NCBI RefSeq assembly: GCF_039645975.1
Contig: NZ_CP147918.1
Span: 620,001 to 684,000, forward strand
From: Sulfurimonas sp. HSL-1716
Lineage (GTDB): Bacteria > Campylobacterota > Campylobacteria > Campylobacterales > Sulfurimonadaceae
Direction: 5' to 3'
Length of the DNA: 64,000 bases
The position numbers were made by a program, and so were the translations under genes. The notes below the pieces were generated by a model, which worked only from the letters and a program-made list of their open reading frames with translations, did no database searches and was not told where the DNA came from. This document shows, piece by piece, positions 1-64,000 of the stretch. The first letter of the stretch is position 1. Each line of letters starts with the position of its first letter.

Positions 1-1
1 G

Positions 2-664
2 CCGATACTGCCGCTTAAAGATAAAACAAAACCGAAAAAATATGAATCTCTCGTAAGAATTATGGAAGAGGGTAGGATCATGGCTCCTGTCACCTTTATC
101 GATGTGGCCAAAAAGCACAGGCTTTACCAAAAGCTTACGCAGGTAGTGGTGGAAAATACACTGGATGTCATTCAAAAATATAAGATACCATGTTCCATAA
201 ATATTTCCGTCGATGACGTGATAAGCAAAGCCACTTTGGAGTTCATCTATAAAAAGCTTGATAGTTTTGAGTATAATAACCTCATAACTATCGAGCTTTT
301 GGAGACCGAAGACTTTAAAGATTACGAAGAGGTCTTGGAGTTTTGTAAAAAGATCAGGTCATACGGTGCAAAAATAGCGTTGGACGATTTTGGGAGCGGA
401 TATTCCAACTTTTCGCATGCGCTTAATCTTCCTATCGACTACATCAAGATAGACTCTTCGATCATATCCAACATCGACAGAGACAAGAACTCCCAGATAA
501 TGGTCGAGACCATAGTGGACCTGGCGCAAAAGATGAAGGTGGAGACGATCGCGGAGTTTGTATCTTCGGTAGAGATACTCGAAACGGTAAGATCGCTCGG
601 GGTAGATTATGCCCAAGGTTTTTACATAGGAAAGCCGGAGCCGATCACGTATTATATAACATAG
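2..664 (+). CDS. EAL-domain c-di-GMP phosphodiesterase, 3' part
   Basis: The frame is open from base 2, so the gene begins upstream of the window and only the last 220 residues are present. They cover most of an EAL domain, which hydrolyses cyclic-di-GMP. Visible are the conserved Asn and Glu strands (SINIS, TIELLE), the DDFGSG loop near nt 383-400, the Lys of YIKID, the Glu of TIAEF and the Gln of QGFYIGKP. These metal- and substrate-binding residues are intact, so the domain is probably active; the EAL signature itself lies outside the window. The stop is 14 bp before ovoA, so the two may be co-transcribed. Confidence 0.9.
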   Translation, partial: PILPLKDKTKPKKYESLVRIMEEGRIMAPVTFIDVAKKHRLYQKLTQVVVENTLDVIQKYKIPCSINISVDDVISKATLEFIYKKLDSFEYNNLITIELLETEDFKDYEEVLEFCKKIRSYGAKIALDDFGSGYSNFSHALNLPIDYIKIDSSIISNIDRDKNSQIMVETIVDLAQKMKVETIAEFVSSVEILETVRSLGVDYAQGFYIGKPEPITYYIT

Positions 665-678
665 CAAAAGGCAGAGTT

Positions 679-2778
679 TTGAACAGATATTACAGTTATC
701 CTCCTACACTGACGGACGATGGCGATAAACGTGAAGAGATACGCAGGTATTTTCATAACAGTTATGATATGTTTGAAAAGGTTTTTGACCTTTTAAAAGA
801 TGAAAGTGTCTTTTACAGGCAATCCGAGCCCTCCCGCCATCCTATGATATTTTATTTCGGTCATACCGCAGCCTTTTTTATAAACAAGCTTGTGATTGCG
901 GGGATCATCAAAGAGCGGATCAATCCCGAATTTGAATCGATCTTTGCCATCGGCGTGGACGAGATGGTTTGGGATGATCTTGACGAAGAGCATTACAGAT
1001 GGCCCAAAGTAAGCGAAGTACGACAATACAGAGACAAAGTAAGAGAAGTCGTCGATGCTCTTATCACCGACCTTCCCCTTACATTGCCCATAAAATGGGA
1101 AGATCCTTTTTGGATCATACTGATGGGCATCGAACATGAGCGCATACACATAGAGACATCTTCGGTCCTTCACCGTCAGATGCCCATAGAGTTTATAAAA
1201 GAGGTAAAAGAGTTCGATATCTTTGATGACGGACGGGAAGATTTTCCTTTAAATGCCATGGTAGACATCAAGGGTGCTGCGCTGCGGCTTGGAAAAGATT
1301 TCAATCATCATCTGTACGGCTGGGATAACGAATACGGAACGTTTATGTGCGGAGTAGATGATTTTAAAGTCTCGAAGTTTCTGGTAAGCAACGGTGAATT
1401 TTTGGAGTTTGTAAAAAGCGGCGGTTATGAGGATGAGACGCTTTGGGATGAAGAGGGTTTGAAATTCCTGCAGATAAGAGGTGCGAAATATCCTCCTTTT
1501 TGGGTCAAAACAGAGACAGGCTTTAAATACAGGACTATAAGCAGGATCGTAGATATGCCAAAGAACTGGCCTGTCGACGTTAACGCTCTTGAAGCGCAGG
1601 CGTATTGCAGGTATATCTCCAGACGCGACGGCATTACATATTCGCTGCCGAGCGAAGCTCAATGGTACAGACTTTATGAGCATGCCGGATTGAAAGACGT
1701 ACCGAGCTTTGATGATAAAAATGCCAATATCAACCTTTCTCATCATCTTTCCTCCTGCAGTGTGGACAGATTCTCTTTTAACGGCGTTTATGACGTCGTG
1801 GGCAATGTATGGCAGTGGACGGATACGCCTATAGACGGATTTAGCGGCTTTAAAATTCATAATGCCTATGACGATTTCTCTACTCCTACGTTTGACGGCA
1901 AGCATAATCTCATAAAGGGCGGTTCCTTCATAAGTACAGGAAATGAGATCATGAAGCATGCCCGTTATGCCTTTAGAAGACATTTTTATCAGCATGCGGG
2001 TTTTAGATATGTCGTAAACTCTATGCAAAACGATGAGAAAAAAACGGATATATATGAAAGTGACGAGCTTGTATCCCAGTACTGCGAGTTTCAATACGGA
2101 GACGAATATTTCGGAGTAGAAAATTTTGCCCTTGCCTGCGTAAAACAAGCTTCGGCATATATAAAAAACAGGACAAAAGCATTGGATCTAGGATGTGCGA
2201 CGGGAAGAAGCTCTTTTGAACTTGCGGCTTATTTCGATGAGGTCGAAGGGGTTGATTTTTCTGCCCGTTTCATCTCCGTGGCTACAAGATTGAAAGAGGA
2301 AGGGTACATAGCGTATCGTTCAAAAGAGGAGGGTGATCTCTACAGTTTAAAAAGAACCACTCTCAAAGAGCTGGGCTATGAAAATGTAAAAGATAAAGTG
2401 AGTTTCTGGCAGGGTGATGCCTGCAATCTTAAACCCAATCTGAACTCTTATGACCTTATTATGGCGACAAACCTTATCGACAGACTTTATGATCCTGGAC
2501 TCTTTTTGCAAACGATCGGTACGAGATTGAACAAAGACGGGCTATTGATCTTGACCTCACCTTATACATGGCAGGAGAGTTCTACGGCTAAAGAGCTTTG
2601 GCTCGGCGGATACAAAGACGGCTTTGGCAACGAGATACGAACCATCGATAATCTTAAAAAGATCCTTGCCGAAAAATTTGAGTTCATAGATATGCGGGAG
2701 ATCCCTTTCGTTATAAAAGAAACGGCTAGAAAATATCAGCATACGATCTCGCAGATGAGCGTGTGGAAAAAAAGATGA
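679..2778 (+). CDS. ovoA: 5-histidylcysteine sulfoxide synthase / mercaptohistidine N-methyltransferase (OvoA)
   Basis: OvoA makes ovothiol: it joins cysteine to histidine oxidatively with a non-haem iron centre and later methylates the imidazole. All three expected parts are visible in 699 residues. A DinB-like domain carries the HX3HXE iron motif (H153, H157, E159, with H62 upstream). A formylglycine-enzyme-like sulfoxide synthase domain spans about 195-455. A class I methyltransferase has its glycine-rich motif I (LDLGCATG) near 502. The start is TTG with an AAAGGCAG ribosome site. The 3' end overlaps ovoB by ATGA. The length is close to the family norm and nothing looks broken. Confidence 0.93.
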   Translation: MNRYYSYPPTLTDDGDKREEIRRYFHNSYDMFEKVFDLLKDESVFYRQSEPSRHPMIFYFGHTAAFFINKLVIAGIIKERINPEFESIFAIGVDEMVWDDLDEEHYRWPKVSEVRQYRDKVREVVDALITDLPLTLPIKWEDPFWIILMGIEHERIHIETSSVLHRQMPIEFIKEVKEFDIFDDGREDFPLNAMVDIKGAALRLGKDFNHHLYGWDNEYGTFMCGVDDFKVSKFLVSNGEFLEFVKSGGYEDETLWDEEGLKFLQIRGAKYPPFWVKTETGFKYRTISRIVDMPKNWPVDVNALEAQAYCRYISRRDGITYSLPSEAQWYRLYEHAGLKDVPSFDDKNANINLSHHLSSCSVDRFSFNGVYDVVGNVWQWTDTPIDGFSGFKIHNAYDDFSTPTFDGKHNLIKGGSFISTGNEIMKHARYAFRRHFYQHAGFRYVVNSMQNDEKKTDIYESDELVSQYCEFQYGDEYFGVENFALACVKQASAYIKNRTKALDLGCATGRSSFELAAYFDEVEGVDFSARFISVATRLKEEGYIAYRSKEEGDLYSLKRTTLKELGYENVKDKVSFWQGDACNLKPNLNSYDLIMATNLIDRLYDPGLFLQTIGTRLNKDGLLILTSPYTWQESSTAKELWLGGYKDGFGNEIRTIDNLKKILAEKFEFIDMREIPFVIKETARKYQHTISQMSVWKKR

Positions 2779-3953
2779 AATACGATTTTTTTGTATCTTC
2801 AAATAGAGAAGGGACGAATGCCGAAAAATATGTTCTAAGAGAAAAACTTTTCGGCAGGAGCGATCTCATCCCTATGTGGGTTGCGGATATGGATATAGAT
2901 ACGCCTCCTTTTATCATAGAAGCCTTGAAAAAGCGGCTCGAGCACCCTAACTTCGGATATGAAGAGGCCCCTTCGTCTATGTATAAAGCGCAGATAAAGT
3001 GGATGAAAAAGCATCACGGCATCAGTTTTGAAGAGAAGGATATGCTTTATTCTCATTCGGTCGTAGCAAGCATTAATGCGGCCATTGAAGCCTTTAGCGG
3101 CGAGGGTGACAAGATAATCGTACAGACACCCGTCTACCCTCCGTTTTTTAAGAGCGTGGTCCGTCATAACAGAAAAGTTCTGTTTAACCCTTTGAAAAGA
3201 GAGGAAGACGGAATGTATGTTTTTGATCTAGACGACCTGCTTTCAAAGATAGACAAAGACACGAAACTTCTGCTTTTGTGCTCTCCGCATAATCCGGTAG
3301 GGCGGGTCTGGAAAAGAGAGGAACTTGAAAAGATCGCGCAGATATGTCTCAAACATAACATCGTTGTTTTTTCCGACGAGATACACAGCGACCTTGTATA
3401 TGCGCCTAACAAACATATCCCTTTTGCAAGTCTCGGCGAAGATGTAAGGAATATCACGTTGACGGCCCTCGGCGCGGGAAAAAGTTTTAATCTTGCAGGG
3501 TTTGCCATAAGCACAGTTGCGATCTCTAATGAAAATTTGAGGGAAAAATTTAAAAAAGTATATGACAATATACATTTCGCCCAAGGAACGATACTCGGGC
3601 ATACGGCTACACAAAGTGCGTACAGTGAGGGTGAAGAGTGGCTCGGCGAATTAAAGACGCATCTTATGAAAAATATTTCGCTTTTAAGTGATATTTGCAA
3701 GAAATATAATGATAAAATCTCATTTATCGTTCCCGAAGGTACCTATTTGGCATGGCTGGATTGTTCTAAAATGGGATTTAGCGACAAAGAGCTAAGAGAT
3801 TTTTTTGTAAATAAAGCCGGGCTCGGTCTGTCTTCTGGCATCTCCTTTTCAAAAGAGGGAAGCGGATTTATGAGGTTGAACTTTGCAGTATCCGCGCAGA
3901 TAATGAAAAAGGCCATGAAACAGTTAGATGAAGCATTGGGGGAGGTTCTATGA
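2775..3953 (+). CDS. ovoB: PLP-dependent C-S beta-lyase, predicted OvoB
   Basis: This is an aminotransferase-fold enzyme of the MalY/PatB class. Seen are MWVADMD near the N-terminus, CSPHNPVGR (about 169-177), SDEIHSDL (about 200-207) and the PLP lysine in GAGKSFNLAG (K236). Family members cleave cysteine C-S bonds. Coming directly after ovoA with an ATGA overlap, it is best read as OvoB, which lyses the histidylcysteine sulfoxide to 5-thiohistidine. A GTG 12 bp upstream is possible, but the overlapping ATG fits the usual MKYDF N-terminus. On sequence alone a cystathionine beta-lyase role cannot be excluded. Confidence 0.85.
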   Translation: MKYDFFVSSNREGTNAEKYVLREKLFGRSDLIPMWVADMDIDTPPFIIEALKKRLEHPNFGYEEAPSSMYKAQIKWMKKHHGISFEEKDMLYSHSVVASINAAIEAFSGEGDKIIVQTPVYPPFFKSVVRHNRKVLFNPLKREEDGMYVFDLDDLLSKIDKDTKLLLLCSPHNPVGRVWKREELEKIAQICLKHNIVVFSDEIHSDLVYAPNKHIPFASLGEDVRNITLTALGAGKSFNLAGFAISTVAISNENLREKFKKVYDNIHFAQGTILGHTATQSAYSEGEEWLGELKTHLMKNISLLSDICKKYNDKISFIVPEGTYLAWLDCSKMGFSDKELRDFFVNKAGLGLSSGISFSKEGSGFMRLNFAVSAQIMKKAMKQLDEALGEVL

Positions 3954-4192
3954 TAGAGATAAACTGGGAAGAATATAAGATACACAAGCAGACAAAGTTT
4001 ATAAAAGACAACGAAAAAGACAATTTTGATATCTTGATAGATTTTTTAAGAAGCTACTATAAAATAACGAGCGTCGTCGAGATATTCGATACGATAAACC
4101 AGGATGAGATCGGAAAAATGATGCTCTTGAAAAGAGAGATAAACGAGATTGAGCTTTTTGAGAAGTATCTCTATAAAGATATAAAGTTTTAA
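3950..4192 (+). CDS. Small unknown protein in the ovothiol operon
   Basis: An 80-residue acidic/basic mixed protein, predicted helical, with no signal peptide, membrane segment or cysteines. I do not recognise a family. It is translationally coupled at both ends: its ATG overlaps the ovoB stop (ATGA) and its TAA overlaps the next ATG (TAATG). This strongly suggests a real gene made together with OvoB and the flavoprotein-like gene after it. A role linked to ovothiol is inference from position only. Confidence 0.7.
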   Translation: MIEINWEEYKIHKQTKFIKDNEKDNFDILIDFLRSYYKITSVVEIFDTINQDEIGKMMLLKREINEIELFEKYLYKDIKF

Positions 4193-4617
4193 TGAACAAG
4201 CATTTAGAAAAGATCGTCTCTTTTTTAGAGAAACATCATACCCTTTCGCTCGCTACATGCAAAGAGGGTGCACCCTCTTCATGTACCCTTTTTTATGCTT
4301 ATGATAAAGAGAAGAACGCTTTCATCGTGGCGTCGGATAGAAAAACAAAGCATATTCAAAACGTCCTGTCAAATCCGAAAGTATCCGGAAGCGTTCATCT
4401 TGAGACCGATATCGTCGGAAAGATACAGGGTGTCCAGTTCGAGGGAGTGATGCTTACATGCGAAGATGAAGCAAAGAGTTATTTTAAAAGATTCCCCTAT
4501 GCTTTGGCTATGAACCCGACTCTTTGGCGCATTGAGGTAGAGTATTTTAAGATGACCGATAATAATCTCGGATTCGGAAAAAAACTTATTTGGGAGAAGG
4601 CGCAGGCTTCTGTCTGA
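4192..4617 (+). CDS. PNPOx-like split-barrel protein (YhbP/UPF0306-type)
   Basis: 141 residues resembling the pyridoxamine-phosphate-oxidase-like flavin-binding split barrel. The usual pattern is present: an N-terminal helix, LSLATCKEGAPSSC, FYAYD, then a basic strand (ASDRKTKHIQNVLSNP) and GVQFEGV. Members bind FMN, F420 or haem, and many have no known substrate. The one-base overlap with the preceding gene makes it the last gene of the ovoA operon. The 3' 32 bp overlap the end of a convergent small gene. A redox role alongside ovothiol is inferred from context. Confidence 0.8.
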   Translation: MNKHLEKIVSFLEKHHTLSLATCKEGAPSSCTLFYAYDKEKNAFIVASDRKTKHIQNVLSNPKVSGSVHLETDIVGKIQGVQFEGVMLTCEDEAKSYFKRFPYALAMNPTLWRIEVEYFKMTDNNLGFGKKLIWEKAQASV

Positions 4618-4774
4618 AAAACGAACATTCGACCCCGCTGCTCTGTTTTACCACCATTGAAGGGATCATCTTGGATTTGAATCCGTACGCTTTGCACCCA
4701 TGGGGCTGCGAAGAGTTCCAGGTAACATAGTAGTAGATACATCTTCTGCAATTGACACGCTGCATAACACTCAT
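4586..4774 (-). CDS. Small four-cysteine conserved protein
   Basis: A protein of about 62 residues with a CxxC followed by two further cysteines (NCRRC, HGCKAYGF, GVECSFF), typical of a small structural zinc site. The tyrosine-rich segment IYYYVTW and GFKSK match a widespread uncharacterised bacterial family I have seen but cannot name. Start choice is uncertain: the ATGs at 4774 and 4765 both lie after an AGAGAAG site, and the frame extends to 4813. It converges on and overlaps the flavoprotein-like gene by 32 bp. Confidence 0.7.
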   Translation of the reverse strand: MSVMQRVNCRRCIYYYVTWNSSQPHGCKAYGFKSKMIPSMVVKQSSGVECSFFRQKPAPSPK

Positions 4775-4883
4775 TCTTCTCTTTTTACAAAATTTTATCA
4801 TATTATAAAGCAACGAGACTTAGGTAATAATCTTTTTATTAATAAATCAGTAGAATACAGCAATAGTTTTTTAAAGGTTAGAG

Positions 4884-5570
4884 ATGGACAAGATATTGAT
4901 GATGTTACAGCTGCAGCAGCAGTTAAATGATTCGACAAACGGTGAAAACTGGACAGAGGGCATCACGAAAAACGGCAAAGAGATAAACTGGAAGAGATGT
5001 ATATACATGGAGTGTGCCGAGATGATAGACAGCTTTTCATGGAAACATTGGAAGAACATATCGCAAGATCCCGACTGGGACAACTTGAAGATAGAAGTCG
5101 TCGACGTGTGGCATTTTATTATGAGTCTTGCCATTGAGGAGTATGCCAAAAACATGCGCGGTCAGTTAGAGGATCTAGCAGCACAGATCGCGGAACTTCC
5201 GGCGTATGAAACGGTACAAAGAGAGAACTCTTCATTTGCTTCGCAGAGTGAAATAATAGAAAAGGTCGAACTTTTGATGATCGACGCGCTCAGCCGCAAA
5301 AGCCCGGACATCTCGAATATGGTAAACCATTTCTTCGAACTCGTCACTATGAGCGGACTTGATATCACGAGTCTGTATCGACTGTATGTAGGGAAAAATA
5401 TATTGAACCAGTTTCGTCAGGATCACGGCTACAAAGAGGGATCGTATATCAAGATTTGGAACGGGTCGGAAGATAATGTTATAATGAAACGTATCTGGGA
5501 AGAGAACGGCGATATAAAACCTGAACTTTTATACAAAAAACTAAAAGAGGTCTACGACACTTTGGTCTAA
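4884..5570 (+). CDS. dut: Dimeric dUTP diphosphatase
   Basis: Hydrolyses dUTP to dUMP, keeping uracil out of DNA. The 228-residue protein is the all-alpha dimeric type (MazG superfamily) used by Campylobacterota rather than the trimeric beta type. The Mg-binding motifs are clear: ECAEMIDSFSWKHWK near 44-58 and EVVDVWHFIMS near 71-81. The C-terminal NQFRQDHGYKEGSY and NGSEDN are also characteristic. It stands alone, 64 bp before proA. Confidence 0.93.
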   Translation: MDKILMMLQLQQQLNDSTNGENWTEGITKNGKEINWKRCIYMECAEMIDSFSWKHWKNISQDPDWDNLKIEVVDVWHFIMSLAIEEYAKNMRGQLEDLAAQIAELPAYETVQRENSSFASQSEIIEKVELLMIDALSRKSPDISNMVNHFFELVTMSGLDITSLYRLYVGKNILNQFRQDHGYKEGSYIKIWNGSEDNVIMKRIWEENGDIKPELLYKKLKEVYDTLV

Positions 5571-5633
5571 AGACCGATCTCATATCAAAACTACTGTTTT
5601 ATTCGGTATGAGAAAAAAATGAGAGGCGTTAAT

Positions 5634-6866
5634 ATGGAAAATTTTTTAAAAGAGGCAAAAGCATCAAGTCGGGTTCTAAACGAACTCAGCGGAGCGGATA
5701 AGAACAGGATACTGCGAGAGATGGCCAACTCTCTTCGTTCAAATACGATGAATATCATAGAAGCCAATGCTTTAGATATGAGAGAAGCCGATGCGAACGA
5801 TCTTTCGTCCGCTTTAAAAGACAGACTTTATCTTGATGAAAAGCGCATAGAAGCGATGGCAGTCGCCGTTGAAGAGATAGCGGCATTGAAAGAACCCGTC
5901 GGGCGCATACTTGATGGCTGGGTGACGGAAGACGGACTGAAAATAGAAAAGGTTTCCATTCCTATCGGCGTTATAGGGATCATCTATGAATCTCGTCCGA
6001 ACGTCACAAGCGATACCGCAGCCCTCTGTTTCAAAAGCTCCAATGTCTGTGTACTAAAGGGCGGAAAAGAAGCGGAAAACTCCAATGTCGCCATCGCTGA
6101 AGCACTAAGAGGAGTATTGGCTAAGAACAACCTGCCAAGATCCATGGTCTCTCTTCTGCCTGATTCTTCGCGCGAAGGTGTCGCAAAACTCATCAAGATG
6201 GACAAATATGTCGATCTGATCGTTCCCCGCGGCGGAGAAGGGCTTATCCGCTATGTAAGCGACAATGCCACCGTTGCCGTCGTCAAACATGACAAAGGGC
6301 AGTGTCATACCTATATCGACAAGGATGCGGATATAGAAGATGCGATCAAAATCGCAATCAATGCAAAAGTGCAGCGTCCGGGTGTTTGTAATGCCATGGA
6401 GACGCTTTTGGTCGATAAAGAGATAGCAAAAGACACGCTTCCTAAGCTCAAAGAGGCGTTCGATGCAGAAGGAACATCGCTTAAAGGCTGTGTTTCGACT
6501 CAGGAGATCATCACGGTCGCACAGGCAAGTGACGAGGATTTCGATACGGAGTATCTTGCCAATATCCTTAACATAAAAGTAGTCGAGGGAGTAGAAGGTG
6601 CGATCGGGCATATCGTAAGATTCGGTTCGGGGCATTCAGAAGCCATTATCACGCAAAATGTCACGACTGCCGAAAAGTTCTTAAACTCGATCGATGCGGC
6701 CGCGGTATATCTCAATGCGTCTACAAGGTTTACAGACGGCGGGGCATTCGGTTTTGGAGCAGAGGTCGGTATCAGTACGAACAAGCTTCATGCCCGCGGA
6801 CCTATGGGCATAGAGGGACTTACGACATATAAATACAAAATATACGGAAGCGGTCAGATACGTTGA
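5634..6866 (+). CDS. proA: Glutamate-5-semialdehyde dehydrogenase
   Basis: Reduces gamma-glutamyl phosphate to the semialdehyde in proline synthesis, using NADPH. 410 residues of aldehyde-dehydrogenase fold: IYESRPNVTSDTAALC, KGGKEAENSN, IVPRGGEGLI, and the catalytic-Cys segment RPGVCNAMETLLV are all present, ending in the family signature ARGPMGIEGLTTYKY. I use the ATG at 5634 because an AGAGG site lies just before it; an in-frame ATG 15 bp upstream has no such site. proB is not in the window. The stop overlaps the ABC ATPase start (TTGA). Confidence 0.95.
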   Translation: MENFLKEAKASSRVLNELSGADKNRILREMANSLRSNTMNIIEANALDMREADANDLSSALKDRLYLDEKRIEAMAVAVEEIAALKEPVGRILDGWVTEDGLKIEKVSIPIGVIGIIYESRPNVTSDTAALCFKSSNVCVLKGGKEAENSNVAIAEALRGVLAKNNLPRSMVSLLPDSSREGVAKLIKMDKYVDLIVPRGGEGLIRYVSDNATVAVVKHDKGQCHTYIDKDADIEDAIKIAINAKVQRPGVCNAMETLLVDKEIAKDTLPKLKEAFDAEGTSLKGCVSTQEIITVAQASDEDFDTEYLANILNIKVVEGVEGAIGHIVRFGSGHSEAIITQNVTTAEKFLNSIDAAAVYLNASTRFTDGGAFGFGAEVGISTNKLHARGPMGIEGLTTYKYKIYGSGQIR

Positions 6867-7438
6867 GTGAAAAAGTCCTGCATGTAGAAGATCTGACTTT
6901 CGGGTACGGCAGAGACAAGCTGCTGTATAAAGACTTTTCTCTGTCTCTGCACAAAGGAGAGATAAAAGCGATCGTAGGGGAGAGCGGAGCAGGCAAATCC
7001 ACGCTTTTTGAGCTGATCCTCGGTAATCTAAAACCGCATAAGGGAACGATCACCTGTTTGAATGTTTCTCAAGTCTTTCAAGATCCATACAGCTCTTTTC
7101 ATCCAAGCTACAAGATAATCGATCAGATAAAAGACGTAGCCGACATAAAAGAGATTCAGACCTATCTGGATGCGATGAACCTTGAATCTTCACAGCTGCA
7201 TAAACTTTCTCATGAACTTTCCGGCGGACAGCTGCAGCGTGCTTCTATTATCAGAGCATTGCTGATGAAACCGAAACTTCTGCTCTTAGACGAACCGACA
7301 TCCGCACTTGATAATGTGATCCAGCTTGACGTGATGAAGATGCTTTTGACCCAGCTTTCGGATATGGGGATGCTTCTTATCACTCATGAGATCGATCTTG
7401 CGGCATGGTGTGCCGATGAGATCATAAGGATCAGTTAG
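6863..7438 (+). CDS. ABC transporter ATP-binding protein (Dpp/Nik-like), orphan
   Basis: A 191-residue ATPase with Walker A GESGAGKST, Q-loop VFQDPYSSFHPS, signature LSGGQLQR, Walker B LLLLDEPTSALD and the switch His in LLITHE. The Q-loop wording is typical of the peptide/nickel (DppD/NikD) group. It is shorter than the usual 250-330 residues and lacks the C-terminal oligopeptide domain. No permease or binding protein is next to it. The start is TTG, overlapping proA by four bases. Substrate unknown. Confidence 0.85.
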   Translation: MSEKVLHVEDLTFGYGRDKLLYKDFSLSLHKGEIKAIVGESGAGKSTLFELILGNLKPHKGTITCLNVSQVFQDPYSSFHPSYKIIDQIKDVADIKEIQTYLDAMNLESSQLHKLSHELSGGQLQRASIIRALLMKPKLLLLDEPTSALDNVIQLDVMKMLLTQLSDMGMLLITHEIDLAAWCADEIIRIS

Positions 7439-7829
7439 CCGCGTCGATAAAGTATTTTGCGGTATAAAACCCGCCGCCTGCCATAAGGACGGTTCCAAAA
7501 ACGTTTAATCCCATATTGAGGAATGCAAGAGTCAGGCTTCCCCTTTCAATAAGCATAAAGCTTTCGATCGCGAAAGTGGAGTAGGTGGTAAGTGCTCCGA
7601 GTATACCCGTGGAGAGAAAACTCTTTATATGCAGAGAGAAAAATGCAGTGTACATGAAATATGCCACAAGCACACCCATGATGAAGCTTCCTATGAGGTT
7701 TACGCCCAGCGTCCCAAAAGGAAGGTCATGCGGCACTCTGTGAGAGATCACTCCGTTTAAGTATGATCGCAGGACAGCTCCTATAAAACCTCCGCTACCT
7801 ATTGCCAGTATTGTTTGCCAACTCATCAT
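7431..7829 (-). CDS. crcB: Fluoride exporter CrcB/Fluc
   Basis: A four-helix inner-membrane protein of 132 residues that forms a dual-topology fluoride channel. Family signatures are present: GGFIGAVLRS at the N-terminus, PFGTLGVNLIGSF in the middle (with the conserved Asn) and GILGALTTYSTF with the phenylalanine-box residues. Its start lies inside the 3' end of plsC (about 35 bp overlap), and its stop overlaps the convergent ABC ATPase by 8 bp. I saw no fluoride riboswitch. Confidence 0.92.
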   Translation of the reverse strand: MMSWQTILAIGSGGFIGAVLRSYLNGVISHRVPHDLPFGTLGVNLIGSFIMGVLVAYFMYTAFFSLHIKSFLSTGILGALTTYSTFAIESFMLIERGSLTLAFLNMGLNVFGTVLMAGGGFYTAKYFIDAAN

Positions 7830-8493
7830 CGTACACCTTTTGCATCTTTATTCTAAGATTGTTCAACCACTCGGCATCGTCTTTATCTGCAATAAACGAG
7901 TCTAAGAATATCACCTTGACCTTTTTTGGTTTGTAGTAATATTTTTTTATATTATAGCAGGATGATGTTGCGATAAAGACTACCGGCTGGACGCGAAGAG
8001 CATATTTGTCCGCTACCATCTTTGCACCCGGCTTAAAAGGCAGCATCTTTCCCGTGGTACTTCTTGTCCCTTCGGGAAAGATAGTTATGACTCTGCCTTT
8101 ATCAAGCCTGTCCTTGCTTGCTTTTAGCAGTTTGACAAGCGAGCTTTTGCTTTCACGCTCGATAGGAATGTCGTTTGGCAGACGAAGGGTAAGTCCGAAA
8201 AAGGGAATATCGAAAAGCTCTTTTTTTGCGACCCATGCCAGATCTCTTGAAGATGAAAGTTCCATAAGAGCAATATCGAGATCGCTTTGATGGTTGATCA
8301 AGAACATCTGCGCATGAGGATCTTCTTTGCCTTTTTTTTCAAACGACCAGAGTGTCAGCAGCTGTATGAATCTTACAGCGATTTTCTGTGCTTTTGGCTG
8401 TGGAACCAGTTTAAATATCGCTATCATCAATGCCATAGCGGTAAATATTATGAAAGTGGCGTATGCCCAGCTAATTCGAGCAAATATCTTCAT
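7795..8493 (-). CDS. plsC: 1-acyl-glycerol-3-phosphate acyltransferase
   Basis: Transfers an acyl chain to lysophosphatidic acid in membrane phospholipid synthesis. 232 residues: an N-terminal membrane helix (about 8-30), the catalytic NHQSDLD (H68, D73, the HX4D motif) and FPEGTRS near residue 140. The 5' end overlaps the SH3-domain gene by 23 bp and the 3' end overlaps crcB, so this minus-strand run is probably one transcript. Confidence 0.92.
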   Translation of the reverse strand: MKIFARISWAYATFIIFTAMALMIAIFKLVPQPKAQKIAVRFIQLLTLWSFEKKGKEDPHAQMFLINHQSDLDIALMELSSSRDLAWVAKKELFDIPFFGLTLRLPNDIPIERESKSSLVKLLKASKDRLDKGRVITIFPEGTRSTTGKMLPFKPGAKMVADKYALRVQPVVFIATSSCYNIKKYYYKPKKVKVIFLDSFIADKDDAEWLNNLRIKMQKVYDDELANNTGNR

Positions 8494-9568
8494 TATTGAC
8501 CCATCCGATCTTGTTATTGTCTAGTTTTATTTTTTTGTATCCCTTTGTAGTGCCTTCTACTTCGAGATAGTTTTTTGCAGGCAGCTGCTCAAAAACAGTT
8601 CCGTTCTTTAAGGGAAGCAGGTATATATTCGAACCCTCTTTTACACATATTATCTGTGAGGGTTTCAGGGCATATACGATATATCCTATCGGTATTATCA
8701 AAAAGATAAGATAGATATATTTTTTCTTCCAGAGTACCAAGATCAATAGAACTACCAGAACAAAAGCCGCCGCCGCTATTTTGATCTTTGAAAACTGCTG
8801 GTCTTTTGGTTTGAGGTCGCTTTGAGTGGTTACTCTGTCATCATCTACGACTACGGGAAGAGATATCTTTTTAAATCTTTGTTCTTGAAGATTGAAATAT
8901 GAAAACGTAAAGTTCTCGATATCTTTTCTTATGATCGCATAGTAGGTCACTTTCGGACTCATAAAGTTGTTGTCAAGCGATTCGATCCCCTGTTTTGCTA
9001 CATTGTTTATATGGAAATTCGAAAGATCGCTTCTTGCTGCTACGGCCGTGAAAAGGACGATGTTGAAGTTTTTGTCATAGCTCGTGATCTTGTAGTTGGT
9101 TATACTGAACGAATCGGCAATAATATTGGAAAAAGTGTCTTTTGGATTTAGGGTGATGACATTAAGGTCTTGCCCTTTGAGCCTTGTCGTCGTCGGGTAG
9201 GGAGCACCGTTGGCATCTGAGACCGAAGCTATGAAATCGGGAAGTATGGCATCGTTTTTTTCAGCTTGAAAGTAAAAAGTATCATAAAAATACTTTCCGT
9301 TTTTGGTATGGCTTGAACTCTCTTCGATGAGGTTAACGCCGCTGCCGTTTTCAAAAGAAAAAGTGATCTCCTGATAATTGGGTTTTGTCGAAAGAGATTT
9401 GATCGTCACGGGAAATATCTCTCCGTTGATGACTCTTTGCGGAACGGAATCGTAAGAGAGATATACTACCTTCGGGTTTGTCTGCTGCGTATCTTGAGAC
9501 TGTACGATAGCGTCTTGTGCATAGGAGAAGCAGAAGATGAGCGAAACAAAGAGTATAAAGCGTATCAC
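8471..9568 (-). CDS. Exported BatD-like membrane protein with C-terminal SH3 domain
   Basis: 365 residues: a signal peptide (cleavage near SYA-QD), a long beta-rich periplasmic part resembling BatD-type domains, two adjacent membrane helices around 255-300 (AAAAFVLVVLLILVLW and YLIFLIIPIGYIVYAL), and a C-terminal SH3-like segment ending in GWVNNEDI, as in bacterial cell-wall SH3 domains. Function is unknown; envelope binding is inferred from the architecture. It overlaps plsC and purQ by a few bases. Confidence 0.75.
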   Translation of the reverse strand: MIRFILFVSLIFCFSYAQDAIVQSQDTQQTNPKVVYLSYDSVPQRVINGEIFPVTIKSLSTKPNYQEITFSFENGSGVNLIEESSSHTKNGKYFYDTFYFQAEKNDAILPDFIASVSDANGAPYPTTTRLKGQDLNVITLNPKDTFSNIIADSFSITNYKITSYDKNFNIVLFTAVAARSDLSNFHINNVAKQGIESLDNNFMSPKVTYYAIIRKDIENFTFSYFNLQEQRFKKISLPVVVDDDRVTTQSDLKPKDQQFSKIKIAAAAFVLVVLLILVLWKKKYIYLIFLIIPIGYIVYALKPSQIICVKEGSNIYLLPLKNGTVFEQLPAKNYLEVEGTTKGYKKIKLDNNKIGWVNNEDICSN

Positions 9569-10239
9569 GCGCTTAAAAATCCTTCTAGCATCTTGATCCC
9601 GTCGTCGCTTCCAAGAAGAGATTCCATGGCGCGTTCAGGGTGGGGCATAAGACCAAATACGTTTTTGTTCTTGTTACAGATACCCGCTATAGAGTCTACA
9701 GATCCGTTAGGATTTGAGATCTCGCCGTCTGCATCCGTATATTTTAAAAGAACTTGATTATTCGCGTAAAGCTCTTTTAGACCCTCTTCGTCTATGTAGT
9801 AGTTTCCGTCATGGTGTGCGATAGGAACATTCACGACATCATCCACGTTTAGTTTTTCCAAGAATATATTATCGTTGGATACGACTTTTAGATGGTGATG
9901 ACGGGAGATAAAGTGAAGCTTGTCGTTTCTCTTTAAGGCGCCAGGAAGCAGTCTGGACTCGGTAAGTACCTGAAAGCCGTTACAGATACCGAGCACTTTT
10001 CCGCCTTTGTTCGCATACTCTTTGACGGCTTTCATGATAGGTGAAAACTTGGCAATAGCACCGCTTCTAAGATAGTCGCCGTAGCTAAATCCGCCTGCGA
10101 CTACGACAAGATCAATATCGCTTGGCAGAGATTCATCCTTGTGCCAGACCACTTCCGTATCGGCACCGAGTTTTTTAAACGCGTAAACCGTGTCGTATTC
10201 ACAGTTCGTACCTGGAAATTGCAGTACCGCTACTTTCAT
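9565..10239 (-). CDS. purQ: Phosphoribosylformylglycinamidine synthase, glutaminase subunit
   Basis: Supplies ammonia from glutamine to PurL in the fourth step of purine synthesis. The class I glutamine amidotransferase triad is visible: nucleophile C86 in GICNGFQVL, and H200/E202 in PHPERAME. 224 residues is normal for the free-standing subunit. It overlaps purS by four bases. The synthetase partner purL lies at 48 kb. Confidence 0.96.
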   Translation of the reverse strand: MKVAVLQFPGTNCEYDTVYAFKKLGADTEVVWHKDESLPSDIDLVVVAGGFSYGDYLRSGAIAKFSPIMKAVKEYANKGGKVLGICNGFQVLTESRLLPGALKRNDKLHFISRHHHLKVVSNDNIFLEKLNVDDVVNVPIAHHDGNYYIDEEGLKELYANNQVLLKYTDADGEISNPNGSVDSIAGICNKNKNVFGLMPHPERAMESLLGSDDGIKMLEGFLSA

Positions 10240-10478
10240 TTTATAAGCTCGATATCATAATCTTCGATGACTGTGTTGGCAAGCAGGTCTTCACACATCT
10301 TTGTAACCTCTTCGCGTGCTTTGTCATGATCCTCGGTATCAAGTTTTAAAACTATCTGTTTTCCCACTCTGACATCTTTGATCCCTTCGAAATGAAGGGA
10401 ATCGAGTGCATGGTGTACCGCTTTTCCTTGAGAATCCAATACACCGTTTTTTAGAGATATGTTCACAATTGCTGTCAT
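10236..10478 (-). CDS. purS: Phosphoribosylformylglycinamidine synthase, PurS subunit
   Basis: An 80-residue bridging subunit that joins PurL and PurQ in organisms with the small, three-part FGAM synthase. The sequence shows the family pattern: VNISLKNGVLDSQGKAVHHAL, then VRVGKQIVLKLD. It overlaps purQ by four bases and follows purC closely, in the order purC-purS-purQ. Confidence 0.95.
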   Translation of the reverse strand: MTAIVNISLKNGVLDSQGKAVHHALDSLHFEGIKDVRVGKQIVLKLDTEDHDKAREEVTKMCEDLLANTVIEDYDIELIK

Positions 10479-10480
10479 TT

Positions 10481-11194
10481 TTATTTTCCTAATATTCTAT
10501 TTAAAACTTCTTCGTAGGCTACTTTAAGTCCGCCCAGACCCTGGCGGAAACGGTCTTTATCCATTTTCTCGCCTGTTTTTGCGTCCCAGAAACGGCAGTT
10601 GTCCGGAGAGATCTCATCGACAAGGATAATATTTCCGCTGCTGTCTTTTCCAAATTCCAGTTTGAAATCCACAAGGTTCAAGCCTTTGTCGGCAAAGTAA
10701 GGGCGCAGGATATCATTTATCTGTCTTGCCATGCGGCGGATCTTGTCAAGTTCGTCCTGGAACTCGACAAGTCCGAGTATCAAAGCGTGCTGATCGTTTA
10801 GTTTCGGATCGCCGAGTGCATCGTTTTTGTAATCAAATTCGACCAAAGTGAACGGAAGAACTTTTCCGTCTTCGATGCCGAGATTCTTGCTCAGGCTTCC
10901 CGTCGCGATATTGCGCACGATGACTTCGATCAGGATAACGTCGACTTTTTTATGCAGCATATGGTTGTCATCAAGCATCTTTACAAAGTGAGTTTGAATG
11001 CCGTTTGCCTCAAGCAGTTTGAAAAGCTCGGTAGAGATCTTATTGTTTAGAGCTCCTTTACCCGTTTCGCTCGATTTCTTTAGACCGTTGAACGCAGTTA
11101 GATCATCTTTAAATTCAGAAATTACCAAATCTTTGTCATCTGTCGTAAACAGTTTTTTAGCTTTCCCTTCATAAAGAAGTTCACGTTTTTCCAT
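10481..11194 (-). CDS. purC: SAICAR synthetase
   Basis: Condenses CAIR with aspartate in purine synthesis. 237 residues begin with the typical [11 protein letters not shown]. Also seen are [34 protein letters not shown] and [12 protein letters not shown], all standard PurC segments. The start is the ATG before EKRELL. It is the first pur gene after ctpA (7 bp gap) in the same minus-strand run. Confidence 0.97.
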
Positions 11195-11201
11195 GTTTAT
11201 T

Positions 11202-12518
11202 CTATCCTTTTGTTATGATTAATGCTTTTATTATTCCGACGGCTTCTTTGAGCTGAAGGTCTTTTTGAAGCTGTTCTTGCGTTATGATGTGGTCTTTAGA
11301 CTCTTTTTTCGTATCTTTTTTTACGACTTTGCCCGAATCTTTTTGCAGCTCTTTTTTAAGATGCTCTTTAAGGTCGGCTTCTTTTATCATAAACTCGTTA
11401 GTGCCTTGTGTTTTCACTTCACCCTGGTCTACTTCGATATCAGGCGTGATACCGACGGCTTGTATGGTACGTCCGCTCGGCAGATAGTATCTGGCGATAG
11501 TCAGCTTTATCGCTTCGTCTTCGGAGATCGGAAGTACGACTTGAACGCTTCCTTTTCCGAAACTTTTCTTACCTACAATGACGGCACGTTTATGATCTTG
11601 AAGAGCACCCGTTACGATCTCCGATGCGCTTGCGCTTCCGCCGTTGATTAAAACGACTATCGGCATCTTGGTGATAGTAGCGCTCGATGTGGCATTGTAA
11701 ACTTGATTTTCTGATTTCGTACGTCCTTTTTGCGAGACGATAACTCCTTTGTCCACAAAAAGATCGACAAGCCCGACAGCCTGATCGAGCAAACCGCCCG
11801 GATTGTTTCTAAGATCTAGAATGATCCCTTTGTCTTTTTTCTTAAATCTGTTAAGAGCTCTCTTGACACCGTCGACGACTTTTTTGTCAAAACTTGTGAC
11901 CCGTATATAGAGAATATCGTTATCTATCTGTTTTGTATATACCGATTGGATCTTTATATTTCCTCTTACGATATGGATATGCAGAGGCTTTGCTTCGCTC
12001 TTTCTTACTATCGTTATATCTATCGGCGTTCCGACCTTTCCGCGCATAAGCGAGACCGCGTCGTCGATGGTCATGTTCAGTGTCGATTTATTATTGATCT
12101 TTAAGATGATATCTTCGGCTTTGAGCCCCGCTTTGTCCGCAGGGGTGCCTTCAATAGGCGCGATCACGGTCAAAACACCGTCTTTCATGCCTACTGTGAT
12201 ACCCAGACCGCCAAATTCTCCGTCCGTCTGAACTTTTAAATTTTCGAAACTTTTTTTAGTTAAAAATGTGGAATGCGCATCAAGGTTGGTCATCAATCCT
12301 TGAAGGGATTTGTCTATAAGCTCTTGAAGCGTTATGTCATCGACGTTATATTTTTCAACGATTCCTAAAACTTTAGTGAATTTTGCCAAAGCTTGTAGTC
12401 TTGATGCTTCCTTGGTAGGTTCTTGCGGAACTGTCGCAAAAAGCGATGTAGAGTATAATAAACTAAGTGCGGCAGCCGTTGAGATGAAACCCATTGTAAG
12501 AAATTTTTTATTTAGCAT
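11202..12518 (-). CDS. ctpA: Periplasmic C-terminal processing protease (S41)
   Basis: 438 residues: signal peptide (1-28), PDZ domain (about 100-185) and S41 protease domain. The Ser-Lys dyad is readable as S297 in GGSASASE and K322 in SFGKGSVQ, the usual 25 residues apart. DLRNNPGG is also present. The Lys/Asp-rich tail is less conserved. Such proteases trim exported proteins and take part in envelope quality control. It heads the minus-strand run into the purC-purS-purQ genes and is divergent from clpB. Confidence 0.95.
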
Positions 12519-12548
12519 TATATACCTAGCTTGTGTTGAATTTTAAGA

Positions 12549-12560
12549 TTGGATATTATA
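12549..12560 (-). promoter_or_regulatory. Candidate promoter of ctpA
   Basis: On the minus strand a perfect TATAAT (12555-12560) lies about 37 bp before the ctpA start, placing transcription start near 12548. No clear -35 is visible, which is usual for Campylobacterota sigma-70 promoters. Confidence 0.5.
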
Positions 12561-12641
12561 CTTAAAACTCATTTACATAACAATAAATTTCGGTACAGCC
12601 CGAAAAAGTTACTTTTCTATTATGAAAATAGACTAAAATAA

Positions 12642-12672
12642 CTTGACAACGATAGACTCAATTAGATATAAT
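12642..12672 (+). promoter_or_regulatory. clpB promoter with HAIR-like HspR operator
   Basis: A consensus sigma-70 promoter (TTGACA 12643-12648, 18-bp spacer, TATAAT 12667-12672) is overlaid by CTTGACA-N7-ACTCAAT (12642-12662). The HspR inverted repeat HAIR is CTTGAGT-N7-ACTCAAG, so 11 of 14 positions match with exact spacing. The operator covers the -35 and part of the spacer, fitting repression. hspR itself lies at 55.6 kb in this window. Confidence 0.8.
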
Positions 12673-12700
12673 TTTTTATCTTTAAAGCAAAGGTAGACAA

Positions 12701-15280
12701 ATGAATAATATTTTTGAAAAACTAACACATAATATGACACAGGCCATTGAATCATCGATATCGTTGGCTTTACACAATAAAAACATGGAGGTTGACCCGA
12801 CACACTTCTTATGGGCGCAGCTGACGAATACGAACTCTGTTTTAAATCAGGCGTTGAATAAAATGAATGTCGATAAAACGGCGATAGAACTGGACATAAA
12901 AAGTATAGCGGGTAAGTTCCCGACGTCGTCGTCGGTAAACAAAGAAAATATAAAGCTTTCTAAAAAATTTGTAGATTCTCTTCAGCGCGGTGCGGGAGAG
13001 ATGACCAAAAACGGCGATTCGTTCTTGGCGGTAGACAGCTATATCATCGCGAATCTGAACGAATCTCCGTTTAAAGAGATCATAACCAAATATGTAGATA
13101 CAGTGGATCTGACAAAAACGCTTGAATCGTTTCGTGCGGGACAGAAGATAGAATCCCAAACGGCGGACGAGAATCTTGAAGCATTGTCAAAATACGGCAT
13201 CGATCTTACAAAAGAAGCAGCGGAGGGAAAACTCTCTCCGGTGATCGGGCGTGATGAGGAGATCAACCGCGCGATGCAGATTCTGATCCGCAAGACGAAG
13301 AACAATCCGATCCTTTTAGGCGAACCCGGCGTCGGAAAGACTGCTCTTGTCGAAGGTCTTGCTCAGCGTATTTATAACAAAGAGGTACCTCTTTCTCTTC
13401 AAAACAAACGTGTCATAGCGCTTGATATGAGCGCTTTGATCGCGGGAGCAAAATACCGCGGAGAGTTCGAAGACAGACTCAAGGCAGTCATAGAGGAGGT
13501 AAAGCAGAGTGCCAACATCATTCTTTTCATAGATGAGATACATACGATCATCGGAGCAGGTGCAAGCGAAGGCAGTATGGATGCGGCAAACATCCTAAAA
13601 CCGGCACTTGCGCGCGGCGAACTGCGTACCATCGGCGCCACCACTTTAAAAGAGTACAGAAAATATTTTGAAAAGGATGCGGCGCTGCAACGACGTTTTC
13701 AGCCTGTGAGAGTGGATGAACCCAATGTAAATCAGGCGCTGCAGATCCTTCGCGGAATAAAAGAGAACCTTGAAGCGCATCATAATGTAACCATTACCGA
13801 TTCTGCACTTGTGGCAGCGGCAAAACTGAGTGAGCGCTATATAACGGACAGATTCCTGCCGGATAAAGCGATAGACCTTATCGACGAAGCCGCCGCAGAG
13901 CTGAAGATGCAGATAGAAAGTGAACCCAACGCGCTGGCTTCCATAAAGCGTAAGATCCAAGAGCTGCATGTAGAAAAAGAAGCGCTTAAAATGGAGGAAT
14001 CAGCAGCAAATACAAAACGTATCGAAGAGATAGATAAAGAGCTTGCCGATACGGAAGAGGAAAAGCGCTCTTTAGAGTCCCAGTTCAATCATGAAAAAGA
14101 GATATTCGAACGCATCGCGGTTATCAAGTCCGATGTCGAAGCGAAAAAACGCGAAGCCGAGACGGCAAAAAACAGCGGTGATTACAATAAAGCCGCCGAA
14201 ATAGAATACGGTGTGGTCCCAAAACTTCTGGAAGAGGAGAAATCGCTTCAAGAGAAATGGAAAGAGATGCAGCGTGAGGGAACGCTCCTTAAAAACAGCG
14301 TCGACGAAGACGCGATAGCTTCTATCATCAGCAGATGGACGGGTATCCCTGTCAACAAGATGCTTCAAAGCGAAAAAGAGAAGATCTTGCATGTTGAAGA
14401 GGAGCTTAATCTATCGGTCATCGGTCAGGAACGTGCGACGCATGCCGTGGCCCGGGCTATAAAAAGAAACAAAGCCGGACTTAGCGATAAGAACAGACCG
14501 ATAGGCAGTTTCCTTTTCCTCGGACCTACGGGAGTCGGAAAGACGCAGACGGCCAAGACGCTTGCCAAATTCCTCTTTGACACCGAAGAGGCGATGGTGC
14601 GCATAGATATGAGCGAATACATGGAAAAACATGCCGTTTCACGTCTGGTAGGAGCGCCTCCGGGATATGTCGGGTATGATGAAGGAGGTCAGCTCACAGA
14701 AGCGGTACGCCGCAAACCGTACAGCGTCGTGCTTTTGGATGAAGTGGAAAAAGCGCATCCCGATGTGTTTAATATCCTGCTTCAGGTGCTTGATGACGGA
14801 CGTTTAACGGATAACAAAGGTGTTACGGTCGATTTTACCAATACGATAATCATCATGACGAGCAATATTGCAAGCGATAAGATCATGAGTCTCAACAGCG
14901 ATTATGAGAAGATGCAAGATGCGGTGATGGGCGATCTGAAAACAGCGTTTAAACCGGAGTTTTTAAACAGGCTTGACGACATAATCATATTTAACCCTCT
15001 TGGAAGCGAGCAGATCAAGGGTATAGTTGATCTTTTCTTCAACGAAATAGTCGCAAAAGTACAAGAGAGAGATATAACGATCAGTCTGACCGAAAATGCA
15101 AAAACGTATATATCCGAAGCCGGATTCGACCCGGTTTACGGTGCAAGACCGTTAAAACGCGCATTGTACGAGATAGTAGAGGACAGGCTGGCGGATCTGA
15201 TACTCGGCGGCGAAGTCGTCGAGGGCTCAAATGTCGTATTTGACGTGAAAGGCGATGAGATAGACGTCAGGGTATCGTAA
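12701..15280 (+). CDS. clpB: ClpB protein disaggregase
   Basis: Hexameric AAA+ chaperone that, with DnaK, extracts proteins from aggregates. 859 residues: N-terminal Clp domain, first ATPase with Walker A GEPGVGKT near 208, coiled-coil M-domain (about 400-530) and second ATPase with GPTGVGKT near 608. Walker B and the C-terminal domain ([13 protein letters not shown]) are intact. The ATG follows AAAGGTAG. The promoter carries a HAIR-like HspR site, so heat induction by loss of HspR repression is expected. Confidence 0.97.
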
Positions 15281-15305
15281 ATCAAAAAAGGGTTATAATT
15301 TCTGC

Positions 15306-15653
15306 ATGAAAATAATATCTATACTTGCGGCAGTTTATATCTCTTTGATGGCATGCACGGGTGATTGTCTCAGCTGCCATCCGAAACTGCTTCCTACTAT
15401 TCATCAGGATACACGTCATAAGCCGATGCTTACCTGCATAAAATGCCATTCTGCAAACCCCGACAAGATGGCGGATTGCGGAAGTGACTGTTTTGCTTGC
15501 CACAGTATAAAAAAGATAGAAGAAGCCAATGTTGTCGAACATAAAGTGATACGCGGGTGCAGAGACTGTCATATGAAATTAAAAAAAGAGCTGTTTTCCG
15601 CGCCTCCGCAGCAGTCGGTAAAACAGCCGTTGAAAGATTTCCTGCTCAATTAA
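15306..15653 (+). CDS. Small tetrahaem c-type cytochrome
   Basis: 115 residues with four CxxCH haem sites at 21-25, 44-48, 62-66 and 85-89, after a short signal peptide. The leader ends in LMAC, which also looks like a lipobox, so it could be a lipoprotein with C17 as anchor. Extra histidines between the motifs can serve as distal ligands. The C-terminal tail is low in haem motifs. It follows clpB by 25 bp. The electron partner is unknown. Confidence 0.85.
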   Translation: MKIISILAAVYISLMACTGDCLSCHPKLLPTIHQDTRHKPMLTCIKCHSANPDKMADCGSDCFACHSIKKIEEANVVEHKVIRGCRDCHMKLKKELFSAPPQQSVKQPLKDFLLN

Positions 15654-16174
15654 GCATATAAAGCTTTGACTGTTTTGTCGAAATCGCTTAGAGTTTTTTT
15701 CAGCAGTTTTTGAGCTTCATCGAACACTTTGTTGATGTCTTTGACACTTTTTGCCGCTTTGTCGAACATATCTACGATACCGTTTTTGGCATAATTCTTC
15801 GTATCTTGATCTTTTGTGCTCACCGGTAAAAAAATATCCGATATCTGCTTGGCTATTTTACTAATAGGCGATTTTTGTTCGCCGCTGTCCAGTTCTTTCA
15901 TGTATTTGTCTATATAGGGCTGCGCTATCTTCATTAGATTTTGGATCTCTTTTTTATCCTGCTCGTTCAGACCGTTGCCCTGGATAGAGAACTGAAATGA
16001 CTGCATGGATGAAAACGAGAGCGAGTCTTTTGTTCCGTTTTGACCCTCTTTATGGTTCATGGAGAGGTTTTGTTCATTTGAAAAATCCATTTTTATAACA
16101 TCGCCGCTGGATGTTCTCATCATAATGTTCAGATCATGCGATCTGTACGCGTCCAATGCAAAAGAGTTGTTCAT
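15650..16174 (-). CDS. Uncharacterised protein with helical C-terminal half
   Basis: 174 residues without signal peptide or membrane helix. The N-terminal third has strand-like segments (NIMMRTSSGDVIKMDF, SFQFSIQG) followed by long helices. I cannot assign a family; the layout loosely recalls DUF5610-type proteins. The ATG at 16174 is chosen because AGGA lies seven bases upstream; the frame extends to a TTG at 16192. It overlaps the end of the convergent cytochrome gene by 4 bp. Confidence 0.7.
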   Translation of the reverse strand: MNNSFALDAYRSHDLNIMMRTSSGDVIKMDFSNEQNLSMNHKEGQNGTKDSLSFSSMQSFQFSIQGNGLNEQDKKEIQNLMKIAQPYIDKYMKELDSGEQKSPISKIAKQISDIFLPVSTKDQDTKNYAKNGIVDMFDKAAKSVKDINKVFDEAQKLLKKTLSDFDKTVKALYA

Positions 16175-16298
16175 AAAAAGTCCTGTATACAAATATTCTT
16201 TTGATATATCGGCAGATTCCCTCTTTTGTGAAGCTTAACCGATATTTAAGTAATATTTTTGTACCATTGCGGACTTAAATTTTAACAGAGGATCTGGC

Positions 16299-16433
16299 AT
16301 GAAAAGAACATACCAACCGCATAGTACACCACGCAAGCGTACTCATGGCTTTAGAACTCGTATGGCTACAAAAAACGGCCGTAAAATAATCAATGCTCGT
16401 CGCGCTAAAGGTCGTAAATCATTGACTGTTTAA
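16299..16433 (+). CDS. rpmH: 50S ribosomal protein L34
   Basis: A 44-codon gene beginning [18 protein letters not shown] and ending [11 protein letters not shown], the full L34 signature. AGAGGA lies just upstream. It opens the conserved rpmH-rnpA-yidD-yidC-jag-mnmE block. Confidence 0.97.
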
Positions 16434-16447
16434 GTCATTTTTCATTA

Positions 16448-16765
16448 TTGAAACAGCATAAAGAGTTTCAATATATCTACAATAAAGGTAAAAATGCGCA
16501 CTCAAGCAGTGTCGTTCTTTTTTATCTCAATGCTAATGGAGCGAAGAAAGTAGGTTTTACCGCCAGCAAAAAAGTCGGCAATGCGGTTATCCGAAATCGT
16601 TCTAAAAGAAGATTTAGAGCTCTCTTTAGCGAATACTCCTCCTTTTTAAATGACGGAACATATGTTTTTGTCGCCAAAACAGCTTTAAAAGAAACATCAT
16701 ACCTTTCGCTCAAAAACGATTTTAAAAAAGTATTGACAAAAGTTGGTGCTCTGGGCAATGATTAG
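16448..16765 (+). CDS. rnpA: Ribonuclease P protein component
   Basis: Binds the catalytic RNA of RNase P and helps process tRNA 5' ends. 105 residues with KEFQYIYNKGKN, KKVGFTASKKVGNAVIRNRSKRR (the RNR motif) and the usual basic face. The likely start is TTG at 16448, 14 bp after rpmH; no ATG fits. It overlaps yidD by 8 bp. The RNase P RNA gene is not seen here. Confidence 0.94.
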   Translation: MKQHKEFQYIYNKGKNAHSSSVVLFYLNANGAKKVGFTASKKVGNAVIRNRSKRRFRALFSEYSSFLNDGTYVFVAKTALKETSYLSLKNDFKKVLTKVGALGND

Positions 16766-17084
16766 AAAACTCCTTTTATCTTTTTTACGCATTTATCAAA
16801 GATTTTTCACGTTAATCGGATACGGAAGTTGTAGATATTACCCAACTTGCAGCGAATATGCCAAATGGGAGTTTGAAAATAATAAAATTTCAAGTGCTTT
16901 TTACCACACTTTGACTAGAATACTCAGATGCAATCAGCTTTTTGAAGGCGGGATAGATTATCCAGTGTTGAATAAACTCTCTTTAAAGCCCAAAAAACTG
17001 AGTGTTGATACTATAAAATATTGGTTGGTTCCAAATAAAAAAAACCAGTTTTATATAATTAAAAATTTTGCTTTTAAAGGGTAG
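16758..17084 (+). CDS. yidD: Membrane protein insertion factor YidD
   Basis: 108 residues with an N-terminal amphipathic helix and the family core RFFTLIGYGSCRYYPTCSEYA, followed by RCNQLFEGGID. YidD aids insertion by YidC. The ATG at 16758 is preferred over the TTG at 16743 because the protein then begins MIRKLLLSFLRIYQ as expected. It overlaps the end of rnpA and sits 2 bp before yidC. Confidence 0.93.
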   Translation: MIRKLLLSFLRIYQRFFTLIGYGSCRYYPTCSEYAKWEFENNKISSAFYHTLTRILRCNQLFEGGIDYPVLNKLSLKPKKLSVDTIKYWLVPNKKNQFYIIKNFAFKG

Positions 17085-17086
17085 AT

Positions 17087-18685
17087 GTGTTTGACAAATT
17101 GACATCAAATCAGAGATTATTAGTGGCCGTCGTGCTATCGTTTGTGTTTTTTATAGGGTATACTACAATATTTCCGCCGAAGTCCGCGAAGCCGGAGAGT
17201 AATGCGACCATGCAGCCAAGCAGCAGCAAAGAGGTTGCCGTCAAAGAGAAAAAAGCTGTCATTGCCGATGAATCGGTTAAGCTTGACAATAGTTTAAAAA
17301 CAGGAAATAAAGGCGATCTGATAACTATCAAATCAGAGAACTTTGTTCTTAAGATAGATACGTTGGGGCGTATCTCTTCGGATCTGCTTTTACAAAAGAA
17401 ATACGACAAGAGCGAAGGGCAGCATGCCGAACTTGTCGATTCAAGCAGTGTAAAACCGCTTCTCATAAGATTTGCCGACGACGCACTGAACCAAGAGGCC
17501 GTAAAGACTCCGTACAGCAGCGACCGCTCGGAGATCGTACTTGCAGACAAACCTGAGACCGTCGTTTTGACTCAAAAGCTTTCCGAGTTGACCGTAACAA
17601 AGACCTTTACGTTCTATAAAGACGGTCATTATGACGCTAAAATCTCTTTATCCAAAGATGCGCGTTATTATATAGACTTAGGTCAGCGTCCGCGTGTCGA
17701 GAAAAAGATGATGACGGTCGCCGGGGCGATGGTCTACTACGGTGAAGGGAAAACGACGATACTCAAAGACGGCGACGTCAAAGGCCGCTCTACGTTTACG
17801 GATGTTCATCTTATTTCGGCGTTCGATCAGTATTTTGCAAACGTCATCTACGGATTTGACAAAAACCTCAATATCTTGGCCGACAGCGATGCAAAAGAGG
17901 ATCCGCGCGTTTATATAGACGCATCAAAAGAGATCGTCTTTAAAGGATACATCGGACCAAAGACATACAGGACGCTAAAAGCGATCGATCCTGTCTTGGT
18001 AAATGCGATAGAGTACGGTTGGTTCACGTTTGCTTCCCGTCCGATGTTCGTGGTTCTTTCATGGCTACATTCTATATTCGGCAACTGGGGATGGGCTATC
18101 ATAGGCCTTACCGCACTGGTCCGTCTGGTCTTGTATCCGCTTACATACAAAGGCATGGTCTCTATGCAGAAGATGAAGCAGATAGCTCCTAAGGTCAAAG
18201 AGGTTCAGGCAAAATACAAAGGCGACCCTCAGCGAACCAACGCAGCCGTTATGGAGCTCTATAAGAAACATGGTGCCAATCCGTTAGGCGGTTGTCTGCC
18301 GATGGTCTTACAGATTCCTGTGTTCTTCGCAATGTACCGCGTATTTTTGAATGCTCCCGAACTTCAAGGCGCTCCTTGGATCCTTTGGGTGCACGACCTT
18401 TCACGCATGGATCACCTGTTCATATTACCGATCCTTATGGGTGCAACGATGTTCTATCAACAGCGTATCACGCCGAGTAATTTTACAGACCCTATGCAAG
18501 AAAAAGTGTTTAAATTCCTGCCGGTTATATTCACTTTCTTCTTTGTAACCTTCCCTTCGGGTCTGGTTCTTTACTGGTTTGTCAACAACCTCTTCTCGAT
18601 AGCGCAGCAGTATATGGTAAATAAACAGTTTACGACGGTAGAAGCGGTAGTTGTAGAGAAGAAACCGGAGAAAAAAGATGATTAA
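17087..18685 (+). CDS. yidC: Membrane protein insertase YidC
   Basis: Inserts and folds inner-membrane proteins, alone or with SecYEG. 532 residues: one N-terminal membrane helix, a large periplasmic beta domain, then the conserved five-helix core. The core begins near GWFTFASRPMFVVLSWLH and includes KYKGDPQRTNAAVMELYKKHGANPLGGCLP. The C-terminus is basic (KKPEKKDD). The start is GTG right after yidD. It overlaps jag by 8 bp. Confidence 0.97.
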   Translation: MFDKLTSNQRLLVAVVLSFVFFIGYTTIFPPKSAKPESNATMQPSSSKEVAVKEKKAVIADESVKLDNSLKTGNKGDLITIKSENFVLKIDTLGRISSDLLLQKKYDKSEGQHAELVDSSSVKPLLIRFADDALNQEAVKTPYSSDRSEIVLADKPETVVLTQKLSELTVTKTFTFYKDGHYDAKISLSKDARYYIDLGQRPRVEKKMMTVAGAMVYYGEGKTTILKDGDVKGRSTFTDVHLISAFDQYFANVIYGFDKNLNILADSDAKEDPRVYIDASKEIVFKGYIGPKTYRTLKAIDPVLVNAIEYGWFTFASRPMFVVLSWLHSIFGNWGWAIIGLTALVRLVLYPLTYKGMVSMQKMKQIAPKVKEVQAKYKGDPQRTNAAVMELYKKHGANPLGGCLPMVLQIPVFFAMYRVFLNAPELQGAPWILWVHDLSRMDHLFILPILMGATMFYQQRITPSNFTDPMQEKVFKFLPVIFTFFFVTFPSGLVLYWFVNNLFSIAQQYMVNKQFTTVEAVVVEKKPEKKDD

Positions 18686-19610
18686 AATCGAATCGGCTAC
18701 TTTGCAGGATGCTTATGAAAAAGCAGCTATGCATTTTAGCTGCTCCGTTACGGAACTGCAAGTAGAGGTATTGCAGCATCCGAGTTCAGGATTTTTAGGA
18801 TTCTTTAAAAAAACGGCGATCATCGTTGCCTCTTGCAAAAACGATTTTGCAAAACCACAGCCTCAGTTAAAAGCAAAAAAAGAGACTTCAAATACAAAAC
18901 CGGAAAAGCAAAAACACGCGGAAGAAAAAAAAGAGATACAGCAATCCAAAGGTAAACAGAAAAACTTCACGAAACAAAACATTTTAAACGATACAATTCT
19001 CCCTACTTCATTTGTCAGCGGTCAGGACGATGAATATTATGAAGAAGAACTTTCAGCCCAAGAGTATAAAAACAGCTACAGCAATGATATGGACAAAAAC
19101 TATTTTTCCGACAGCGAGAACGAAAGAAACATAGAAGAGATCTATCTGATTGATGAGATCGTACCTGTCGTAAAACAGGAGATAAACAACCTTTTTAAAG
19201 ATATCTGTTTCGATATAGAGGCTATAGAGGTAAAGGCTTATGATCCGTCTACTCTGTTGGTCGAGATAACGGGCGAAGACTCGGCTCTGTTGATCGGTAA
19301 AGAAGGGTACAGATATAAAGCGCTTTCATATATGATCTTTAACTGGATAAACTCAAAATACCAGCTGCAGCTTCGTTTAGAGATAGCGGAATTTTTGAAA
19401 AATCAAGAAGAATCCGTATCACGTTATCTTGTCGGGGTCTGTGAAACTGTCGAGAGGGAAGGGCGTGCGCAGACGAAGATCCTTGACGGCGTTTTGGTCC
19501 AGATAGCTCTAAAACAGCTTCGCAGTACCTATCCTGATAAATATGTAGCGATTCGTTCGACCCGCGACGGACTCAAATTTATCATTATCAACGATTATAA
19601 CGGATATTAG
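18678..19610 (+). CDS. jag: Jag/KhpB-type RNA-binding protein
   Basis: 310 residues: a Jag-N domain (about 1-55, with GFLGFFKK), a long acidic/basic linker (about 60-155), a KH domain containing LLIGKEGYRYKALSYM and an R3H-like C-terminus. Homologues bind RNA and are almost always found next to yidC, as here with an 8-bp overlap. The exact role in this phylum is not settled. Confidence 0.93.
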   Translation: MIKIESATLQDAYEKAAMHFSCSVTELQVEVLQHPSSGFLGFFKKTAIIVASCKNDFAKPQPQLKAKKETSNTKPEKQKHAEEKKEIQQSKGKQKNFTKQNILNDTILPTSFVSGQDDEYYEEELSAQEYKNSYSNDMDKNYFSDSENERNIEEIYLIDEIVPVVKQEINNLFKDICFDIEAIEVKAYDPSTLLVEITGEDSALLIGKEGYRYKALSYMIFNWINSKYQLQLRLEIAEFLKNQEESVSRYLVGVCETVEREGRAQTKILDGVLVQIALKQLRSTYPDKYVAIRSTRDGLKFIIINDYNGY

Positions 19611-19641
19611 AACTCATCTCAAAAATCCAAGCATAGGTAAA

Positions 19642-19739
19642 CAGAGATGTTTTTTTGGTTTAATCAAGGCAGTTTTTTGAAGCCCTAGCCACAGCTAAGG
19701 CAAAAAAAACTAACGCGGAGTGGAACAAAAAACACTCTG
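19642..19739. repeat. 98-bp imperfect palindromic intergenic element
   Basis: Between jag and mnmE lies a nested inverted repeat. The outer arms are CAGAGATGTTTTTT (19642 on) against AAAAAACACTCTG (19727-19739). The inner arms are AGTTTTTT (19671-19678) against AAAAAACT (ending 19711). The core hairpin GCCCTAGC-CACA-GCTAAGGC (19682-19701) has one mismatch. It could fold into one long hairpin and may end jag transcription, or it may be a small mobile repeat. Confidence 0.6.
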
Positions 19740-19783
19740 CCCAACTATTTATATAATGCTAGGATTTATGAGAGGAGTTCCAA

Positions 19784-21127
19784 ATGAACGATACCATCAG
19801 TGCTGTCGCTACGGCACATGGGATAGGTTCTATCGCTATCATAAGGCTCAGCGGCGCCGATGCGCTTGATATTGCAAAAACACTTTCAAAGAGGTCCGGT
19901 TTTAAAGTCAGACATGCGACCCTTACACCCCTATACAACCAAAAAAACGAACTCATAGACGAAACGATCGTCATATATTTCAAAGCTCCTCAAAGCTTTA
20001 CCGGAGAAGATATTGTCGAGATACAGTGTCATGGAGGGATGATAGTCGCCCAGCTCATCCTTAAAGCTACGCTTGATGCGGGTGCGAGGCTCGCAGATCC
20101 GGGAGAGTTCTCAAAGCGTGCTTTTTTTAACGGCAGGATAGACCTGAGCGAAGCCGAAGCGATATCCAAGCTCATCGAGGCAAAAAGCGAAGATGCCGCG
20201 AAAATTTTGGCTGCCCAGATAAAGGGTGCGCTAAAGAACTATATAGAAGAGATCCGCGATGAGATGCTTCATATCCTTGCGTATTCGGAGGTCAGTATCG
20301 ACTATGCCGAAGAGGATCTGCCTAAAGATCTGATACAGCAGATAATCGCCAAGCTCGATGCTTTACATACAAGCTTGACAAAAACACTCCGTGCAAGCGA
20401 ATCAAGACAGGGATTGATGCAGGGTTTTAAAGTCTCTATCATCGGTAAACCGAACGTAGGTAAAAGTTCCCTTTTAAATATGCTCTTAAACTATAACCGC
20501 GCCATAGTCAGCGACATAGCGGGAACGACGCGCGATACGATAGAGGAGCAGGTAAAGATAGGTACGCACCTGATCCGCATCATAGACACCGCAGGCATAC
20601 GCGATGCAAGTGACGAGATAGAACGTATCGGTATAGAACGCTCCATAGAAGCGATAGAGAAAAGCGAGATAGTCGTGGCTCTTTTTGATAATTCAAGAGA
20701 GTGTGACGGTGAAGATGACGTGATACTCGAGTGGCTGGAAAAATATAAAGATTCCAAAGAGATAATCGTCATTGTAAATAAAGCCGATCTGCCGTGCAGG
20801 TTCGATCTTTTTAAACTTAAGAGATACGATTATATAGAGCAAAACTCAAAAGAGAGCGCAGAGCAGCTGGTCGGTAATCTTGAAAAGATAATGGACAAAA
20901 ACAATATCTCAGACGAGATGATGCTTATCTCCCTGCGTCAGATAGAAGCCGTCAAAAAGACGCTCGGATCGATAGAAGAAGCAAAAGAACCTCTTGTTGA
21001 CGGGGAACTGGAGATATTCTCGTTTCATATTACAGAAGCGATCAATGCTATGAGCTCGATCACCAGACCATATGAAACCGACGAGATGCTTGATAAGATG
21101 TTTGGCAGTTTCTGTTTGGGAAAATAG
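19784..21127 (+). CDS. mnmE: tRNA modification GTPase MnmE
   Basis: With MnmG it installs the carboxymethylaminomethyl group at U34 of several tRNAs. 447 residues: a tetrahydrofolate-binding N-domain, helical domain, and inserted G domain with GKPNVGKSS near 222, DIAGTTRDT, DTAG and NKAD. It ends in FCLGK, carrying the C-terminal catalytic-Cys motif. AGAGGAG precedes the ATG. The ruvX GTG follows immediately. Confidence 0.97.
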   Translation: MNDTISAVATAHGIGSIAIIRLSGADALDIAKTLSKRSGFKVRHATLTPLYNQKNELIDETIVIYFKAPQSFTGEDIVEIQCHGGMIVAQLILKATLDAGARLADPGEFSKRAFFNGRIDLSEAEAISKLIEAKSEDAAKILAAQIKGALKNYIEEIRDEMLHILAYSEVSIDYAEEDLPKDLIQQIIAKLDALHTSLTKTLRASESRQGLMQGFKVSIIGKPNVGKSSLLNMLLNYNRAIVSDIAGTTRDTIEEQVKIGTHLIRIIDTAGIRDASDEIERIGIERSIEAIEKSEIVVALFDNSRECDGEDDVILEWLEKYKDSKEIIVIVNKADLPCRFDLFKLKRYDYIEQNSKESAEQLVGNLEKIMDKNNISDEMMLISLRQIEAVKKTLGSIEEAKEPLVDGELEIFSFHITEAINAMSSITRPYETDEMLDKMFGSFCLGK

Positions 21128-21523
21128 GTGAAGTATATCGCTATCGACCTCGGTCTCAAACGCATCGGTCTTGCTTATTCTCCGGATGCAAAGATGATCA
21201 CGCCTCTTAATGCTGTAGAGCGGAAAAACCGTTATCAAGCAGCAAATGAGGTAAAAGAGATATTAAAAGAGTGGGATGCGCAGGCCGTAGTGGTAGGTAT
21301 TCCCATGGGTGGAAGTTCTGAAGATGAGATGCGCCGCCGTGTGGCTCATTTTATGAATCTTGTTGATTTTAAGGGTGAAATTTTTTATCAGGACGAAAGC
21401 AACTCATCTCTTGAAGCCGAAGAAATAATGAAGGGACAGATGCGGTATAAAAGAGACGGAAGGGTGGATTCCGTCTCTGCCATGATAATACTTGAGAGGT
21501 TTTTAAGAACTAAAGAACCTTAA
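21128..21523 (+). CDS. ruvX: Putative pre-16S rRNA nuclease / Holliday-junction resolvase-like RuvX
   Basis: 131 residues of the YqgF RNase H-like fold: AIDLGLKRIGLAYS at the N-terminus, VVVGIPMG with the conserved acidic partner later (FYQDESNSS), and VDSVSAMIILERFL near the C-terminus. Family members mature the 5' end of 16S rRNA in E. coli. GTG start, directly after mnmE. It overlaps the convergent unknown gene by 14 bp. Confidence 0.93.
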   Translation: MKYIAIDLGLKRIGLAYSPDAKMITPLNAVERKNRYQAANEVKEILKEWDAQAVVVGIPMGGSSEDEMRRRVAHFMNLVDFKGEIFYQDESNSSLEAEEIMKGQMRYKRDGRVDSVSAMIILERFLRTKEP

Positions 21524-22142
21524 AATATTCGGCAGCTTCCAGCTCGTCGTCTGTCAACTCATCTTCGGCAAAGGCATCATCCTCTGCTATCATCTTCTTT
21601 ATTTTTTCTTGGCAGTATTTGTAGAGCGTCTCGTATGCGTTGTTATTGTCATATACGAATCCAAGACCGCTGAACTGATACGGTTCATCCTGTTCGATGC
21701 AGATCAAAGTCCCGTCGCATTTTTCTTCTAAAATCTCTACGAGGTCGCGGTAAGAAATATTGAACTCGGTTGCATGCCAGCCTATCTCTTCGAGGTCTTT
21801 ATCGGAAAATTCGGAGATCCCGTCACCCGTCGTGTCATCGTAAGACGCTCTTAATGCGTTGAGTCTGATGATCTCCTGCCATGCCGGAGAAGCTTTGATG
21901 AGAACTCTGTCATCATCTATCACTATTCTCAGATCTTTTCCAAGAGCGCTTTCTATGTCGATAGCTGTGTTTTGTGCAGGGGCGTGCGTTCCTTCATAGA
22001 TAAGTATCTCACCGGCGTCAAAAGGTGTAAAGACCGCTTTGCCGTGAATATTGATACCGAATGTTTTTTCCGAGTTGATAGCTTGTAAGAGTTCGTTTTT
22101 CGATATGACTATGATCTCGTTAAAAAGATTGAACTTTTTCAT
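21510..22142 (-). CDS. Uncharacterised acidic protein
   Basis: A 210-residue soluble, strongly acidic protein (C-terminus rich in Glu/Asp: AEDELTDDELEAAEYF). It has no signal peptide, membrane helix or motif I recognise. It begins MKKFNLFNEIIVISKNEL. It converges on ruvX and is divergent from ilvC. Codon use looks like its neighbours, so it is probably a lineage gene, not a recent arrival. Confidence 0.75.
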   Translation of the reverse strand: MKKFNLFNEIIVISKNELLQAINSEKTFGINIHGKAVFTPFDAGEILIYEGTHAPAQNTAIDIESALGKDLRIVIDDDRVLIKASPAWQEIIRLNALRASYDDTTGDGISEFSDKDLEEIGWHATEFNISYRDLVEILEEKCDGTLICIEQDEPYQFSGLGFVYDNNNAYETLYKYCQEKIKKMIAEDDAFAEDELTDDELEAAEYFKVL

Positions 22143-22208
22143 CGTGTCCTCTACCTTTTTTGTCGAATTATACTTAGTAATAAATACAATATTCTTAAAT
22201 AATTCCCG

Positions 22209-22242
22209 TATAATGAAAATTTTTGCTTAATTGGAGTATAAT
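22209..22242 (+). promoter_or_regulatory. Two candidate -10 boxes for ilvC
   Basis: TATAAT occurs twice upstream of ilvC, at 22209-22214 and 22237-22242. No good -35 is visible for either. Either could start a 50-85 nt leader. Confidence 0.45.
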
Positions 22243-22256
22243 TCGCAAAATTTCAA

Positions 22257-23324
<1,068 letters not shown>

Positions 23325-23330
23325 AATAGC

Positions 23331-23392
23331 GGCGCATTTTCTGCGTTGCTCAACCTTCGACGCACTTTGTGTGCGTCTTCAGGTTTCTCGCC
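23331..23392. repeat. Nested intergenic hairpin after ilvC
   Basis: Three stacked inverted repeats share one centre: GGCG/CGCC (23331-23334, 23389-23392), AACCT/AGGTT (23352-23356, 23381-23385) and GACGCAC/GTGCGTC (23359-23365, 23371-23377) around a TTTGT loop. There is no T-run directly after it, so it is not a classical terminator. It resembles a REP-type dispersed element; no second copy is in the window. Confidence 0.5.
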
Positions 23393-23440
23393 TTGAAACT
23401 ACACCACTCTTTTTGTTTTTAGCAATATAGGAGAGTTATT

Positions 23441-24190
23441 TTGGAAATCCTTTTTTTTCTTAAAAAATTTATTGCTTTTTTTGTCGAACCTTTTGGTATG
23501 ATTTTATTCTTTTTATCCCTCGGTTTGTATTTTTTAACTCGATGTAGCCATAAAAAAGCCAAATTTTTTATATCTTTGTCTTTGTTATTGCTATTTCTTT
23601 TTTCCTATCCTCCGTTTTCAAATATGCTTGTTACAAATCTGGAGAACCGTTATACGAAATTTGAGTCTACCGATCTTGATATCTCATATATACATGTACT
23701 TGGTAACGGAAACAACGACGACTATACCCAGCCTCTCTCAAGCATGCTCAGCGCAGCGGGTACGAAAAGAGTTCTCGAAGGTGTTTTGATCCAAAAAAGA
23801 TATCCGAATGCAAAACTGATCTTTACGGGATACGAAGGTGATACAACGCTCCCAAATGCCATAGCCAATGCTGATCTGGCAGTTGCATTAGGGGTGAAAA
23901 AAGAGATGCTCATCGTCAACCCTCTGCCTCATGACACAAAAGAGGAAGCGCTTTTTACAAAGACCTTAGTAAAAGACAAGCCTTTTATATTGGTGACGTC
24001 TGCCGCTCATATGCCCCGTGCGATGAAGCTGTTTAAAGATTTAGGAATGAAGCCGATCCCTGCGCCCACCGATTATAAAAAACAGAAAGTAAGGTCACTT
24101 TTTTGTAAACCGAATATAGGCTCTTTTGAGAACTCGCAAAGTGCCATGCATGAGTATATCGGTATGCTGTGGGCCACGTTAGTTCGTTAG
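23441..24190 (+). CDS. ElyC/YdcF-like DUF218 envelope protein
   Basis: 249 residues: two N-terminal membrane helices (about 8-30 and 40-60), then the DUF218 fold with VLGNG, RVLEGVLIQKRYPNAKLIFTG, the acidic DTKEEALF and VTSAAHMPRAM. E. coli ElyC acts in envelope (lipid II/peptidoglycan) homeostasis; that role here is inference. TTG start after a GAGAG site. It overlaps the convergent OmpA-type gene by 12 bp. Confidence 0.85.
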   Translation: MEILFFLKKFIAFFVEPFGMILFFLSLGLYFLTRCSHKKAKFFISLSLLLLFLFSYPPFSNMLVTNLENRYTKFESTDLDISYIHVLGNGNNDDYTQPLSSMLSAAGTKRVLEGVLIQKRYPNAKLIFTGYEGDTTLPNAIANADLAVALGVKKEMLIVNPLPHDTKEEALFTKTLVKDKPFILVTSAAHMPRAMKLFKDLGMKPIPAPTDYKKQKVRSLFCKPNIGSFENSQSAMHEYIGMLWATLVR

Positions 24191-25900
24191 ATAGATCTTA
24201 AACGTTACTCTTCGCGAGCTTTTCTTATCTTCGTTACCCTTTTTGTCGAGCACTTTTTTAGAGTAACTGTAACCGCTCTGTTTTAGTATTTTGGTCAGCC
24301 ATTTTTTCGTGGACAGATCCTGTTTGTTAAAGATATAACTTATAACGCCAAAAGATCTTTGATATGAAAGGTTCGTGTTGTTCAGATATCCTTTTGAAAA
24401 GTCCGCATTGGCCCATTCGCTCGAAGTATGCCCGTTTATTTCCAGAGTCTTTATGTCACTTTTGTATTTTGTCATAGCGGTATCAAGCTTTTTCCAAAAG
24501 GCGTCTAGAAAGTTTTTTTGAACCTCCGTGAGTTTGTATTGTCCGGCTTTAAAGTAGAGATTTTCGTCATTAAGGGATATGCTTAGATCCTCTTTTATCA
24601 TCACTTTGCCGGCTTTGATCTCCTCTTTGAATACTTGGCATAAACGGTCGTAAAAAGATTTTGCGGATGTAGATTTTTGTGCGACGGTTCCGTCACTGTT
24701 TAGTTTGAGTATCCACATATTGGATATTTCGCTTCCCTCGAGTGTTTTTGTTCCGACTACCGCATATTTACCGTTTCTTAGGATCGCTACATGATGAAAA
24801 ACGTCATAACCGTCATAGCCGAAATGCTCCTGCCAGGAGAGTTTAAGCGAAGCATCGAACTTCATAGCGAGCCCGTCCGTATCGGAATTATCAAAGTCGC
24901 GGACCTCTCCCACTCCTATGATCGAACCGTTGGAAGCCTGTTTAATGTCATATAAAGCCGAAGCGTAAGCGGTATGTATCGGATTTGTCATCAAGATGTT
25001 TTTTTGCAGATCAAATTTGAGAAGGTTTATCTGCTCTTTCTTGTTCTCTTCTATCGAACCCACGGAGGCTAAGAAAGTACCGTCTTTCAGCGCGGTTAAT
25101 GCATAAGGCTTAAGAGGTTTGTCAAGAGCATAGGTCTTAAACCATATCTTGTCTCCCTGCTCGTTTAATCGCATCAGTACGACATCTTCGGTCGAATCAA
25201 AAGAGGTGCTGCCCAAAACGACGATAGATCCGTCAAACCCTTCAGCGGCGTCTATGCCTCTGTCATCGTTTTGCGTTCCGTATTTTTTGCTCCAAAGTAT
25301 TTCTCCTTTTCTTGAGAATCTGGTGATGAAGATATCGTTTAAACCTAGCCCCGTATTGTACAAAGGATCATATGCGTCGCGCGTCGTCGTTGAAGAGCCT
25401 ACGGCCAATACTCCGCCGTCTCTTAAAGCGATAAGTCTACTCATCTTGTCAAAATTCTTCGTGCCGAACTCTTTTATAAAAAGCTGATTTCCCGAAGCAT
25501 CGAGCTTTGTGACGAGAAGCTGGCCGTTTAGGGTATATCCGCCGATAAAATAACCGTTTTGCGTTGTTTTTATAAGAGAAACGGCTTTGTTGAAGCGTGA
25601 GAGGTTCGCACTTTTTTCAAGAGTGATCTTTGCGGTGTTGTCGACTCTTACGATATGCATCTGCGTTCCATATGCCGTATTGATGCTTGAGAGATAATCA
25701 AAAGGATTCGTATATGTCTTATGAGATACGTTTGAACTTTTAAGATCATCCAAAAAACCAACCGCGCTTATCTGATCGTCATTATCCTCAACGACATCGT
25801 ACAGGCTGCTGTTGAACCTTTTGTTTATAACCAATTCATAGTCGTTGGTAGAAGCGTTCAGCCAGATCGATAAAAAACAAAGAGCCAGGATATATTTCAT
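24179..25900 (-). CDS. Exported beta-propeller protein with C-terminal OmpA-like domain
   Basis: 573 residues with a signal peptide (1-16). About seven repeats of roughly 45-50 residues follow, with the wording G-x-W-x-K-x-[YF]-G and DGG/DGS-I-x-V-x-G, typical of a beta-propeller. The last ~110 residues have the OmpA peptidoglycan-binding pattern (LEINGHTSSEW, LSYQRSFGVISYIF, SRRVTFKI). It is probably anchored to the wall and exposed in the periplasm. No enzyme motif seen. Confidence 0.8.
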   Translation of the reverse strand: MKYILALCFLSIWLNASTNDYELVINKRFNSSLYDVVEDNDDQISAVGFLDDLKSSNVSHKTYTNPFDYLSSINTAYGTQMHIVRVDNTAKITLEKSANLSRFNKAVSLIKTTQNGYFIGGYTLNGQLLVTKLDASGNQLFIKEFGTKNFDKMSRLIALRDGGVLAVGSSTTTRDAYDPLYNTGLGLNDIFITRFSRKGEILWSKKYGTQNDDRGIDAAEGFDGSIVVLGSTSFDSTEDVVLMRLNEQGDKIWFKTYALDKPLKPYALTALKDGTFLASVGSIEENKKEQINLLKFDLQKNILMTNPIHTAYASALYDIKQASNGSIIGVGEVRDFDNSDTDGLAMKFDASLKLSWQEHFGYDGYDVFHHVAILRNGKYAVVGTKTLEGSEISNMWILKLNSDGTVAQKSTSAKSFYDRLCQVFKEEIKAGKVMIKEDLSISLNDENLYFKAGQYKLTEVQKNFLDAFWKKLDTAMTKYKSDIKTLEINGHTSSEWANADFSKGYLNNTNLSYQRSFGVISYIFNKQDLSTKKWLTKILKQSGYSYSKKVLDKKGNEDKKSSRRVTFKIYLTN

Positions 25901-25939
25901 ATTAAATCTTTTTTAGATTCAAATAGCAAATATTATTCC

Positions 25940-27331
25940 TTATTTGTTGTGTTCGTATGCGCCGTAGTCTTTGAGCAGGTTGACGAGATCAAGATTTTGC
26001 TGCTGCGTTGCTATTTGCAAAGCCGATTGTCCGTTATTTGTCACTATGTTGCTGTTGGCACCCGCGACAAGAAGTCCTTTTACGACATCTCTTTGTGAAT
26101 AATATACCGCAAATATAAGTGCACTCCATCCGAAATTGTCCGTCCTGTCGATATCTGCATAGTTTTCGATAATCCGCTGCAAAAAGTGGCTGTTGCCCAC
26201 CGATGTCGCAAGCATGAGAGGAGTTCTTCCGTTTATATCCGTCTTGTTCAGGTTTGCGCCGAGCTGGATCAGTATTTCGAAATGATCCTTTATCATAGAG
26301 GTTTCTTTTTGTATGCAGCAGTGCATTAGCGGCGTCCAGCCCAGTTTGTTGATACTCATGTCGACCGTCGCGCCTTTGGCGATAAGTTTTGTCTGTATCT
26401 CTCTGAATTTGTCCGCTTTGTCCCTGTATGTGTAGATGGCAAAATGGCACAGCGTTAAAGAGGTATTGACGTTTTCGACAATGTTCACATTGGCACCCGT
26501 CTCTATGAGATAGTCGGCAATTTCGTCAAAACCGTATTTTATGGATACCAATAAAGGCGATTGTCCATGTCTGTTCTTTATGTCGATCTCTGCGCCTTTT
26601 TTGCATAAAAATTCGACAGTATGCAAAGAGGTCGAGTTTAAGATGGCATATATCAGCGGCGTGTTTTGGTTAATATCCCTTTCATCTATGTTTAAACCTT
26701 TGTTGCACAGGTAGTTCATCATTTTTATATCGCCGCTCAGCACGGCCGCGTGCAAGAGGCTTTGGCCTATGCTGTTCTTTTCAAAAAGTACATTCCTGTG
26801 TTTTAGGTTTCTTGAAAGATCATAGAGGTTTGCGTTTTTTACGCATGTAAGCAGATTGCTGCTGTGCACTGGTATCTGTTCGGTCGTCTGTAAGAGTTTG
26901 ATACTTTTTTTGTCTTTATAGTTCAAAGCGTAATCAAGAGCGCTGCGGGACTTTTCATCCTTTTGATCGGGGGAAGCTCCATATTTCAACAAGAGATACA
27001 CAAGTTCGTAAAGGCAGAGGTTTACTGCAAAATGAAGCGCTGTCCTTCCGTCTTTATCCGATATGTTCACATTCGCGCCGTTTTGCAAAAAAAGATTTAT
27101 ACAATCGACCCTGTTATGGATCGTCGCATAGATGAGAGCAGGAATATGGTGAGAGCTTTTAAGATCTACATCGTATCCGTTATATATCATCTGCTGGATC
27201 TTTTGCACGTCGTTTTGTTCGATCGCTTTATATATCTTTTTTTCGGGATGTTCTACGATATTGGTCTCATACATCTGATGCAGCGAAGTCTTTAATATCA
27301 TAGCGCTTTGTAATCTTTGCATAAACGGCAT
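25940..27331 (-). CDS. Ankyrin-repeat protein
   Basis: 463 residues, almost entirely ankyrin repeats (about 11-12). Typical units are DGRTALHFAVNLCLYELVY, GQSLLHAAVLSGDIKMM, GRTPLMLATSVGNSHF and GQSALQIATQQQNLDLV. No signal peptide or membrane segment is visible, so it is probably a cytoplasmic protein-binding scaffold. AGAGGA precedes the ATG. Partner unknown. Confidence 0.88.
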   Translation of the reverse strand: MPFMQRLQSAMILKTSLHQMYETNIVEHPEKKIYKAIEQNDVQKIQQMIYNGYDVDLKSSHHIPALIYATIHNRVDCINLFLQNGANVNISDKDGRTALHFAVNLCLYELVYLLLKYGASPDQKDEKSRSALDYALNYKDKKSIKLLQTTEQIPVHSSNLLTCVKNANLYDLSRNLKHRNVLFEKNSIGQSLLHAAVLSGDIKMMNYLCNKGLNIDERDINQNTPLIYAILNSTSLHTVEFLCKKGAEIDIKNRHGQSPLLVSIKYGFDEIADYLIETGANVNIVENVNTSLTLCHFAIYTYRDKADKFREIQTKLIAKGATVDMSINKLGWTPLMHCCIQKETSMIKDHFEILIQLGANLNKTDINGRTPLMLATSVGNSHFLQRIIENYADIDRTDNFGWSALIFAVYYSQRDVVKGLLVAGANSNIVTNNGQSALQIATQQQNLDLVNLLKDYGAYEHNK

Positions 27332-27431
27332 ACATAATCCTCTATAATAAATAAAACTATTGTAATGTATTATCGGATTTTTTTGTTTAAATAAAAAGAT
27401 AGGAAAGTTTAAAAAGAGTTTTGTAAGGTTT

Positions 27432-27453
27432 GCGAGTGTTTAAAAACACTCGC
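27432..27453 (-). terminator. Strong hairpin after rpsR
   Basis: GCGAGTGTT and AACACTCGC pair perfectly over nine bases with a four-base loop, nine bases past the rpsR stop on the minus strand. The following sequence is A-rich and not a clean U-run, so termination or 3'-end protection are both possible. Confidence 0.6.
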
Positions 27454-27461
27454 GGGATCTA

Positions 27462-27725
27462 CTAACGTAGATTCTCAAACGGTGCAGTAACGACCGCTTT
27501 ACGAGTAACAGTGTATGGTACCAATGCCGCTGCACGAGCACGTTTGATAACTGTAGATATCATATCTTGGTGACGTTTACAGTTGCCTGTAAGACGACGA
27601 GGCATAATTTTGTAACGCTCTGAAAGAGAGAAACGTAACGATGCAACGTCTTTGTAGTCCATGAAGTCTATTTTTGCTTCACAATATTTACAAAATCTTT
27701 TTTTGTATTTTCTTTTTTCTGCCAT
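27462..27725 (-). CDS. rpsR: 30S ribosomal protein S18
   Basis: 87 residues with [28 protein letters not shown] and the usual basic C-terminus, matching S18 including the N-terminal CxxC. Last gene of rpsF-ssb-rpsR. S18 forms a heterodimer with S6 on 16S rRNA. Confidence 0.97.
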
Positions 27726-27747
27726 AGGTTTTTCCTTATATTATTTT

Positions 27748-28284
27748 CTAGAACGGTATTTCATCTTCATCGATGTCGATTACCGGAATATTCGGCTCAG
27801 GCATCACTTTTCTTGTTTGTTGTGCAGAGGGCTGCTGGTATGACTGTTCAGCATTTTTTTGCTGTGGAGCGCCATATGATTGATTCGGCTGAGAATAGTT
27901 TTGCTGCTGTGTATAATCTTGATCTGCATCAGCAGAGTAAGCAGTTCCGCCGCTATTGTCGCCTTTGGAATCGAGCATCTGCATAGTTTCAACAGTAACA
28001 GAGTGCTTTGAGCGTTTTTGTCCGTTTTGATCTACCCATTGTTCAAATGTCAATCTTCCTTCTACGAGGATCTTACTCCCTTTGCGAAGGTATTGGTTTG
28101 CGACTTCGGCACTGCGTCCAAAGAAAGTGATATCTACAAAACATACTTCCTCTTTCTTCTCTCCGTTAGCAGAGAATTTGCGAGATGTAGCTATAGCGCT
28201 TTTTGCTATACCCATTCCTGTTTGTGAATATCTTAATTCGATGTCACGAGTCAAGTTTCCTACCAATATGATCTTGTTAAACAT
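27748..28284 (-). CDS. ssb: Single-stranded DNA-binding protein
   Basis: 178 residues: OB-fold (about 1-110: NKIILVGNLTRDIELRY, VDITFFGRSAEVANQYLRKGS), a Gln/Asn-rich flexible linker, and the acidic tip DIDEDEIPF that binds partner proteins. It lies between rpsF and rpsR, the common bacterial order. Confidence 0.97.
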   Translation of the reverse strand: MFNKIILVGNLTRDIELRYSQTGMGIAKSAIATSRKFSANGEKKEEVCFVDITFFGRSAEVANQYLRKGSKILVEGRLTFEQWVDQNGQKRSKHSVTVETMQMLDSKGDNSGGTAYSADADQDYTQQQNYSQPNQSYGAPQQKNAEQSYQQPSAQQTRKVMPEPNIPVIDIDEDEIPF

Positions 28285-28303
28285 GGATATTTCCTCTTAA
28301 TAT

Positions 28304-28705
28304 TTACGCTTGCGCTTCTTCTGTTACTTCTTCAGCAGCTGCAGCTTCCTCTTTTACAGGAGCTTTTTTAGGATTGTTTACTTTTTCGACAAGTTGGTTC
28401 CAAGCCGTCACTTCGCGTTTTGTATCATATTTGATAGTAACGAAACGTAAAAGTTCTTCGTTGATTCTAAAACGTCTTTCGATCTCGCTGATCGCAGACG
28501 GTTCGACCGTATAATATATTACGTAAAAATATCCGCGCTCGTTTTTAGCGATAGGGTATGCAAGTTTGCGGATCCCCATAGCGTCGCGTGCAGAAATTTC
28601 TCCGCCGTTTGATGTGATCACTTCTTCGACAGCAGCGATGCTGCTTTTGATCTCTTCTTCAGTTAATGTTGGTTTTACGATTACTAAGTTTTCGTAATGT
28701 CTCAT
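28304..28705 (-). CDS. rpsF: 30S ribosomal protein S6
   Basis: 133 residues; MRHYENLVIVKPTL, RKLAYPIAKNERGYFYVIYY and RRFRINEELLRF are S6 hallmarks. The C-terminal Ala/Glu-rich tail is longer than in E. coli. First gene of the operon, preceded by AGAGGAG and a structured leader. Confidence 0.97.
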   Translation of the reverse strand: MRHYENLVIVKPTLTEEEIKSSIAAVEEVITSNGGEISARDAMGIRKLAYPIAKNERGYFYVIYYTVEPSAISEIERRFRINEELLRFVTIKYDTKREVTAWNQLVEKVNNPKKAPVKEEAAAAEEVTEEAQA

Positions 28706-28754
28706 AGAGTATAGTCTCCTCTTGGAATATAGGCCTGTAACAGGCTTTTGTTTC

Positions 28755-28802
28755 CCTTTCGGATATCAATACATTGCACGGCGTGCAATACAAAGAGAAA
28801 GG
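28755..28802 (-). promoter_or_regulatory. S6:S18-binding leader motif of rpsF
   Basis: In the minus-strand leader a basal stem CCTTT/AAAGG (28798-28802 with 28755-28759) encloses the perfect hairpin ATTGCAC-GCC-GTGCAAT (28773-28789). An unpaired CCG (28760-28762) lies just 5' of the basal stem's 3' arm. This is the layout described for the autoregulatory S6:S18 motif: CCG in a bulge between a stem and a hairpin. A TATAAT on the minus strand at 28811-28816 places the transcript start right before the motif. Confidence 0.75.
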
Positions 28803-28810
28803 AACGCGTG

Positions 28811-28816
28811 ATTATA
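28811..28816 (-). promoter_or_regulatory. -10 box of the rpsF-ssb-rpsR operon
   Basis: Perfect TATAAT on the minus strand; transcription would begin near 28803, giving a leader of about 98 nt that begins with the S6:S18 motif. No strong -35 is visible. Confidence 0.6.
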
Positions 28817-28910
28817 CAAAAATTTTACTTAATCCTACTTTTACCCAAAAAGGCAGGAAAACTATGGCATGATGCAATAATAAGTCTTTTATTAGTTCTA
28901 TTTTGGTTTA

Positions 28911-29936
28911 ATGCTATTCATGAAAAAGAAAAGAACAACAAAAAATAAGAACAGCACGAACAAGATATTAAAGAACTTCATCTGGGTTTTGGTTGCGGTG
29001 CTGCTGTCGATAGTCTCCATCGGAATCGGTTATTATTTCGGATATGAAGACGGTTCGAGATACAGCGACATAAGCAGTGCCAAGCAGAAAGAAAAGACGT
29101 TAAAAGCGTTGAAAAAGCTTGAAAAAGCCACTGCTTCCTCACAAGAAGAGGATATAAAAGACAGGCTCAAAACCGTTTTAAAAGAGGAACAAAACAGATA
29201 TGCCCAGGAGGGTGCTTCGCATGAGTATGAAGAATCGCCCGAGCAACTGGAACATCCTCCGATAGTCAAAGCGGTAGCAAAAGAGGGTGTCAAGAGCAGA
29301 CCCAAACTGGCGATCATCATCGATGACGTCTCTTTTGCAAGAGACGTCAGGGAGATCAAAAAGCTCAACTTGAACGTCACTATGTCTTTTTTACCGCCAA
29401 ACGCGATACATCCAAACTCTGCCATACTCGCTTCAAAAGAGCCTTTTTACATGGTCCACCTGCCTATGGAGGCTATGAATTTTCATGCTTCCGAGCCTAT
29501 TACGCTAAAAGTGAGAGATTCGCAGCAGGTCATCATGAAAAGGATAGATCAGATCGTAAAACTGTTTCCGAGGGTCAAATACATAAACAACCATACGGGA
29601 AGCAAGTTTACTTCAAACGAAGTAGCTATGAACAGACTGATCTTTGCTCTGAACAAGTATCATATAAACTTCGTCGACAGCAGGACGATAGCCGAGACAA
29701 AGGTTCCAAAAGTCATGAAAGCCTACGGAAAAAGATATATTGCAAGGGATGTTTTTTTGGACCACAAGATGGAAGTCGATTATGTGAAAGGCCAGATAAG
29801 AGAAGCCGTCAAAGTTGCGAAACTAAAAGGCTACGCGATAGCCATAGGGCACCCGCATGAAAACACGTTAGAGGCTCTGCGCGAATCTAAAGATATACTT
29901 TCCCAAGTAGATCTGGTGCAGATAAACAAGATATAA
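28911..29936 (+). CDS. Divergent polysaccharide deacetylase (YibQ type)
   Basis: 341 residues: a basic N-terminus, one membrane helix (about 24-46), a charged helical linker (about 55-125), then the periplasmic catalytic-like domain with LAIIIDDVSFA, VTMSFLPPN, HLPMEAMNF, NNHTGSKFTSN and AIGHPHENTL. The family is related to NodB deacetylases; its substrate is unknown. No ribosome site is evident before the ATG at 28911 or the one at 28920. dprA follows 9 bp later. Confidence 0.85.
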   Translation: MLFMKKKRTTKNKNSTNKILKNFIWVLVAVLLSIVSIGIGYYFGYEDGSRYSDISSAKQKEKTLKALKKLEKATASSQEEDIKDRLKTVLKEEQNRYAQEGASHEYEESPEQLEHPPIVKAVAKEGVKSRPKLAIIIDDVSFARDVREIKKLNLNVTMSFLPPNAIHPNSAILASKEPFYMVHLPMEAMNFHASEPITLKVRDSQQVIMKRIDQIVKLFPRVKYINNHTGSKFTSNEVAMNRLIFALNKYHINFVDSRTIAETKVPKVMKAYGKRYIARDVFLDHKMEVDYVKGQIREAVKVAKLKGYAIAIGHPHENTLEALRESKDILSQVDLVQINKI

Positions 29937-29945
29937 AGCATAGCT

Positions 29946-30722
29946 ATGAGAGGAGTGATCGAAGAAGCTATCGAAGCGCTCTCTTTGATGCAGAACTATC
30001 CCCAAAAGCTTTCTTACAGCGGAGACCCGTCTCTGCTCAAACGTAAAAAAATATCCGTCATCGGAAGCAGAAAACCGAATCCCTATACAAAAGCAGCGAC
30101 ACATCAGCTCTCTCAGGCACTGAGCCGTGCAGGGATCTGCATCGTCAGCGGCGGAGCGATGGGCGTGGACGCCATAGCCCACGGTGGTGCAAAAGCTTCA
30201 AACACCGTTGCAGTGCTGCCAAACGGATTAGATCACAAGTATCCCGCCATCAATAAAAAACTGCTTGCCTCCATAGAAAAAGAGGGGCTGCTGCTCAGTC
30301 AGTTCGACGATGATTTTAAAGCGACTCCGTGGAGCTTTGTCGTAAGAAACGAGCTGGTCGTCGCACTCGGCGAAATCCTTGTCGTGACCCAGGCGGATCT
30401 TGACAGCGGAAGCATGCGAAGCGTAGAGTTTGCGCTTGATATGGGCAAGGAGATATACGTCCTGCCTCACAGACTGGGCGAGAGCAAAGGAACGAACTCG
30501 CTCTTGCAAAAGGGTCTTGCTAAAGCGATATACGACATCGACGAGTTCGCCGCCCGATTCGCAGGCATTCAGAACATACTCAGACCCGATGATGAGTTCA
30601 TAGAGTTTTGCAAGGGTGCTCCTACTTACGACGAAGCGATGCTAAAGTATCAAGACAAGGTGTACGAAGCCGAGTTAGAGGGTCAGATAAGCGTACGAAA
30701 CGGGAAAGTGTATGTGATCTAA
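29946..30722 (+). CDS. dprA: DNA-processing protein DprA
   Basis: Loads RecA on incoming single-stranded DNA during transformation. 258 residues of Rossmann-like core with SVIGSRKPNPY, SGGAMGVDAIAHGGA, LPNGLDHKYP, FVVRNELVV and QADLDSGSM. It lacks the N-terminal SAM and the long C-terminal winged-helix region of larger DprA proteins, as is usual in this phylum. The last 4 bp overlap convergent queA. Confidence 0.93.
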   Translation: MRGVIEEAIEALSLMQNYPQKLSYSGDPSLLKRKKISVIGSRKPNPYTKAATHQLSQALSRAGICIVSGGAMGVDAIAHGGAKASNTVAVLPNGLDHKYPAINKKLLASIEKEGLLLSQFDDDFKATPWSFVVRNELVVALGEILVVTQADLDSGSMRSVEFALDMGKEIYVLPHRLGESKGTNSLLQKGLAKAIYDIDEFAARFAGIQNILRPDDEFIEFCKGAPTYDEAMLKYQDKVYEAELEGQISVRNGKVYVI

Positions 30723-31750
30723 AGGATGAGCATCGCGTCGCCGTAGGAGTAAAAACGGTAATGCTCTTTTATCGCCTCTTCATAAAGCCCAAGCGCTTTT
30801 TCCACGCCCACAAAAGAGGCTACGAGCATCAGCAGCGTCGATTTGGGAAGGTGGAAGTTCGTCAGCAGATAGTTCACCCTTTGGGGCGGATTGTTCGGGT
30901 GCAAAAAGAGGTTTGCTTCGCCTCTGGCTTTTTTGCCGTGTTGGACGTAGTACTCCACCGTTCTTGCCGATGTCGTTCCCACACAAAGAATAGGCGTGTC
31001 GGAATCGAGCAGCTTTAGCGCTTCTTCTGAGATATCGTAGTATTCGCTATGCATCGGATGTTTTAGTATCTCTTCCTCTTCGACGGGTTTAAATGTCCCT
31101 GCGCCTACATGCAGGGTCACAAAAGCGTGTTTAAAAGTCCTGCATACTCTTTGGTGCTGTTCTTGCGTAAAGTGAAGCGATGCGGTGGGAGCCGCAACGG
31201 CTCCCTCGTTTCTGGCAAAGACGCTTTGGTAATCCTTTTCGTCCTCTTTGGCATCTTCTCGCTGCATATATGGAGGAAGCGGGATATGTCCTATCTTTTC
31301 GATGATGGGCAGAAGATCTTCAAATCTCAGCTCTTTGCCCTCTGTAAAGAAGAGGACATCGCGTGAGCCGTCTTCATGAAGTCTGATGATCTTTGCATAA
31401 AGACCTTCATCAAAGAGTATCTTTGTGCCGGGTTTTACTCTGCCTCGTATATAGACGTTCGTCTCGACGGCGTTAAGCGGTCTGTTTATGAGCAGTTCGA
31501 CCTTGCCTCCGCTCTCTTTTGTGCCGTAAAGACGCGCTTTTATGACTTTTGTGTCGTTGAATATCAAAGCCGCGTCTTTTGGGATGAACTTTTCAAGTTC
31601 GTAAAAGTATGTGTGGGTAAGCATGTCGGTCGCTCTTTCATACACAAGCAGTCTGGCAGAGTCGCGGGGCTCGACGGGGTGAGTAGCTATAAGCTCCTCT
31701 GGGAGCTTAAAATCATAGCTGGAAGTTAAAAGAGGGTCGAGTTTATTCAA
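30719..31750 (-). CDS. queA: S-adenosylmethionine:tRNA ribosyltransferase-isomerase
   Basis: Builds epoxyqueuosine on tRNA from preQ1 and SAM. 343 residues: YDFKLPEELIATHPVEPRDSARLLV, FNDTKVIKARL, GHIPLPPYM, AAPTASLHFT, LHVGAGTFKPV, HSEYYDIS and TNFHLPKSTLLMLV are standard. I place the start at the TTG at 31750 (MNKLDPLL) because the open frame further upstream is only the reverse-frame image of the acidic TatC tail. It overlaps tatC by 8 bp. Confidence 0.95.
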   Translation of the reverse strand: MNKLDPLLTSSYDFKLPEELIATHPVEPRDSARLLVYERATDMLTHTYFYELEKFIPKDAALIFNDTKVIKARLYGTKESGGKVELLINRPLNAVETNVYIRGRVKPGTKILFDEGLYAKIIRLHEDGSRDVLFFTEGKELRFEDLLPIIEKIGHIPLPPYMQREDAKEDEKDYQSVFARNEGAVAAPTASLHFTQEQHQRVCRTFKHAFVTLHVGAGTFKPVEEEEILKHPMHSEYYDISEEALKLLDSDTPILCVGTTSARTVEYYVQHGKKARGEANLFLHPNNPPQRVNYLLTNFHLPKSTLLMLVASFVGVEKALGLYEEAIKEHYRFYSYGDAMLIL

Positions 31751-32561
31751 TCTCTTTTTTTTCTTCCTCTTCTTCTTCCTCATCATCCTCTTCGTCTTCG
31801 TCGCTTTCTTCTTCCTCATCGTCTTTAGGGGCAGGATTGACGAATTTCACTATCAGGATCGACAGTCCGTACAATCCGATGAGAGGAAACGCCATAAGAA
31901 GCTGTGTCAAGACATCAGGAGGCGTCAGCAGCGCCGCGAGTATAAAGATGATGACGATCGCATATTTGAAAAACGATGTCAGCGTCTTGTCGGTGATAAG
32001 CCCGATAAGCGCCAAAAAGTATGCAAATACGGGAAGCTCAAAAGCGATACCGAAACCGAACATGATCTTGGTAAAGAAACCTACGTAATCTTCGATGTTT
32101 ATTAAAGGAGTAAACTTGAAACTACCGAAGGTGATGAGAAAATCAAAACCAAAAGGGGTGACGACATAGTATGCAAACGCAACACCGATGGCAAACATGA
32201 TAGTCCCGCCGAACACGAACGGCAGAAGCATCTTTTTCTCGTTGTCGTACAGTCCCGGAGCAACGAAAAGCCATATTTGAGCAAGTATGATCGGAAGAGA
32301 GCCCAGAATCGCGGCAAAAAAGGCGACCTTCATCGCCACAAAGAACGCTCCACCGACCTGATTGGTCGTTACCATACCATTAGCAGCAAGAGCAGATACC
32401 CTTCCGACGTCAATAAGCGCTTTGTTTAAGGGTGCCGTCATCCAAGTAAGCAGCGGCTCGTGAAAATAGAACATGACTATGAACATAACAAAAAGTGTAA
32501 TAGCCGATATCGTCAGTCTTTTTCTCAGATCGGCAAGGTGCGGTTTTAGGTCTTCAAACAT
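31743..32561 (-). CDS. tatC: Sec-independent translocase subunit TatC
   Basis: Core receptor of the twin-arginine export pathway. 272 residues with six membrane helices and the family wording HLADLRKRL, FFVAMKVAFFAAILGSLP, and an F-E-LP motif (FGIAFELPVFAYF). The C-terminus carries an unusual tail of about 28 almost purely Glu/Asp residues before KKEIE. It follows tatB with a one-base overlap. Confidence 0.95.
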   Translation of the reverse strand: MFEDLKPHLADLRKRLTISAITLFVMFIVMFYFHEPLLTWMTAPLNKALIDVGRVSALAANGMVTTNQVGGAFFVAMKVAFFAAILGSLPIILAQIWLFVAPGLYDNEKKMLLPFVFGGTIMFAIGVAFAYYVVTPFGFDFLITFGSFKFTPLINIEDYVGFFTKIMFGFGIAFELPVFAYFLALIGLITDKTLTSFFKYAIVIIFILAALLTPPDVLTQLLMAFPLIGLYGLSILIVKFVNPAPKDDEEEESDEDEEDDEEEEEEEKKEIE

Positions 32562-32962
32562 TATTCATTCTCTTCTTTGGGTGTTTTTTCTTTTTTCTTG
32601 AACGTGACTTCTTCTTTTTCTTTGACCGGTTCTTTCTTGGTTCTCGGTTTTGGTTTCGGCTTTGGTTTGGACTCTTCTACCGTTACGTCATAAAGATCTT
32701 CTTTTATGTTGTTTATGGGGTTGATGCTTTTTAGATTATTGCCTGCGCTTGTGAGCTCTTTTTTGTATGCCAGCGCTTCGTCTTTGATGTCGGCGAGATG
32801 GAGTTCCTCTTCAAGGGAATCTTTTGCCGTAGCAACGAGTTTTTTTACTTTTTTTATTGTTCTTGCTATCTCTACCATAGCTTGAGGAAGCTTATCTGGC
32901 CCTAAAAATATTATTGCTACAACGGCGATAAGTAGTAATTCAGTGAAACCCATACCAAACAT
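32561..32962 (-). CDS. tatB: Sec-independent translocase subunit TatB
   Basis: 133 residues: short N-terminal membrane helix with FGMGFTELLLIAVVAIIFLGP, the Gly-Pro hinge, an amphipathic helix (LPQAMVEIARTIKKVKKL), then a charged tail with a Lys-Pro repeat (KPKPKPKPR). The Glu near position 8 is typical of TatB. It overlaps tatC, making a tatBC pair; no tatA is in the window. Confidence 0.92.
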   Translation of the reverse strand: MFGMGFTELLLIAVVAIIFLGPDKLPQAMVEIARTIKKVKKLVATAKDSLEEELHLADIKDEALAYKKELTSAGNNLKSINPINNIKEDLYDVTVEESKPKPKPKPRTKKEPVKEKEEVTFKKKEKTPKEENE

Positions 32963-33068
32963 TATTGTTTCCTCATAAAAAAAATTTTCCGATTTTATCT
33001 CAAATAAGATTTAAATCCACTTATACCGATTCAATCACTGTGTTTAGAATTTCGGTTTTGATATTCTA

Positions 33069-34124
33069 TCAGTTTATGATAAATAGTGATATCTCATCGC
33101 TCAAGAGATAATCAAGATTGTAAAACGTATTACCGTTTTTTACAAGTTTTTTCTCATCTGCAAGCAGTTGTGCTCTTTTTAACTCCTTTTCGGAGAGTAT
33201 CTTTTCATCGACACCGACAATGCTTCGCAGACCCAAAAACAGTTTTTCCTCTTTCTGCTCCTGTGCAGTGAGCTTCTCCTCTCTTGCATGCAGAGGATCG
33301 CGTATGTAAGCTTCCAGATCGCTTGAAGGATAGTACCTTACTCCGTTTTTGCATCCCACGGCTCCGCTTCCCGCACCTATGTAGTCTTTGTATTGCCAGT
33401 ATCCCAGATTGTGTCTGCTTTGGTATCTGCCGAAGTTGGATATCTCATACTGGGTGAACCCTTTTTCTTTGATGGTTTCAAAGACGAAGTTTGTAAGCGA
33501 GAGCTTCTCAAGCGCGGCATCGGGTTTTTTCTCAAAAGGCGTACCTTCCTCTATGGTCAGTGCGTAGGCGCTCAGATGGTTGATGGGCAGTTCAAACGCC
33601 TGTCTGAAGTCTTCTTGCAGAAGCTCTTTGGTATCTAACACCGTGGCGTAGATGAGATCGATAGAGATATTTTGTATCCCTGCATCTGCGGCATCTTTTA
33701 CAGCGCGCAGGGCATCGTCTCTGTTGTGCGCGCGGTTTAAGAACTTTAGTTTTTTATCATCGAAGCTCTGAACGCCGAAACTTATGCGGTTGATGCCGAG
33801 CTCTTTCATCTCCTCTATCCAAGTACGCGTCGCGCTGTTTGGATTTGCTTCTGTTGTTATCTCCGCATCATCCGCTATGTAGGGGTTTATAAGCTCGAAT
33901 ATCTTTTTATAAAGTGCGGCGGATACGGTCGAAGGAGTGCCTCCGCCTATAAAGACGGTCTCGATCTCCTTTTCTTTGACGTCGAATCTTTTTAACTCAT
34001 AAAAGAGCTGCAGGTACAGGGCGTCCATATAGCTTTTTTTGAGATGAAACTTATCGACATAGGAGTTGAACGAACAGTAGAAGCATTTGGAATCGCAAAA
34101 AGGGATATGTATATAAAGCAGCAT
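33069..34124 (-). CDS. hemW: HemW-type radical SAM haem chaperone
   Basis: 351 residues. The [4Fe-4S] site CDSKCFYC (C10, C14, C17) is of the CX3CX2C type. GGGTPS, EANPNS, RISFGVQSFDD and ISIDLIYA follow, as in the HemN/HemW family. It lacks the N-terminal part needed for coproporphyrinogen oxidase (HemN), so HemW, a haem-trafficking protein, is the better call. The gene is divergent from the SHP cytochrome operon. Confidence 0.9.
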   Translation of the reverse strand: MLLYIHIPFCDSKCFYCSFNSYVDKFHLKKSYMDALYLQLFYELKRFDVKEKEIETVFIGGGTPSTVSAALYKKIFELINPYIADDAEITTEANPNSATRTWIEEMKELGINRISFGVQSFDDKKLKFLNRAHNRDDALRAVKDAADAGIQNISIDLIYATVLDTKELLQEDFRQAFELPINHLSAYALTIEEGTPFEKKPDAALEKLSLTNFVFETIKEKGFTQYEISNFGRYQSRHNLGYWQYKDYIGAGSGAVGCKNGVRYYPSSDLEAYIRDPLHAREEKLTAQEQKEEKLFLGLRSIVGVDEKILSEKELKRAQLLADEKKLVKNGNTFYNLDYLLSDEISLFIIN

Positions 34125-34143
34125 ACGAAATTATAGCCAAATG

Positions 34144-34170
34144 TGTCAAGAAACTGTCAAGAAACTGTCC
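34144..34170 (+). promoter_or_regulatory. 11-bp tandem repeats upstream of the SHP operon
   Basis: TGTCAAGAAAC occurs twice head to tail (34144-34154, 34155-34165) followed by TGTCC, i.e. about 2.5 units with an 11-bp period. Direct repeats of one helical turn are typical binding sites for OmpR/PhoB-family response regulators, and such a regulator is encoded downstream. The site lies 62-88 bp before the first cytochrome gene, in the intergene shared with hemW. Confidence 0.65.
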
Positions 34171-34231
34171 TGTGCCTCTTGATTGTTTTGGGGAATAATT
34201 TTGACTGTAAAGATGATTTCAGGAGAAAGTT

Positions 34232-34636
34232 ATGAAAAAGATTTTGACGATTTTAGGTCTGTTTGCAGTGATGGGTCTTGCCGCACCGATCGACGGATAT
34301 ATGCAGACGCTGGCAGCAGAAGCGAAAAAAGCCGATGCCGGCTTTAGCGGATTTGACGCCAAAAGAGGAGAAAAGATATTTACCTCCGAGCATATCGGTA
34401 AAAAAGGCAAAAGCATCTCTTGTGCGAGCTGCCACACTGGCGACTTGAAAAAGGCGGGAGAAAACACGTTCACGGCAAAAGCCATAGAGCCTCTTTCGCC
34501 AAAAGCGAACGCGAAAAGACTTAGCGACGTAAAAAACGTGGAAAAATGGCTGAGACGCAACTTTAACGACGTCTATAACAGAGAAGGCAGTGCGCTTGAA
34601 AAGGGCGACGTGCTTACATACATCCAAAACTATTAA
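34232..34636 (+). CDS. SHP-type monohaem cytochrome c (DUF1924)
   Basis: 134 residues with a signal peptide (about 1-18), one haem site CASCH at 64-68, and the family wording FDAKRGEKIF, ERIGK-like and KAIEPLSPKANAKRLSD, ending in YNREGSALEKGDVLTYI. Proteins of this type (sphaeroides haem protein) bind O2 or NO through an unusual haem ligand. First gene of a run with dihaem cytochrome, b561, Spy-like protein and a two-component system, an order known for shp loci. AGGAG precedes the ATG. Confidence 0.85.
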   Translation: MKKILTILGLFAVMGLAAPIDGYMQTLAAEAKKADAGFSGFDAKRGEKIFTSEHIGKKGKSISCASCHTGDLKKAGENTFTAKAIEPLSPKANAKRLSDVKNVEKWLRRNFNDVYNREGSALEKGDVLTYIQNY

Positions 34637-34648
34637 GAGGAGAAGATC

Positions 34649-35227
34649 ATGAAAAAATATCTGATAATGGCGCTAAGCGCCGCAACGCTCATTGGAGGAG
34701 CCGTACTTTTTGCGGATGATGATGAAAGATACGAGAAAAGAGTCTATGAGCATAGTAAAACAAACATGCAGACGAACACGCCAAAGAGAGCTTTAAACGA
34801 ATTTGAAAAAACATATCAAAAGGAGTGCGGTTCATGTCATATGGCGTATCAGCCGGAGTTCTTGCCAAAACGTTCATGGAACAAGATGATGGAGGGCCTT
34901 GACAACCACTTCGAAGTGGACGCGACGCTTGATCCAAAAGACCGTAAAACGATACTCGCATATCTGACAAGCAATGCGGGAGATTCAAAATACAGATCAA
35001 AACATTTTTCAAAGATGTCAAACAGCGTGGCAAAAGATGAAGCTCCGCTAAGGATCAGCGAGACTCCGTACTTTATCAAAGAGCACAGAAAGATCCCAAA
35101 ACGCCTCATAGAACAAAAAGAGGTCAAAAGTATCGCCAACTGTACGGCATGCCATACGACAGCAGATAAGGGCATCTATTCCGAGAGAGCCATAAAGATC
35201 CCTAATTACGGAAGATGGGACGACTAA
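34649..35227 (+). CDS. Dihaem cytochrome c (DHC family)
   Basis: 192 residues with a signal peptide (1-22) and haem sites CGSCH (60-64) and CTACH (165-169). The middle contains KRSWNKMMEGLDNHFEVDATLD, the DHC family core. DHC is the electron donor to SHP in the loci studied. Twelve base pairs after the SHP gene; AGAGGAG precedes the ATG. A second DHC copy is fused to the next gene's product. Confidence 0.9.
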   Translation: MKKYLIMALSAATLIGGAVLFADDDERYEKRVYEHSKTNMQTNTPKRALNEFEKTYQKECGSCHMAYQPEFLPKRSWNKMMEGLDNHFEVDATLDPKDRKTILAYLTSNAGDSKYRSKHFSKMSNSVAKDEAPLRISETPYFIKEHRKIPKRLIEQKEVKSIANCTACHTTADKGIYSERAIKIPNYGRWDD

Positions 35228-35238
35228 GGAGGCCTTAG

Positions 35239-36348
35239 ATGAAAGCATATGTCTGGAGTCTTCCGACCCGCGTATTTCATATGATGTTCGCCGCTTTTAT
35301 TGCAGCGGCCATTCTTAGCGGGGATGAAGACAGTCTTTTAAACATCCATGCGAGTCTGGGTTACGCCATAGGCGTGCTTGTCGTATACAGAATCGTATGG
35401 GGATTTGCGGGACCTCGGTATTCAAGATTTTCGGATTTTCCTCTAAGTCTTAAAGAGTTAAAAGAGTTCATGCTGAACATATTCGATCATAAAAAATATG
35501 CGGGACATAATCCTGCGGCTTCTTTTGTGATGGTGACTATGCTTATCGTCGTCTTTTTGACGGTCGCGACGGGAATACTGGCATACGGCATTCAAGAGGG
35601 AAGAGGGATACTCGGTTTTTTAAACTCTCCCTATTTCAAAGAGATGAAACTCTTTAAAGAGATACATGAGTTCTTCTCCACTTTTTTGATGATACTTATC
35701 GCTGCGCATCTGGGCGGAGTGGCGTTTGACAGGCTGATAGATAAAAAAACGGATACTCTGGGTTCGATCGTAAACGGACATAAAAACATTGATGCGCCTA
35801 GCGTGACGCTGAACCTGTTTCAAAAACTGTTTTCGTTCTTTGCGCTTACTCTGGCAGCGGGTGTGCTTTTTTATTCGCTTTTTTTTAACTCTGTTTTGAC
35901 AAAGAGCACTCACAAAGAGATCTCTTATGAAAAAGAGCATTCTGCATTCGTAGCTGAATGCGCCTCCTGCCATACTCTGTATCCGCCGCATCTGCTGTCC
36001 CGCGCATCATGGGAAAAAGTGATGAACAGTTTAGATGATCACTTTGGCGACGATGCTTCTTTGGATGAGCAGACAAGGGTTTCTATAAGAGATTATCTGA
36101 TGAAAAATTCCGCGGAAAGCTCGACAAAAGAAAGTGCGTTTTATATTTTGAACTCATTAAAAAAGAGTGAAGATATCATAGCCGTAACGCAGACTCCGTA
36201 TTGGAAACACAGGCATAAATCGATAGATAAAAATATATTCAGCTCAAAAGAGATAAAATCTAAAGCGAACTGTAAAGCCTGTCACTCTGATATAGAAAGA
36301 GGGCTTATCGAAGACAGTAATATAAAAATACCTAAGATCGGGGTATGA
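35239..36348 (+). CDS. Cytochrome b561 fused to a second dihaem cytochrome c domain
   Basis: 369 residues. Residues 1-215 are a four-helix b561-type membrane cytochrome with the expected histidines (RVFHMMF, NIHASLGY, EIHEFF, AAHLGG). After a fifth helix (about 195-215) comes a periplasmic DHC domain with CASCH (241-245) and CKACH (345-349). Its core RASWEKVMNSLDDHF is clearly related to the preceding DHC gene, so one arose from the other. It probably passes electrons from the quinone pool to DHC and SHP. Confidence 0.9.
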   Translation: MKAYVWSLPTRVFHMMFAAFIAAAILSGDEDSLLNIHASLGYAIGVLVVYRIVWGFAGPRYSRFSDFPLSLKELKEFMLNIFDHKKYAGHNPAASFVMVTMLIVVFLTVATGILAYGIQEGRGILGFLNSPYFKEMKLFKEIHEFFSTFLMILIAAHLGGVAFDRLIDKKTDTLGSIVNGHKNIDAPSVTLNLFQKLFSFFALTLAAGVLFYSLFFNSVLTKSTHKEISYEKEHSAFVAECASCHTLYPPHLLSRASWEKVMNSLDDHFGDDASLDEQTRVSIRDYLMKNSAESSTKESAFYILNSLKKSEDIIAVTQTPYWKHRHKSIDKNIFSSKEIKSKANCKACHSDIERGLIEDSNIKIPKIGV

Positions 36349-36740
36349 GAATGAAAGCGTTTTTAATCTTTTTGCTGCTCTTTTCCTTTGCTTTTGGCGA
36401 GGAGAAACATAAACATGGGGATCATGAATTCCATATGCCGCGGGATATGGGATACCTGCATCTGGATGAAGGGCAGAGAGACAAAATCTCAAAAATCCTT
36501 TCTAAAAACGAAAGAGACCTTGAAGAGCTTCATAGAAGAAAAGAGCTTGCCGAGATGAAAACAAAGCGTCTTTTTTTAGAAAAAGATTTCGATATAAAAG
36601 CTTATAAGAGACTGATGGTAGAATTAAAAACAGAGTCCGTACATATTCAGGCGGAAATGTTTCGGCAGATGCATGATATATTGACACCCAAACAAAGAGA
36701 GCTTTTTTTATACTATATGAAGGAGTGGGAAGTTGAATAA
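36345..36740 (+). CDS. His-rich Spy/CpxP-like periplasmic protein
   Basis: 131 residues with a signal peptide (cleaved near AFG-EE), a His-rich N-terminus (EKHKHGDHEFH) and helical hairpins with LTPKQRELF, the LTxxQ-type repeat of the Spy/CpxP/ZraP group. Relatives are periplasmic chaperones or metal sensors that feed two-component systems. Its ATG overlaps the b561 stop, and its stop overlaps the regulator start, so it may be the signal input of the locus. Confidence 0.8.
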   Translation: MRMKAFLIFLLLFSFAFGEEKHKHGDHEFHMPRDMGYLHLDEGQRDKISKILSKNERDLEELHRRKELAEMKTKRLFLEKDFDIKAYKRLMVELKTESVHIQAEMFRQMHDILTPKQRELFLYYMKEWEVE

Positions 36741-37404
36741 ACGGATACTTCTTATAGAAGATGAGATCGAGATGCAAGAACTCATCTCAAACTATCTCCT
36801 CAACTACGGATACGATGTCGTATCCTATACAAAGCCCAAAGACGCGATCGAAGATTTTAAAAAGAACGCGGATAGATACGACATCGTCATCTTAGATCTT
36901 ATGCTTCCCGATATGGACGGCTTTGATGTCTGCAAGAATTTAAAAAGCTATGCCGATATTCCCGTTATCATCTCCTCCGCCAGAGGTGATATCGGCAACA
37001 AGATACACGGTTTTGAGATAGGTGCGGACGACTATCTTGCCAAGCCGTATGAACCCAGAGAACTTGTCCTTCGCATAGAAGCGGTGCTAAAACGTGCCCA
37101 AAAAAGCGATAGATTGAAAATATCCGATTTTACGGTCGATGAATCCAGCCGGGAAGTGATGCTTGAAGACTACCCCATAGAGTTTACCAAGGTGGAGTTC
37201 GAGATATTCGTATATCTTTTAAAAAACCGCAATAAAGTGGTTTCAAGAGAGCAGCTTATCAACTCCACTTCATTGCATCATGACACAAAAAACAGGACGA
37301 TCGACATGCACATAAGCAACATCCGCCAAAAGATAGGCGATGATTCAAAAGATGCCAAATATATAAAATCCGTGTGGGGGATAGGGTATAAATTTACAGG
37401 ATAG
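36733..37404 (+). CDS. OmpR-family response regulator
   Basis: 223 residues: receiver domain with the acidic pocket (LLIEDE), phospho-acceptor Asp in VILDLMLPDMDG, Lys in LAKPYEP, and a winged-helix DNA-binding domain (KVVSREQLI, RTIDMHISNIRQKIG, WGIGYKF). TTG start overlapping the Spy-like gene by 8 bp; the kinase follows 3 bp later. Likely target: the 11-bp repeats at 34144-34170. Confidence 0.93.
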   Translation: MNKRILLIEDEIEMQELISNYLLNYGYDVVSYTKPKDAIEDFKKNADRYDIVILDLMLPDMDGFDVCKNLKSYADIPVIISSARGDIGNKIHGFEIGADDYLAKPYEPRELVLRIEAVLKRAQKSDRLKISDFTVDESSREVMLEDYPIEFTKVEFEIFVYLLKNRNKVVSREQLINSTSLHHDTKNRTIDMHISNIRQKIGDDSKDAKYIKSVWGIGYKFTG

Positions 37405-37407
37405 ATA

Positions 37408-38610
37408 ATGTCTATACAAAAAAAGATAACCATTCTCTTTCTCAGCAGTCTTGTGACCATGAGCCTTATTGCGCTGTGGGTAGAGAGAACAAATTTGCAA
37501 AAAGCCCGTACTATCGAGCAAAACAGCTATCTTACAAGTGCAAAAGAGCTTTTTACCCCTCTTGTCAATAAGCAAGAAAGCGAGCTGAACAAAAGGATAG
37601 AAGAGCTGGGGCTTCAGATCATCACAGACGGCAAGATCATTAAAAACGCAGAGATCGTATTTATGCAGCCCCACACCTTCGGCGTCCTTAAAATAATCAA
37701 ATATTCTCAGAGATATTACCTTTATATCAAGTATTTGGATCAAGAGCTGCTTTTGTACGACACTGCTCAAGACGAGAGCAGGAACGAGCGTTATATAACC
37801 AATTCGCTTGTTGTTTTGGACGTGGTATTAATGGTCGTTATCTATCTTGTGATACTAAAGATACTTTCTCCTCTCAAATATATCAGCCAGAAGATGAGAC
37901 AGTTTTCAAAAGGCAATCTTTTTGCGCGTTCAGCCGTAAAGACAAAGGATGAGATAGGCGATGTCTCACGGAGCTTTAATGAGATGGCCTCGCGTCTGGA
38001 GGAGATGATAAACGCAAGAGAGGAGCTTTTAAGAGATGTCGGTCATGAGCTCAGAACACCTATAGCAAAAGGAAAATTTGCATTGGAAGGAGTGGCGGAA
38101 TCCAAAGAAAAAGAGATCATAAAAAGAGCTTTTAACGATCTGGATACTTTGACAAGCGAGATCCTTCAAATGCAGCTTTTAAACAAGGAAGATCTGCTTG
38201 AATACGGCAGATTCAAAGCGCAAACGCTCATTGCCGAAGCTCTTTCGAAGCTGTACATAGAAGATGAGGACGATATAAAAGTAGAGATAGAGGACTTTGA
38301 GATAGAGGGCGATCTGCATTATCTCTCAACGGCACTGAAAAATCTCATAGACAACGCTTTGAAATATTCGACCTCAAAACCCGTCATTATAAAAGCACAA
38401 AAGAGAAAAATATCGATATGCAGCAGCGGCGAAGAGCTGGACAGGGAACTCGAACATTATCTTCAGGCGTTCACTCAGCAGGAGCGATTACAAAAAGGGT
38501 TCGGAATAGGTCTTAATATCGTGAGCAAGATTGTCCAAAAGCACGGCTTTAAGCTCGATTATGCATATTTGGAAGGAAAAAACATATTTACGATCGTTTT
38601 TGTTGCCTAG
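37408..38610 (+). CDS. ArsS-like sensor histidine kinase
   Basis: 400 residues: two membrane helices (about 8-27 and 133-155) around a ~105-residue periplasmic sensor, HAMP (about 155-205), H-box DVGHELRTPIAKGK, N-box LKNLIDNALKYS and a G2 box GFGIGLNIV. The G1 box is degenerate (ICSSGEEL in place of DxGxG), as in the ArsS group of Campylobacterota, and the ATPase part is short. Signal unknown; O2, NO or redox state fits the cytochrome neighbours. Confidence 0.9.
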   Translation: MSIQKKITILFLSSLVTMSLIALWVERTNLQKARTIEQNSYLTSAKELFTPLVNKQESELNKRIEELGLQIITDGKIIKNAEIVFMQPHTFGVLKIIKYSQRYYLYIKYLDQELLLYDTAQDESRNERYITNSLVVLDVVLMVVIYLVILKILSPLKYISQKMRQFSKGNLFARSAVKTKDEIGDVSRSFNEMASRLEEMINAREELLRDVGHELRTPIAKGKFALEGVAESKEKEIIKRAFNDLDTLTSEILQMQLLNKEDLLEYGRFKAQTLIAEALSKLYIEDEDDIKVEIEDFEIEGDLHYLSTALKNLIDNALKYSTSKPVIIKAQKRKISICSSGEELDRELEHYLQAFTQQERLQKGFGIGLNIVSKIVQKHGFKLDYAYLEGKNIFTIVFVA

Positions 38611-38638
38611 AGTTATATTAATTTAATTACTTTTTTAC

Positions 38639-38644
38639 TATAAT
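38639..38644 (+). promoter_or_regulatory. Candidate -10 box of rppH-lysC
   Basis: TATAAT 26 bp before the rppH ATG in an AT-rich 59-bp gap. No clear -35. It would start the rppH-lysC-hobA-holB-folP run. Confidence 0.45.
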
Positions 38645-38669
38645 CGCGTTATTAACTTTAGGATTTTTT

Positions 38670-39140
38670 ATGACAAACACAAAACCGTACCGTCCAAACG
38701 TTTCAGCTATAATAGTATCAAGCAAATATCCCCAAGAGAAAGAGATATTTATAGCAGAACGTTCGGATCTTGCGGATGTTTGGCAGTTTCCTCAAGGCGG
38801 GATCGATATGGGTGAATCTCCAAAAGAGGCCCTGTACCGTGAGCTGAAAGAGGAGATAGGTACCGATGATGTCAAGATAATTGCCGAGTATCCTGAATGG
38901 ATCGCATACGATTTTCCAAAACATATCATAAAACGTATGAAACCGTATCACGGTCAGACACAAAGATATTACTTGGTGAGGCTGAAAAAGAAAGCAACTA
39001 TTAATCTAGATACAAAACATCCGGAGTTCGTAAAATACAAATATGTTTCGCTCGATGAGGTGATGAACATCACGGCGGATTTTAAAAAACCTGTTTATAA
39101 AAAGGTGATTGAATATTTTAAATCAGAGGGTTATCTATAA
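38670..39140 (+). CDS. rppH: RNA pyrophosphohydrolase (Nudix)
   Basis: Removes pyrophosphate from RNA 5' ends and may hydrolyse dinucleoside polyphosphates. 156 residues with a complete Nudix box at 43-65 (GGIDMGES...RELKEEIGT) and the RppH/NudH wording YRPNVSAIIV and WQFPQGG. One-base overlap (TAATG) with lysC, an arrangement known from Helicobacter. Confidence 0.94.
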   Translation: MTNTKPYRPNVSAIIVSSKYPQEKEIFIAERSDLADVWQFPQGGIDMGESPKEALYRELKEEIGTDDVKIIAEYPEWIAYDFPKHIIKRMKPYHGQTQRYYLVRLKKKATINLDTKHPEFVKYKYVSLDEVMNITADFKKPVYKKVIEYFKSEGYL

Positions 39141-40351
39141 TGTTAATTGTACAAAAGTTTGGCGGTACTAGCGTCGGAGACTTGGAGAGGATCCAAAATG
39201 TCGCAAACCGTGTAAGCAAAACAGTCAAAGAGGGTCATAAAGTCGTGGTCGTTGTTTCGGCCATGAGCGGTGAGACGAACAAGCTTTTAGGCTATGCCGA
39301 GCATTTTAGCAAGAACCCTTCAAGAAACGAAGTCGATATGCTGCTCAGCTCGGGCGAAAGAGTCACTGCAGCACTTCTCTCTATCGCGTTAAACGAGATG
39401 GGGCTGCCTGCCGTGTCTATGACGGGACGTGCTGCGGGGATCGTAACGGATGCCGTACACACAAAAGCAAGAATCGAGAAGATCGATCCTTCAAGGATGC
39501 ACAATGAACTCGATGCGGGCAAGATCGTAGTCGTAGCAGGTTTTCAGGGCGTGGACGAAAACGGAAACGTGACGACTCTTGGACGAGGCGGGAGCGATCT
39601 TTCGGCTGTAGCCATCGCAGGCGCGCTCGAAGCCGATCTGTGTGAGATATATACCGACGTCAGCGGTATCTATACCACCGATCCGCGTATCGAGCCAAAA
39701 GCCAAAAAACTTGACCGTATCTCTTATGACGAGATGCTTGAACTTGCCAGTCTGGGCGCCAAGGTTTTACAAAACCGTTCGGTGGAGCTGGCTAAAAAGC
39801 TGAATGTAAACCTTGTGACACGCACAAGCTTTACGGATGAAGAGGGAACATTAATCACTAAGGAAGAAAATATTATGGAAAAACCACTAGTCAGCGGTAT
39901 CGCACTGGATAAAAATCAGTCTCGCATCTCTTTGATGGGCGTAAAAGACCGCCCGGGCATCGCTTCGGATATATTCAACAAATTGGCTAAGAACAATGTG
40001 AATATAGATATGATAATCCAGACGGTAGGTCATGACGGCATGACAAATCTTGATTTTACCGTTCCGAAAAACGAGGTAATGGATGCAAAAAGCGTCGTAG
40101 ATACTTTCCTTGATGCCCACGAGATACAAGAGGTTTCTTATGATGATAATATCTGCAAAGTCTCTATCGTCGGCGTAGGAATGAAATCGCATACCGGAGT
40201 CGCCGCAAAAGCGTTCTCGTCGATGGCGGATGAAAACATAAATATACTTATGATATCTACTTCCGAGATAAAGGTCTCCATGGTCATCTGTGAAAAATAT
40301 GCAGAACTTGCGGTGCGTTCTCTTCATAACGCATACTCTTTAGATAAGTAA
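39140..40351 (+). CDS. lysC: Aspartokinase
   Basis: First step of lysine, threonine, methionine and diaminopimelate synthesis. 403 residues: kinase domain with KFGGTSVG, SSGERVTAALL, TTLGRGGSDLSAVAIA and EIYTDVSGIYTTDPR, then two ACT domains (about 260-403) for amino-acid feedback. An in-frame ATG at 39875 with its own AAGGAAG site could start a separate beta subunit made of the ACT domains only. Confidence 0.96.
   Translation: MLIVQKFGGTSVGDLERIQNVANRVSKTVKEGHKVVVVVSAMSGETNKLLGYAEHFSKNPSRNEVDMLLSSGERVTAALLSIALNEMGLPAVSMTGRAAGIVTDAVHTKARIEKIDPSRMHNELDAGKIVVVAGFQGVDENGNVTTLGRGGSDLSAVAIAGALEADLCEIYTDVSGIYTTDPRIEPKAKKLDRISYDEMLELASLGAKVLQNRSVELAKKLNVNLVTRTSFTDEEGTLITKEENIMEKPLVSGIALDKNQSRISLMGVKDRPGIASDIFNKLAKNNVNIDMIIQTVGHDGMTNLDFTVPKNEVMDAKSVVDTFLDAHEIQEVSYDDNICKVSIVGVGMKSHTGVAAKAFSSMADENINILMISTSEIKVSMVICEKYAELAVRSLHNAYSLDK
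39860..39877 (+). promoter_or_regulatory. Internal ribosome site and ATG in lysC
   Basis: AAGGAAG (39860-39866) lies eight bases before an in-frame ATG (39875). Translation from it would give about 158 residues holding both ACT domains, as in alpha2-beta2 aspartokinases where the beta subunit comes from an internal start. Confidence 0.6.
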
Positions 40352-40360
40352 GCAGCGGAT

Positions 40361-40906
40361 ATGCAAGATTTTGAGAAATGGACTTTAGACGCTATCCGTA
40401 GCGACGGTGCGAGTTTAAGCTGGCTTGAAGAGTGCAGGTTTGAATGGACTACCGTCGCCGAGTTCGCCGTTTCTCAGATTATGGAGGGCAAAACCATTGT
40501 CCTCATCACCGACCGTGAGCGAAAATGGTTCGAGCAGTATGTACTTTCTGTTTTGAACAAATCTTCAAACGACCGTCCGATAATACCTATAGTCAGTATC
40601 GACAGCGTATATACCCACTACGACGAAGTTTCGGGTGCGAAGATGATAGATATGATAGACGATATGCTCTCTATCTCTTATAAAGAGGATTATTTTTTCT
40701 GGTATATAGGAAAAGGCGAAGATAAAAGAGTAGACATAGCAAAACGTAAAGATAACAGTTTTTTGTGGATATTCGATGAAGACTTTCAAAACTCTTTTGT
40801 TATGAGATCGTATGATTCGCTGCTTGACATAAAGCTTCTGCAGCTTTTTAACCTCTTTAATCTCTCTTTGAGCGCTGCGCTCTTTGGAGAAGTCGAAGTT
40901 GAATGA
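40361..40906 (+). CDS. hobA: DnaA-binding initiation regulator HobA
   Basis: 181 residues. HobA binds domains I-II of DnaA and promotes its assembly at the origin; it replaces DiaA in Campylobacterota. The call rests on similarity of WTLDAIRSDGASLSWLEECRFEW and FFWYIGKGED and on the order lysC-hobA-holB-folP, the same as in Helicobacter. It overlaps holB by 8 bp. Confidence 0.9.
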   Translation: MQDFEKWTLDAIRSDGASLSWLEECRFEWTTVAEFAVSQIMEGKTIVLITDRERKWFEQYVLSVLNKSSNDRPIIPIVSIDSVYTHYDEVSGAKMIDMIDDMLSISYKEDYFFWYIGKGEDKRVDIAKRKDNSFLWIFDEDFQNSFVMRSYDSLLDIKLLQLFNLFNLSLSAALFGEVEVE

Positions 40907-41516
40907 TCTCGGTTCGCACATCATAATCAGCCAAGAGGTGGAAGAGTCTCTTTCTTCTCTTTTGCAAGAGCTTAAAAGCGCAAGAACCGTAACCTTTGTC
41001 GAAGAGGATTTTAAAGTAGAACATGCAAAAGCGGTCGTAGCCGAAGCTTATATAAGTGAAGAAAATAAAAAATACATCGTTATCGCAGCGAAAAATTTTA
41101 ACTCCATTTCTCAAAATGCACTTTTAAAGATCTTTGAAGAACCGCCCAGAAACATCGTTTTTATCATTATCGTCCCTTCAAAATCGATCCTTCTGCCGAC
41201 TATACGCTCACGTCTTCCTATCCTTAAAAACAGATATCATCAAAAGATAAAAGAGATAGAGTTCGATTTCTCAAAGATCGACAATGCTATGATATTCAAG
41301 TTTTTAAAAGAGAATGAAAGGGTCAAAAAACATGAGGCAAAAGAGATCCTCGAAGCCCTTTTTTACAGAGCGACGGCAGTGGACAGGCTGATACTTACCA
41401 AATATCAGTTGGAATGTTTCGATAAGGCGTACAGGCTGATAGAACTCAATTCAAGGGTTCAAAGCGTATTTGCTTTGGTACTGATGAGCTTTTTGGGAGG
41501 CAGTGATGCAGATTGA
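40899..41516 (+). CDS. holB: DNA polymerase III delta' subunit
   Basis: 205 residues matching the clamp-loader ATPase core: HIIISQEVEESL, FNSISQNALLKIFEEPP (the SRC-like helix region), IIVPSKSILLPTIRSRLPIL. The short form without a working Walker A site is usual in this phylum. I choose the TTG at 40899 because GGAGAAG lies six bases before it; the frame opens at 40884. The stop overlaps folP. Confidence 0.88.
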   Translation: MNDLGSHIIISQEVEESLSSLLQELKSARTVTFVEEDFKVEHAKAVVAEAYISEENKKYIVIAAKNFNSISQNALLKIFEEPPRNIVFIIIVPSKSILLPTIRSRLPILKNRYHQKIKEIEFDFSKIDNAMIFKFLKENERVKKHEAKEILEALFYRATAVDRLILTKYQLECFDKAYRLIELNSRVQSVFALVLMSFLGGSDAD

Positions 41517-42648
41517 AAAACTAAGCAACGACATAGACCGTAAAAAGTATCTTAAGAAGCTGGGAGTGGACAGCGGTGGGATCGATATCCTTGCCTCAAA
41601 GATGAAGCATCATGTCTTTTATATCAAAGATATGCATGTGGGTGCTGCAAATATACTCAAACAAGACGCTCTTTCCATCGGTGCCGATCTGGCGGTTCCA
41701 AGAGGCACCGTAACGGCAAAAGAGAAAAAGGTCGATGCGATGCTCATCGTCACACAAAAACAGCTGGTGGAGCTCAGCAGAAAAGAGCTTGCTCAGCCTT
41801 TGGGTTTGAAGGAACTCGCCAAAGAACTGAAGCTTTTTTCAAGATCGGTCATGCCAAAAAAAGTCGATGTGATGGGAGTCATCAACGCGAACGACGACAG
41901 CTTTTTTGAAGGCAGCCGTTTTCAAAATTTTGAGGCGTTAAGCAAGATAGAAGAGATGATAGAGCAGGGCGCTTCTATTATAGACATAGGCGGTGTCTCT
42001 TCCCGTCCGGGAAGCCTTGCTGTGAGTCCAGATGAGGAACTTTCACGCGTAAAACCTTTGGTAGACGCTCTATATGAAGAGAAACTTTTTGAAAAAGCAG
42101 TTTTTAGTATAGACAGTTATGAGCCAAAAGTGATCTCTTACGTTTTGGAGCGGGGATTTAAAACGGTAAACGATATCACCGGACTGGCAAATGATGAAGT
42201 GTGCAGGCTTTGTGCGGCTTACGGCGCAACGGCGGTGATCATGCATATGAAAGGCACTCCGCAGAGTATGCAGCAAGATCCCGTCTATGACAACGTTGTC
42301 TTAGAGGTAGAGGATTTTTTTAGACAGAGAATGGAAAAAGCCGACGCTTTTGGGATAAAAGACATTGTCCTTGATGTGGGGATCGGATTTGGAAAGACGC
42401 TTTTGCATAATCTGAAATTGATAAAAAATCTGGAACATTTTTTATATTTCGGGCATCCTCTTTTAGTAGGTGCGAGTAGAAAGTCCATGATAAATACCAT
42501 AAGCGGTTCTGAGGCAAAAGACAGATTAGCAGGGACATTGGCTCTGCATCTTAAAGCCGTAGATAACGGTGCTTCTATCATAAGAGTACATGACGTTTAT
42601 GAACATATGCAGGCTCTGCGCGTAAGAGACGCGCTCAAGGAAGCGTAA
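41506..42648 (+). CDS. folP: Dihydropteroate synthase
   Basis: Joins the pterin to p-aminobenzoate in folate synthesis. 380 residues: a ~115-residue N-terminal extension typical of Campylobacterota, then the TIM barrel with MGVINANDDSFFEGSRF (the usual TPDSF is NDDSF here), IDIGGVSSRPGS, VNDITGL, MHMKGTPQSMQ, DVGIGFGKT and LVGASRKSMI. GGGAGG stands five bases before the ATG. Last gene of the rppH-lysC run. Confidence 0.93.
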   Translation: MQIEKLSNDIDRKKYLKKLGVDSGGIDILASKMKHHVFYIKDMHVGAANILKQDALSIGADLAVPRGTVTAKEKKVDAMLIVTQKQLVELSRKELAQPLGLKELAKELKLFSRSVMPKKVDVMGVINANDDSFFEGSRFQNFEALSKIEEMIEQGASIIDIGGVSSRPGSLAVSPDEELSRVKPLVDALYEEKLFEKAVFSIDSYEPKVISYVLERGFKTVNDITGLANDEVCRLCAAYGATAVIMHMKGTPQSMQQDPVYDNVVLEVEDFFRQRMEKADAFGIKDIVLDVGIGFGKTLLHNLKLIKNLEHFLYFGHPLLVGASRKSMINTISGSEAKDRLAGTLALHLKAVDNGASIIRVHDVYEHMQALRVRDALKEA

Positions 42649-42652
42649 AGGG

Positions 42653-43108
42653 TCAGTCTCTGTCAAATGCCGACTGAGGAAGTGCGTGGATACGTCTTTC
42701 GAGCTTTTCTATATGTTTTAAAAGTTCATCGGAGATGTTCTTTAGGTTTTCATAATATCTTCTGGCGATATCCTGTTCGGGTTCGGAGACTTTTTTTCTT
42801 AGATTGAAGAGTTTTGAGAAAAGGGATTTGTTGGCGTCTCCAAAATATATCTTGAATATTTTTATATACTCATCATGCAGATCCTGGTGTTTTCTGCCTA
42901 TCTCGCCTATACAGTCCATCCCCGGCATTAAAGCTATCTCCTGCCCGTCACTGTAAAACCACTGTCCAAACATACATTCGGTATAGTCAACGGGAATGGC
43001 ATCTTTTTCTATGGGAATATTCGATATCAAGGCTTTTGCGCGTTGAAGCCATTTTAGGTGGGCTTTTTTCGCTGCTCTTAAGTGTTCTAAAACTACATTT
43101 TTATCCAT
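42653..43108 (-). CDS. Stand-alone CZB (zinc-binding) domain protein
   Basis: 151 residues, all helical, with the chemoreceptor zinc-binding pattern: H17 in HLKWL, C45 in ECMFGQW and H74/H78 in KHQDLH. In chemoreceptors and cyclases this domain binds Zn through three His and one Cys and senses zinc or hypochlorous acid. Here it is alone, with no receptor or GGDEF part. It converges with folP (4 bp gap). Partner unknown. Confidence 0.82.
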   Translation of the reverse strand: MDKNVVLEHLRAAKKAHLKWLQRAKALISNIPIEKDAIPVDYTECMFGQWFYSDGQEIALMPGMDCIGEIGRKHQDLHDEYIKIFKIYFGDANKSLFSKLFNLRKKVSEPEQDIARRYYENLKNISDELLKHIEKLERRIHALPQSAFDRD

Positions 43109-43212
43109 CCGCGATTCCTATGATAAGCATGTCTGTCTGAGTATGTTAGTATACTTCTTTATATGGTAACATATTTTAAAATATAAAACTAGCTTTTTTG
43201 TGTTAAATGAGT

Positions 43213-44178
43213 TTATAAGGCTTTTTGCAGTTTTATGAGCGCGGAAAAGAGTATCGCTTCTTTATCTACACCGCTGGATTTGATTTTTAGTTCCGATGAG
43301 AGCAGAATATCGAGCATATTTTTGTATGCGGAGGGTTTGAATTTCAGCGAGAAAGTGGCTTTTTCATTGAGTATGAATTGAGGCAGATTGTATCCGAGTA
43401 TCTCAAGGGAGTTTGGAGCGCCGTTTACGCGGATATATATATTGAAAAGATAAAGCTGCGTTATAAATGCGGTAAATGCGGTTATGATTCGTATTTCGTC
43501 CTCTCCTGCTTCGAGTATTCTTTGCAGGTTCTCTTTGAAATCCTGTTTCATAAGGACTTTGTTTATCAACTGCTCCACTGTTATATGCGCCAATCCGTAT
43601 ACAAACTCGTCTATATCTTTTGTGGTTATCTCTTTATCGAACAGTTTGAGTTTTTCAAGCTCTGAAGCCGCAAGGAAAAGATCGCTGTTTTGGGCTTGTA
43701 AAAGATGGTTGATCGTGTATTTGTCCATTTTTATTCCGGCTTTCTGCGCTTCTTGAGAGATAAAAGCTATCGATTCGCCGTGTGTGGGATCGAAAAACCT
43801 TACGCCCATTCCGCCCGTTTTTGAGGTAAATGATTTGTCGCAGGTTTTGTGATCGCTCCCGTAATAGGCATAGATAAAACGGTTTGTTGGATTTTTCCGG
43901 CATGCTTCGACGAGTTTGTCAAGATCTGCTTTGGGTACTTTTTTCTCCGTTTTTATCAAAAGCAGGTTCGCATCCCCAAAGAGCGAACCCTGCGACAGAT
44001 GTGCAAAAGCGGTCGAAAAATTGTACTCGTCGTGGTACATGGCAAGTTTTGAAGCATCCTCTATATCCGATAATGCCTTTGCGTATCTGTCGATGAAGAA
44101 GTGGCTCTCTCCAAAGAGGATAATCGCATTTGAGAGGGTGTCGTTGGATATATGCTGGTCAAACTCTTTTTTATACAT
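43213..44178 (-). CDS. holA: DNA polymerase III delta subunit
   Basis: Clamp-loader subunit that opens the beta sliding clamp. 321 residues: YLLFGES-like start (AIILFGESHFFIDRYAK), FSTAFAHLSQGSLFGDANLLLIKTEKK, and a C-terminal helical domain with AFTAFITQLYLFNIY. It follows rnr (8 bp gap), the same order as in Helicobacter pylori. Confidence 0.9.
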   Translation of the reverse strand: MYKKEFDQHISNDTLSNAIILFGESHFFIDRYAKALSDIEDASKLAMYHDEYNFSTAFAHLSQGSLFGDANLLLIKTEKKVPKADLDKLVEACRKNPTNRFIYAYYGSDHKTCDKSFTSKTGGMGVRFFDPTHGESIAFISQEAQKAGIKMDKYTINHLLQAQNSDLFLAASELEKLKLFDKEITTKDIDEFVYGLAHITVEQLINKVLMKQDFKENLQRILEAGEDEIRIITAFTAFITQLYLFNIYIRVNGAPNSLEILGYNLPQFILNEKATFSLKFKPSAYKNMLDILLSSELKIKSSGVDKEAILFSALIKLQKAL

Positions 44179-44186
44179 ATGCCGTC

Positions 44187-46127
44187 TTATTTTGCGATTT
44201 TTTGTACGACCGTCGTACTTATCTTTGTCGTTGCAATATCCACTTCTTCGATGATCACTTCCACGTCGTCAAAAAGCATTACGGGGATCTGCGATCTTAC
44301 ATGCAGGGTCGCTCCTGTTATCTCGTCGTTGAGCTTGGCTATGAGATGCGGGTCTGTCGCTTCGATGCGCGCTTTAAATTTTTTGCCGATATGCTTTTGC
44401 GCCCAGCGGGCGTATTTTCTGTCCATAAACCGAAACTCGACATCCGCACTCTCACGCTCTTTTTCGCTCACGGCGATGGTTAAAGACTCTATATTTCTTA
44501 AAACGTAGGAGCCCTCTTCGGTATCGTTGGCTTTGATCGCTTTTATAAGCCTGTGTACAATGAGATCGGAGTAGCGGCGTATCGGAGAGGTGAAGTGCGT
44601 GTATTTCTCAAACCCCAAGCCGAAGTGTCCGTGGTTGTCGGGCGAATAGCGTGCACGTCGTTGTGCCTGAATGATGAGCGTATCCACATCGGACTCTATA
44701 CCCATCTCTCTGGCTTTTTTCTGGATGAAGCCGATAGTCTCTTTCATATTCTCCTGAGGTTCGACGAATATGCCGATACCCGCGAGTTCATTGTAGAGCG
44801 ATTGTATCTTTGTCTGAGAAGGAGGCTCATGAACCCTGAATACACCTCTGTCGTACATCGAGGCTGCCGCTTTGTTTGCCAGCAGCATACAGTCCTCTAT
44901 GAGAGAGTGAGAGGGAGTCTCTTCAGAGACGGTCGTGGAGATGATCTCGCCGGCTTGATCGAGCTTCATCTCGATCTCGTCTGATCTGAAATCAAATCCG
45001 ACCTTGAGTCTTTTTTCTCTCAGTCTGTCGGTTATCCTGCGCAGAGGGTTTATGTAGTCCAAGACCTCTTTTTCGGCGTCGTTTTTCGGTTTGAGTCTGC
45101 CTTCAAAATATTCATCGATCTCCTCGTAGTTAAATCTTCTTTTTGAGTGGATGATCGTCTCATATACATCGCTGTGGACGACCTCTAAAGTATCTTTGTC
45201 CAGATGGATTTCAAAAGCATAAGCCAGCCTGTCTACATCGGGCTGCAGTGAACAGAGTGTCTCGCTCAGTTGACGCGGGAGCATCGGGATGGAGCGGTGC
45301 GGAAGATAGATCGAAAATCCTCTGTACATCGCTTCTGCGTCGATAGGGCCGAACGGTTTGACATATTCGCTCACATCGGCGATCGCTACGTAAAGGATAT
45401 GTTTTTTGTCGTCCCAGCAGATGGCGTCATCGAAATCCTTTGCCGTGACCGGGTCGATCGTACAAAAAGGCAGATGCCGAAGATCTTTTCTTTCAGGATA
45501 AAAAGAGGCATCCACCTCTTCAAATGATTTTGCCAGTTTTATCACTTCGTCGCTGAACTTGTCGTGTTTATTGTACTGGGCAAGGACTATTTTTTCATCG
45601 ACAAGCGGATCATCCAGATTTCCAAGGACCTCCATGATTGTCGATGTCAGGTTGTCCACTTTAAAAACGGTACCGATATCATAACTGCTAAGCTCTTTTT
45701 CATCCATGACCACGCCCGCGGGATGAAGCGTTCTTATATCTAAAAGCGATTTTCTCTTCTCTTTGTATGAGACGAACGCAACGCTGTAGGTTTGTGCGCG
45801 TCCTACGACTTCAACAACCTTTGCGCTGGGAGTGCCGCGTTTTGCGAGCAATCTTTTTGCCACAACCAGATCGCCGTTCTTTGCATCTCCGAGGTCGCCT
45901 TCATCGATAAAAAGGTCTTTGACGTTAAGTCCGATGCTGTTGAGATACGCCGTGCCGTTTTGGGCCAGAGTTATTTCGCCTGCACGGTATTTGGAGTGGA
46001 ATCTGTAAAGACTGCCCTCTTTGATGAGGTAGTTCTTTGCCAGCCACTCCTCTACGAAGGGGCGTTCCTGCTGATCGACATCCTGGTCGTAAAGACCAAG
46101 GGTTAGGCGTATGAGAAGAGATTTCAA
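44187..46127 (-). CDS. rnr: Ribonuclease R
   Basis: 3'-5' exoribonuclease. 646 residues, shorter than E. coli RNase R (813) but normal for this phylum. RNB catalytic residues are visible in TIDPVTAKDFDDAICW, YVAIADVSEYVKP, RGFSIYLPHRSIPMLP and HFTSPIRRYSDLIVHR. The C-terminal S1-like part is short (about 80 residues). It lies between holA and an HDOD gene, all minus strand. Confidence 0.95.
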   Translation of the reverse strand: MKSLLIRLTLGLYDQDVDQQERPFVEEWLAKNYLIKEGSLYRFHSKYRAGEITLAQNGTAYLNSIGLNVKDLFIDEGDLGDAKNGDLVVAKRLLAKRGTPSAKVVEVVGRAQTYSVAFVSYKEKRKSLLDIRTLHPAGVVMDEKELSSYDIGTVFKVDNLTSTIMEVLGNLDDPLVDEKIVLAQYNKHDKFSDEVIKLAKSFEEVDASFYPERKDLRHLPFCTIDPVTAKDFDDAICWDDKKHILYVAIADVSEYVKPFGPIDAEAMYRGFSIYLPHRSIPMLPRQLSETLCSLQPDVDRLAYAFEIHLDKDTLEVVHSDVYETIIHSKRRFNYEEIDEYFEGRLKPKNDAEKEVLDYINPLRRITDRLREKRLKVGFDFRSDEIEMKLDQAGEIISTTVSEETPSHSLIEDCMLLANKAAASMYDRGVFRVHEPPSQTKIQSLYNELAGIGIFVEPQENMKETIGFIQKKAREMGIESDVDTLIIQAQRRARYSPDNHGHFGLGFEKYTHFTSPIRRYSDLIVHRLIKAIKANDTEEGSYVLRNIESLTIAVSEKERESADVEFRFMDRKYARWAQKHIGKKFKARIEATDPHLIAKLNDEITGATLHVRSQIPVMLFDDVEVIIEEVDIATTKISTTVVQKIAK

Positions 46128-46135
46128 ATCAGAAT

Positions 46136-46939
46136 TTATGAACGTACGTTTTCGATAGCTTTTTCGAAGCTTTCCATATCAAGCCCGTAAGCGGTAACGA
46201 GTTTTTTCGCCTGGGCAACGCTTTCATCCGTGATAACACCGTTTATCGGAACTGCAACACGGGCAACATGCAGGCTTTGCGCACCTTTTTTGATATCATC
46301 GTCCGCGTTTTGAGGTTCGACGCAATGGCGGATAGTTTCCACCAGCTTCTCCTCAAATTTCCAATGCGTAAATATGGATGCGCTCACTTCGGGTGCATGT
46401 ACGCCTACGACTTCGATCTCCGTTGCTTCCACGTTTTGAGAATCTTTAAGTGTGTCTCTGAATTTTTCTTGCAGTTTTTCCTCTATGACGTATTGTGAGA
46501 TCAAGACTTTACCGATCTCGACCAAAAATGCAGCAGGAGACAAAACACCAAGAAGCTTAGGATCTTTTTTAATGTACCAGGAGGTAACGATCGCATGCTG
46601 CTTTTTAGAGAGTTCCGCGAACTCGGTATTTGTTATACCGTAGGAGGAGAGATCTAACGGAAAGCTTTTTTTAACGATGCTCGCCAATGCAAAACCGCGG
46701 ACGGTACCCATACCAAAAAGGCCTACTGCCTGACTTATGGCGTTTATCTCACGTGAAAATCCGTAAAGCGGCGAGTTTGCGGCTTTTAAGATGTCTGCGG
46801 TCAAGAGCGGATCTTTTTCCAAGATCTTTACCATATCGTTAAAAGTCGAGTTAGGATTTTGATACACGGCTTCTATCTGCATCGCAGATTCGGGAAGAGG
46901 CGGAAGCTGTCTAATTTGTTGCAATAGTCTATCGTTCAT
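46136..46939 (-). CDS. HDOD-domain signalling protein
   Basis: 267 residues: LPPLPESAMQI, ILEKDPLLTADILKAANSPLYG, ISQAVGLFGMGTVRGFAL and VGVHAPEVSASIFTHWKF are typical HDOD segments. HDOD is an HD-like fold lacking the full metal site, so it acts as a regulator and not as a phosphodiesterase. It is often linked to c-di-GMP or motility control. No second domain. It is 8 bp upstream of rnr. Confidence 0.9.
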   Translation of the reverse strand: MNDRLLQQIRQLPPLPESAMQIEAVYQNPNSTFNDMVKILEKDPLLTADILKAANSPLYGFSREINAISQAVGLFGMGTVRGFALASIVKKSFPLDLSSYGITNTEFAELSKKQHAIVTSWYIKKDPKLLGVLSPAAFLVEIGKVLISQYVIEEKLQEKFRDTLKDSQNVEATEIEVVGVHAPEVSASIFTHWKFEEKLVETIRHCVEPQNADDDIKKGAQSLHVARVAVPINGVITDESVAQAKKLVTAYGLDMESFEKAIENVRS

Positions 46940-47035
46940 ATAGTATCCTGTAACCGTTTATTTATGTAGCATTATATTACAGCAAACGTAAAGTAAAATT
47001 AAAATTAAAAATAAATATGTTAAAATCCCAAAAAA

Positions 47036-47084
47036 CTGACCCGCAAGATATGTCGTTTTCAGGTGATTTGGCAATCGCTGCGGG
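47036..47084 (+). promoter_or_regulatory. Possible structured leader (pseudoknot-like)
   Basis: CCCGCA (47040-47045) pairs with TGCGGG (47079-47084); directly inside, GTGATT (47063-47068) pairs with AATCGC (47073-47078) around TGGC. CTGA (47036-47039) can pair with TCAG (47059-47062), interleaving with the first stem as in an H-type pseudoknot. It ends about 12 bp before an AAGGAAC ribosome site. I match it to no known riboswitch. Confidence 0.35.
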
Positions 47085-47107
47085 CTTATTTGAAAAAGGA
47101 ACTTTTA

Positions 47108-47440
47108 ATGCAGACAAGCGCAATGTTAAATCAGCTCGGATATACGCCAAACGATACTTTGGTCGAACAGTTTCACCGTATCAAACAAAATACGAACGGC
47201 TATGACAAAATAGAGAAGCACATTATGGATCTCAACGATTCTCTCAAGCCGATAGGCGGATATGTCGCGATGTCGAATTCGAACGATTTTTTGAAGATCA
47301 AGGTCGAGGCGGCAAACCAGGCATTAAAAGAGGAAGCTTTTGAAAAGATAGATCATTTTGCCAAAAAATTCAAAGTCGAACTTCAAAAGGTGGACGGGAA
47401 AGATACATTTTATATCATAGGTTTCGGTAAGGAACTTTGA
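47108..47440 (+). CDS. Small uncharacterised protein before greA
   Basis: 110 residues, soluble and helical, beginning MQTSAMLNQLGYTPND and ending KDTFYIIGFGKEL. No motif recognised. The ATG at 47108 follows AAGGAAC; the frame extends to 47063, but that part lies in the structured leader. It is followed one base later by greA, so it is co-transcribed with it. Confidence 0.7.
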   Translation: MQTSAMLNQLGYTPNDTLVEQFHRIKQNTNGYDKIEKHIMDLNDSLKPIGGYVAMSNSNDFLKIKVEAANQALKEEAFEKIDHFAKKFKVELQKVDGKDTFYIIGFGKEL

Positions 47441-47441
47441 T

Positions 47442-47966
47442 TTGAAAGAACCGATGACGCTTGAGGGTTACGATCTGCTTTTGGAGGAGTTCAAATATCT
47501 TCTGGAGGTGGAAAAACCCCGTGTCACACATGAAAAACAGGTCGCCGCAGCACAGGGCGACAGAAGCGAGAACGCAGAGTATCACGCTGCAAAAGAGCAG
47601 CTCCGCCACATCGACAAAAGACTTTTTTATCTCAACTCCATGATCGAAAAAGCCGTCGTCATAGACCCTTCGGAATTGGATCATTCCAGAGTTCATTTCG
47701 GAGCTACGGTGGAGGTGGAAAATCTGCAGGACGACAGCAGCGAGACATATACGATCTGCGGCGTTTTGGAAGCCGAACCCGAAAACGGACTGATCTCGGT
47801 GCATTCGCCGCTGGCAAAAGCTTTGATCGGAAAATCCGAAGAGGAGCAGTTTTTTATAAACCTGCCCGGCGGAAAAAAAGAGTATGAGATCGTAAATATC
47901 TCGTACACACCCCTGTTTCAACTAAAGAAAAACATCCGTACGAAAAAAGATTTTGGATTTCACTGA
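47442..47966 (+). CDS. greA: Transcription elongation factor GreA
   Basis: Rescues backtracked RNA polymerase by stimulating transcript cleavage. 174 residues: N-terminal coiled coil with MTLEGYDLLLEEFKYLL, the tip GDRSENAEYHAAKEQLRHID (the usual DLSENAEY is DRSENAEY) and a C-terminal FKBP-like domain. TTG at 47442 or ATG at 47454 could be the start; GreA proteins usually begin close to the second. Confidence 0.92.
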   Translation: MKEPMTLEGYDLLLEEFKYLLEVEKPRVTHEKQVAAAQGDRSENAEYHAAKEQLRHIDKRLFYLNSMIEKAVVIDPSELDHSRVHFGATVEVENLQDDSSETYTICGVLEAEPENGLISVHSPLAKALIGKSEEEQFFINLPGGKKEYEIVNISYTPLFQLKKNIRTKKDFGFH

Positions 47967-48046
47967 TTTTATCCGGCCTTTGGCTCCAAGGCTGTTTATG
48001 GATCAAAAAGATTTTTTGTTTCATCAAAGTTTTACCACTATTTGGA

Positions 48047-48052
48047 TATAAT
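48047..48052 (+). promoter_or_regulatory. -10 box of purL
   Basis: TATAAT 35 bp before the purL GTG. Upstream, at 47973-47991, a GCCTT/AAGGC hairpin may mark the end of greA. Confidence 0.45.
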
Positions 48053-48087
48053 CTCCCTTTAAAAACCAATAACCTTAGGAATAGTAC

Positions 48088-50301
48088 GTGAGCCAACAAC
48101 TTCCAGATATAGATAAACTACTATCTCAACATAAACTTTCTCAGCTAGATTACGCAAACATCAAAAAAATACTCGGGCGTGAACCGAACCTTGTAGAACT
48201 TGGAATATTCTCCGCGATGTGGAGCGAGCATTGTAGTTACAAATCTTCTAAAAAATATTTAAGAGGCTTTCCGACACAAGCGCCGTGGGTCATTCAGGGT
48301 CCGGGAGAAAATGCGGGAGTCATCGATATCGGCGGCGGATATGCAGCCGTATTTAAAATGGAGTCTCACAACCACCCGAGCTTTATCGAGCCGTATCAAG
48401 GCGCAGCGACAGGTGTAGGCGGGATCATGCGTGACGTCTTTACCATGGGAGCCCGTCCTGTAGCAAACCTAAACGCACTGCGCTTTGGTAATGTTCTTCG
48501 CGGTGACAAAGTCAGCGCACACCAGCGTTTTTTGGTTCGCGGTGTCGTTGAAGGTATCGGCGGATACGGTAACTGTATGGGAGTACCGACTATCGGCGGT
48601 GAGACAAGTTTTGACGACTGTTACAACGGAAACATTCTTGTAAACGCGTTTACTTTGGGTCTTGCAAAAAGCGATGAGATATTTTACGGAAAAGCAGAAG
48701 GTATCGGCAATCCTGTAATTTACGTTGGAAGTAAAACGGGACGCGACGGTCTTGGCGGGGCTGTCATGAGTTCTGACAGCTTCACAGAGGAGTCCAAGTC
48801 TCTTCGTCCGACAGTCCAAGTGGGTGACCCGTTCACTGAAAAACTTCTGCTGGAAGCTTGTCTGGAACTTTTCAAGACCGACTACGTCGTAGGTATCCAG
48901 GATATGGGTGCCGCGGGTCTTACATCAAGCTCGTTTGAGATGGCTGGGCGTTCGGGCTCGGGAATGATAATGCATCTTGACAAAGTACCTGCCCGCGAAG
49001 AGGGAATGACTCCGTATGAGTTTATGCTCAGTGAATCCCAAGAGCGTATGCTTCTTTGTGCGAAAAAAGGAAGCGAACAGGCGATCATCGACATCTTTGA
49101 AAAATGGGATCTTGACGCTGCGGTCGTAGGTGAAGTAACAGACACCGGAAGAATGGAGCTTTTCTGGCACGGAGAAAAATGTGCGGACGTTCCGGTCGAT
49201 CCTGTAAGTGAAGAAGCACCGGTGTTAGACCGTCCGACTACTCGTCCTGCATACTTAGATACGATTCGCGACGTGACACTGAACGACTTTGACAAAGTGA
49301 GCAACCAAGACGCGTTTGCTAAACTCATCAGGTCTATGGAAGTGGTGGACAAGTCTTGGATATATGAGCAGTACGACTCTATGGTACAAACCAACACGAT
49401 CAAAAAAGGCGGAAGTCTTGACGCATCCGTTATCCGTGTAAAAGAGAACGGCGCGGCACTTGCCATGAGTGCTGATTGTAACGTCCGTTACTGTTACGTT
49501 GATCCTAGAAACGGTGCTGCGGCCGCGGTCATAGAGAGCGGAAGAAACGTAGCGATGTCGGGAGCCAGACCGCTTGCCATTACCGACTGTCTCAACTACG
49601 GAAACCCTGAGAACCCTGAAGTCATGTGGCAGTTTGCACAAGGGTGTGAAGGTATCAAAGAGGCGTGTGCAGAGCTTACGACTCCGGTCATCGGCGGAAA
49701 CGTCTCTCTTTACAACGAGACTGACAAGATCTCCGTTTTCCCTACGCCGTCTATCGCGACCGTGGGTGTGAACGAAGATGAAAACAAAGTGTTGATGTCG
49801 AGCTTCCAGGCTAACGGAAATCTCCTTTACCTTGTAGGGGATACAAAAAGCGAGTTCGGCGGATCGCTTTACATGAAAGAGCTTTACAGCGTAGTAGCAG
49901 GAAAGATGCCTGAGATCAACTACGTAAAAGAGCTTGCTCTTTGGGACTTGGTCATCGAAGCGAACAAAAAAGGTCTCTTAGAGTGTGCCAAAGACTGCAG
50001 CTCAGGCGGTGCGGTGATGGCACTGGCGAAGATGAGTGCGGTCAGCGGTCTTGGATGTAACACGGGTATGGATGTAAGCGATGAGAGAGATATCTTCTCC
50101 GAGAGCTTCTCACGCGCCATCATAGAGGTAAAACCTGAGAATGCTAAAGCGTTTGAGGAGATGGCTGCAAAACTGCCTTTTCAAAAGATAGGAACGGTAG
50201 GCGGAGAGCACTTTACATGTAACAATGTCTTTATGACCATGAGAGAGCTTCAGGATAACTACTTCAATACTTTCAAGACAGTTATAGAGAGTGATCTGTA
50301 A
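48088..50301 (+). CDS. purL: Phosphoribosylformylglycinamidine synthase, synthetase subunit
   Basis: ATP-dependent amidation of FGAR. 737 residues, the small form that works with separate PurQ and PurS (both encoded at 9.6-10.5 kb). [61 protein letters not shown] and the second-half [14 protein letters not shown] are intact. GTG start. A clear terminator follows. Confidence 0.97.
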
Positions 50302-50321
50302 TCTCTCTCATATAACCTTTC

Positions 50322-50349
50322 AAGCCCGATTCTGTGGGCTTTTTTTTCT
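50322..50349 (+). terminator. Rho-independent terminator of purL
   Basis: AAGCCC (50322-50327) pairs with GGGCTT (50336-50341) across an eight-base loop and runs straight into a tract of T. A textbook terminator 21 bp after the purL stop. Confidence 0.9.
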
Positions 50350-50361
50350 TACATGTAAGCA
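50345..50361. repeat. 17-bp direct repeat, left copy, flanking mazEF
   Basis: TTTCTTACATGTAAGCA. It contains the 12-bp perfect palindrome CTTACATGTAAG. An identical copy lies at 51065-51081, so the two bracket mazEF exactly. Confidence 0.75.
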
Positions 50362-50392
50362 AATCTTGATACATAACTACTTCTCAAACAGA

Positions 50393-50421
50393 TTGACATT
50401 TAAATGTAATTACAATATAAT
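50393..50421 (+). promoter_or_regulatory. mazEF promoter with palindromic operator
   Basis: TTGACA (50393-50398), 17-bp spacer, TATAAT (50416-50421): a perfect consensus promoter, rare in this genome. The spacer holds the 10-bp perfect palindrome TGTAATTACA (50405-50414), and ATTAC recurs across the -10. This is a likely autoregulatory site for MazE or MazE-MazF. Confidence 0.75.
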
Positions 50422-50442
50422 TACTTAAAAAAGGAGTTGAAG

Positions 50443-50703
50443 ATGACGACTTTAATTAAGATCGGTAACTCGCAAGGTATTCGGCTTCCAAAAACTATCA
50501 TCAAACAAGCTCACTTAGAAAGTGCAAATCTGGAGTTTGAAGTTGTGGAAAATGGCTTGTTGATCAAACCCGTCAACAATGTTGGCAGAGAAGCATGGAA
50601 AGAAAATATCAATAGTGTACTATCTGCCCATAAAAACAAAAAAGATGAAGCACTTTTAGATGATCTGCTCGATGACAGTGACTTGGATGACTACGAATGG
50701 TAG
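50443..50703 (+). CDS. mazE: MazE-type antitoxin
   Basis: 86 residues: N-terminal AbrB/MazE DNA-binding fold (TTLIKIGNSQGIRLPKTIIKQA) and a flexible, very acidic C-terminus (LLDDLLDDSDLDDYEW) that would wrap and block the toxin. The ATG at 50443 follows AAAGGAG; an in-frame TTG 6 bp upstream overlaps that site and is unlikely. It overlaps mazF by 7 bp. Confidence 0.92.
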   Translation: MTTLIKIGNSQGIRLPKTIIKQAHLESANLEFEVVENGLLIKPVNNVGREAWKENINSVLSAHKNKKDEALLDDLLDDSDLDDYEW

Positions 50704-51023
50704 TCGATACAAAAAGATTTGAGATCTATCTGGTGAAATTAAATCCAACAGTCGGCTCTGAGATACAAAAAACACGCCCCTGCATCATCATCTCGCCAAA
50801 TGAGATGAATGTGTTAAACACCGTCATAGTAGCACCCATGACAAGCAAAGGGTTTGATTTTATATTTAGACCGAAGATAAAGTTTGAAAATAAAAACGGA
50901 CTAGTACTGCTAGATCAGATCAGAACCGTAGATAAGGCAAGGTTGGTAAAAAAAATCGGCGAGGTCGATGAGAAGGTGTCGAAAAGTATTTCAAATATGC
51001 TTGTGAAGATGTTTGAGTATTAA
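50697..51023 (+). CDS. mazF: MazF-type mRNA endonuclease toxin
   Basis: 108 residues of the CcdB/PemK fold: FEIYLVKLNPTVGSEIQKTRPCIIIS, the segment VAPMTSKG, and GLVLLDQIRTVDKARLVKKIG, with the conserved Arg and Ser/Thr for sequence-specific mRNA cleavage. It begins inside the end of mazE, as usual for this pair. Downstream comes the second 17-bp repeat. Confidence 0.93.
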   Translation: MVVDTKRFEIYLVKLNPTVGSEIQKTRPCIIISPNEMNVLNTVIVAPMTSKGFDFIFRPKIKFENKNGLVLLDQIRTVDKARLVKKIGEVDEKVSKSISNMLVKMFEY

Positions 51024-51064
51024 ATTACAGATGAGAGAATTTTTCATTCTTTTTAGTATAAATA

Positions 51065-51081
51065 TTTCTTACATGTAAGCA
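51065..51081. repeat. 17-bp direct repeat, right copy, flanking mazEF
   Basis: Identical to the copy at 50345-50361 (TTTCTTACATGTAAGCA), 41 bp after the mazF stop and 12 bp before the inverted-repeat element. Confidence 0.75.
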
Positions 51082-51093
51082 TTTTTTATTGAC

Positions 51094-51491
51094 TTCTCTC
51101 ATACTTTTTTTTACCGCAAAAAAAGTATGCAAAAAAGCTCGAGTCACGGTTGGATTTTTTCACGCCTTTTTTCGGTCGTTGCGTCTAAAAATCAAAAACT
51201 CACTTCGTTCAAACAGTTTAATTTTCTTAACGACTCCACTCGGTCAAAAAAGCTAAAATCCAAAGTGACACAAAAGAGAACGCCGACCAAACTCTTTTCG
51301 TCAGTTGCAACCCCTGCAGAGCCGAGAAATAGTAAAGTAATGACGTAAAGAAAATGCAACTGTCTGAACGAAGTGAGTTTTGCATTTTTAGGAATGGATT
51401 TACTAGTTCTTGGGAACCTAACGAAGTTAGGCTCGAAGCCGTTGCAAGAGCTTTTTGGTACTTTTTTGCGGAGAAAAAAGTACAGAGAGAA
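51094..51491. repeat. ~400-bp non-coding element with long inverted repeats
   Basis: The ends are imperfect inverted copies of each other (51094-51150 and 51440-51491). Each starts TTCTCTC and holds a strong hairpin: CATACTTTTTTT/AAAAAAAGTATG (12 bp, 51100-51129) on the left and GTACTTTTTT/AAAAAAGTAC (10 bp, 51458-51483) on the right. Inside, 51195-51218 and 51358-51381 are inverted copies with 23 of 24 bases matching. Short open frames inside are low-complexity and have no ribosome sites. It looks like a MITE-type or structural-RNA element. The stretch 51024-51614 holds nothing else except the direct repeat and a -10 box (TATAAT, 51542-51547). Confidence 0.7.
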
Positions 51492-51614
51492 ACTTTTTAT
51501 ATGAAAGTATTTATTTCTTTTATTATATTGAGATAAATAAGTATAATATTTATTTAATGAATGCTTATGCTTATGCTTATGAATAAGAAATTGTTCAAAA
51601 AGAAAAGGAAATTA

Positions 51615-52067
51615 ATGGAGTACATGTTAGATACAAATATATTTAATATTATTTTAGATGAAGAAAAAATCAATATTAGTGATTTCAAGAATAATATTAC
51701 GTGTTATGCAACACATATCCAATATGATGAGATAAATAAAACAAAGTCTGAAAAACGAAGAAATGAATTAAATCAGATATTTTCTCTTGTTCGAGATGCA
51801 ATGTTACCTACAGAAACTTTTGTTTTAGATAAGTCAAGATATGATGCAGCAAGACTTAGTGATGGAGTTCTTTATCAAGAAATAAAAAACTATATGAATA
51901 CACTAAATAAAAAGAAAAAAAAGAATGAAGAAGATGCTCTTATTGCTGAAACTGCAATAAAAAATAATTTAGTACTGGTTACTAGTGATCCAGAACTTCG
52001 TCAAGCTATGAAAAAATTTAATGGTAAGGTTGCTGAATTTACTGATATTTATCCAAATGAGATTTAA
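51615..52067 (+). CDS. Orphan PIN-domain ribonuclease-like protein
   Basis: 150 residues with the PIN acidic set: MLDTNIF (D5), a Glu in QYDEINK, EEDALIAETAI and TSDPELRQ. This is VapC-like, suggesting a toxin RNase, but no antitoxin gene is next to it. ATG at 51615 after AAAGGAAA; the frame opens upstream through three ATGCTT hexamers (51561-51578), which I exclude. The gene is much more AT-rich and Lys/Asn-rich than its neighbours, a sign of transfer. Confidence 0.8.
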   Translation: MEYMLDTNIFNIILDEEKINISDFKNNITCYATHIQYDEINKTKSEKRRNELNQIFSLVRDAMLPTETFVLDKSRYDAARLSDGVLYQEIKNYMNTLNKKKKKNEEDALIAETAIKNNLVLVTSDPELRQAMKKFNGKVAEFTDIYPNEI

Positions 52068-52097
52068 TATATTTACATATAAAGGAGATCTATAAAA

Positions 52098-52409
52098 CTA
52101 AATCTCCTCCATCCTAAAAACCTCATAAGCCACCTCTTCATAGGGGTGAGTCTCTTTTAAGACCTCCACAGCCTTTTTGATGAGCTCATCTTTACATATC
52201 ATCTCGACTTTATACTCCTCGACCACTTCGAGCTTGTCGAGCTCACCGATGTGGGGATTTGCACCATTTACGGGCTTGAACTGTCCGTGCCCCAGAGTCT
52301 CGAAACTGCAGCACTCGTAGTTCTCGTATCTTCCCGCGCCAATGTCGAAAAGGGCTTGTTTTGTTTTCTCTTTCGCTTCTACGGGGACGAAGTAGGTCAG
52401 TTTGTACAT
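52098..52409 (-). CDS. NIF3/YqfO-type CutA-fold domain protein
   Basis: 103 residues: MYKLTYFVPVEAKEKTKQALFD, GAGRYENYECCSF, GHGQFKPVNGANPHIG and THPYEEVAYEVF match the CutA-like insert domain found inside some NIF3 proteins, here alone. Role unknown, perhaps metal- or ligand-binding. The ATG at 52409 is chosen for the GGAG six bases upstream. Confidence 0.85.
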   Translation of the reverse strand: MYKLTYFVPVEAKEKTKQALFDIGAGRYENYECCSFETLGHGQFKPVNGANPHIGELDKLEVVEEYKVEMICKDELIKKAVEVLKETHPYEEVAYEVFRMEEI

Positions 52410-52457
52410 GAAAGGCTCCAAGTTCGTTTGGAGCTATTGTAACGAAAAAATCCCTCT

Positions 52458-52934
52458 TTACAGATACATGAACTGCGAGAGGAAGATCATGATGATGACG
52501 AGGGAAAGAGGGAAGATGTGGCTTTTAAATACCCAGGGGTTGATGCCGAAGAACTTCTGATTTATCCCGCGCAGTCCCAGCCACAGACCGAAAAACGCTT
52601 TAATGGCGAGCATGATCTGAAAACGGCTCAGTCCGTCGCTGCCGATCTCTCCAAAGATCTGAGAGAACATGTACAGTCCGCTTGCAACCGCGACCATAAG
52701 TGCGTAGGGGACCACTTTTCTTACATGGACCATGATGGCTTCTTTTGCTTTTTTCGCTTCCTCTGCGGGAAGGTTAAGAGGCATTTTTGATAAGAAAAGA
52801 TTGTCGACAAATAAGAAACCGCCGTATATGAAGATGGCGTAAAGATGGATTGTGTGTACGATTGTGTATACGATAAGAGACCCTTTTTTTATTTTTATTA
52901 TATATTTTTTTATAAAAGGAATCGTTGACACCAA
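52458..52934 (-). CDS. Four-helix membrane protein, CopD/DUF2269-like
   Basis: About 158 residues with four membrane helices: IVHTIHLYAIFIYGGFLFVD, VVPYALMVAVASGLYMF, MLAIKAFFGLWLGLRG and FPLSLVIIMIFLSQFMYL. The membrane histidine near the N-terminus and the layout resemble CopD-type proteins. There is no ATG in frame; TTG (52934) or GTG (52931) is the only start seen, and the N-terminus is very AT-rich, so the true start is uncertain. Function unknown. Confidence 0.65.
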   Translation of the reverse strand: MVSTIPFIKKYIIKIKKGSLIVYTIVHTIHLYAIFIYGGFLFVDNLFLSKMPLNLPAEEAKKAKEAIMVHVRKVVPYALMVAVASGLYMFSQIFGEIGSDGLSRFQIMLAIKAFFGLWLGLRGINQKFFGINPWVFKSHIFPLSLVIIMIFLSQFMYL

Positions 52935-53018
52935 TCAAGTCATGTGTTCGTTTGAAGTTTACTTTTATCTAAACTCTATTTGGGTAAAATTTCGCAATTT
53001 ATTTATACAAGGTCATGA

Positions 53019-54554
53019 ATGAAAAGAGCATTACTAAGTGTCAGTGACAAAAGCAACATCGTCGAATTTGCAAGATCACTGGTATCCAATGGATTTCAGA
53101 TAATCTCTACGGGCGGAACATACAAGATTTTGGTCGAAAACGGCATCGAAGCGATAGAGATAGACGAAGTAACGAAGTTTCCTGAATGTTTTGAAGGGCG
53201 TGTTAAAACACTGAACCCATACGTTCACGGGGGTATCTTACATCGCCGCGACAAACAGTCTCACCTGGATCAGGCAAAAGAGCTCGGTGTTGAGGCGATA
53301 GACCTCGTATGTGTGAACCTTTACCCGTTCAAAGCGACTATCGAGAAAACGGATGATTTTGAAGAGATCATCGAAAACATCGACATCGGCGGACCTGCGA
53401 TGGTAAGAAGTGCTGCAAAGAACTTTGAGGGCGTCATCATCGTAACAGACCCGAGTGACTACTCTGTAGTTCTAGATGCTATAGAAAAAGACACGAACAC
53501 GGTAGAGTTCAGACGCTCGCTCATGATAAAAGCGTACGAGCATACAGCAGCGTATGATTCTATGATAGCAAACTACATGAACAGCCGTTTCAACGGCGGA
53601 ATGGGTGAGAAACAGTTCATCGTAGGGAACAAAGTGATGGATACCCGTTACGGTGAGAATCCGCACCAAAAAGGCGCACTTTACGAGTTTGACAAACAGT
53701 TCTCTAATAACTTCAAAACGCTCAAAGGCGAAGCAAGCTTTAACAACCTTACAGACATCAACGGCGCCGTAAAGATCGCTGCCGCGTTTGGCGATGACAA
53801 TGCCGTATGTATCGTAAAACACGGAAACCCTTGCGGTTTTGCCATTAAAGACACTCTTTTAGAGGCGTATACAGAAGCACTGAAATGCGACCCTATCTCT
53901 GCTTACGGCGGTGTTGTTGCAGTTAACGGTACGGTAGACAAAGCCTTGGCTGAAAAAATAAACGAAATCTTCATAGAAGTTCTTATCGCAGGGCGTATTA
54001 CACAAGAAGCTCAAGATGTTTTTGCTGCTAAAAAGAAGATCAAACTCTTTGAGTACGCAAGTGAAAAGCTTGTTCTTGCAAACGATACCTACGACTTCAA
54101 ACACATCGACGGCGGGTTTGTTTTTCAAGATGCCGACTACGTACGCGAAGACGAAGTGAAAAATGCAAAACTAGTTAGTTCTAAGTCTGCAAGTGAGCAA
54201 GAACTGAAAGATATGGAGATCGCTTACAAAGTGGCATCTCTTACAAAATCCAACTGTGTCGTGTATGTAAAAGACTCTGCAATGGTAGCGGTCGGTATGG
54301 GTATGACTTCCCGTGTTGATGCAAGCCAGTGTGCACTGAAAAAAGCAAAAGATATGGGTCTTGATGTTACCGGTGCTGCTCTTGCATCCGAAGCGTTTTT
54401 CCCGTTCCGTGACAGCATCGACGCTGCTGCGGCAGCGGGTGTAAAAAGCGTGATCGAGCCGGGCGGTTCGATCCGTGACGATGAGGTCATAGCCGCTGCA
54501 AACGAGCACGGTATGGCGCTTTATTTCTCTGAGACAAGACACTTCTTACACTAA
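53019..54554 (+). CDS. purH: Bifunctional AICAR transformylase / IMP cyclohydrolase
   Basis: Last two steps of IMP synthesis. 511 residues: N-terminal cyclohydrolase domain ([53 protein letters not shown]) and C-terminal transformylase domain ([54 protein letters not shown]). ATG start. Stands alone. Confidence 0.97.
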
Positions 54555-54567
54555 AAACAACCCCGGC

Positions 54568-54589
54568 AGACAGGTGAAATATCCTGTCT
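54568..54589 (+). terminator. Hairpin after purH
   Basis: AGACAGG and CCTGTCT form a perfect 7-bp stem with an eight-base loop, 13 bp past the purH stop. There is no T-run, so the terminator call is weak. Confidence 0.4.
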
Positions 54590-54615
54590 AGCGGCATAAA
54601 AACTCTTCAAAAAAA

Positions 54616-54650
54616 CTTGATTGACATCGACTCAACTATTGTGATATAAT
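54616..54650 (+). promoter_or_regulatory. cbpA-hspR promoter with HAIR-like HspR operator
   Basis: CTTGATT-N7-ACTCAAC (54616-54636) matches the HAIR consensus at 12 of 14 positions with exact spacing. It overlaps a consensus promoter: TTGACA (54621-54626), 18-bp spacer, TATAAT (54645-54650). It is the same architecture as at clpB, and fits autorepression by HspR. Confidence 0.85.
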
Positions 54651-54691
54651 CCGACATAAACAATTAATATATATTTTCAGGATTTAAAGAT

Positions 54692-55591
54692 ATGAGCAAA
54701 TCATTATATGAGACATTGGGTATTTCACAAAACGCTACGGAAGCGGATATAAAAAAAGCATACAGAAAACTCGCACGTCAATATCATCCCGACATCAACA
54801 AAGATGCGAATGCCGAAGAGAAATTCAAAGAGGTCAATGCGGCTTACGAGATACTGAGCGACAAGAAAAAACGCGCGCAGTACGATCAGTATGGTGATAC
54901 AATGTTCGGCGGGAAAAATTTCCATGATTTTGCAAGCTCGCAAGGCGGCAACGTTGATCTTGACGAGATACTGCGCAATATGTTCGGCGGCGGCGGTTTT
55001 GGCGGCGGCTCTTCGGGCTTTGGCGGATTCGGCGGTTTTGGCGGCGGTTCACGCGGCGGCTTCGGCGGCGGAGGGTTCCATCAAGAACCGAACCTTGACA
55101 TCGAATCAAACGTGACCATCCCTTTTAGCGTCTCGATCATGGGCGGATCCCACTCCGTCTCGGTTAACGGAGAGAGATTTGATATCAAGATTCCTGCAGG
55201 TGTAAAAAGCGGAGAAAAGCTGCGTGTTCGTGGTAAAGGTCACGCACAGGGCGGACGTGCGGGAGATCTCTTCTTAAAGATAAACGTAGCCTCTTCTCCT
55301 GAGTATGAAAGAGAGGGAGACAATCTTGTAAAGACGATAGACGTACCGCTTTATGCAGCGCTTTTTGGCGAGAAGATCACGGTAAACACGCTGGAAAAAG
55401 AGATAAAACTAAAAGTTCCTCAAAATACCAAGAACGGCCAGCGTTTCCGTGTCAAAGAGATGGGCGTGCTCAACCGCAAAACGAATATAAGAGGAGACCT
55501 GTATTTAAAAGCGAATATCGTCCTGCCTCCGGTCGAGAGCCTAAGTAAAGAGCTGATAGACGTTATGAAAGAAAAGTTACCAAAGGAGTAG
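54692..55591 (+). CDS. cbpA: DnaJ-family co-chaperone CbpA
   Basis: 299 residues: J-domain (about 3-68) with the HPD tripeptide in YHPDIN, a Gly/Phe-rich linker of about 40 residues, and two C-terminal substrate-binding domains. No zinc-finger CxxC repeats are present, so it is CbpA and not DnaJ. It lies 3 bp before hspR, as in Helicobacter and Campylobacter. Confidence 0.95.
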
Positions 55592-55594
55592 ATT

Positions 55595-55972
55595 ATGCCT
55601 CACCATTATGATGAACCGGTATATTTGATAAGTGTCGTCTCCAAGATATTGGAGATTCACCCTCAGACTCTTCGTCAGTATGAAAGAGAAAACCTCATTA
55701 CTCCTTCCCGTTCGGACGGCAGGATACGCATGTATTCCCAACGCGATATCGACAAGATCAAAATGATCCTGCGTCTTACCCGCGAGCTCGGCGTCAATCT
55801 CGCAGGTGTGGATGTGGCTATAAGGCTTAAAGATCAGATAGACTCTATGGAACAGGAGATCGCCGAACTCCGCCATGAGATAGCCCGCCTTAGAAACTCA
55901 AGCTCTATTGCTCCGGATAAGTCGCTTGTCACGAAAAAAAGCATCTACGAGATGATAATCTTCGAAAAATAG
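55595..55972 (+). CDS. hspR: Heat-shock repressor HspR (MerR family)
   Basis: 125 residues: MerR-type winged helix (YLISVVSKILEIHPQTLRQYERENLITPSR, RMYSQRDIDKI) and a coiled-coil dimerisation helix (about 75-105). HspR represses chaperone genes by binding HAIR repeats, often with DnaK or CbpA as helper. Two such sites are in this window, upstream of cbpA-hspR and clpB. Confidence 0.93.
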   Translation: MPHHYDEPVYLISVVSKILEIHPQTLRQYERENLITPSRSDGRIRMYSQRDIDKIKMILRLTRELGVNLAGVDVAIRLKDQIDSMEQEIAELRHEIARLRNSSSIAPDKSLVTKKSIYEMIIFEK

Positions 55973-55978
55973 AAAGAC

Positions 55979-57241
55979 CTACTCTTTTAGTCTCTCTATT
56001 TTCGCTCCCACGGCTTCCAATTTTTTCTCCAGATTTTCATATCCGCGGTCAAGATGATAGATACGGTGTATGTTTGTTTCGCCCTCAGCCACCAGTGCGG
56101 CCAGTACCAAAGCGCTTGAAGCTCTCAGATCGGTTGCCATGACGTCCGTGCCCGAGAGAGTCGTAGGTCCTTTGATACTTGCCACGTGGCCGTTTAACTT
56201 TATATCCGCGCCAAGACGCTGCAGTTCGCTCACATGCATGAAACGGTTTTCAAAAAGACGTTCATCGATGGTGGAAGTTCCTTCTGCCTGAGTTGCAAGA
56301 GCTAAGAACTGTGCCTGCATATCCGTCGGAAATCCAGGATATTCCTGAGTGATGATATCGACAGATTTTATCTTCTGGGCGGGATGGATAGTTATCTTGT
56401 TCATCTCTTTTGTAAATTTGAATCCCATCTCTTCGAGTTTGGATATGATAGAACCAAGATGATCGATCCTAACCTTGTTGAGTGTGAGTTCAGAGTTTGT
56501 GATGGCCGCAGCACAAAGATAGGTACCGCTTTCTATGCGGTCGGGTATGACGCTAAAAGAGCTCATGTCTATAAGCTGTCTGTCGGTTCCCTCTATGGTG
56601 ATCTGGGATGTTCCGATACCGTCGATGGCAATACCGCTTGCTTTTAGCACTTCGCACAGCTGGGCGACCTCGGGTTCGCGCGCAGCATTTGTGATGGTCG
56701 TCTTTCCGCGGGCGAGAGCTGCTGCCATGACTATGTTGGCGGTTCCCGTAACGGTGATTTTGTCAAAAATGATATCGCATCCGACAAGACCTTCGGGTGC
56801 TTCGGCTTTGACGTAACCGGCTTCTATGGTGATCTTTGCGCCCATCAGTTCGAGTGCTTTTAAATGCAGGTCGATCGGTCTTTGACCTATGGCGCATCCG
56901 CCGGGAAGAGAGACTTCGCAGTGTCCAAAACGCGCCAGCAGCGGACCGAGGACAAGGATGGAAGCCCGCATGGTCTTTACGATGTCGTAAGTCGCTTTTG
57001 TATGGTGTACTTCAGAGGTATTTATATCCAGTCTGTTATCTTCAAAAGTGTAAGATGCACCGAGGTTTTGAAGAAGTTTCAAAAGAGTTCTGATATCGAC
57101 GACGTCGGGCATATTTGTGATCGCAAGATCGCTTTTTGCCAAGATCGTCATCGCTATGAGCGGAAGAGCTGCGTTTTTCGCGCCTGAGATGTCTATCGAG
57201 CCGTTTAGTTTGGTGTTGCCTTGAATCTTTAAGTAATCCAT
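55979..57241 (-). CDS. murA: UDP-N-acetylglucosamine 1-carboxyvinyltransferase
   Basis: First committed step of peptidoglycan synthesis; target of fosfomycin. 420 residues, with [12 protein letters not shown] at the N-terminus and the catalytic loop Cys C116 in [13 protein letters not shown], so the enzyme should be fosfomycin-sensitive at this residue. Ends near hspR (6 bp, convergent). Confidence 0.96.
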
Positions 57242-57314
57242 ATTTATCTTTATCTTTTTAATGATATTATATCTTTTTAAAGTTTGTTTTTGGATAAAAG
57301 GAAGTTACGAAGCC

Positions 57315-57740
57315 ATGAGTACCGCACTAGACAGATTAAAAGATATAACATCAAAAATATCGGGTTACGAAGTAGCAAGGAAAGAAAACCTCAAACTCCT
57401 AAAGGAGCTGTTCTTATCCCTGCATGTAAACGAAAAAGTAGAAAATTTTTCCGATATTTTTGAGTTTAAAGCGATCAATCTGTCCGGGATCTCGCTCAAA
57501 AGCGAAGAGCTCGGAGATATAAAAGAGGGAAAATATCTTCAGATTCTGGCCATCTCTTACGACAAAGAAGCCGTCGTAAAAAGCAAGAACATCTCTCTTG
57601 CGTATTTCGGGCGCGTCGAGAACGTCGAAGAAGCCTTAAAAGAGAACATAGTCGAGTTCGTGCTGAGATGGAGATATGAAAAGAGCTTTATGACATTGGA
57701 GCATTACCATAACATGCTGGAGAAGTATTCGCGTGCATAG
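57315..57740 (+). CDS. Uncharacterised protein upstream of a membrane protein
   Basis: 141 residues, soluble, helical at both ends with a beta-rich middle (FEFKAINLSG, YLQILAISYDKEAVV, NISLAYFGRV). No motif recognised. ATG at 57315 after AAAGGAAG; the open frame begins at 57261. It overlaps the next gene by 8 bp. Divergent from murA. Confidence 0.7.
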   Translation: MSTALDRLKDITSKISGYEVARKENLKLLKELFLSLHVNEKVENFSDIFEFKAINLSGISLKSEELGDIKEGKYLQILAISYDKEAVVKSKNISLAYFGRVENVEEALKENIVEFVLRWRYEKSFMTLEHYHNMLEKYSRA

Positions 57741-58263
57741 GTTTTGGTTCAGGCTGTGGCTGGAGTGGGCGCTCAGATTCACGTTAGAAAGCGTGTTTCT
57801 GGCGTTTTTACTCTCTTTGATCGTCACGGCCGCCATATATATCGGTAAGGGAGCAGCCGCGATCGACAAGGATGTCTTAAAAGCGCTGCTGGATATCTTT
57901 AGATTTTGGTTTCTCATCATTTGGAACCTGACTTTATTGATCTCTCTCTTTCGCGGAGTGAAATATTTTTTTAACCGCTGTCATGAAGGCTATGTGCTAA
58001 AACTTCTTACCTGCAGGGGCGAAGAGACCATAGAGAAGATAGGCTACGGCGACATCCCCAAGGTTTTTAGAAAATGGATGATGGCCATGATCTGGTCTGT
58101 CAGCGCTTTGATGGTACTCTCTTTTATCGTCAGTTATCTTTTTGCAGATTCTCATCAATGGTACAACATCTACGTATTGTATCTTTTCATCCTCATATCG
58201 GGGGCGATAACCATCCCTTTGATGGGAAACAGATGTAAGAGGGTCAGGTTGATGAAATGTTGA
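57733..58263 (+). CDS. Four-helix membrane protein of unknown function
   Basis: 176 residues with membrane helices near 15-40, 53-75, 115-138 and 145-165, and a short cytoplasmic loop (RCHEGYVLKLLTCRGEETIEKIGYGD). GTG start overlapping the preceding unknown gene; its end overlaps the exonuclease-like gene. No family recognised. Confidence 0.7.
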   Translation: MHRFWFRLWLEWALRFTLESVFLAFLLSLIVTAAIYIGKGAAAIDKDVLKALLDIFRFWFLIIWNLTLLISLFRGVKYFFNRCHEGYVLKLLTCRGEETIEKIGYGDIPKVFRKWMMAMIWSVSALMVLSFIVSYLFADSHQWYNIYVLYLFILISGAITIPLMGNRCKRVRLMKC

Positions 58264-58970
58264 TATATCTGGATGTCGAGACGACGGGATTTGAGCAAAA
58301 CGACAGGCTATGTGCTCTTGGGATGATACTCTATGAAGGCGATGTGGCATCGACGTATCGGGAGCTTGTAAAACCGCCTAAAAAAGTACGTCCCGAAGCA
58401 TCGGCACTCAACCATATAACCAATGAGATGCTTAAAGACAAAAAAGATTTTGAGAGTTCTGAAATAAAAGAGATCCTGCACAAGTACAATACCATTGATA
58501 CCGTGTTTGTAGGACATAATATCGGTTTTCACATAGAGATGCTCAAAAAAGAAGGGTTCGTCTTCAATGCAGCGTTTATAGATACTCTCAAATGCAGCAG
58601 AAACCTGATACAAGAATGCGAACGATTCTCTTTGCAGTTTTTGAGATACGAGTTGAGACTTTACAAAGAAGAAGATGCGCTTTTTGATGAACTCGGCATC
58701 GAGATACGCCCCGGAGACGTGTTGAGCGATGCGCTGCATACAAGACTTTTGCACAGATATCTAAACGAAACGGCAGACGATGAAAGACTTCAAGAGATAA
58801 GTGCCGGTCCCGTTCTTGTCGAGAAACTAAACTTCGGCAAGTACAAGGGCAGGTTTATAGAAGAGATCGTCATGAACGATGCTGATTACCTTGAGTGGGT
58901 TTTAAGCAGTATGGAAAGTTTGGACGAGGATACAAGATACTCCATCGAGCATTATATGAAGATGATATAA
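58257..58970 (+). CDS. DEDDh exonuclease-like protein with altered active site
   Basis: 237 residues. The N-terminal 170 follow the DnaQ/epsilon 3'-5' exonuclease fold, with D6 and E8 in LDVETTGF and HNIGF at 87-91. The next residue, normally the third catalytic Asp, is H92, and the His expected five before D158 is G153. The C-terminal 45 residues (FGKYKGRFIEEIV, YLEWVL) match the DUF3820 domain found after such exonucleases. So it may have lost catalysis or use a changed metal site. Confidence 0.8.
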   Translation: MLIYLDVETTGFEQNDRLCALGMILYEGDVASTYRELVKPPKKVRPEASALNHITNEMLKDKKDFESSEIKEILHKYNTIDTVFVGHNIGFHIEMLKKEGFVFNAAFIDTLKCSRNLIQECERFSLQFLRYELRLYKEEDALFDELGIEIRPGDVLSDALHTRLLHRYLNETADDERLQEISAGPVLVEKLNFGKYKGRFIEEIVMNDADYLEWVLSSMESLDEDTRYSIEHYMKMI

Positions 58971-59008
58971 TACGGCGTTGGAATGAAAAGATTTTAATAG
59001 GACACATA

Positions 59009-61138
59009 ATGACAATCTCGCAAGACAGTAAAAAGATTCTGCTTTTAATAGCGGTTGCATATCTTTTCAGCGTCGCAGTACGATTTATCTGGATTTATCA
59101 GTTTCACGGATATGAACCTTTTATGTACAACGGCCAGTTTATGATAAATACGAACGACGGTTATTATTGGGCCGAAGGTGCAAGGGATCTGCTTTCGGGA
59201 GTTCATCAAGAGGGGGACCTTTCTCCGATCCACAGCGCTGCTTCGCAGCTGACGTACTTTTTTGCGAAGATACTGCCTTTTTCTTTTGAAAGCATCATCT
59301 TTTACATGCCGGTTTATCTGAGCTCGCTTATAGTGATACCTGTCATACTTATCTCATACAGTTTCAAACGTCTTGACGTCGGATTCGTTGCGGCTCTTCT
59401 CTCCTCTATCGCCTGGAGTTACTACAACCGTACGATGGCGGGGTATTATGATACGGATATGCTCAATATTGTGATCCCGATATTTTTGCTTTGGTCCCTG
59501 ATCTGGGCGATCAGCTCGAATCAGCATAAGTTTCTGCTGATAACGGCACTCGATATCCTGCTGTACAGATGGTGGTATCCGCAGAGTTACTCTTTGGAGT
59601 TCGCGTTTTTTGGACTTATATTGTTTTATACGCTGGTATTTGACAGAAAGAACCTTTTTAACTTTAAACTATTGGCGATCATGCTTTTTGCCATGATGAT
59701 GACCGATACCCTCATCCGTCTGCCTTTGGTAGTCGGTCTGTATTTTTTATTTAAAAATGAAAAGTTTGATAAATATGTCTACTATATCTTTGGTCTTGGA
59801 GTCATAGCTGTTTTTGCCACAGGTGGGTTTATGCCTATCTGGGGGCAGCTAAAAGGGTATGTCTTTAGAGAGACCCTCGACAGTTCCACCCAGGGGCTCG
59901 GACTTCACTTCTTTACTGTCATGCAGACGGTCCGTGAAGCGGGACATATCTCTTTTACCACCTTTGCCAACAGGATCAGCGGCAATGTTGTCACGCTCGG
60001 TCTGTCGGTCATAGGATATGCTTGGTTAAGTTACAGGTATCGTGTCATGCTTTTGGCTCTGCCTTTGATAGGTCTTGGGTTTTTAGCACTCAACAGCGGA
60101 CTCAGGTTCACCATTTATGCCATTGTTCCTATGGCCTTTGGGATCGCCTTTATCATCTCCGAAGCGGCAGATAGAATGCCGAGTTATTTCCTGCAATATG
60201 CGACCATATTTATCGGTTCTGTTCTTGTCCTGCTTCCCAATATCGTACATATAAAAGAGTATAAAGTTCCGACGGTCTTTAATAAAAAAGAGGTTTCTTT
60301 GCTTGAGGATCTGAAAAAAAAGACCGGCAGGGAAGATTATGTGGTAAGCTGGTGGGATTACGGATATCCTCTGCGTTATTATAGCGATCTGTTTACCCTC
60401 GTAGACGGCGGGAAACACAGCGGAGAGGTCAATTTTCCGGTAAGTTACATCCTAACAAGCCCGCAGGAAGCCGCCGCAAGGATGGCAAGAATGGATGTCG
60501 AATACAATGTAAGAGCATTTGCCATATCCCAAGAGAATAAGAAAAAATCAGAAGCGAATCAGACCAAGATATTTTCCAATATAGAGGAGATGACAAAAGC
60601 CGGCGGGTTTAACGATACAAACGATTTTTTGAGCGCTTTGCAAAACGGTAAGGTCACGCTGCCTAAAAAGACAAGAGATATCTACTTCTTTTTGCCTTAC
60701 AGGATGCTTGGTATCTATCCGACGATCACACTGTTTTCGAATCTGGACCTGATGAGCGGAGACAAGTTCAAGCGATCGCTGTTTTTCTTCTCGCCGGCGG
60801 TCAATGAAGACGCTCAGTATATTTATCTGCAAAACGGGATTGCAATAGGAAAATCCGATGCCGTCGTAAAAATGGGGAACGAGAGTGTCGGTATAAACCG
60901 TTTTATAAAGACCTGGTATGCAAAAGACGGTAAGCTCCAGACCGATACGAAACGATTTAATGTCATGTCGAATCTCAATGTCATATATATGGCAAGTTAC
61001 GGAGAGTTTCTGATAGTAGACGAAGCCACGTTTAATTCTTTGTATATTCAGCTCTTTGTATTGGAGCATTACGACAAAAATCTTTTTGAGGCCGTCGAGA
61101 TGACCCCATATGCAAAAATTTATAAATTAAAGATATAA
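59009..61138 (+). CDS. pglB: PglB/STT3-type oligosaccharyltransferase
   Basis: Transfers a lipid-linked glycan to Asn in D/E-x-N-x-S/T sequons in the periplasm. 709 residues: about 13 N-terminal membrane helices and a C-terminal periplasmic domain. Catalytic features: NTNDGYYWAEG in the first loop, YYDTDMLN (second Asp motif), a TIxE-like TVRE, and WWDYG at 448-452 followed by VDGGKHSG. ATG at 59009 after AATAGGAC. The other pgl genes are not in the window. Confidence 0.93.
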   Translation: MTISQDSKKILLLIAVAYLFSVAVRFIWIYQFHGYEPFMYNGQFMINTNDGYYWAEGARDLLSGVHQEGDLSPIHSAASQLTYFFAKILPFSFESIIFYMPVYLSSLIVIPVILISYSFKRLDVGFVAALLSSIAWSYYNRTMAGYYDTDMLNIVIPIFLLWSLIWAISSNQHKFLLITALDILLYRWWYPQSYSLEFAFFGLILFYTLVFDRKNLFNFKLLAIMLFAMMMTDTLIRLPLVVGLYFLFKNEKFDKYVYYIFGLGVIAVFATGGFMPIWGQLKGYVFRETLDSSTQGLGLHFFTVMQTVREAGHISFTTFANRISGNVVTLGLSVIGYAWLSYRYRVMLLALPLIGLGFLALNSGLRFTIYAIVPMAFGIAFIISEAADRMPSYFLQYATIFIGSVLVLLPNIVHIKEYKVPTVFNKKEVSLLEDLKKKTGREDYVVSWWDYGYPLRYYSDLFTLVDGGKHSGEVNFPVSYILTSPQEAAARMARMDVEYNVRAFAISQENKKKSEANQTKIFSNIEEMTKAGGFNDTNDFLSALQNGKVTLPKKTRDIYFFLPYRMLGIYPTITLFSNLDLMSGDKFKRSLFFFSPAVNEDAQYIYLQNGIAIGKSDAVVKMGNESVGINRFIKTWYAKDGKLQTDTKRFNVMSNLNVIYMASYGEFLIVDEATFNSLYIQLFVLEHYDKNLFEAVEMTPYAKIYKLKI

Positions 61139-61140
61139 CC

Positions 61141-61539
61141 ATGAAAGTAGCCGTAAAATGTGAATCACCGCTCCTTCAAAAAAGTTTGGAACTTTTTTTG
61201 GGAAAATATTTAAGTCCGCTCAAAAGCTGTGATGTCGTGATCAGCGACCAAAAACTCGATATCGATAAAAAAAGTATCTACATATCCGATGATGAAAATG
61301 CAGATCTCGTAAAGCCTTTTTCAAGATCACAGCTTATTTTGGCTTTGGAAAAACTCATCAAAAGCGACAAAGAAGCAAAGAACATCCTTTCTCTTGTCGA
61401 AGATATAGATCAAAAAGAGGAGGCCGGATATAAACACGGTGAACTCGATTTTAGATTTTTACAGGAGCGGATTGAGAAGCTCACCAAAGAGTATCAGGAA
61501 AATCTGATAAAAACGATAAGAGCCTTTTATGAAAAATAG
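61141..61539 (+). CDS. Uncharacterised protein between pglB and rsmD
   Basis: 132 residues: an N-terminal alpha/beta part (MKVAVKCESPLLQKSLELFLG, CDVVISDQ, KSIYISDD) reminiscent of a degenerate receiver-like fold, and a C-terminal helical coiled coil (DFRFLQERIEKLTKEYQENL). It begins 2 bp after pglB and overlaps rsmD by 11 bp. No function assigned. Confidence 0.7.
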   Translation: MKVAVKCESPLLQKSLELFLGKYLSPLKSCDVVISDQKLDIDKKSIYISDDENADLVKPFSRSQLILALEKLIKSDKEAKNILSLVEDIDQKEEAGYKHGELDFRFLQERIEKLTKEYQENLIKTIRAFYEK

Positions 61540-62116
61540 TTCCAGTCTCACAAAAAAAATAGTAGCGGGAAAATACAAAGGAAAAATTTTGAAGCTTCCC
61601 TCAAAGACGACGACGAGAAGTTCTAAAGGTATAGTCCTGGAGTCTTTTTTCAATACGATACAGTTCGATATTCTCGATGCTGTTTTTGTCGAGGTTTTTT
61701 CAGGAAGCGGTTCCATCGGGCTTGAAGCATTGAGCCGCGGAGCAGGCAGGATCATCTTTATGGAAAAGGATAGAGATGCCCTTCGTACGCTTCATGAGAA
61801 TATCGCTCAGACAGATCCGTCTGCGTGCGAGGTGATAAGCGGGGATAGTTTTATCAATATAAAGACGGTCATATCAAGACTTAAAAATCTAGATACAAGC
61901 GCATACATCTACATAGATCCGCCGTTTTCTATAAGAGAGGGAATGGAAGATATCTATGACAAGACGATAGCGCTTATAGCAGGGTTCCCAAAAGAGCTTT
62001 GCGAGATGATAATCATAGAGCATATGAGCTCGCTGAAACTGCCTGAGACTATAAGTAAATACAGCAAAATCAAAACGAAAAAATTCGGTAACACCTCTTT
62101 GACATACTACAACTGA
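61529..62116 (+). CDS. rsmD: 16S rRNA (guanine966-N2)-methyltransferase
   Basis: 195 residues: KIVAGKYKGKILKLPS, the SAM motif VEVFSGSGSIGLEALSRGA and the catalytic DPPF at 130-133, typical of RsmD. The ESFFN segment matches the family's E-x-x-FN. Slightly longer than usual at the N-terminus. Confidence 0.92.
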   Translation: MKNSSSLTKKIVAGKYKGKILKLPSKTTTRSSKGIVLESFFNTIQFDILDAVFVEVFSGSGSIGLEALSRGAGRIIFMEKDRDALRTLHENIAQTDPSACEVISGDSFINIKTVISRLKNLDTSAYIYIDPPFSIREGMEDIYDKTIALIAGFPKELCEMIIIEHMSSLKLPETISKYSKIKTKKFGNTSLTYYN

Positions 62117-62120
62117 TTAT

Positions 62121-62136
62121 TGGAATAGATTTTGCT
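62121..62136 (+). promoter_or_regulatory. Candidate sigma-54 promoter of flgI
   Basis: TTGG-N10-GC spacing: GG at 62122-62123, ten bases, GC at 62134-62135, inside TTGGAATAGATTTTGCTA. It is 30 bp before the flgI ATG. The -24 CAC part is not conserved, so the match is moderate. Confidence 0.5.
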
Positions 62137-62165
62137 ACCTTCTTTGCAATACGCAAGGACGGTAT

Positions 62166-63212
62166 ATGAAATCTTTTTTAATACTTTTATTTTTATCATT
62201 AACACTTCAAGCAACCAAGATAGGGGATATTTCATCCATAGTGGGAGTCCGGGAAAATCAAGTCATCGGTTACTCTTTGGTCGTCGGTCTTCAAAAGACG
62301 GGTGACGGTACGACTTCGAAGTTCACTCTTCAATCAATTGCAAATATGCTAAAAGCGATGAACATAGATATGAACCCTGTGGATATAAAATCAAAAAATG
62401 TCGCGGCAGTGGTCGTAACCGCAAAGATAGGACCTTTTGCAAAACAGGGAGATAAGCTTGACGTCACCGTTTCATCTATCGGAGATGCAAAGTCGCTGCA
62501 AGGCGGTACGCTTTTGATGACACCTTTAAAAGGGGTCGACGGTAAGATATATGCACTTGCACAAGGACCGGTCAGTATAGGCGGAAAAAATGACCGCGGG
62601 GCGGGAAGTGCATCTCATCCTACTGCCGGTATCGTCTATTCCGGCGGTATGATAGAACGCGAGATCAATATCGACCTTTACCATCAAAAATATGCAACGC
62701 TCTCCTTAAAGGAATCGAACTTTGAAAATGCCGTCGCGGTGCAAAAAGCGATAAATGCGCTTTACCACACGCAAATAGCGGTCGCACTCGACCCCCGTAC
62801 CATCAAACTTGAACGCCCTACGAATCTTTCGATGACGGAGTTCTTGTCTCAGATAGAAAATATCGATATGAACTATACGCCCGAGAACAAGATCGTCATC
62901 AACGAAAGAACGGGAACTATAATTGCTGGAGTTGATATAGAGATAAAACCGGTGATAATCACGCAGGGTGACATAACCATCAAGATCAAACAATCGGATC
63001 AGCCACAGACCCCTGCGGGAAGTATGAAGATAGATAACGATCTGGTTATCGGATTAAATGAAAACGAGGTTTATACGAAAAAAGGGACTACAACCGTAGC
63101 CAATATCGTAAGATCTCTCCAAAAACTAGGTGCGTCGCCTAAAGCGATCATATCGATACTCGAAGCTATGAAAAGCGCGGGTTCTATCTCGGCAGATCTG
63201 GAGGTGATTTAA
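62166..63212 (+). CDS. flgI: Flagellar P-ring protein FlgI
   Basis: Forms the periplasmic ring around the flagellar rod. 348 residues: signal peptide (1-16), then IGDISSIVGVRENQVIGYSLVVGLQKTGDG, AAVVVTAKIGPFAKQGDKLDVTVSSIGDAKSLQGG and the C-terminal TTVANIVRSLQKLGASPKAIISILEA, all FlgI hallmarks. Its last base overlaps flgJ (TAATG). Confidence 0.97.
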   Translation: MKSFLILLFLSLTLQATKIGDISSIVGVRENQVIGYSLVVGLQKTGDGTTSKFTLQSIANMLKAMNIDMNPVDIKSKNVAAVVVTAKIGPFAKQGDKLDVTVSSIGDAKSLQGGTLLMTPLKGVDGKIYALAQGPVSIGGKNDRGAGSASHPTAGIVYSGGMIEREINIDLYHQKYATLSLKESNFENAVAVQKAINALYHTQIAVALDPRTIKLERPTNLSMTEFLSQIENIDMNYTPENKIVINERTGTIIAGVDIEIKPVIITQGDITIKIKQSDQPQTPAGSMKIDNDLVIGLNENEVYTKKGTTTVANIVRSLQKLGASPKAIISILEAMKSAGSISADLEVI

Positions 63213-63532
63213 TGAGCTCTTCTATAAATTCCGCTTTTTTACAGCAGGCGATGTTGGCTAAAGATATAAGTTCAACGCCAAAGATAGAAGCGACGACGGA
63301 TAATAAAAAACTGCGCGAACAGACGGATGCGTTTGAGTCGATCATAATAAAGATGATGATGGATAATGCAATGAAAGATGAGAAAAATCTTTTCTCATCT
63401 CAGAAGGATCCTGGAGATAAAATATATAAATCCATGTATCGTGAGGAGTTGAGTAAAGCGAGTGCGGGAAGTTTTGGTTTTTCACAGATGTTATATGACT
63501 ATCTAAGTCAAAAGTCGGGCAAGATAAACTAA
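63212..63532 (+). CDS. flgJ: Flagellar rod-binding protein, FlgJ N-terminal type
   Basis: 106 residues covering only the rod-capping domain (LREQTDAFESIIIKMMMDNAMK, YKSMYREELSKASAGSFGFSQMLYDYL); the muramidase domain of enteric FlgJ is absent, as is normal in Campylobacterota. It overlaps flgI by one base. Confidence 0.9.
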   Translation: MSSSINSAFLQQAMLAKDISSTPKIEATTDNKKLREQTDAFESIIIKMMMDNAMKDEKNLFSSQKDPGDKIYKSMYREELSKASAGSFGFSQMLYDYLSQKSGKIN

Positions 63533-63556
63533 AAAAAATAGTTTATCAGCCGATAT
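63530..63556 (+). promoter_or_regulatory. Sigma-28 (FliA) promoter of flgM
   Basis: TAAA (63530-63533), 15 bases, GCCGATAT (63549-63556): all but one base of the sigma-28 consensus TAAA-N15-GCCGATAA, 57 bp before the flgM ATG. Flanking AGTTTAT/ATAAACT arms could form a hairpin. Confidence 0.75.
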
Positions 63557-63612
63557 AGAGATATAGATCATAAACTAAAATAAATTCTCATTTCGAGAAA
63601 AAAGGAATATCG

Positions 63613-63825
63613 ATGATATCTCAATTGAACAGTGCGGGTATCAAAACGGCGTATCAAAACGGCGGCACTGAACCCAAGACGAATGCTAAAAAAACCCAGG
63701 AGATGAACAAAGAGGCGGATATGAGCAAAGTAGACCAGCTTAAAGAATCTATTCAATCCGGCGAGTACAAGATCAATTTACAGGCTTTGTCCAAACGCAT
63801 AGCCGACGAGTTGATGCCAAACTAA
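63613..63825 (+). CDS. flgM: Anti-sigma-28 factor FlgM
   Basis: 70 residues: disordered N-terminus and helical C-terminus with KVDQLKESIQSGEYKINLQALSKRIADELM, the FlgM sigma-binding region. It holds FliA inactive until it is exported through the finished hook. AAAGGAAT precedes the ATG. Its own promoter looks FliA-dependent, giving feedback. Confidence 0.92.
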   Translation: MISQLNSAGIKTAYQNGGTEPKTNAKKTQEMNKEADMSKVDQLKESIQSGEYKINLQALSKRIADELMPN

Positions 63826-63840
63826 AAAACATAGGAGTTT

Positions 63841-64000
63841 ATGATGCTATTACACCATTTAAAAAGTGCTTTAAAAGATCTTGAAGATCTTATAAGCATA
63901 ACGCAGACTGATATAGAAGATATAAAAGAGGCGAAACAGAGTCCTCAGTTTGATCGCATACCTTTAAAAGATGAAAAGATCAAGAGCTTCGAATCGAAAA
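63841..64000 (+). CDS. flgN: FlgN-like flagellar chaperone, 5' part
   Basis: The first 53 codons of a gene cut by the window end. Predicted helical (HHLKSALKDLEDLISITQTDIEDIKEAK), as in FlgN chaperones for hook-filament proteins. The call rests mostly on position after flgM. AGGAG stands just before the ATG. Confidence 0.7.
   Translation, partial: MMLLHHLKSALKDLEDLISITQTDIEDIKEAKQSPQFDRIPLKDEKIKSFESK

Follow-up and report, generated by a model that had tools for sequence, protein, structure and literature searches.

SHP (sphaeroides heme protein) has been known for 40 years and has no agreed function. The finding of an SHP gene in the window analyzed here, a 64,000-nucleotide stretch of the genome of Sulfurimonas sp. 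HSL-1716, a bacterium of the sulfur-oxidizing type, raises the question of what this protein and the genes around it do and which signal controls them. The first-pass annotation had described the locus as a gas-sensing or respiratory system. The gene block (34232–38610) contains six co-directional genes, all on the + strand, between a hemW-like gene upstream and nudH downstream. The annotation was correct on the common direction but counted four of the five junctions as tight; at all five, the neighboring genes overlap or lie ≤12 bp apart (+12, +11, −4, −8, and +3 bp). Its gene identities agree with the Pfam profile matches, and the shared strand, tight junctions, and kept gene order support the operon-like unit that it had proposed.

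The first gene (34232–34636, +) encodes SHP, a periplasmic monoheme cytochrome c that scores 123.8 bits against the DUF1924 profile (PF09086, cut-off 22.5) and has as sequence relatives in the PDB the R. sphaeroides SHP (1dw0, 8.8e-18) and cytochrome c'' (1e8e). It has a single CXXCH motif, and C64, C67, and H68 are invariant in 51/51 homologues. When aligned with 1dw0, W106 and N110 are the equivalents of Trp84 and Asn88, so that the Trp sits four residues before the Asn at the sixth-ligand position, and this pair is also invariant (51/51). The C89–C97 disulfide, which the literature links to ligand release, is absent from all 51 proteins, where F111 and G119 occupy its positions; this disulfide is common in SHP but not defining, and its absence in Campylobacterota was already known (PMC2909971). 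Both features, an Asn ligand kept in every homologue and a missing ligand-release disulfide, bear on whether this is an ordinary six-coordinate heme; judged from the residues conserved, open-site, ligand-switching chemistry is plausible.

The second gene (34649–35227, +) encodes a soluble diheme cytochrome c (DHC; 138.7 bits against Pfam DHC, with 3u99 and 2fw5 as PDB sequence relatives) whose ligands His 64, 87, 146, and 169 are invariant in 51 homologues. The third (35239–36348, +) encodes a cytochrome b561 membrane domain fused to a DHC domain (Ni_hydr_CYTB, 85.2 bits; DHC, 111.4 bits), with conserved ligands for heme b (His 14, 37, 143, and 157) and heme c (His 245, 268, 326, and 349).

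The adjacency of SHP, a diheme cytochrome c, and a b-type membrane cytochrome defines the SHP-DHC-cytb operon (Meyer 2010). As the annotation had stated, such loci with regulators are known: Meyer et al. 2010 described SHP operons that include Campylobacterota examples with a b561-DHC chimera and regulators (PMC2909971). The SK3-type operon of Campylobacter fetus and Arcobacter butzleri (Meyer, Kyndt & Cusanovich 2010, PMC2909971) shares with the block SHP placed before CytB, a soluble DHC, the CytB/mDHC chimera, a kinase and regulator, and the lack of the C89–C97 disulfide; the available text of that paper does not describe a Spy-like gene, an operator, the breadth of families, or a metal link for this type, which was thought unique to two species. 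At the genus level, the block agrees with the SK3 type in its chimera, the placement of SHP before CytB, and a kinase/regulator pair of its own: two Aliarcobacter MAGs (L082 and L083) carry the same six genes, and their kinases fall in the same clade as that of the block. The R. sphaeroides shp-dhc-cytb operon (1dw0, 2fw5) has the same three redox parts, including the chimera, and the Trp/Asn pair, but it lacks regulatory genes, has another gene order, and retains the disulfide. A search for the same gene order in other Campylobacterota, which the annotation had recommended, found it kept across several families, in most of ∼50 Campylobacterota SHP loci and nearly all of ∼48 related ones. The block is thus the Campylobacterota form of an already described operon type, for which our literature search found no account other than Meyer 2010; what is new here is the conservation of the order, a Spy gene and an operator tied to the regulators, the single-copy nature of that operator, and a separate kinase clade.

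The last two genes make up the two-component system that had been assigned to the block: an OmpR/PhoB-family response regulator (36733–37404, +; Response_reg and Trans_reg_C, with a TTG start preceded by an RBS) and an ArsS-family membrane sensor histidine kinase (37408–38610, +; HAMP and HATPase, with a periplasmic domain of ∼110 amino acids). The kinase exceeds the cut-off of ArsS_fam_HK (NF038389, 288.7 bits versus 250), the family of Helicobacter ArsRS. It was rejected as an ArsS ortholog, however, as two other kinases in the genome score higher (417 and 339 bits) and the SHP-locus kinases form their own clade, apart from these paralogues. A fold search with a model of its sensor domain gave no informative match. 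The operator and two-component system also persist in two genomes that lack SHP, where they go with DHC-b561/DHC-Spy-TCS or b561-TCS genes and the operator stands in front; the switch is therefore part of the redox chain.

A predicted operator, which the annotation had also proposed, lies ∼65 bp upstream of the gene block (34144–34169, +) and consists of exact 11-bp direct repeats, TGTCAAGAAAC twice, followed by TGTC. No further match at ≤3 mismatches occurs in the window (0 in shuffles), and it is the only site with ≤1 mismatch in the genome. Its footprint is conserved across families, which argues for the prediction: it is present in 45/46 regulator-bearing loci and 0/5 regulator-less loci (Fisher 2.6e-6, a value inflated by the relatedness of the loci), and best scores in the regulator-bearing upstream regions are 16–20 of 20, a score of at least 16 being reached by 11 of 3060 shuffles. 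Additional genomic sites at 2–3 mismatches were rejected; both sites with 2 mismatches fall within unrelated genes, and allowing up to 3 mismatches gives only ∼2-fold as many sites as in the reversed control.

In the alignment, a conserved −10 element (tAnnaT at offsets 50–55; AATAAT at 34194–34199, + in the window) follows ∼30 bp downstream of the tandem; this predicted −10 would put the tandem in an activator position, from about −62 to −42. Pairing a REC plus winged helix regulator with a tandem of ∼11-bp repeats upstream of the promoter matches the direct-repeat pattern of OmpR/PhoB regulators, for which this is the predicted site. The TTGACA nearby was rejected as a σ70 −35 element, as it is 9 bp from the −10; it may instead be a third, inverted half-site (CTTGATTG, 34178–34185, −), whose consensus, TTGACAc, is the reverse complement of TGTCAA. 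The alignment has an information content of 1.35–1.74 bits at offsets 35, 36, and 38; in Sulfurimonas the half-site is degenerate.

Between the redox genes and the two-component system lies a gene (36345–36740, +) for a helical Spy/CpxP-like periplasmic protein with a signal peptide, a candidate accessory sensor. It exceeds the cut-offs of Metal_resist (PF13801, 32.3 bits versus 29.2) and LTXXQ (PF07813, 28.2 versus 24.3), but at 30.1 bits it is far below that of the CpxP equivalog (NF007687, 160). The best fold matches of its model are CpxP (3itf) and Spy (6bie and 3o39), with weak E-values of 0.05–0.2 and probabilities of 0.91–0.98. The annotation called the protein His-rich, which holds for the copy in the window but not as a conserved feature; among 46 homologues, residues 16–50 contain 1–7 His, and His-richness was rejected as a sign of a conserved metal site.

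The Spy gene overlaps the regulator gene and is present in 46/46 regulator-bearing SHP loci and 0/5 regulator-less loci. This strict co-occurrence is consistent with the Spy-like protein being part of the sensing unit. For the sensing step alone, an alternative that we consider only somewhat less probable is that the protein is just a stress-induced chaperone or metal-binding effector and that the kinase senses the signal directly. In favor of this alternative, BaeSR and CpxRA have Spy and CpxP among their own outputs, and the b561-RR-HK operon retains the operator and kinase although it has no Spy gene, which shows that this kinase lineage does not require Spy. The co-occurrence and gene overlap argue against it, as do other SHP operons, in which a different periplasmic protein, Orf1 (a PepSY protein by our analysis), is placed beside the kinase of the operon (PMC2909971).

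By these comparisons, the control module resembles envelope/metal-stress (Cpx/Spy) systems. With the CpxP/CpxA-CpxR, Spy/BaeSR, ZraP/ZraSR, and CnrX modules it shares an OmpR-type regulator and the pairing of a two-component system or sensor with a periplasmic LTXXQ protein that is small and helical; it differs in that its output is a cytochrome chain, its kinase is of the ArsS family, and its Spy-like protein is far under the CpxP and Spy equivalog cut-offs. Our preferred reading, to which we assign a probability of roughly 55%, is that the locus encodes a periplasmic redox chain induced by metal or envelope stress through a dedicated two-component switch; it builds on the parts, ligands, operon conservation, operator footprint with its regulator linkage, and single genomic site established by the sequence comparisons above. 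An envelope or metal-type stress would affect both the Spy/CpxP-like protein and the sensor domain of the kinase; the kinase would phosphorylate the OmpR-type regulator, which would bind the tandem operator and probably activate, rather than repress, the entire operon and with it the genes of the switch itself. Through the b561 domain, electrons would pass between the (mena)quinone pool and both diheme cytochromes, fused and soluble; these would reduce SHP, if electrons flow in that direction, and SHP may then act on a small molecule at its heme with the Trp/Asn distal pair. DHC is called low-potential in the title of a work in the reference list of PMC2909971, so the flow from quinol to DHC may be uphill; this step, the Spy-less b561 operon, and the uninformative sensor-domain search were counted against the stress reading.

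Plasmid SHP operons adjoin copCD/copper oxidase, CDF, metal P-type ATPase, MerR regulator, and ChrA genes, and CusA/CzcA (RND) is beside one Campylobacterota SHP locus. A ZIP-like transporter is present in 10 SHP genomes versus 1 other; Pfam ZIP was discarded as a proxy for this neighbor because it picks up mostly different proteins. Also counted against the stress reading were the locus in the window, which has no metal genes at its flanks, and the ZIP-like linkage, which comes mainly from one genus. When A. vinosum was exposed to pyrite, SHP was induced (log2FC 7.1) with DHC, b561, a response regulator, RND, FieF efflux, and CpxP/Spy; this strong anoxic co-induction with metal efflux genes favors the stress reading, but it was obtained on pyrite and its authors interpret it as electron uptake (PMC11267869), which was counted against.

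Sensing of gas by SHP, as first proposed, was rejected: SHP lacks an output domain and is an effector, the regulators are of a stress type outside the gas-sensor families, and both the gene context and the published induction point to metals. Closest to the annotation and to Meyer et al. is the proposal that SHP, once reduced by quinol, binds O2 and either breaks down NO as an NO dioxygenase or oxygenates a small substrate, with the two-component system answering NO, O2, or redox state. The R. sphaeroides SHP does bind O2, CO, and NO, with a reported NO dioxygenase activity (PMC2909971), and the distal pair is invariant here, but the ligand-release disulfide is missing throughout, the regulators are of Cpx/Spy and ArsS type, and induction or expression of SHP operons is on record for anoxic phototrophs, in which O2-dependent chemistry is impossible (PMC11267869; PMC2909971). 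A link to denitrification was also rejected, as cd1-type nitrite reductase is not associated with SHP (19/49 SHP genomes versus 61/151 others). We regard an NO/O2 module as unlikely. Less likely still is an inward flow, in which a donor in the periplasm or outside the cell (sulfide or metal sulfide) supplies electrons to SHP and DHC, which hand them on to the quinone pool by way of b561. Co-induction with FccAB on pyrite (PMC11267869), the low potential ascribed to DHC, hosts that are mostly sulfur oxidizers, and one relative in which this tandem operator precedes an FCSD-like flavoprotein/b561 operon all favor such a route; Spy-type control would be odd for a donor pathway, SHP also occurs in organisms other than sulfur oxidizers (PMC2909971), and the FCSD case is a single genome. 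Flavocytochrome c (FCSD) was rejected as a general co-regulated partner, since the operator is found in L114 but in none of the five other FCSD loci (L156–L160).

The stress-induced redox chain that we prefer could extend further, although we hold this doubtful: SHP operons across proteobacteria would be redox chains induced by metal or envelope stress that also work without oxygen, rather than O2/NO systems, and in which SHP protects the periplasm (e.g. by reducing metal, sulfur, or nitrogen species) and to which lineages attached different periplasmic-sensor two-component systems (Spy and ArsS-like, PepSY and SK1, or QseC-like). The metal-resistance context suggests a specific hypothesis to start from (Cu, Zn, Cr, or envelope stress), beyond O2/NO alone, and the conserved single-copy operator with its dedicated regulator offers a clean reporter for the inducing signal. 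In one genome (G080), a gene for a putative outer-membrane protein also has the same promoter layout in front of it, and an operator match precedes a relative of this gene in another (G100).

Gene calls and profile searches placed six co-directional genes at 34232-38610 (+ strand). The host genome measures 2.26 Mb, and its nearest named relatives are Sulfurimonadaceae and Campylobacterales MAGs. Genes 1-3 encode an SHP (sphaeroides heme protein, DUF1924), a diheme cytochrome c (DHC), and a b561-DHC membrane fusion; gene 4 encodes a Spy/CpxP-like protein (LTXXQ and Metal_resist both above cut-off), and genes 5 and 6 an OmpR-type regulator (RR) and an ArsS-family HAMP histidine kinase (HK). The five junctions measure +12, +11, -4, -8, and +3 bp, which bears out the six co-directional genes and tight spacing described in the first-pass annotation; all five junctions, rather than the four counted there, overlap or are at most 12 bp apart. 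The search for this gene order in other Campylobacterota, proposed there, found SHP in 51 of 200 related genomes (scores for two fall under the family cut-off), and the order SHP-DHC-b561/DHC-Spy-RR-HK was retained in nearly all complete loci among the ~48 SHP loci read. Five loci lack Spy, regulator, and kinase, and in one relative (locus L052) the kinase is relocated upstream of shp.

The part of Meyer et al. 2010 cited here (PMC2909971) describes SHP operons in >40 proteobacteria, a quinol-b561-DHC-SHP pathway, a CytB/mDHC chimera in Campylobacter fetus, Arcobacter butzleri, Sulfurospirillum, and Wolinella, and SK3-type regulators for C. fetus and A. butzleri. Aliarcobacter has the same six genes in two MAG loci (L082, L083), and the Sulfurimonas locus therefore belongs to this already known kind of operon. 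That part of the text does not mention the Spy-like gene or the operator, nor how widely the regulated form is spread.

Residue conservation was counted over 51 homologues, all from Campylobacterota loci; relatives with solved structures are R. sphaeroides SHP, Methylophilus cytochrome c'', and three DHC entries. The SHP haem-binding CXXCH and the Asn and Trp aligned to N88, the sixth ligand in R. sphaeroides, and to W84 are invariant. DHC keeps its four haem-c ligand histidines, and the fusion keeps four for haem b and four for haem c; because these ligands are conserved, the redox parts look functional at the sequence level. In contrast to R. sphaeroides SHP, invariant Phe and Gly stand in place of both C89-C97 disulfide cysteines, an absence already described in the cited part of Meyer et al. 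2010, which also links this disulfide, in cytochrome c'', to the release of the ligand (PMC2909971). By its conserved residues the pocket is of the open-site type, but with this disulfide missing, ligand release on reduction is a candidate property.

A perfect 11-bp tandem, TGTCAAGAAAC-TGTCAAGAAAC-TGTC, lies upstream of shp at 34144-34169, with no second copy elsewhere in the 64-kb window; the shp site is the sole match at ≤1 mismatch in the genome. When the best placement in the 260 bp upstream of shp was scored (maximum 20), 45 regulator-bearing loci reached 16-20, one further such locus (L061) had no operator, and the five regulator-less loci scored 12-13, the background level, so that the operator predicted in the first-pass annotation has a conserved footprint. 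Scores ≥16 arose in 11 of 3060 dinucleotide shuffles, a significance overstated by counting related genomes as independent, although the loci span several families. Aligned upstream regions contain the tandem repeat and, 14 nt further on, a TTGAca element, which is the half-site TGTCAA in reverse complement; a -10-like hexamer follows after another 9 nt. At ~ -62 to -42, the tandem would occupy an activator position.

The operator also precedes DHC-b561/DHC-Spy-RR-HK (L134, genome G192) and b561-RR-HK (L135, genome G147) in relatives lacking SHP, and both kinases fall within the SHP-linked clade, which is distinct from the other ArsS-family kinases of the Sulfurimonas genome (support 87/89). 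In genome G080, a shp-type promoter (tandem repeat, TTGACAC, -10; L119:3001-3084) lies upstream of a gene for a 415-aa putative outer-membrane protein without a Pfam family, and in G100 an operator match (L051, -151 relative to shp) precedes a 67% identical relative beside shp; this gene is a probable second regulator target in that genus. Separately, a perfect operator match occurs in genome G156 (L114:2544-3021), 65 bp upstream of genes for a small lipoprotein with a CXXCH motif, an FCSD-like sulfide dehydrogenase flavoprotein, and a b561. In two relatives of family f9, eptA (lipid A phosphoethanolamine transferase) has a reversed operator-like site ~60 bp upstream (L034:5102-5122 and L043:6099-6119), and the eptA operon terminates just ahead of shp.

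The first-pass annotation read the locus as gas-sensing or respiratory; the observation was confirmed and its interpretation supported in part, but nothing in the control module supports gas sensing, and its parts look like those of envelope and metal stress systems of the Cpx/Spy type. Gene context, an independent line, points the same way. Plasmid SHP operons adjoin copper oxidase, CopC, CopD, and metal P-type ATPase genes (Caballeronia), a MerR-type metal regulator and copper ATPase (Ruegeria), a chromate transporter (Azospirillum), or, in another plasmid, a CDF exporter and metal ATPase. Among Campylobacterota, one locus is flanked by a CusA/CzcA pump, and the cited part of Meyer et al. 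notes czc genes in A. vinosum (PMC2909971). A ZIP-like membrane protein of 237 aa, matching nothing in Pfam or NCBIfam, occurs in 11 of 200 genomes (10 with SHP versus 1 of the others), and is encoded beside the operon in eight; its positions relative to shp include +4453 (L032), +4359 (L036), +4367 (L045), -656 (L061), and -3457 (L062, L067, and L072). When A. vinosum grows phototrophically on pyrite, joint increases are seen in SHP, DHC, b561, its regulator, CpxP/Spy, and the RND and FieF efflux systems, and FccAB is likewise co-induced (PMC11267869).

Based on these results, we slightly favor (probability about 0.55) an envelope/metal-stress-induced periplasmic redox chain in which SHP is the terminal open-site cytochrome and Spy, HK, RR, and operator form a dedicated switch; confidence is much higher for the cis-regulatory part alone than for the signal or the substrate. 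Anoxygenic growth of A. vinosum proceeds without O2. The rise of its SHP operon on pyrite in such growth (PMC11267869) therefore argues against a purely O2-dependent role of SHP. A simple link to denitrification or NO is weakened because cd1-type nitrite reductase is not associated with SHP when genomes with and without it are compared. The pyrite induction can, however, be read as electron uptake rather than a metal response, and no metal gene adjoins the Sulfurimonas locus itself; for the Campylobacterota clade a metal signal is a candidate.

Two further observations concern SHP gene neighborhoods. A conjugative Pseudomonas plasmid, whose gene table is incomplete and shows no DHC or b-type cytochrome gene annotated nearby, carries a DUF1924/SHP gene (L161:8914-9354) near phosphite oxidation genes. 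In genus g11 (loci L071 and L041), a gene for a second Spy/CpxP-type (LTXXQ), Met/Gly-rich protein lies directly upstream of the operon, ~ -800 to -160 from shp.
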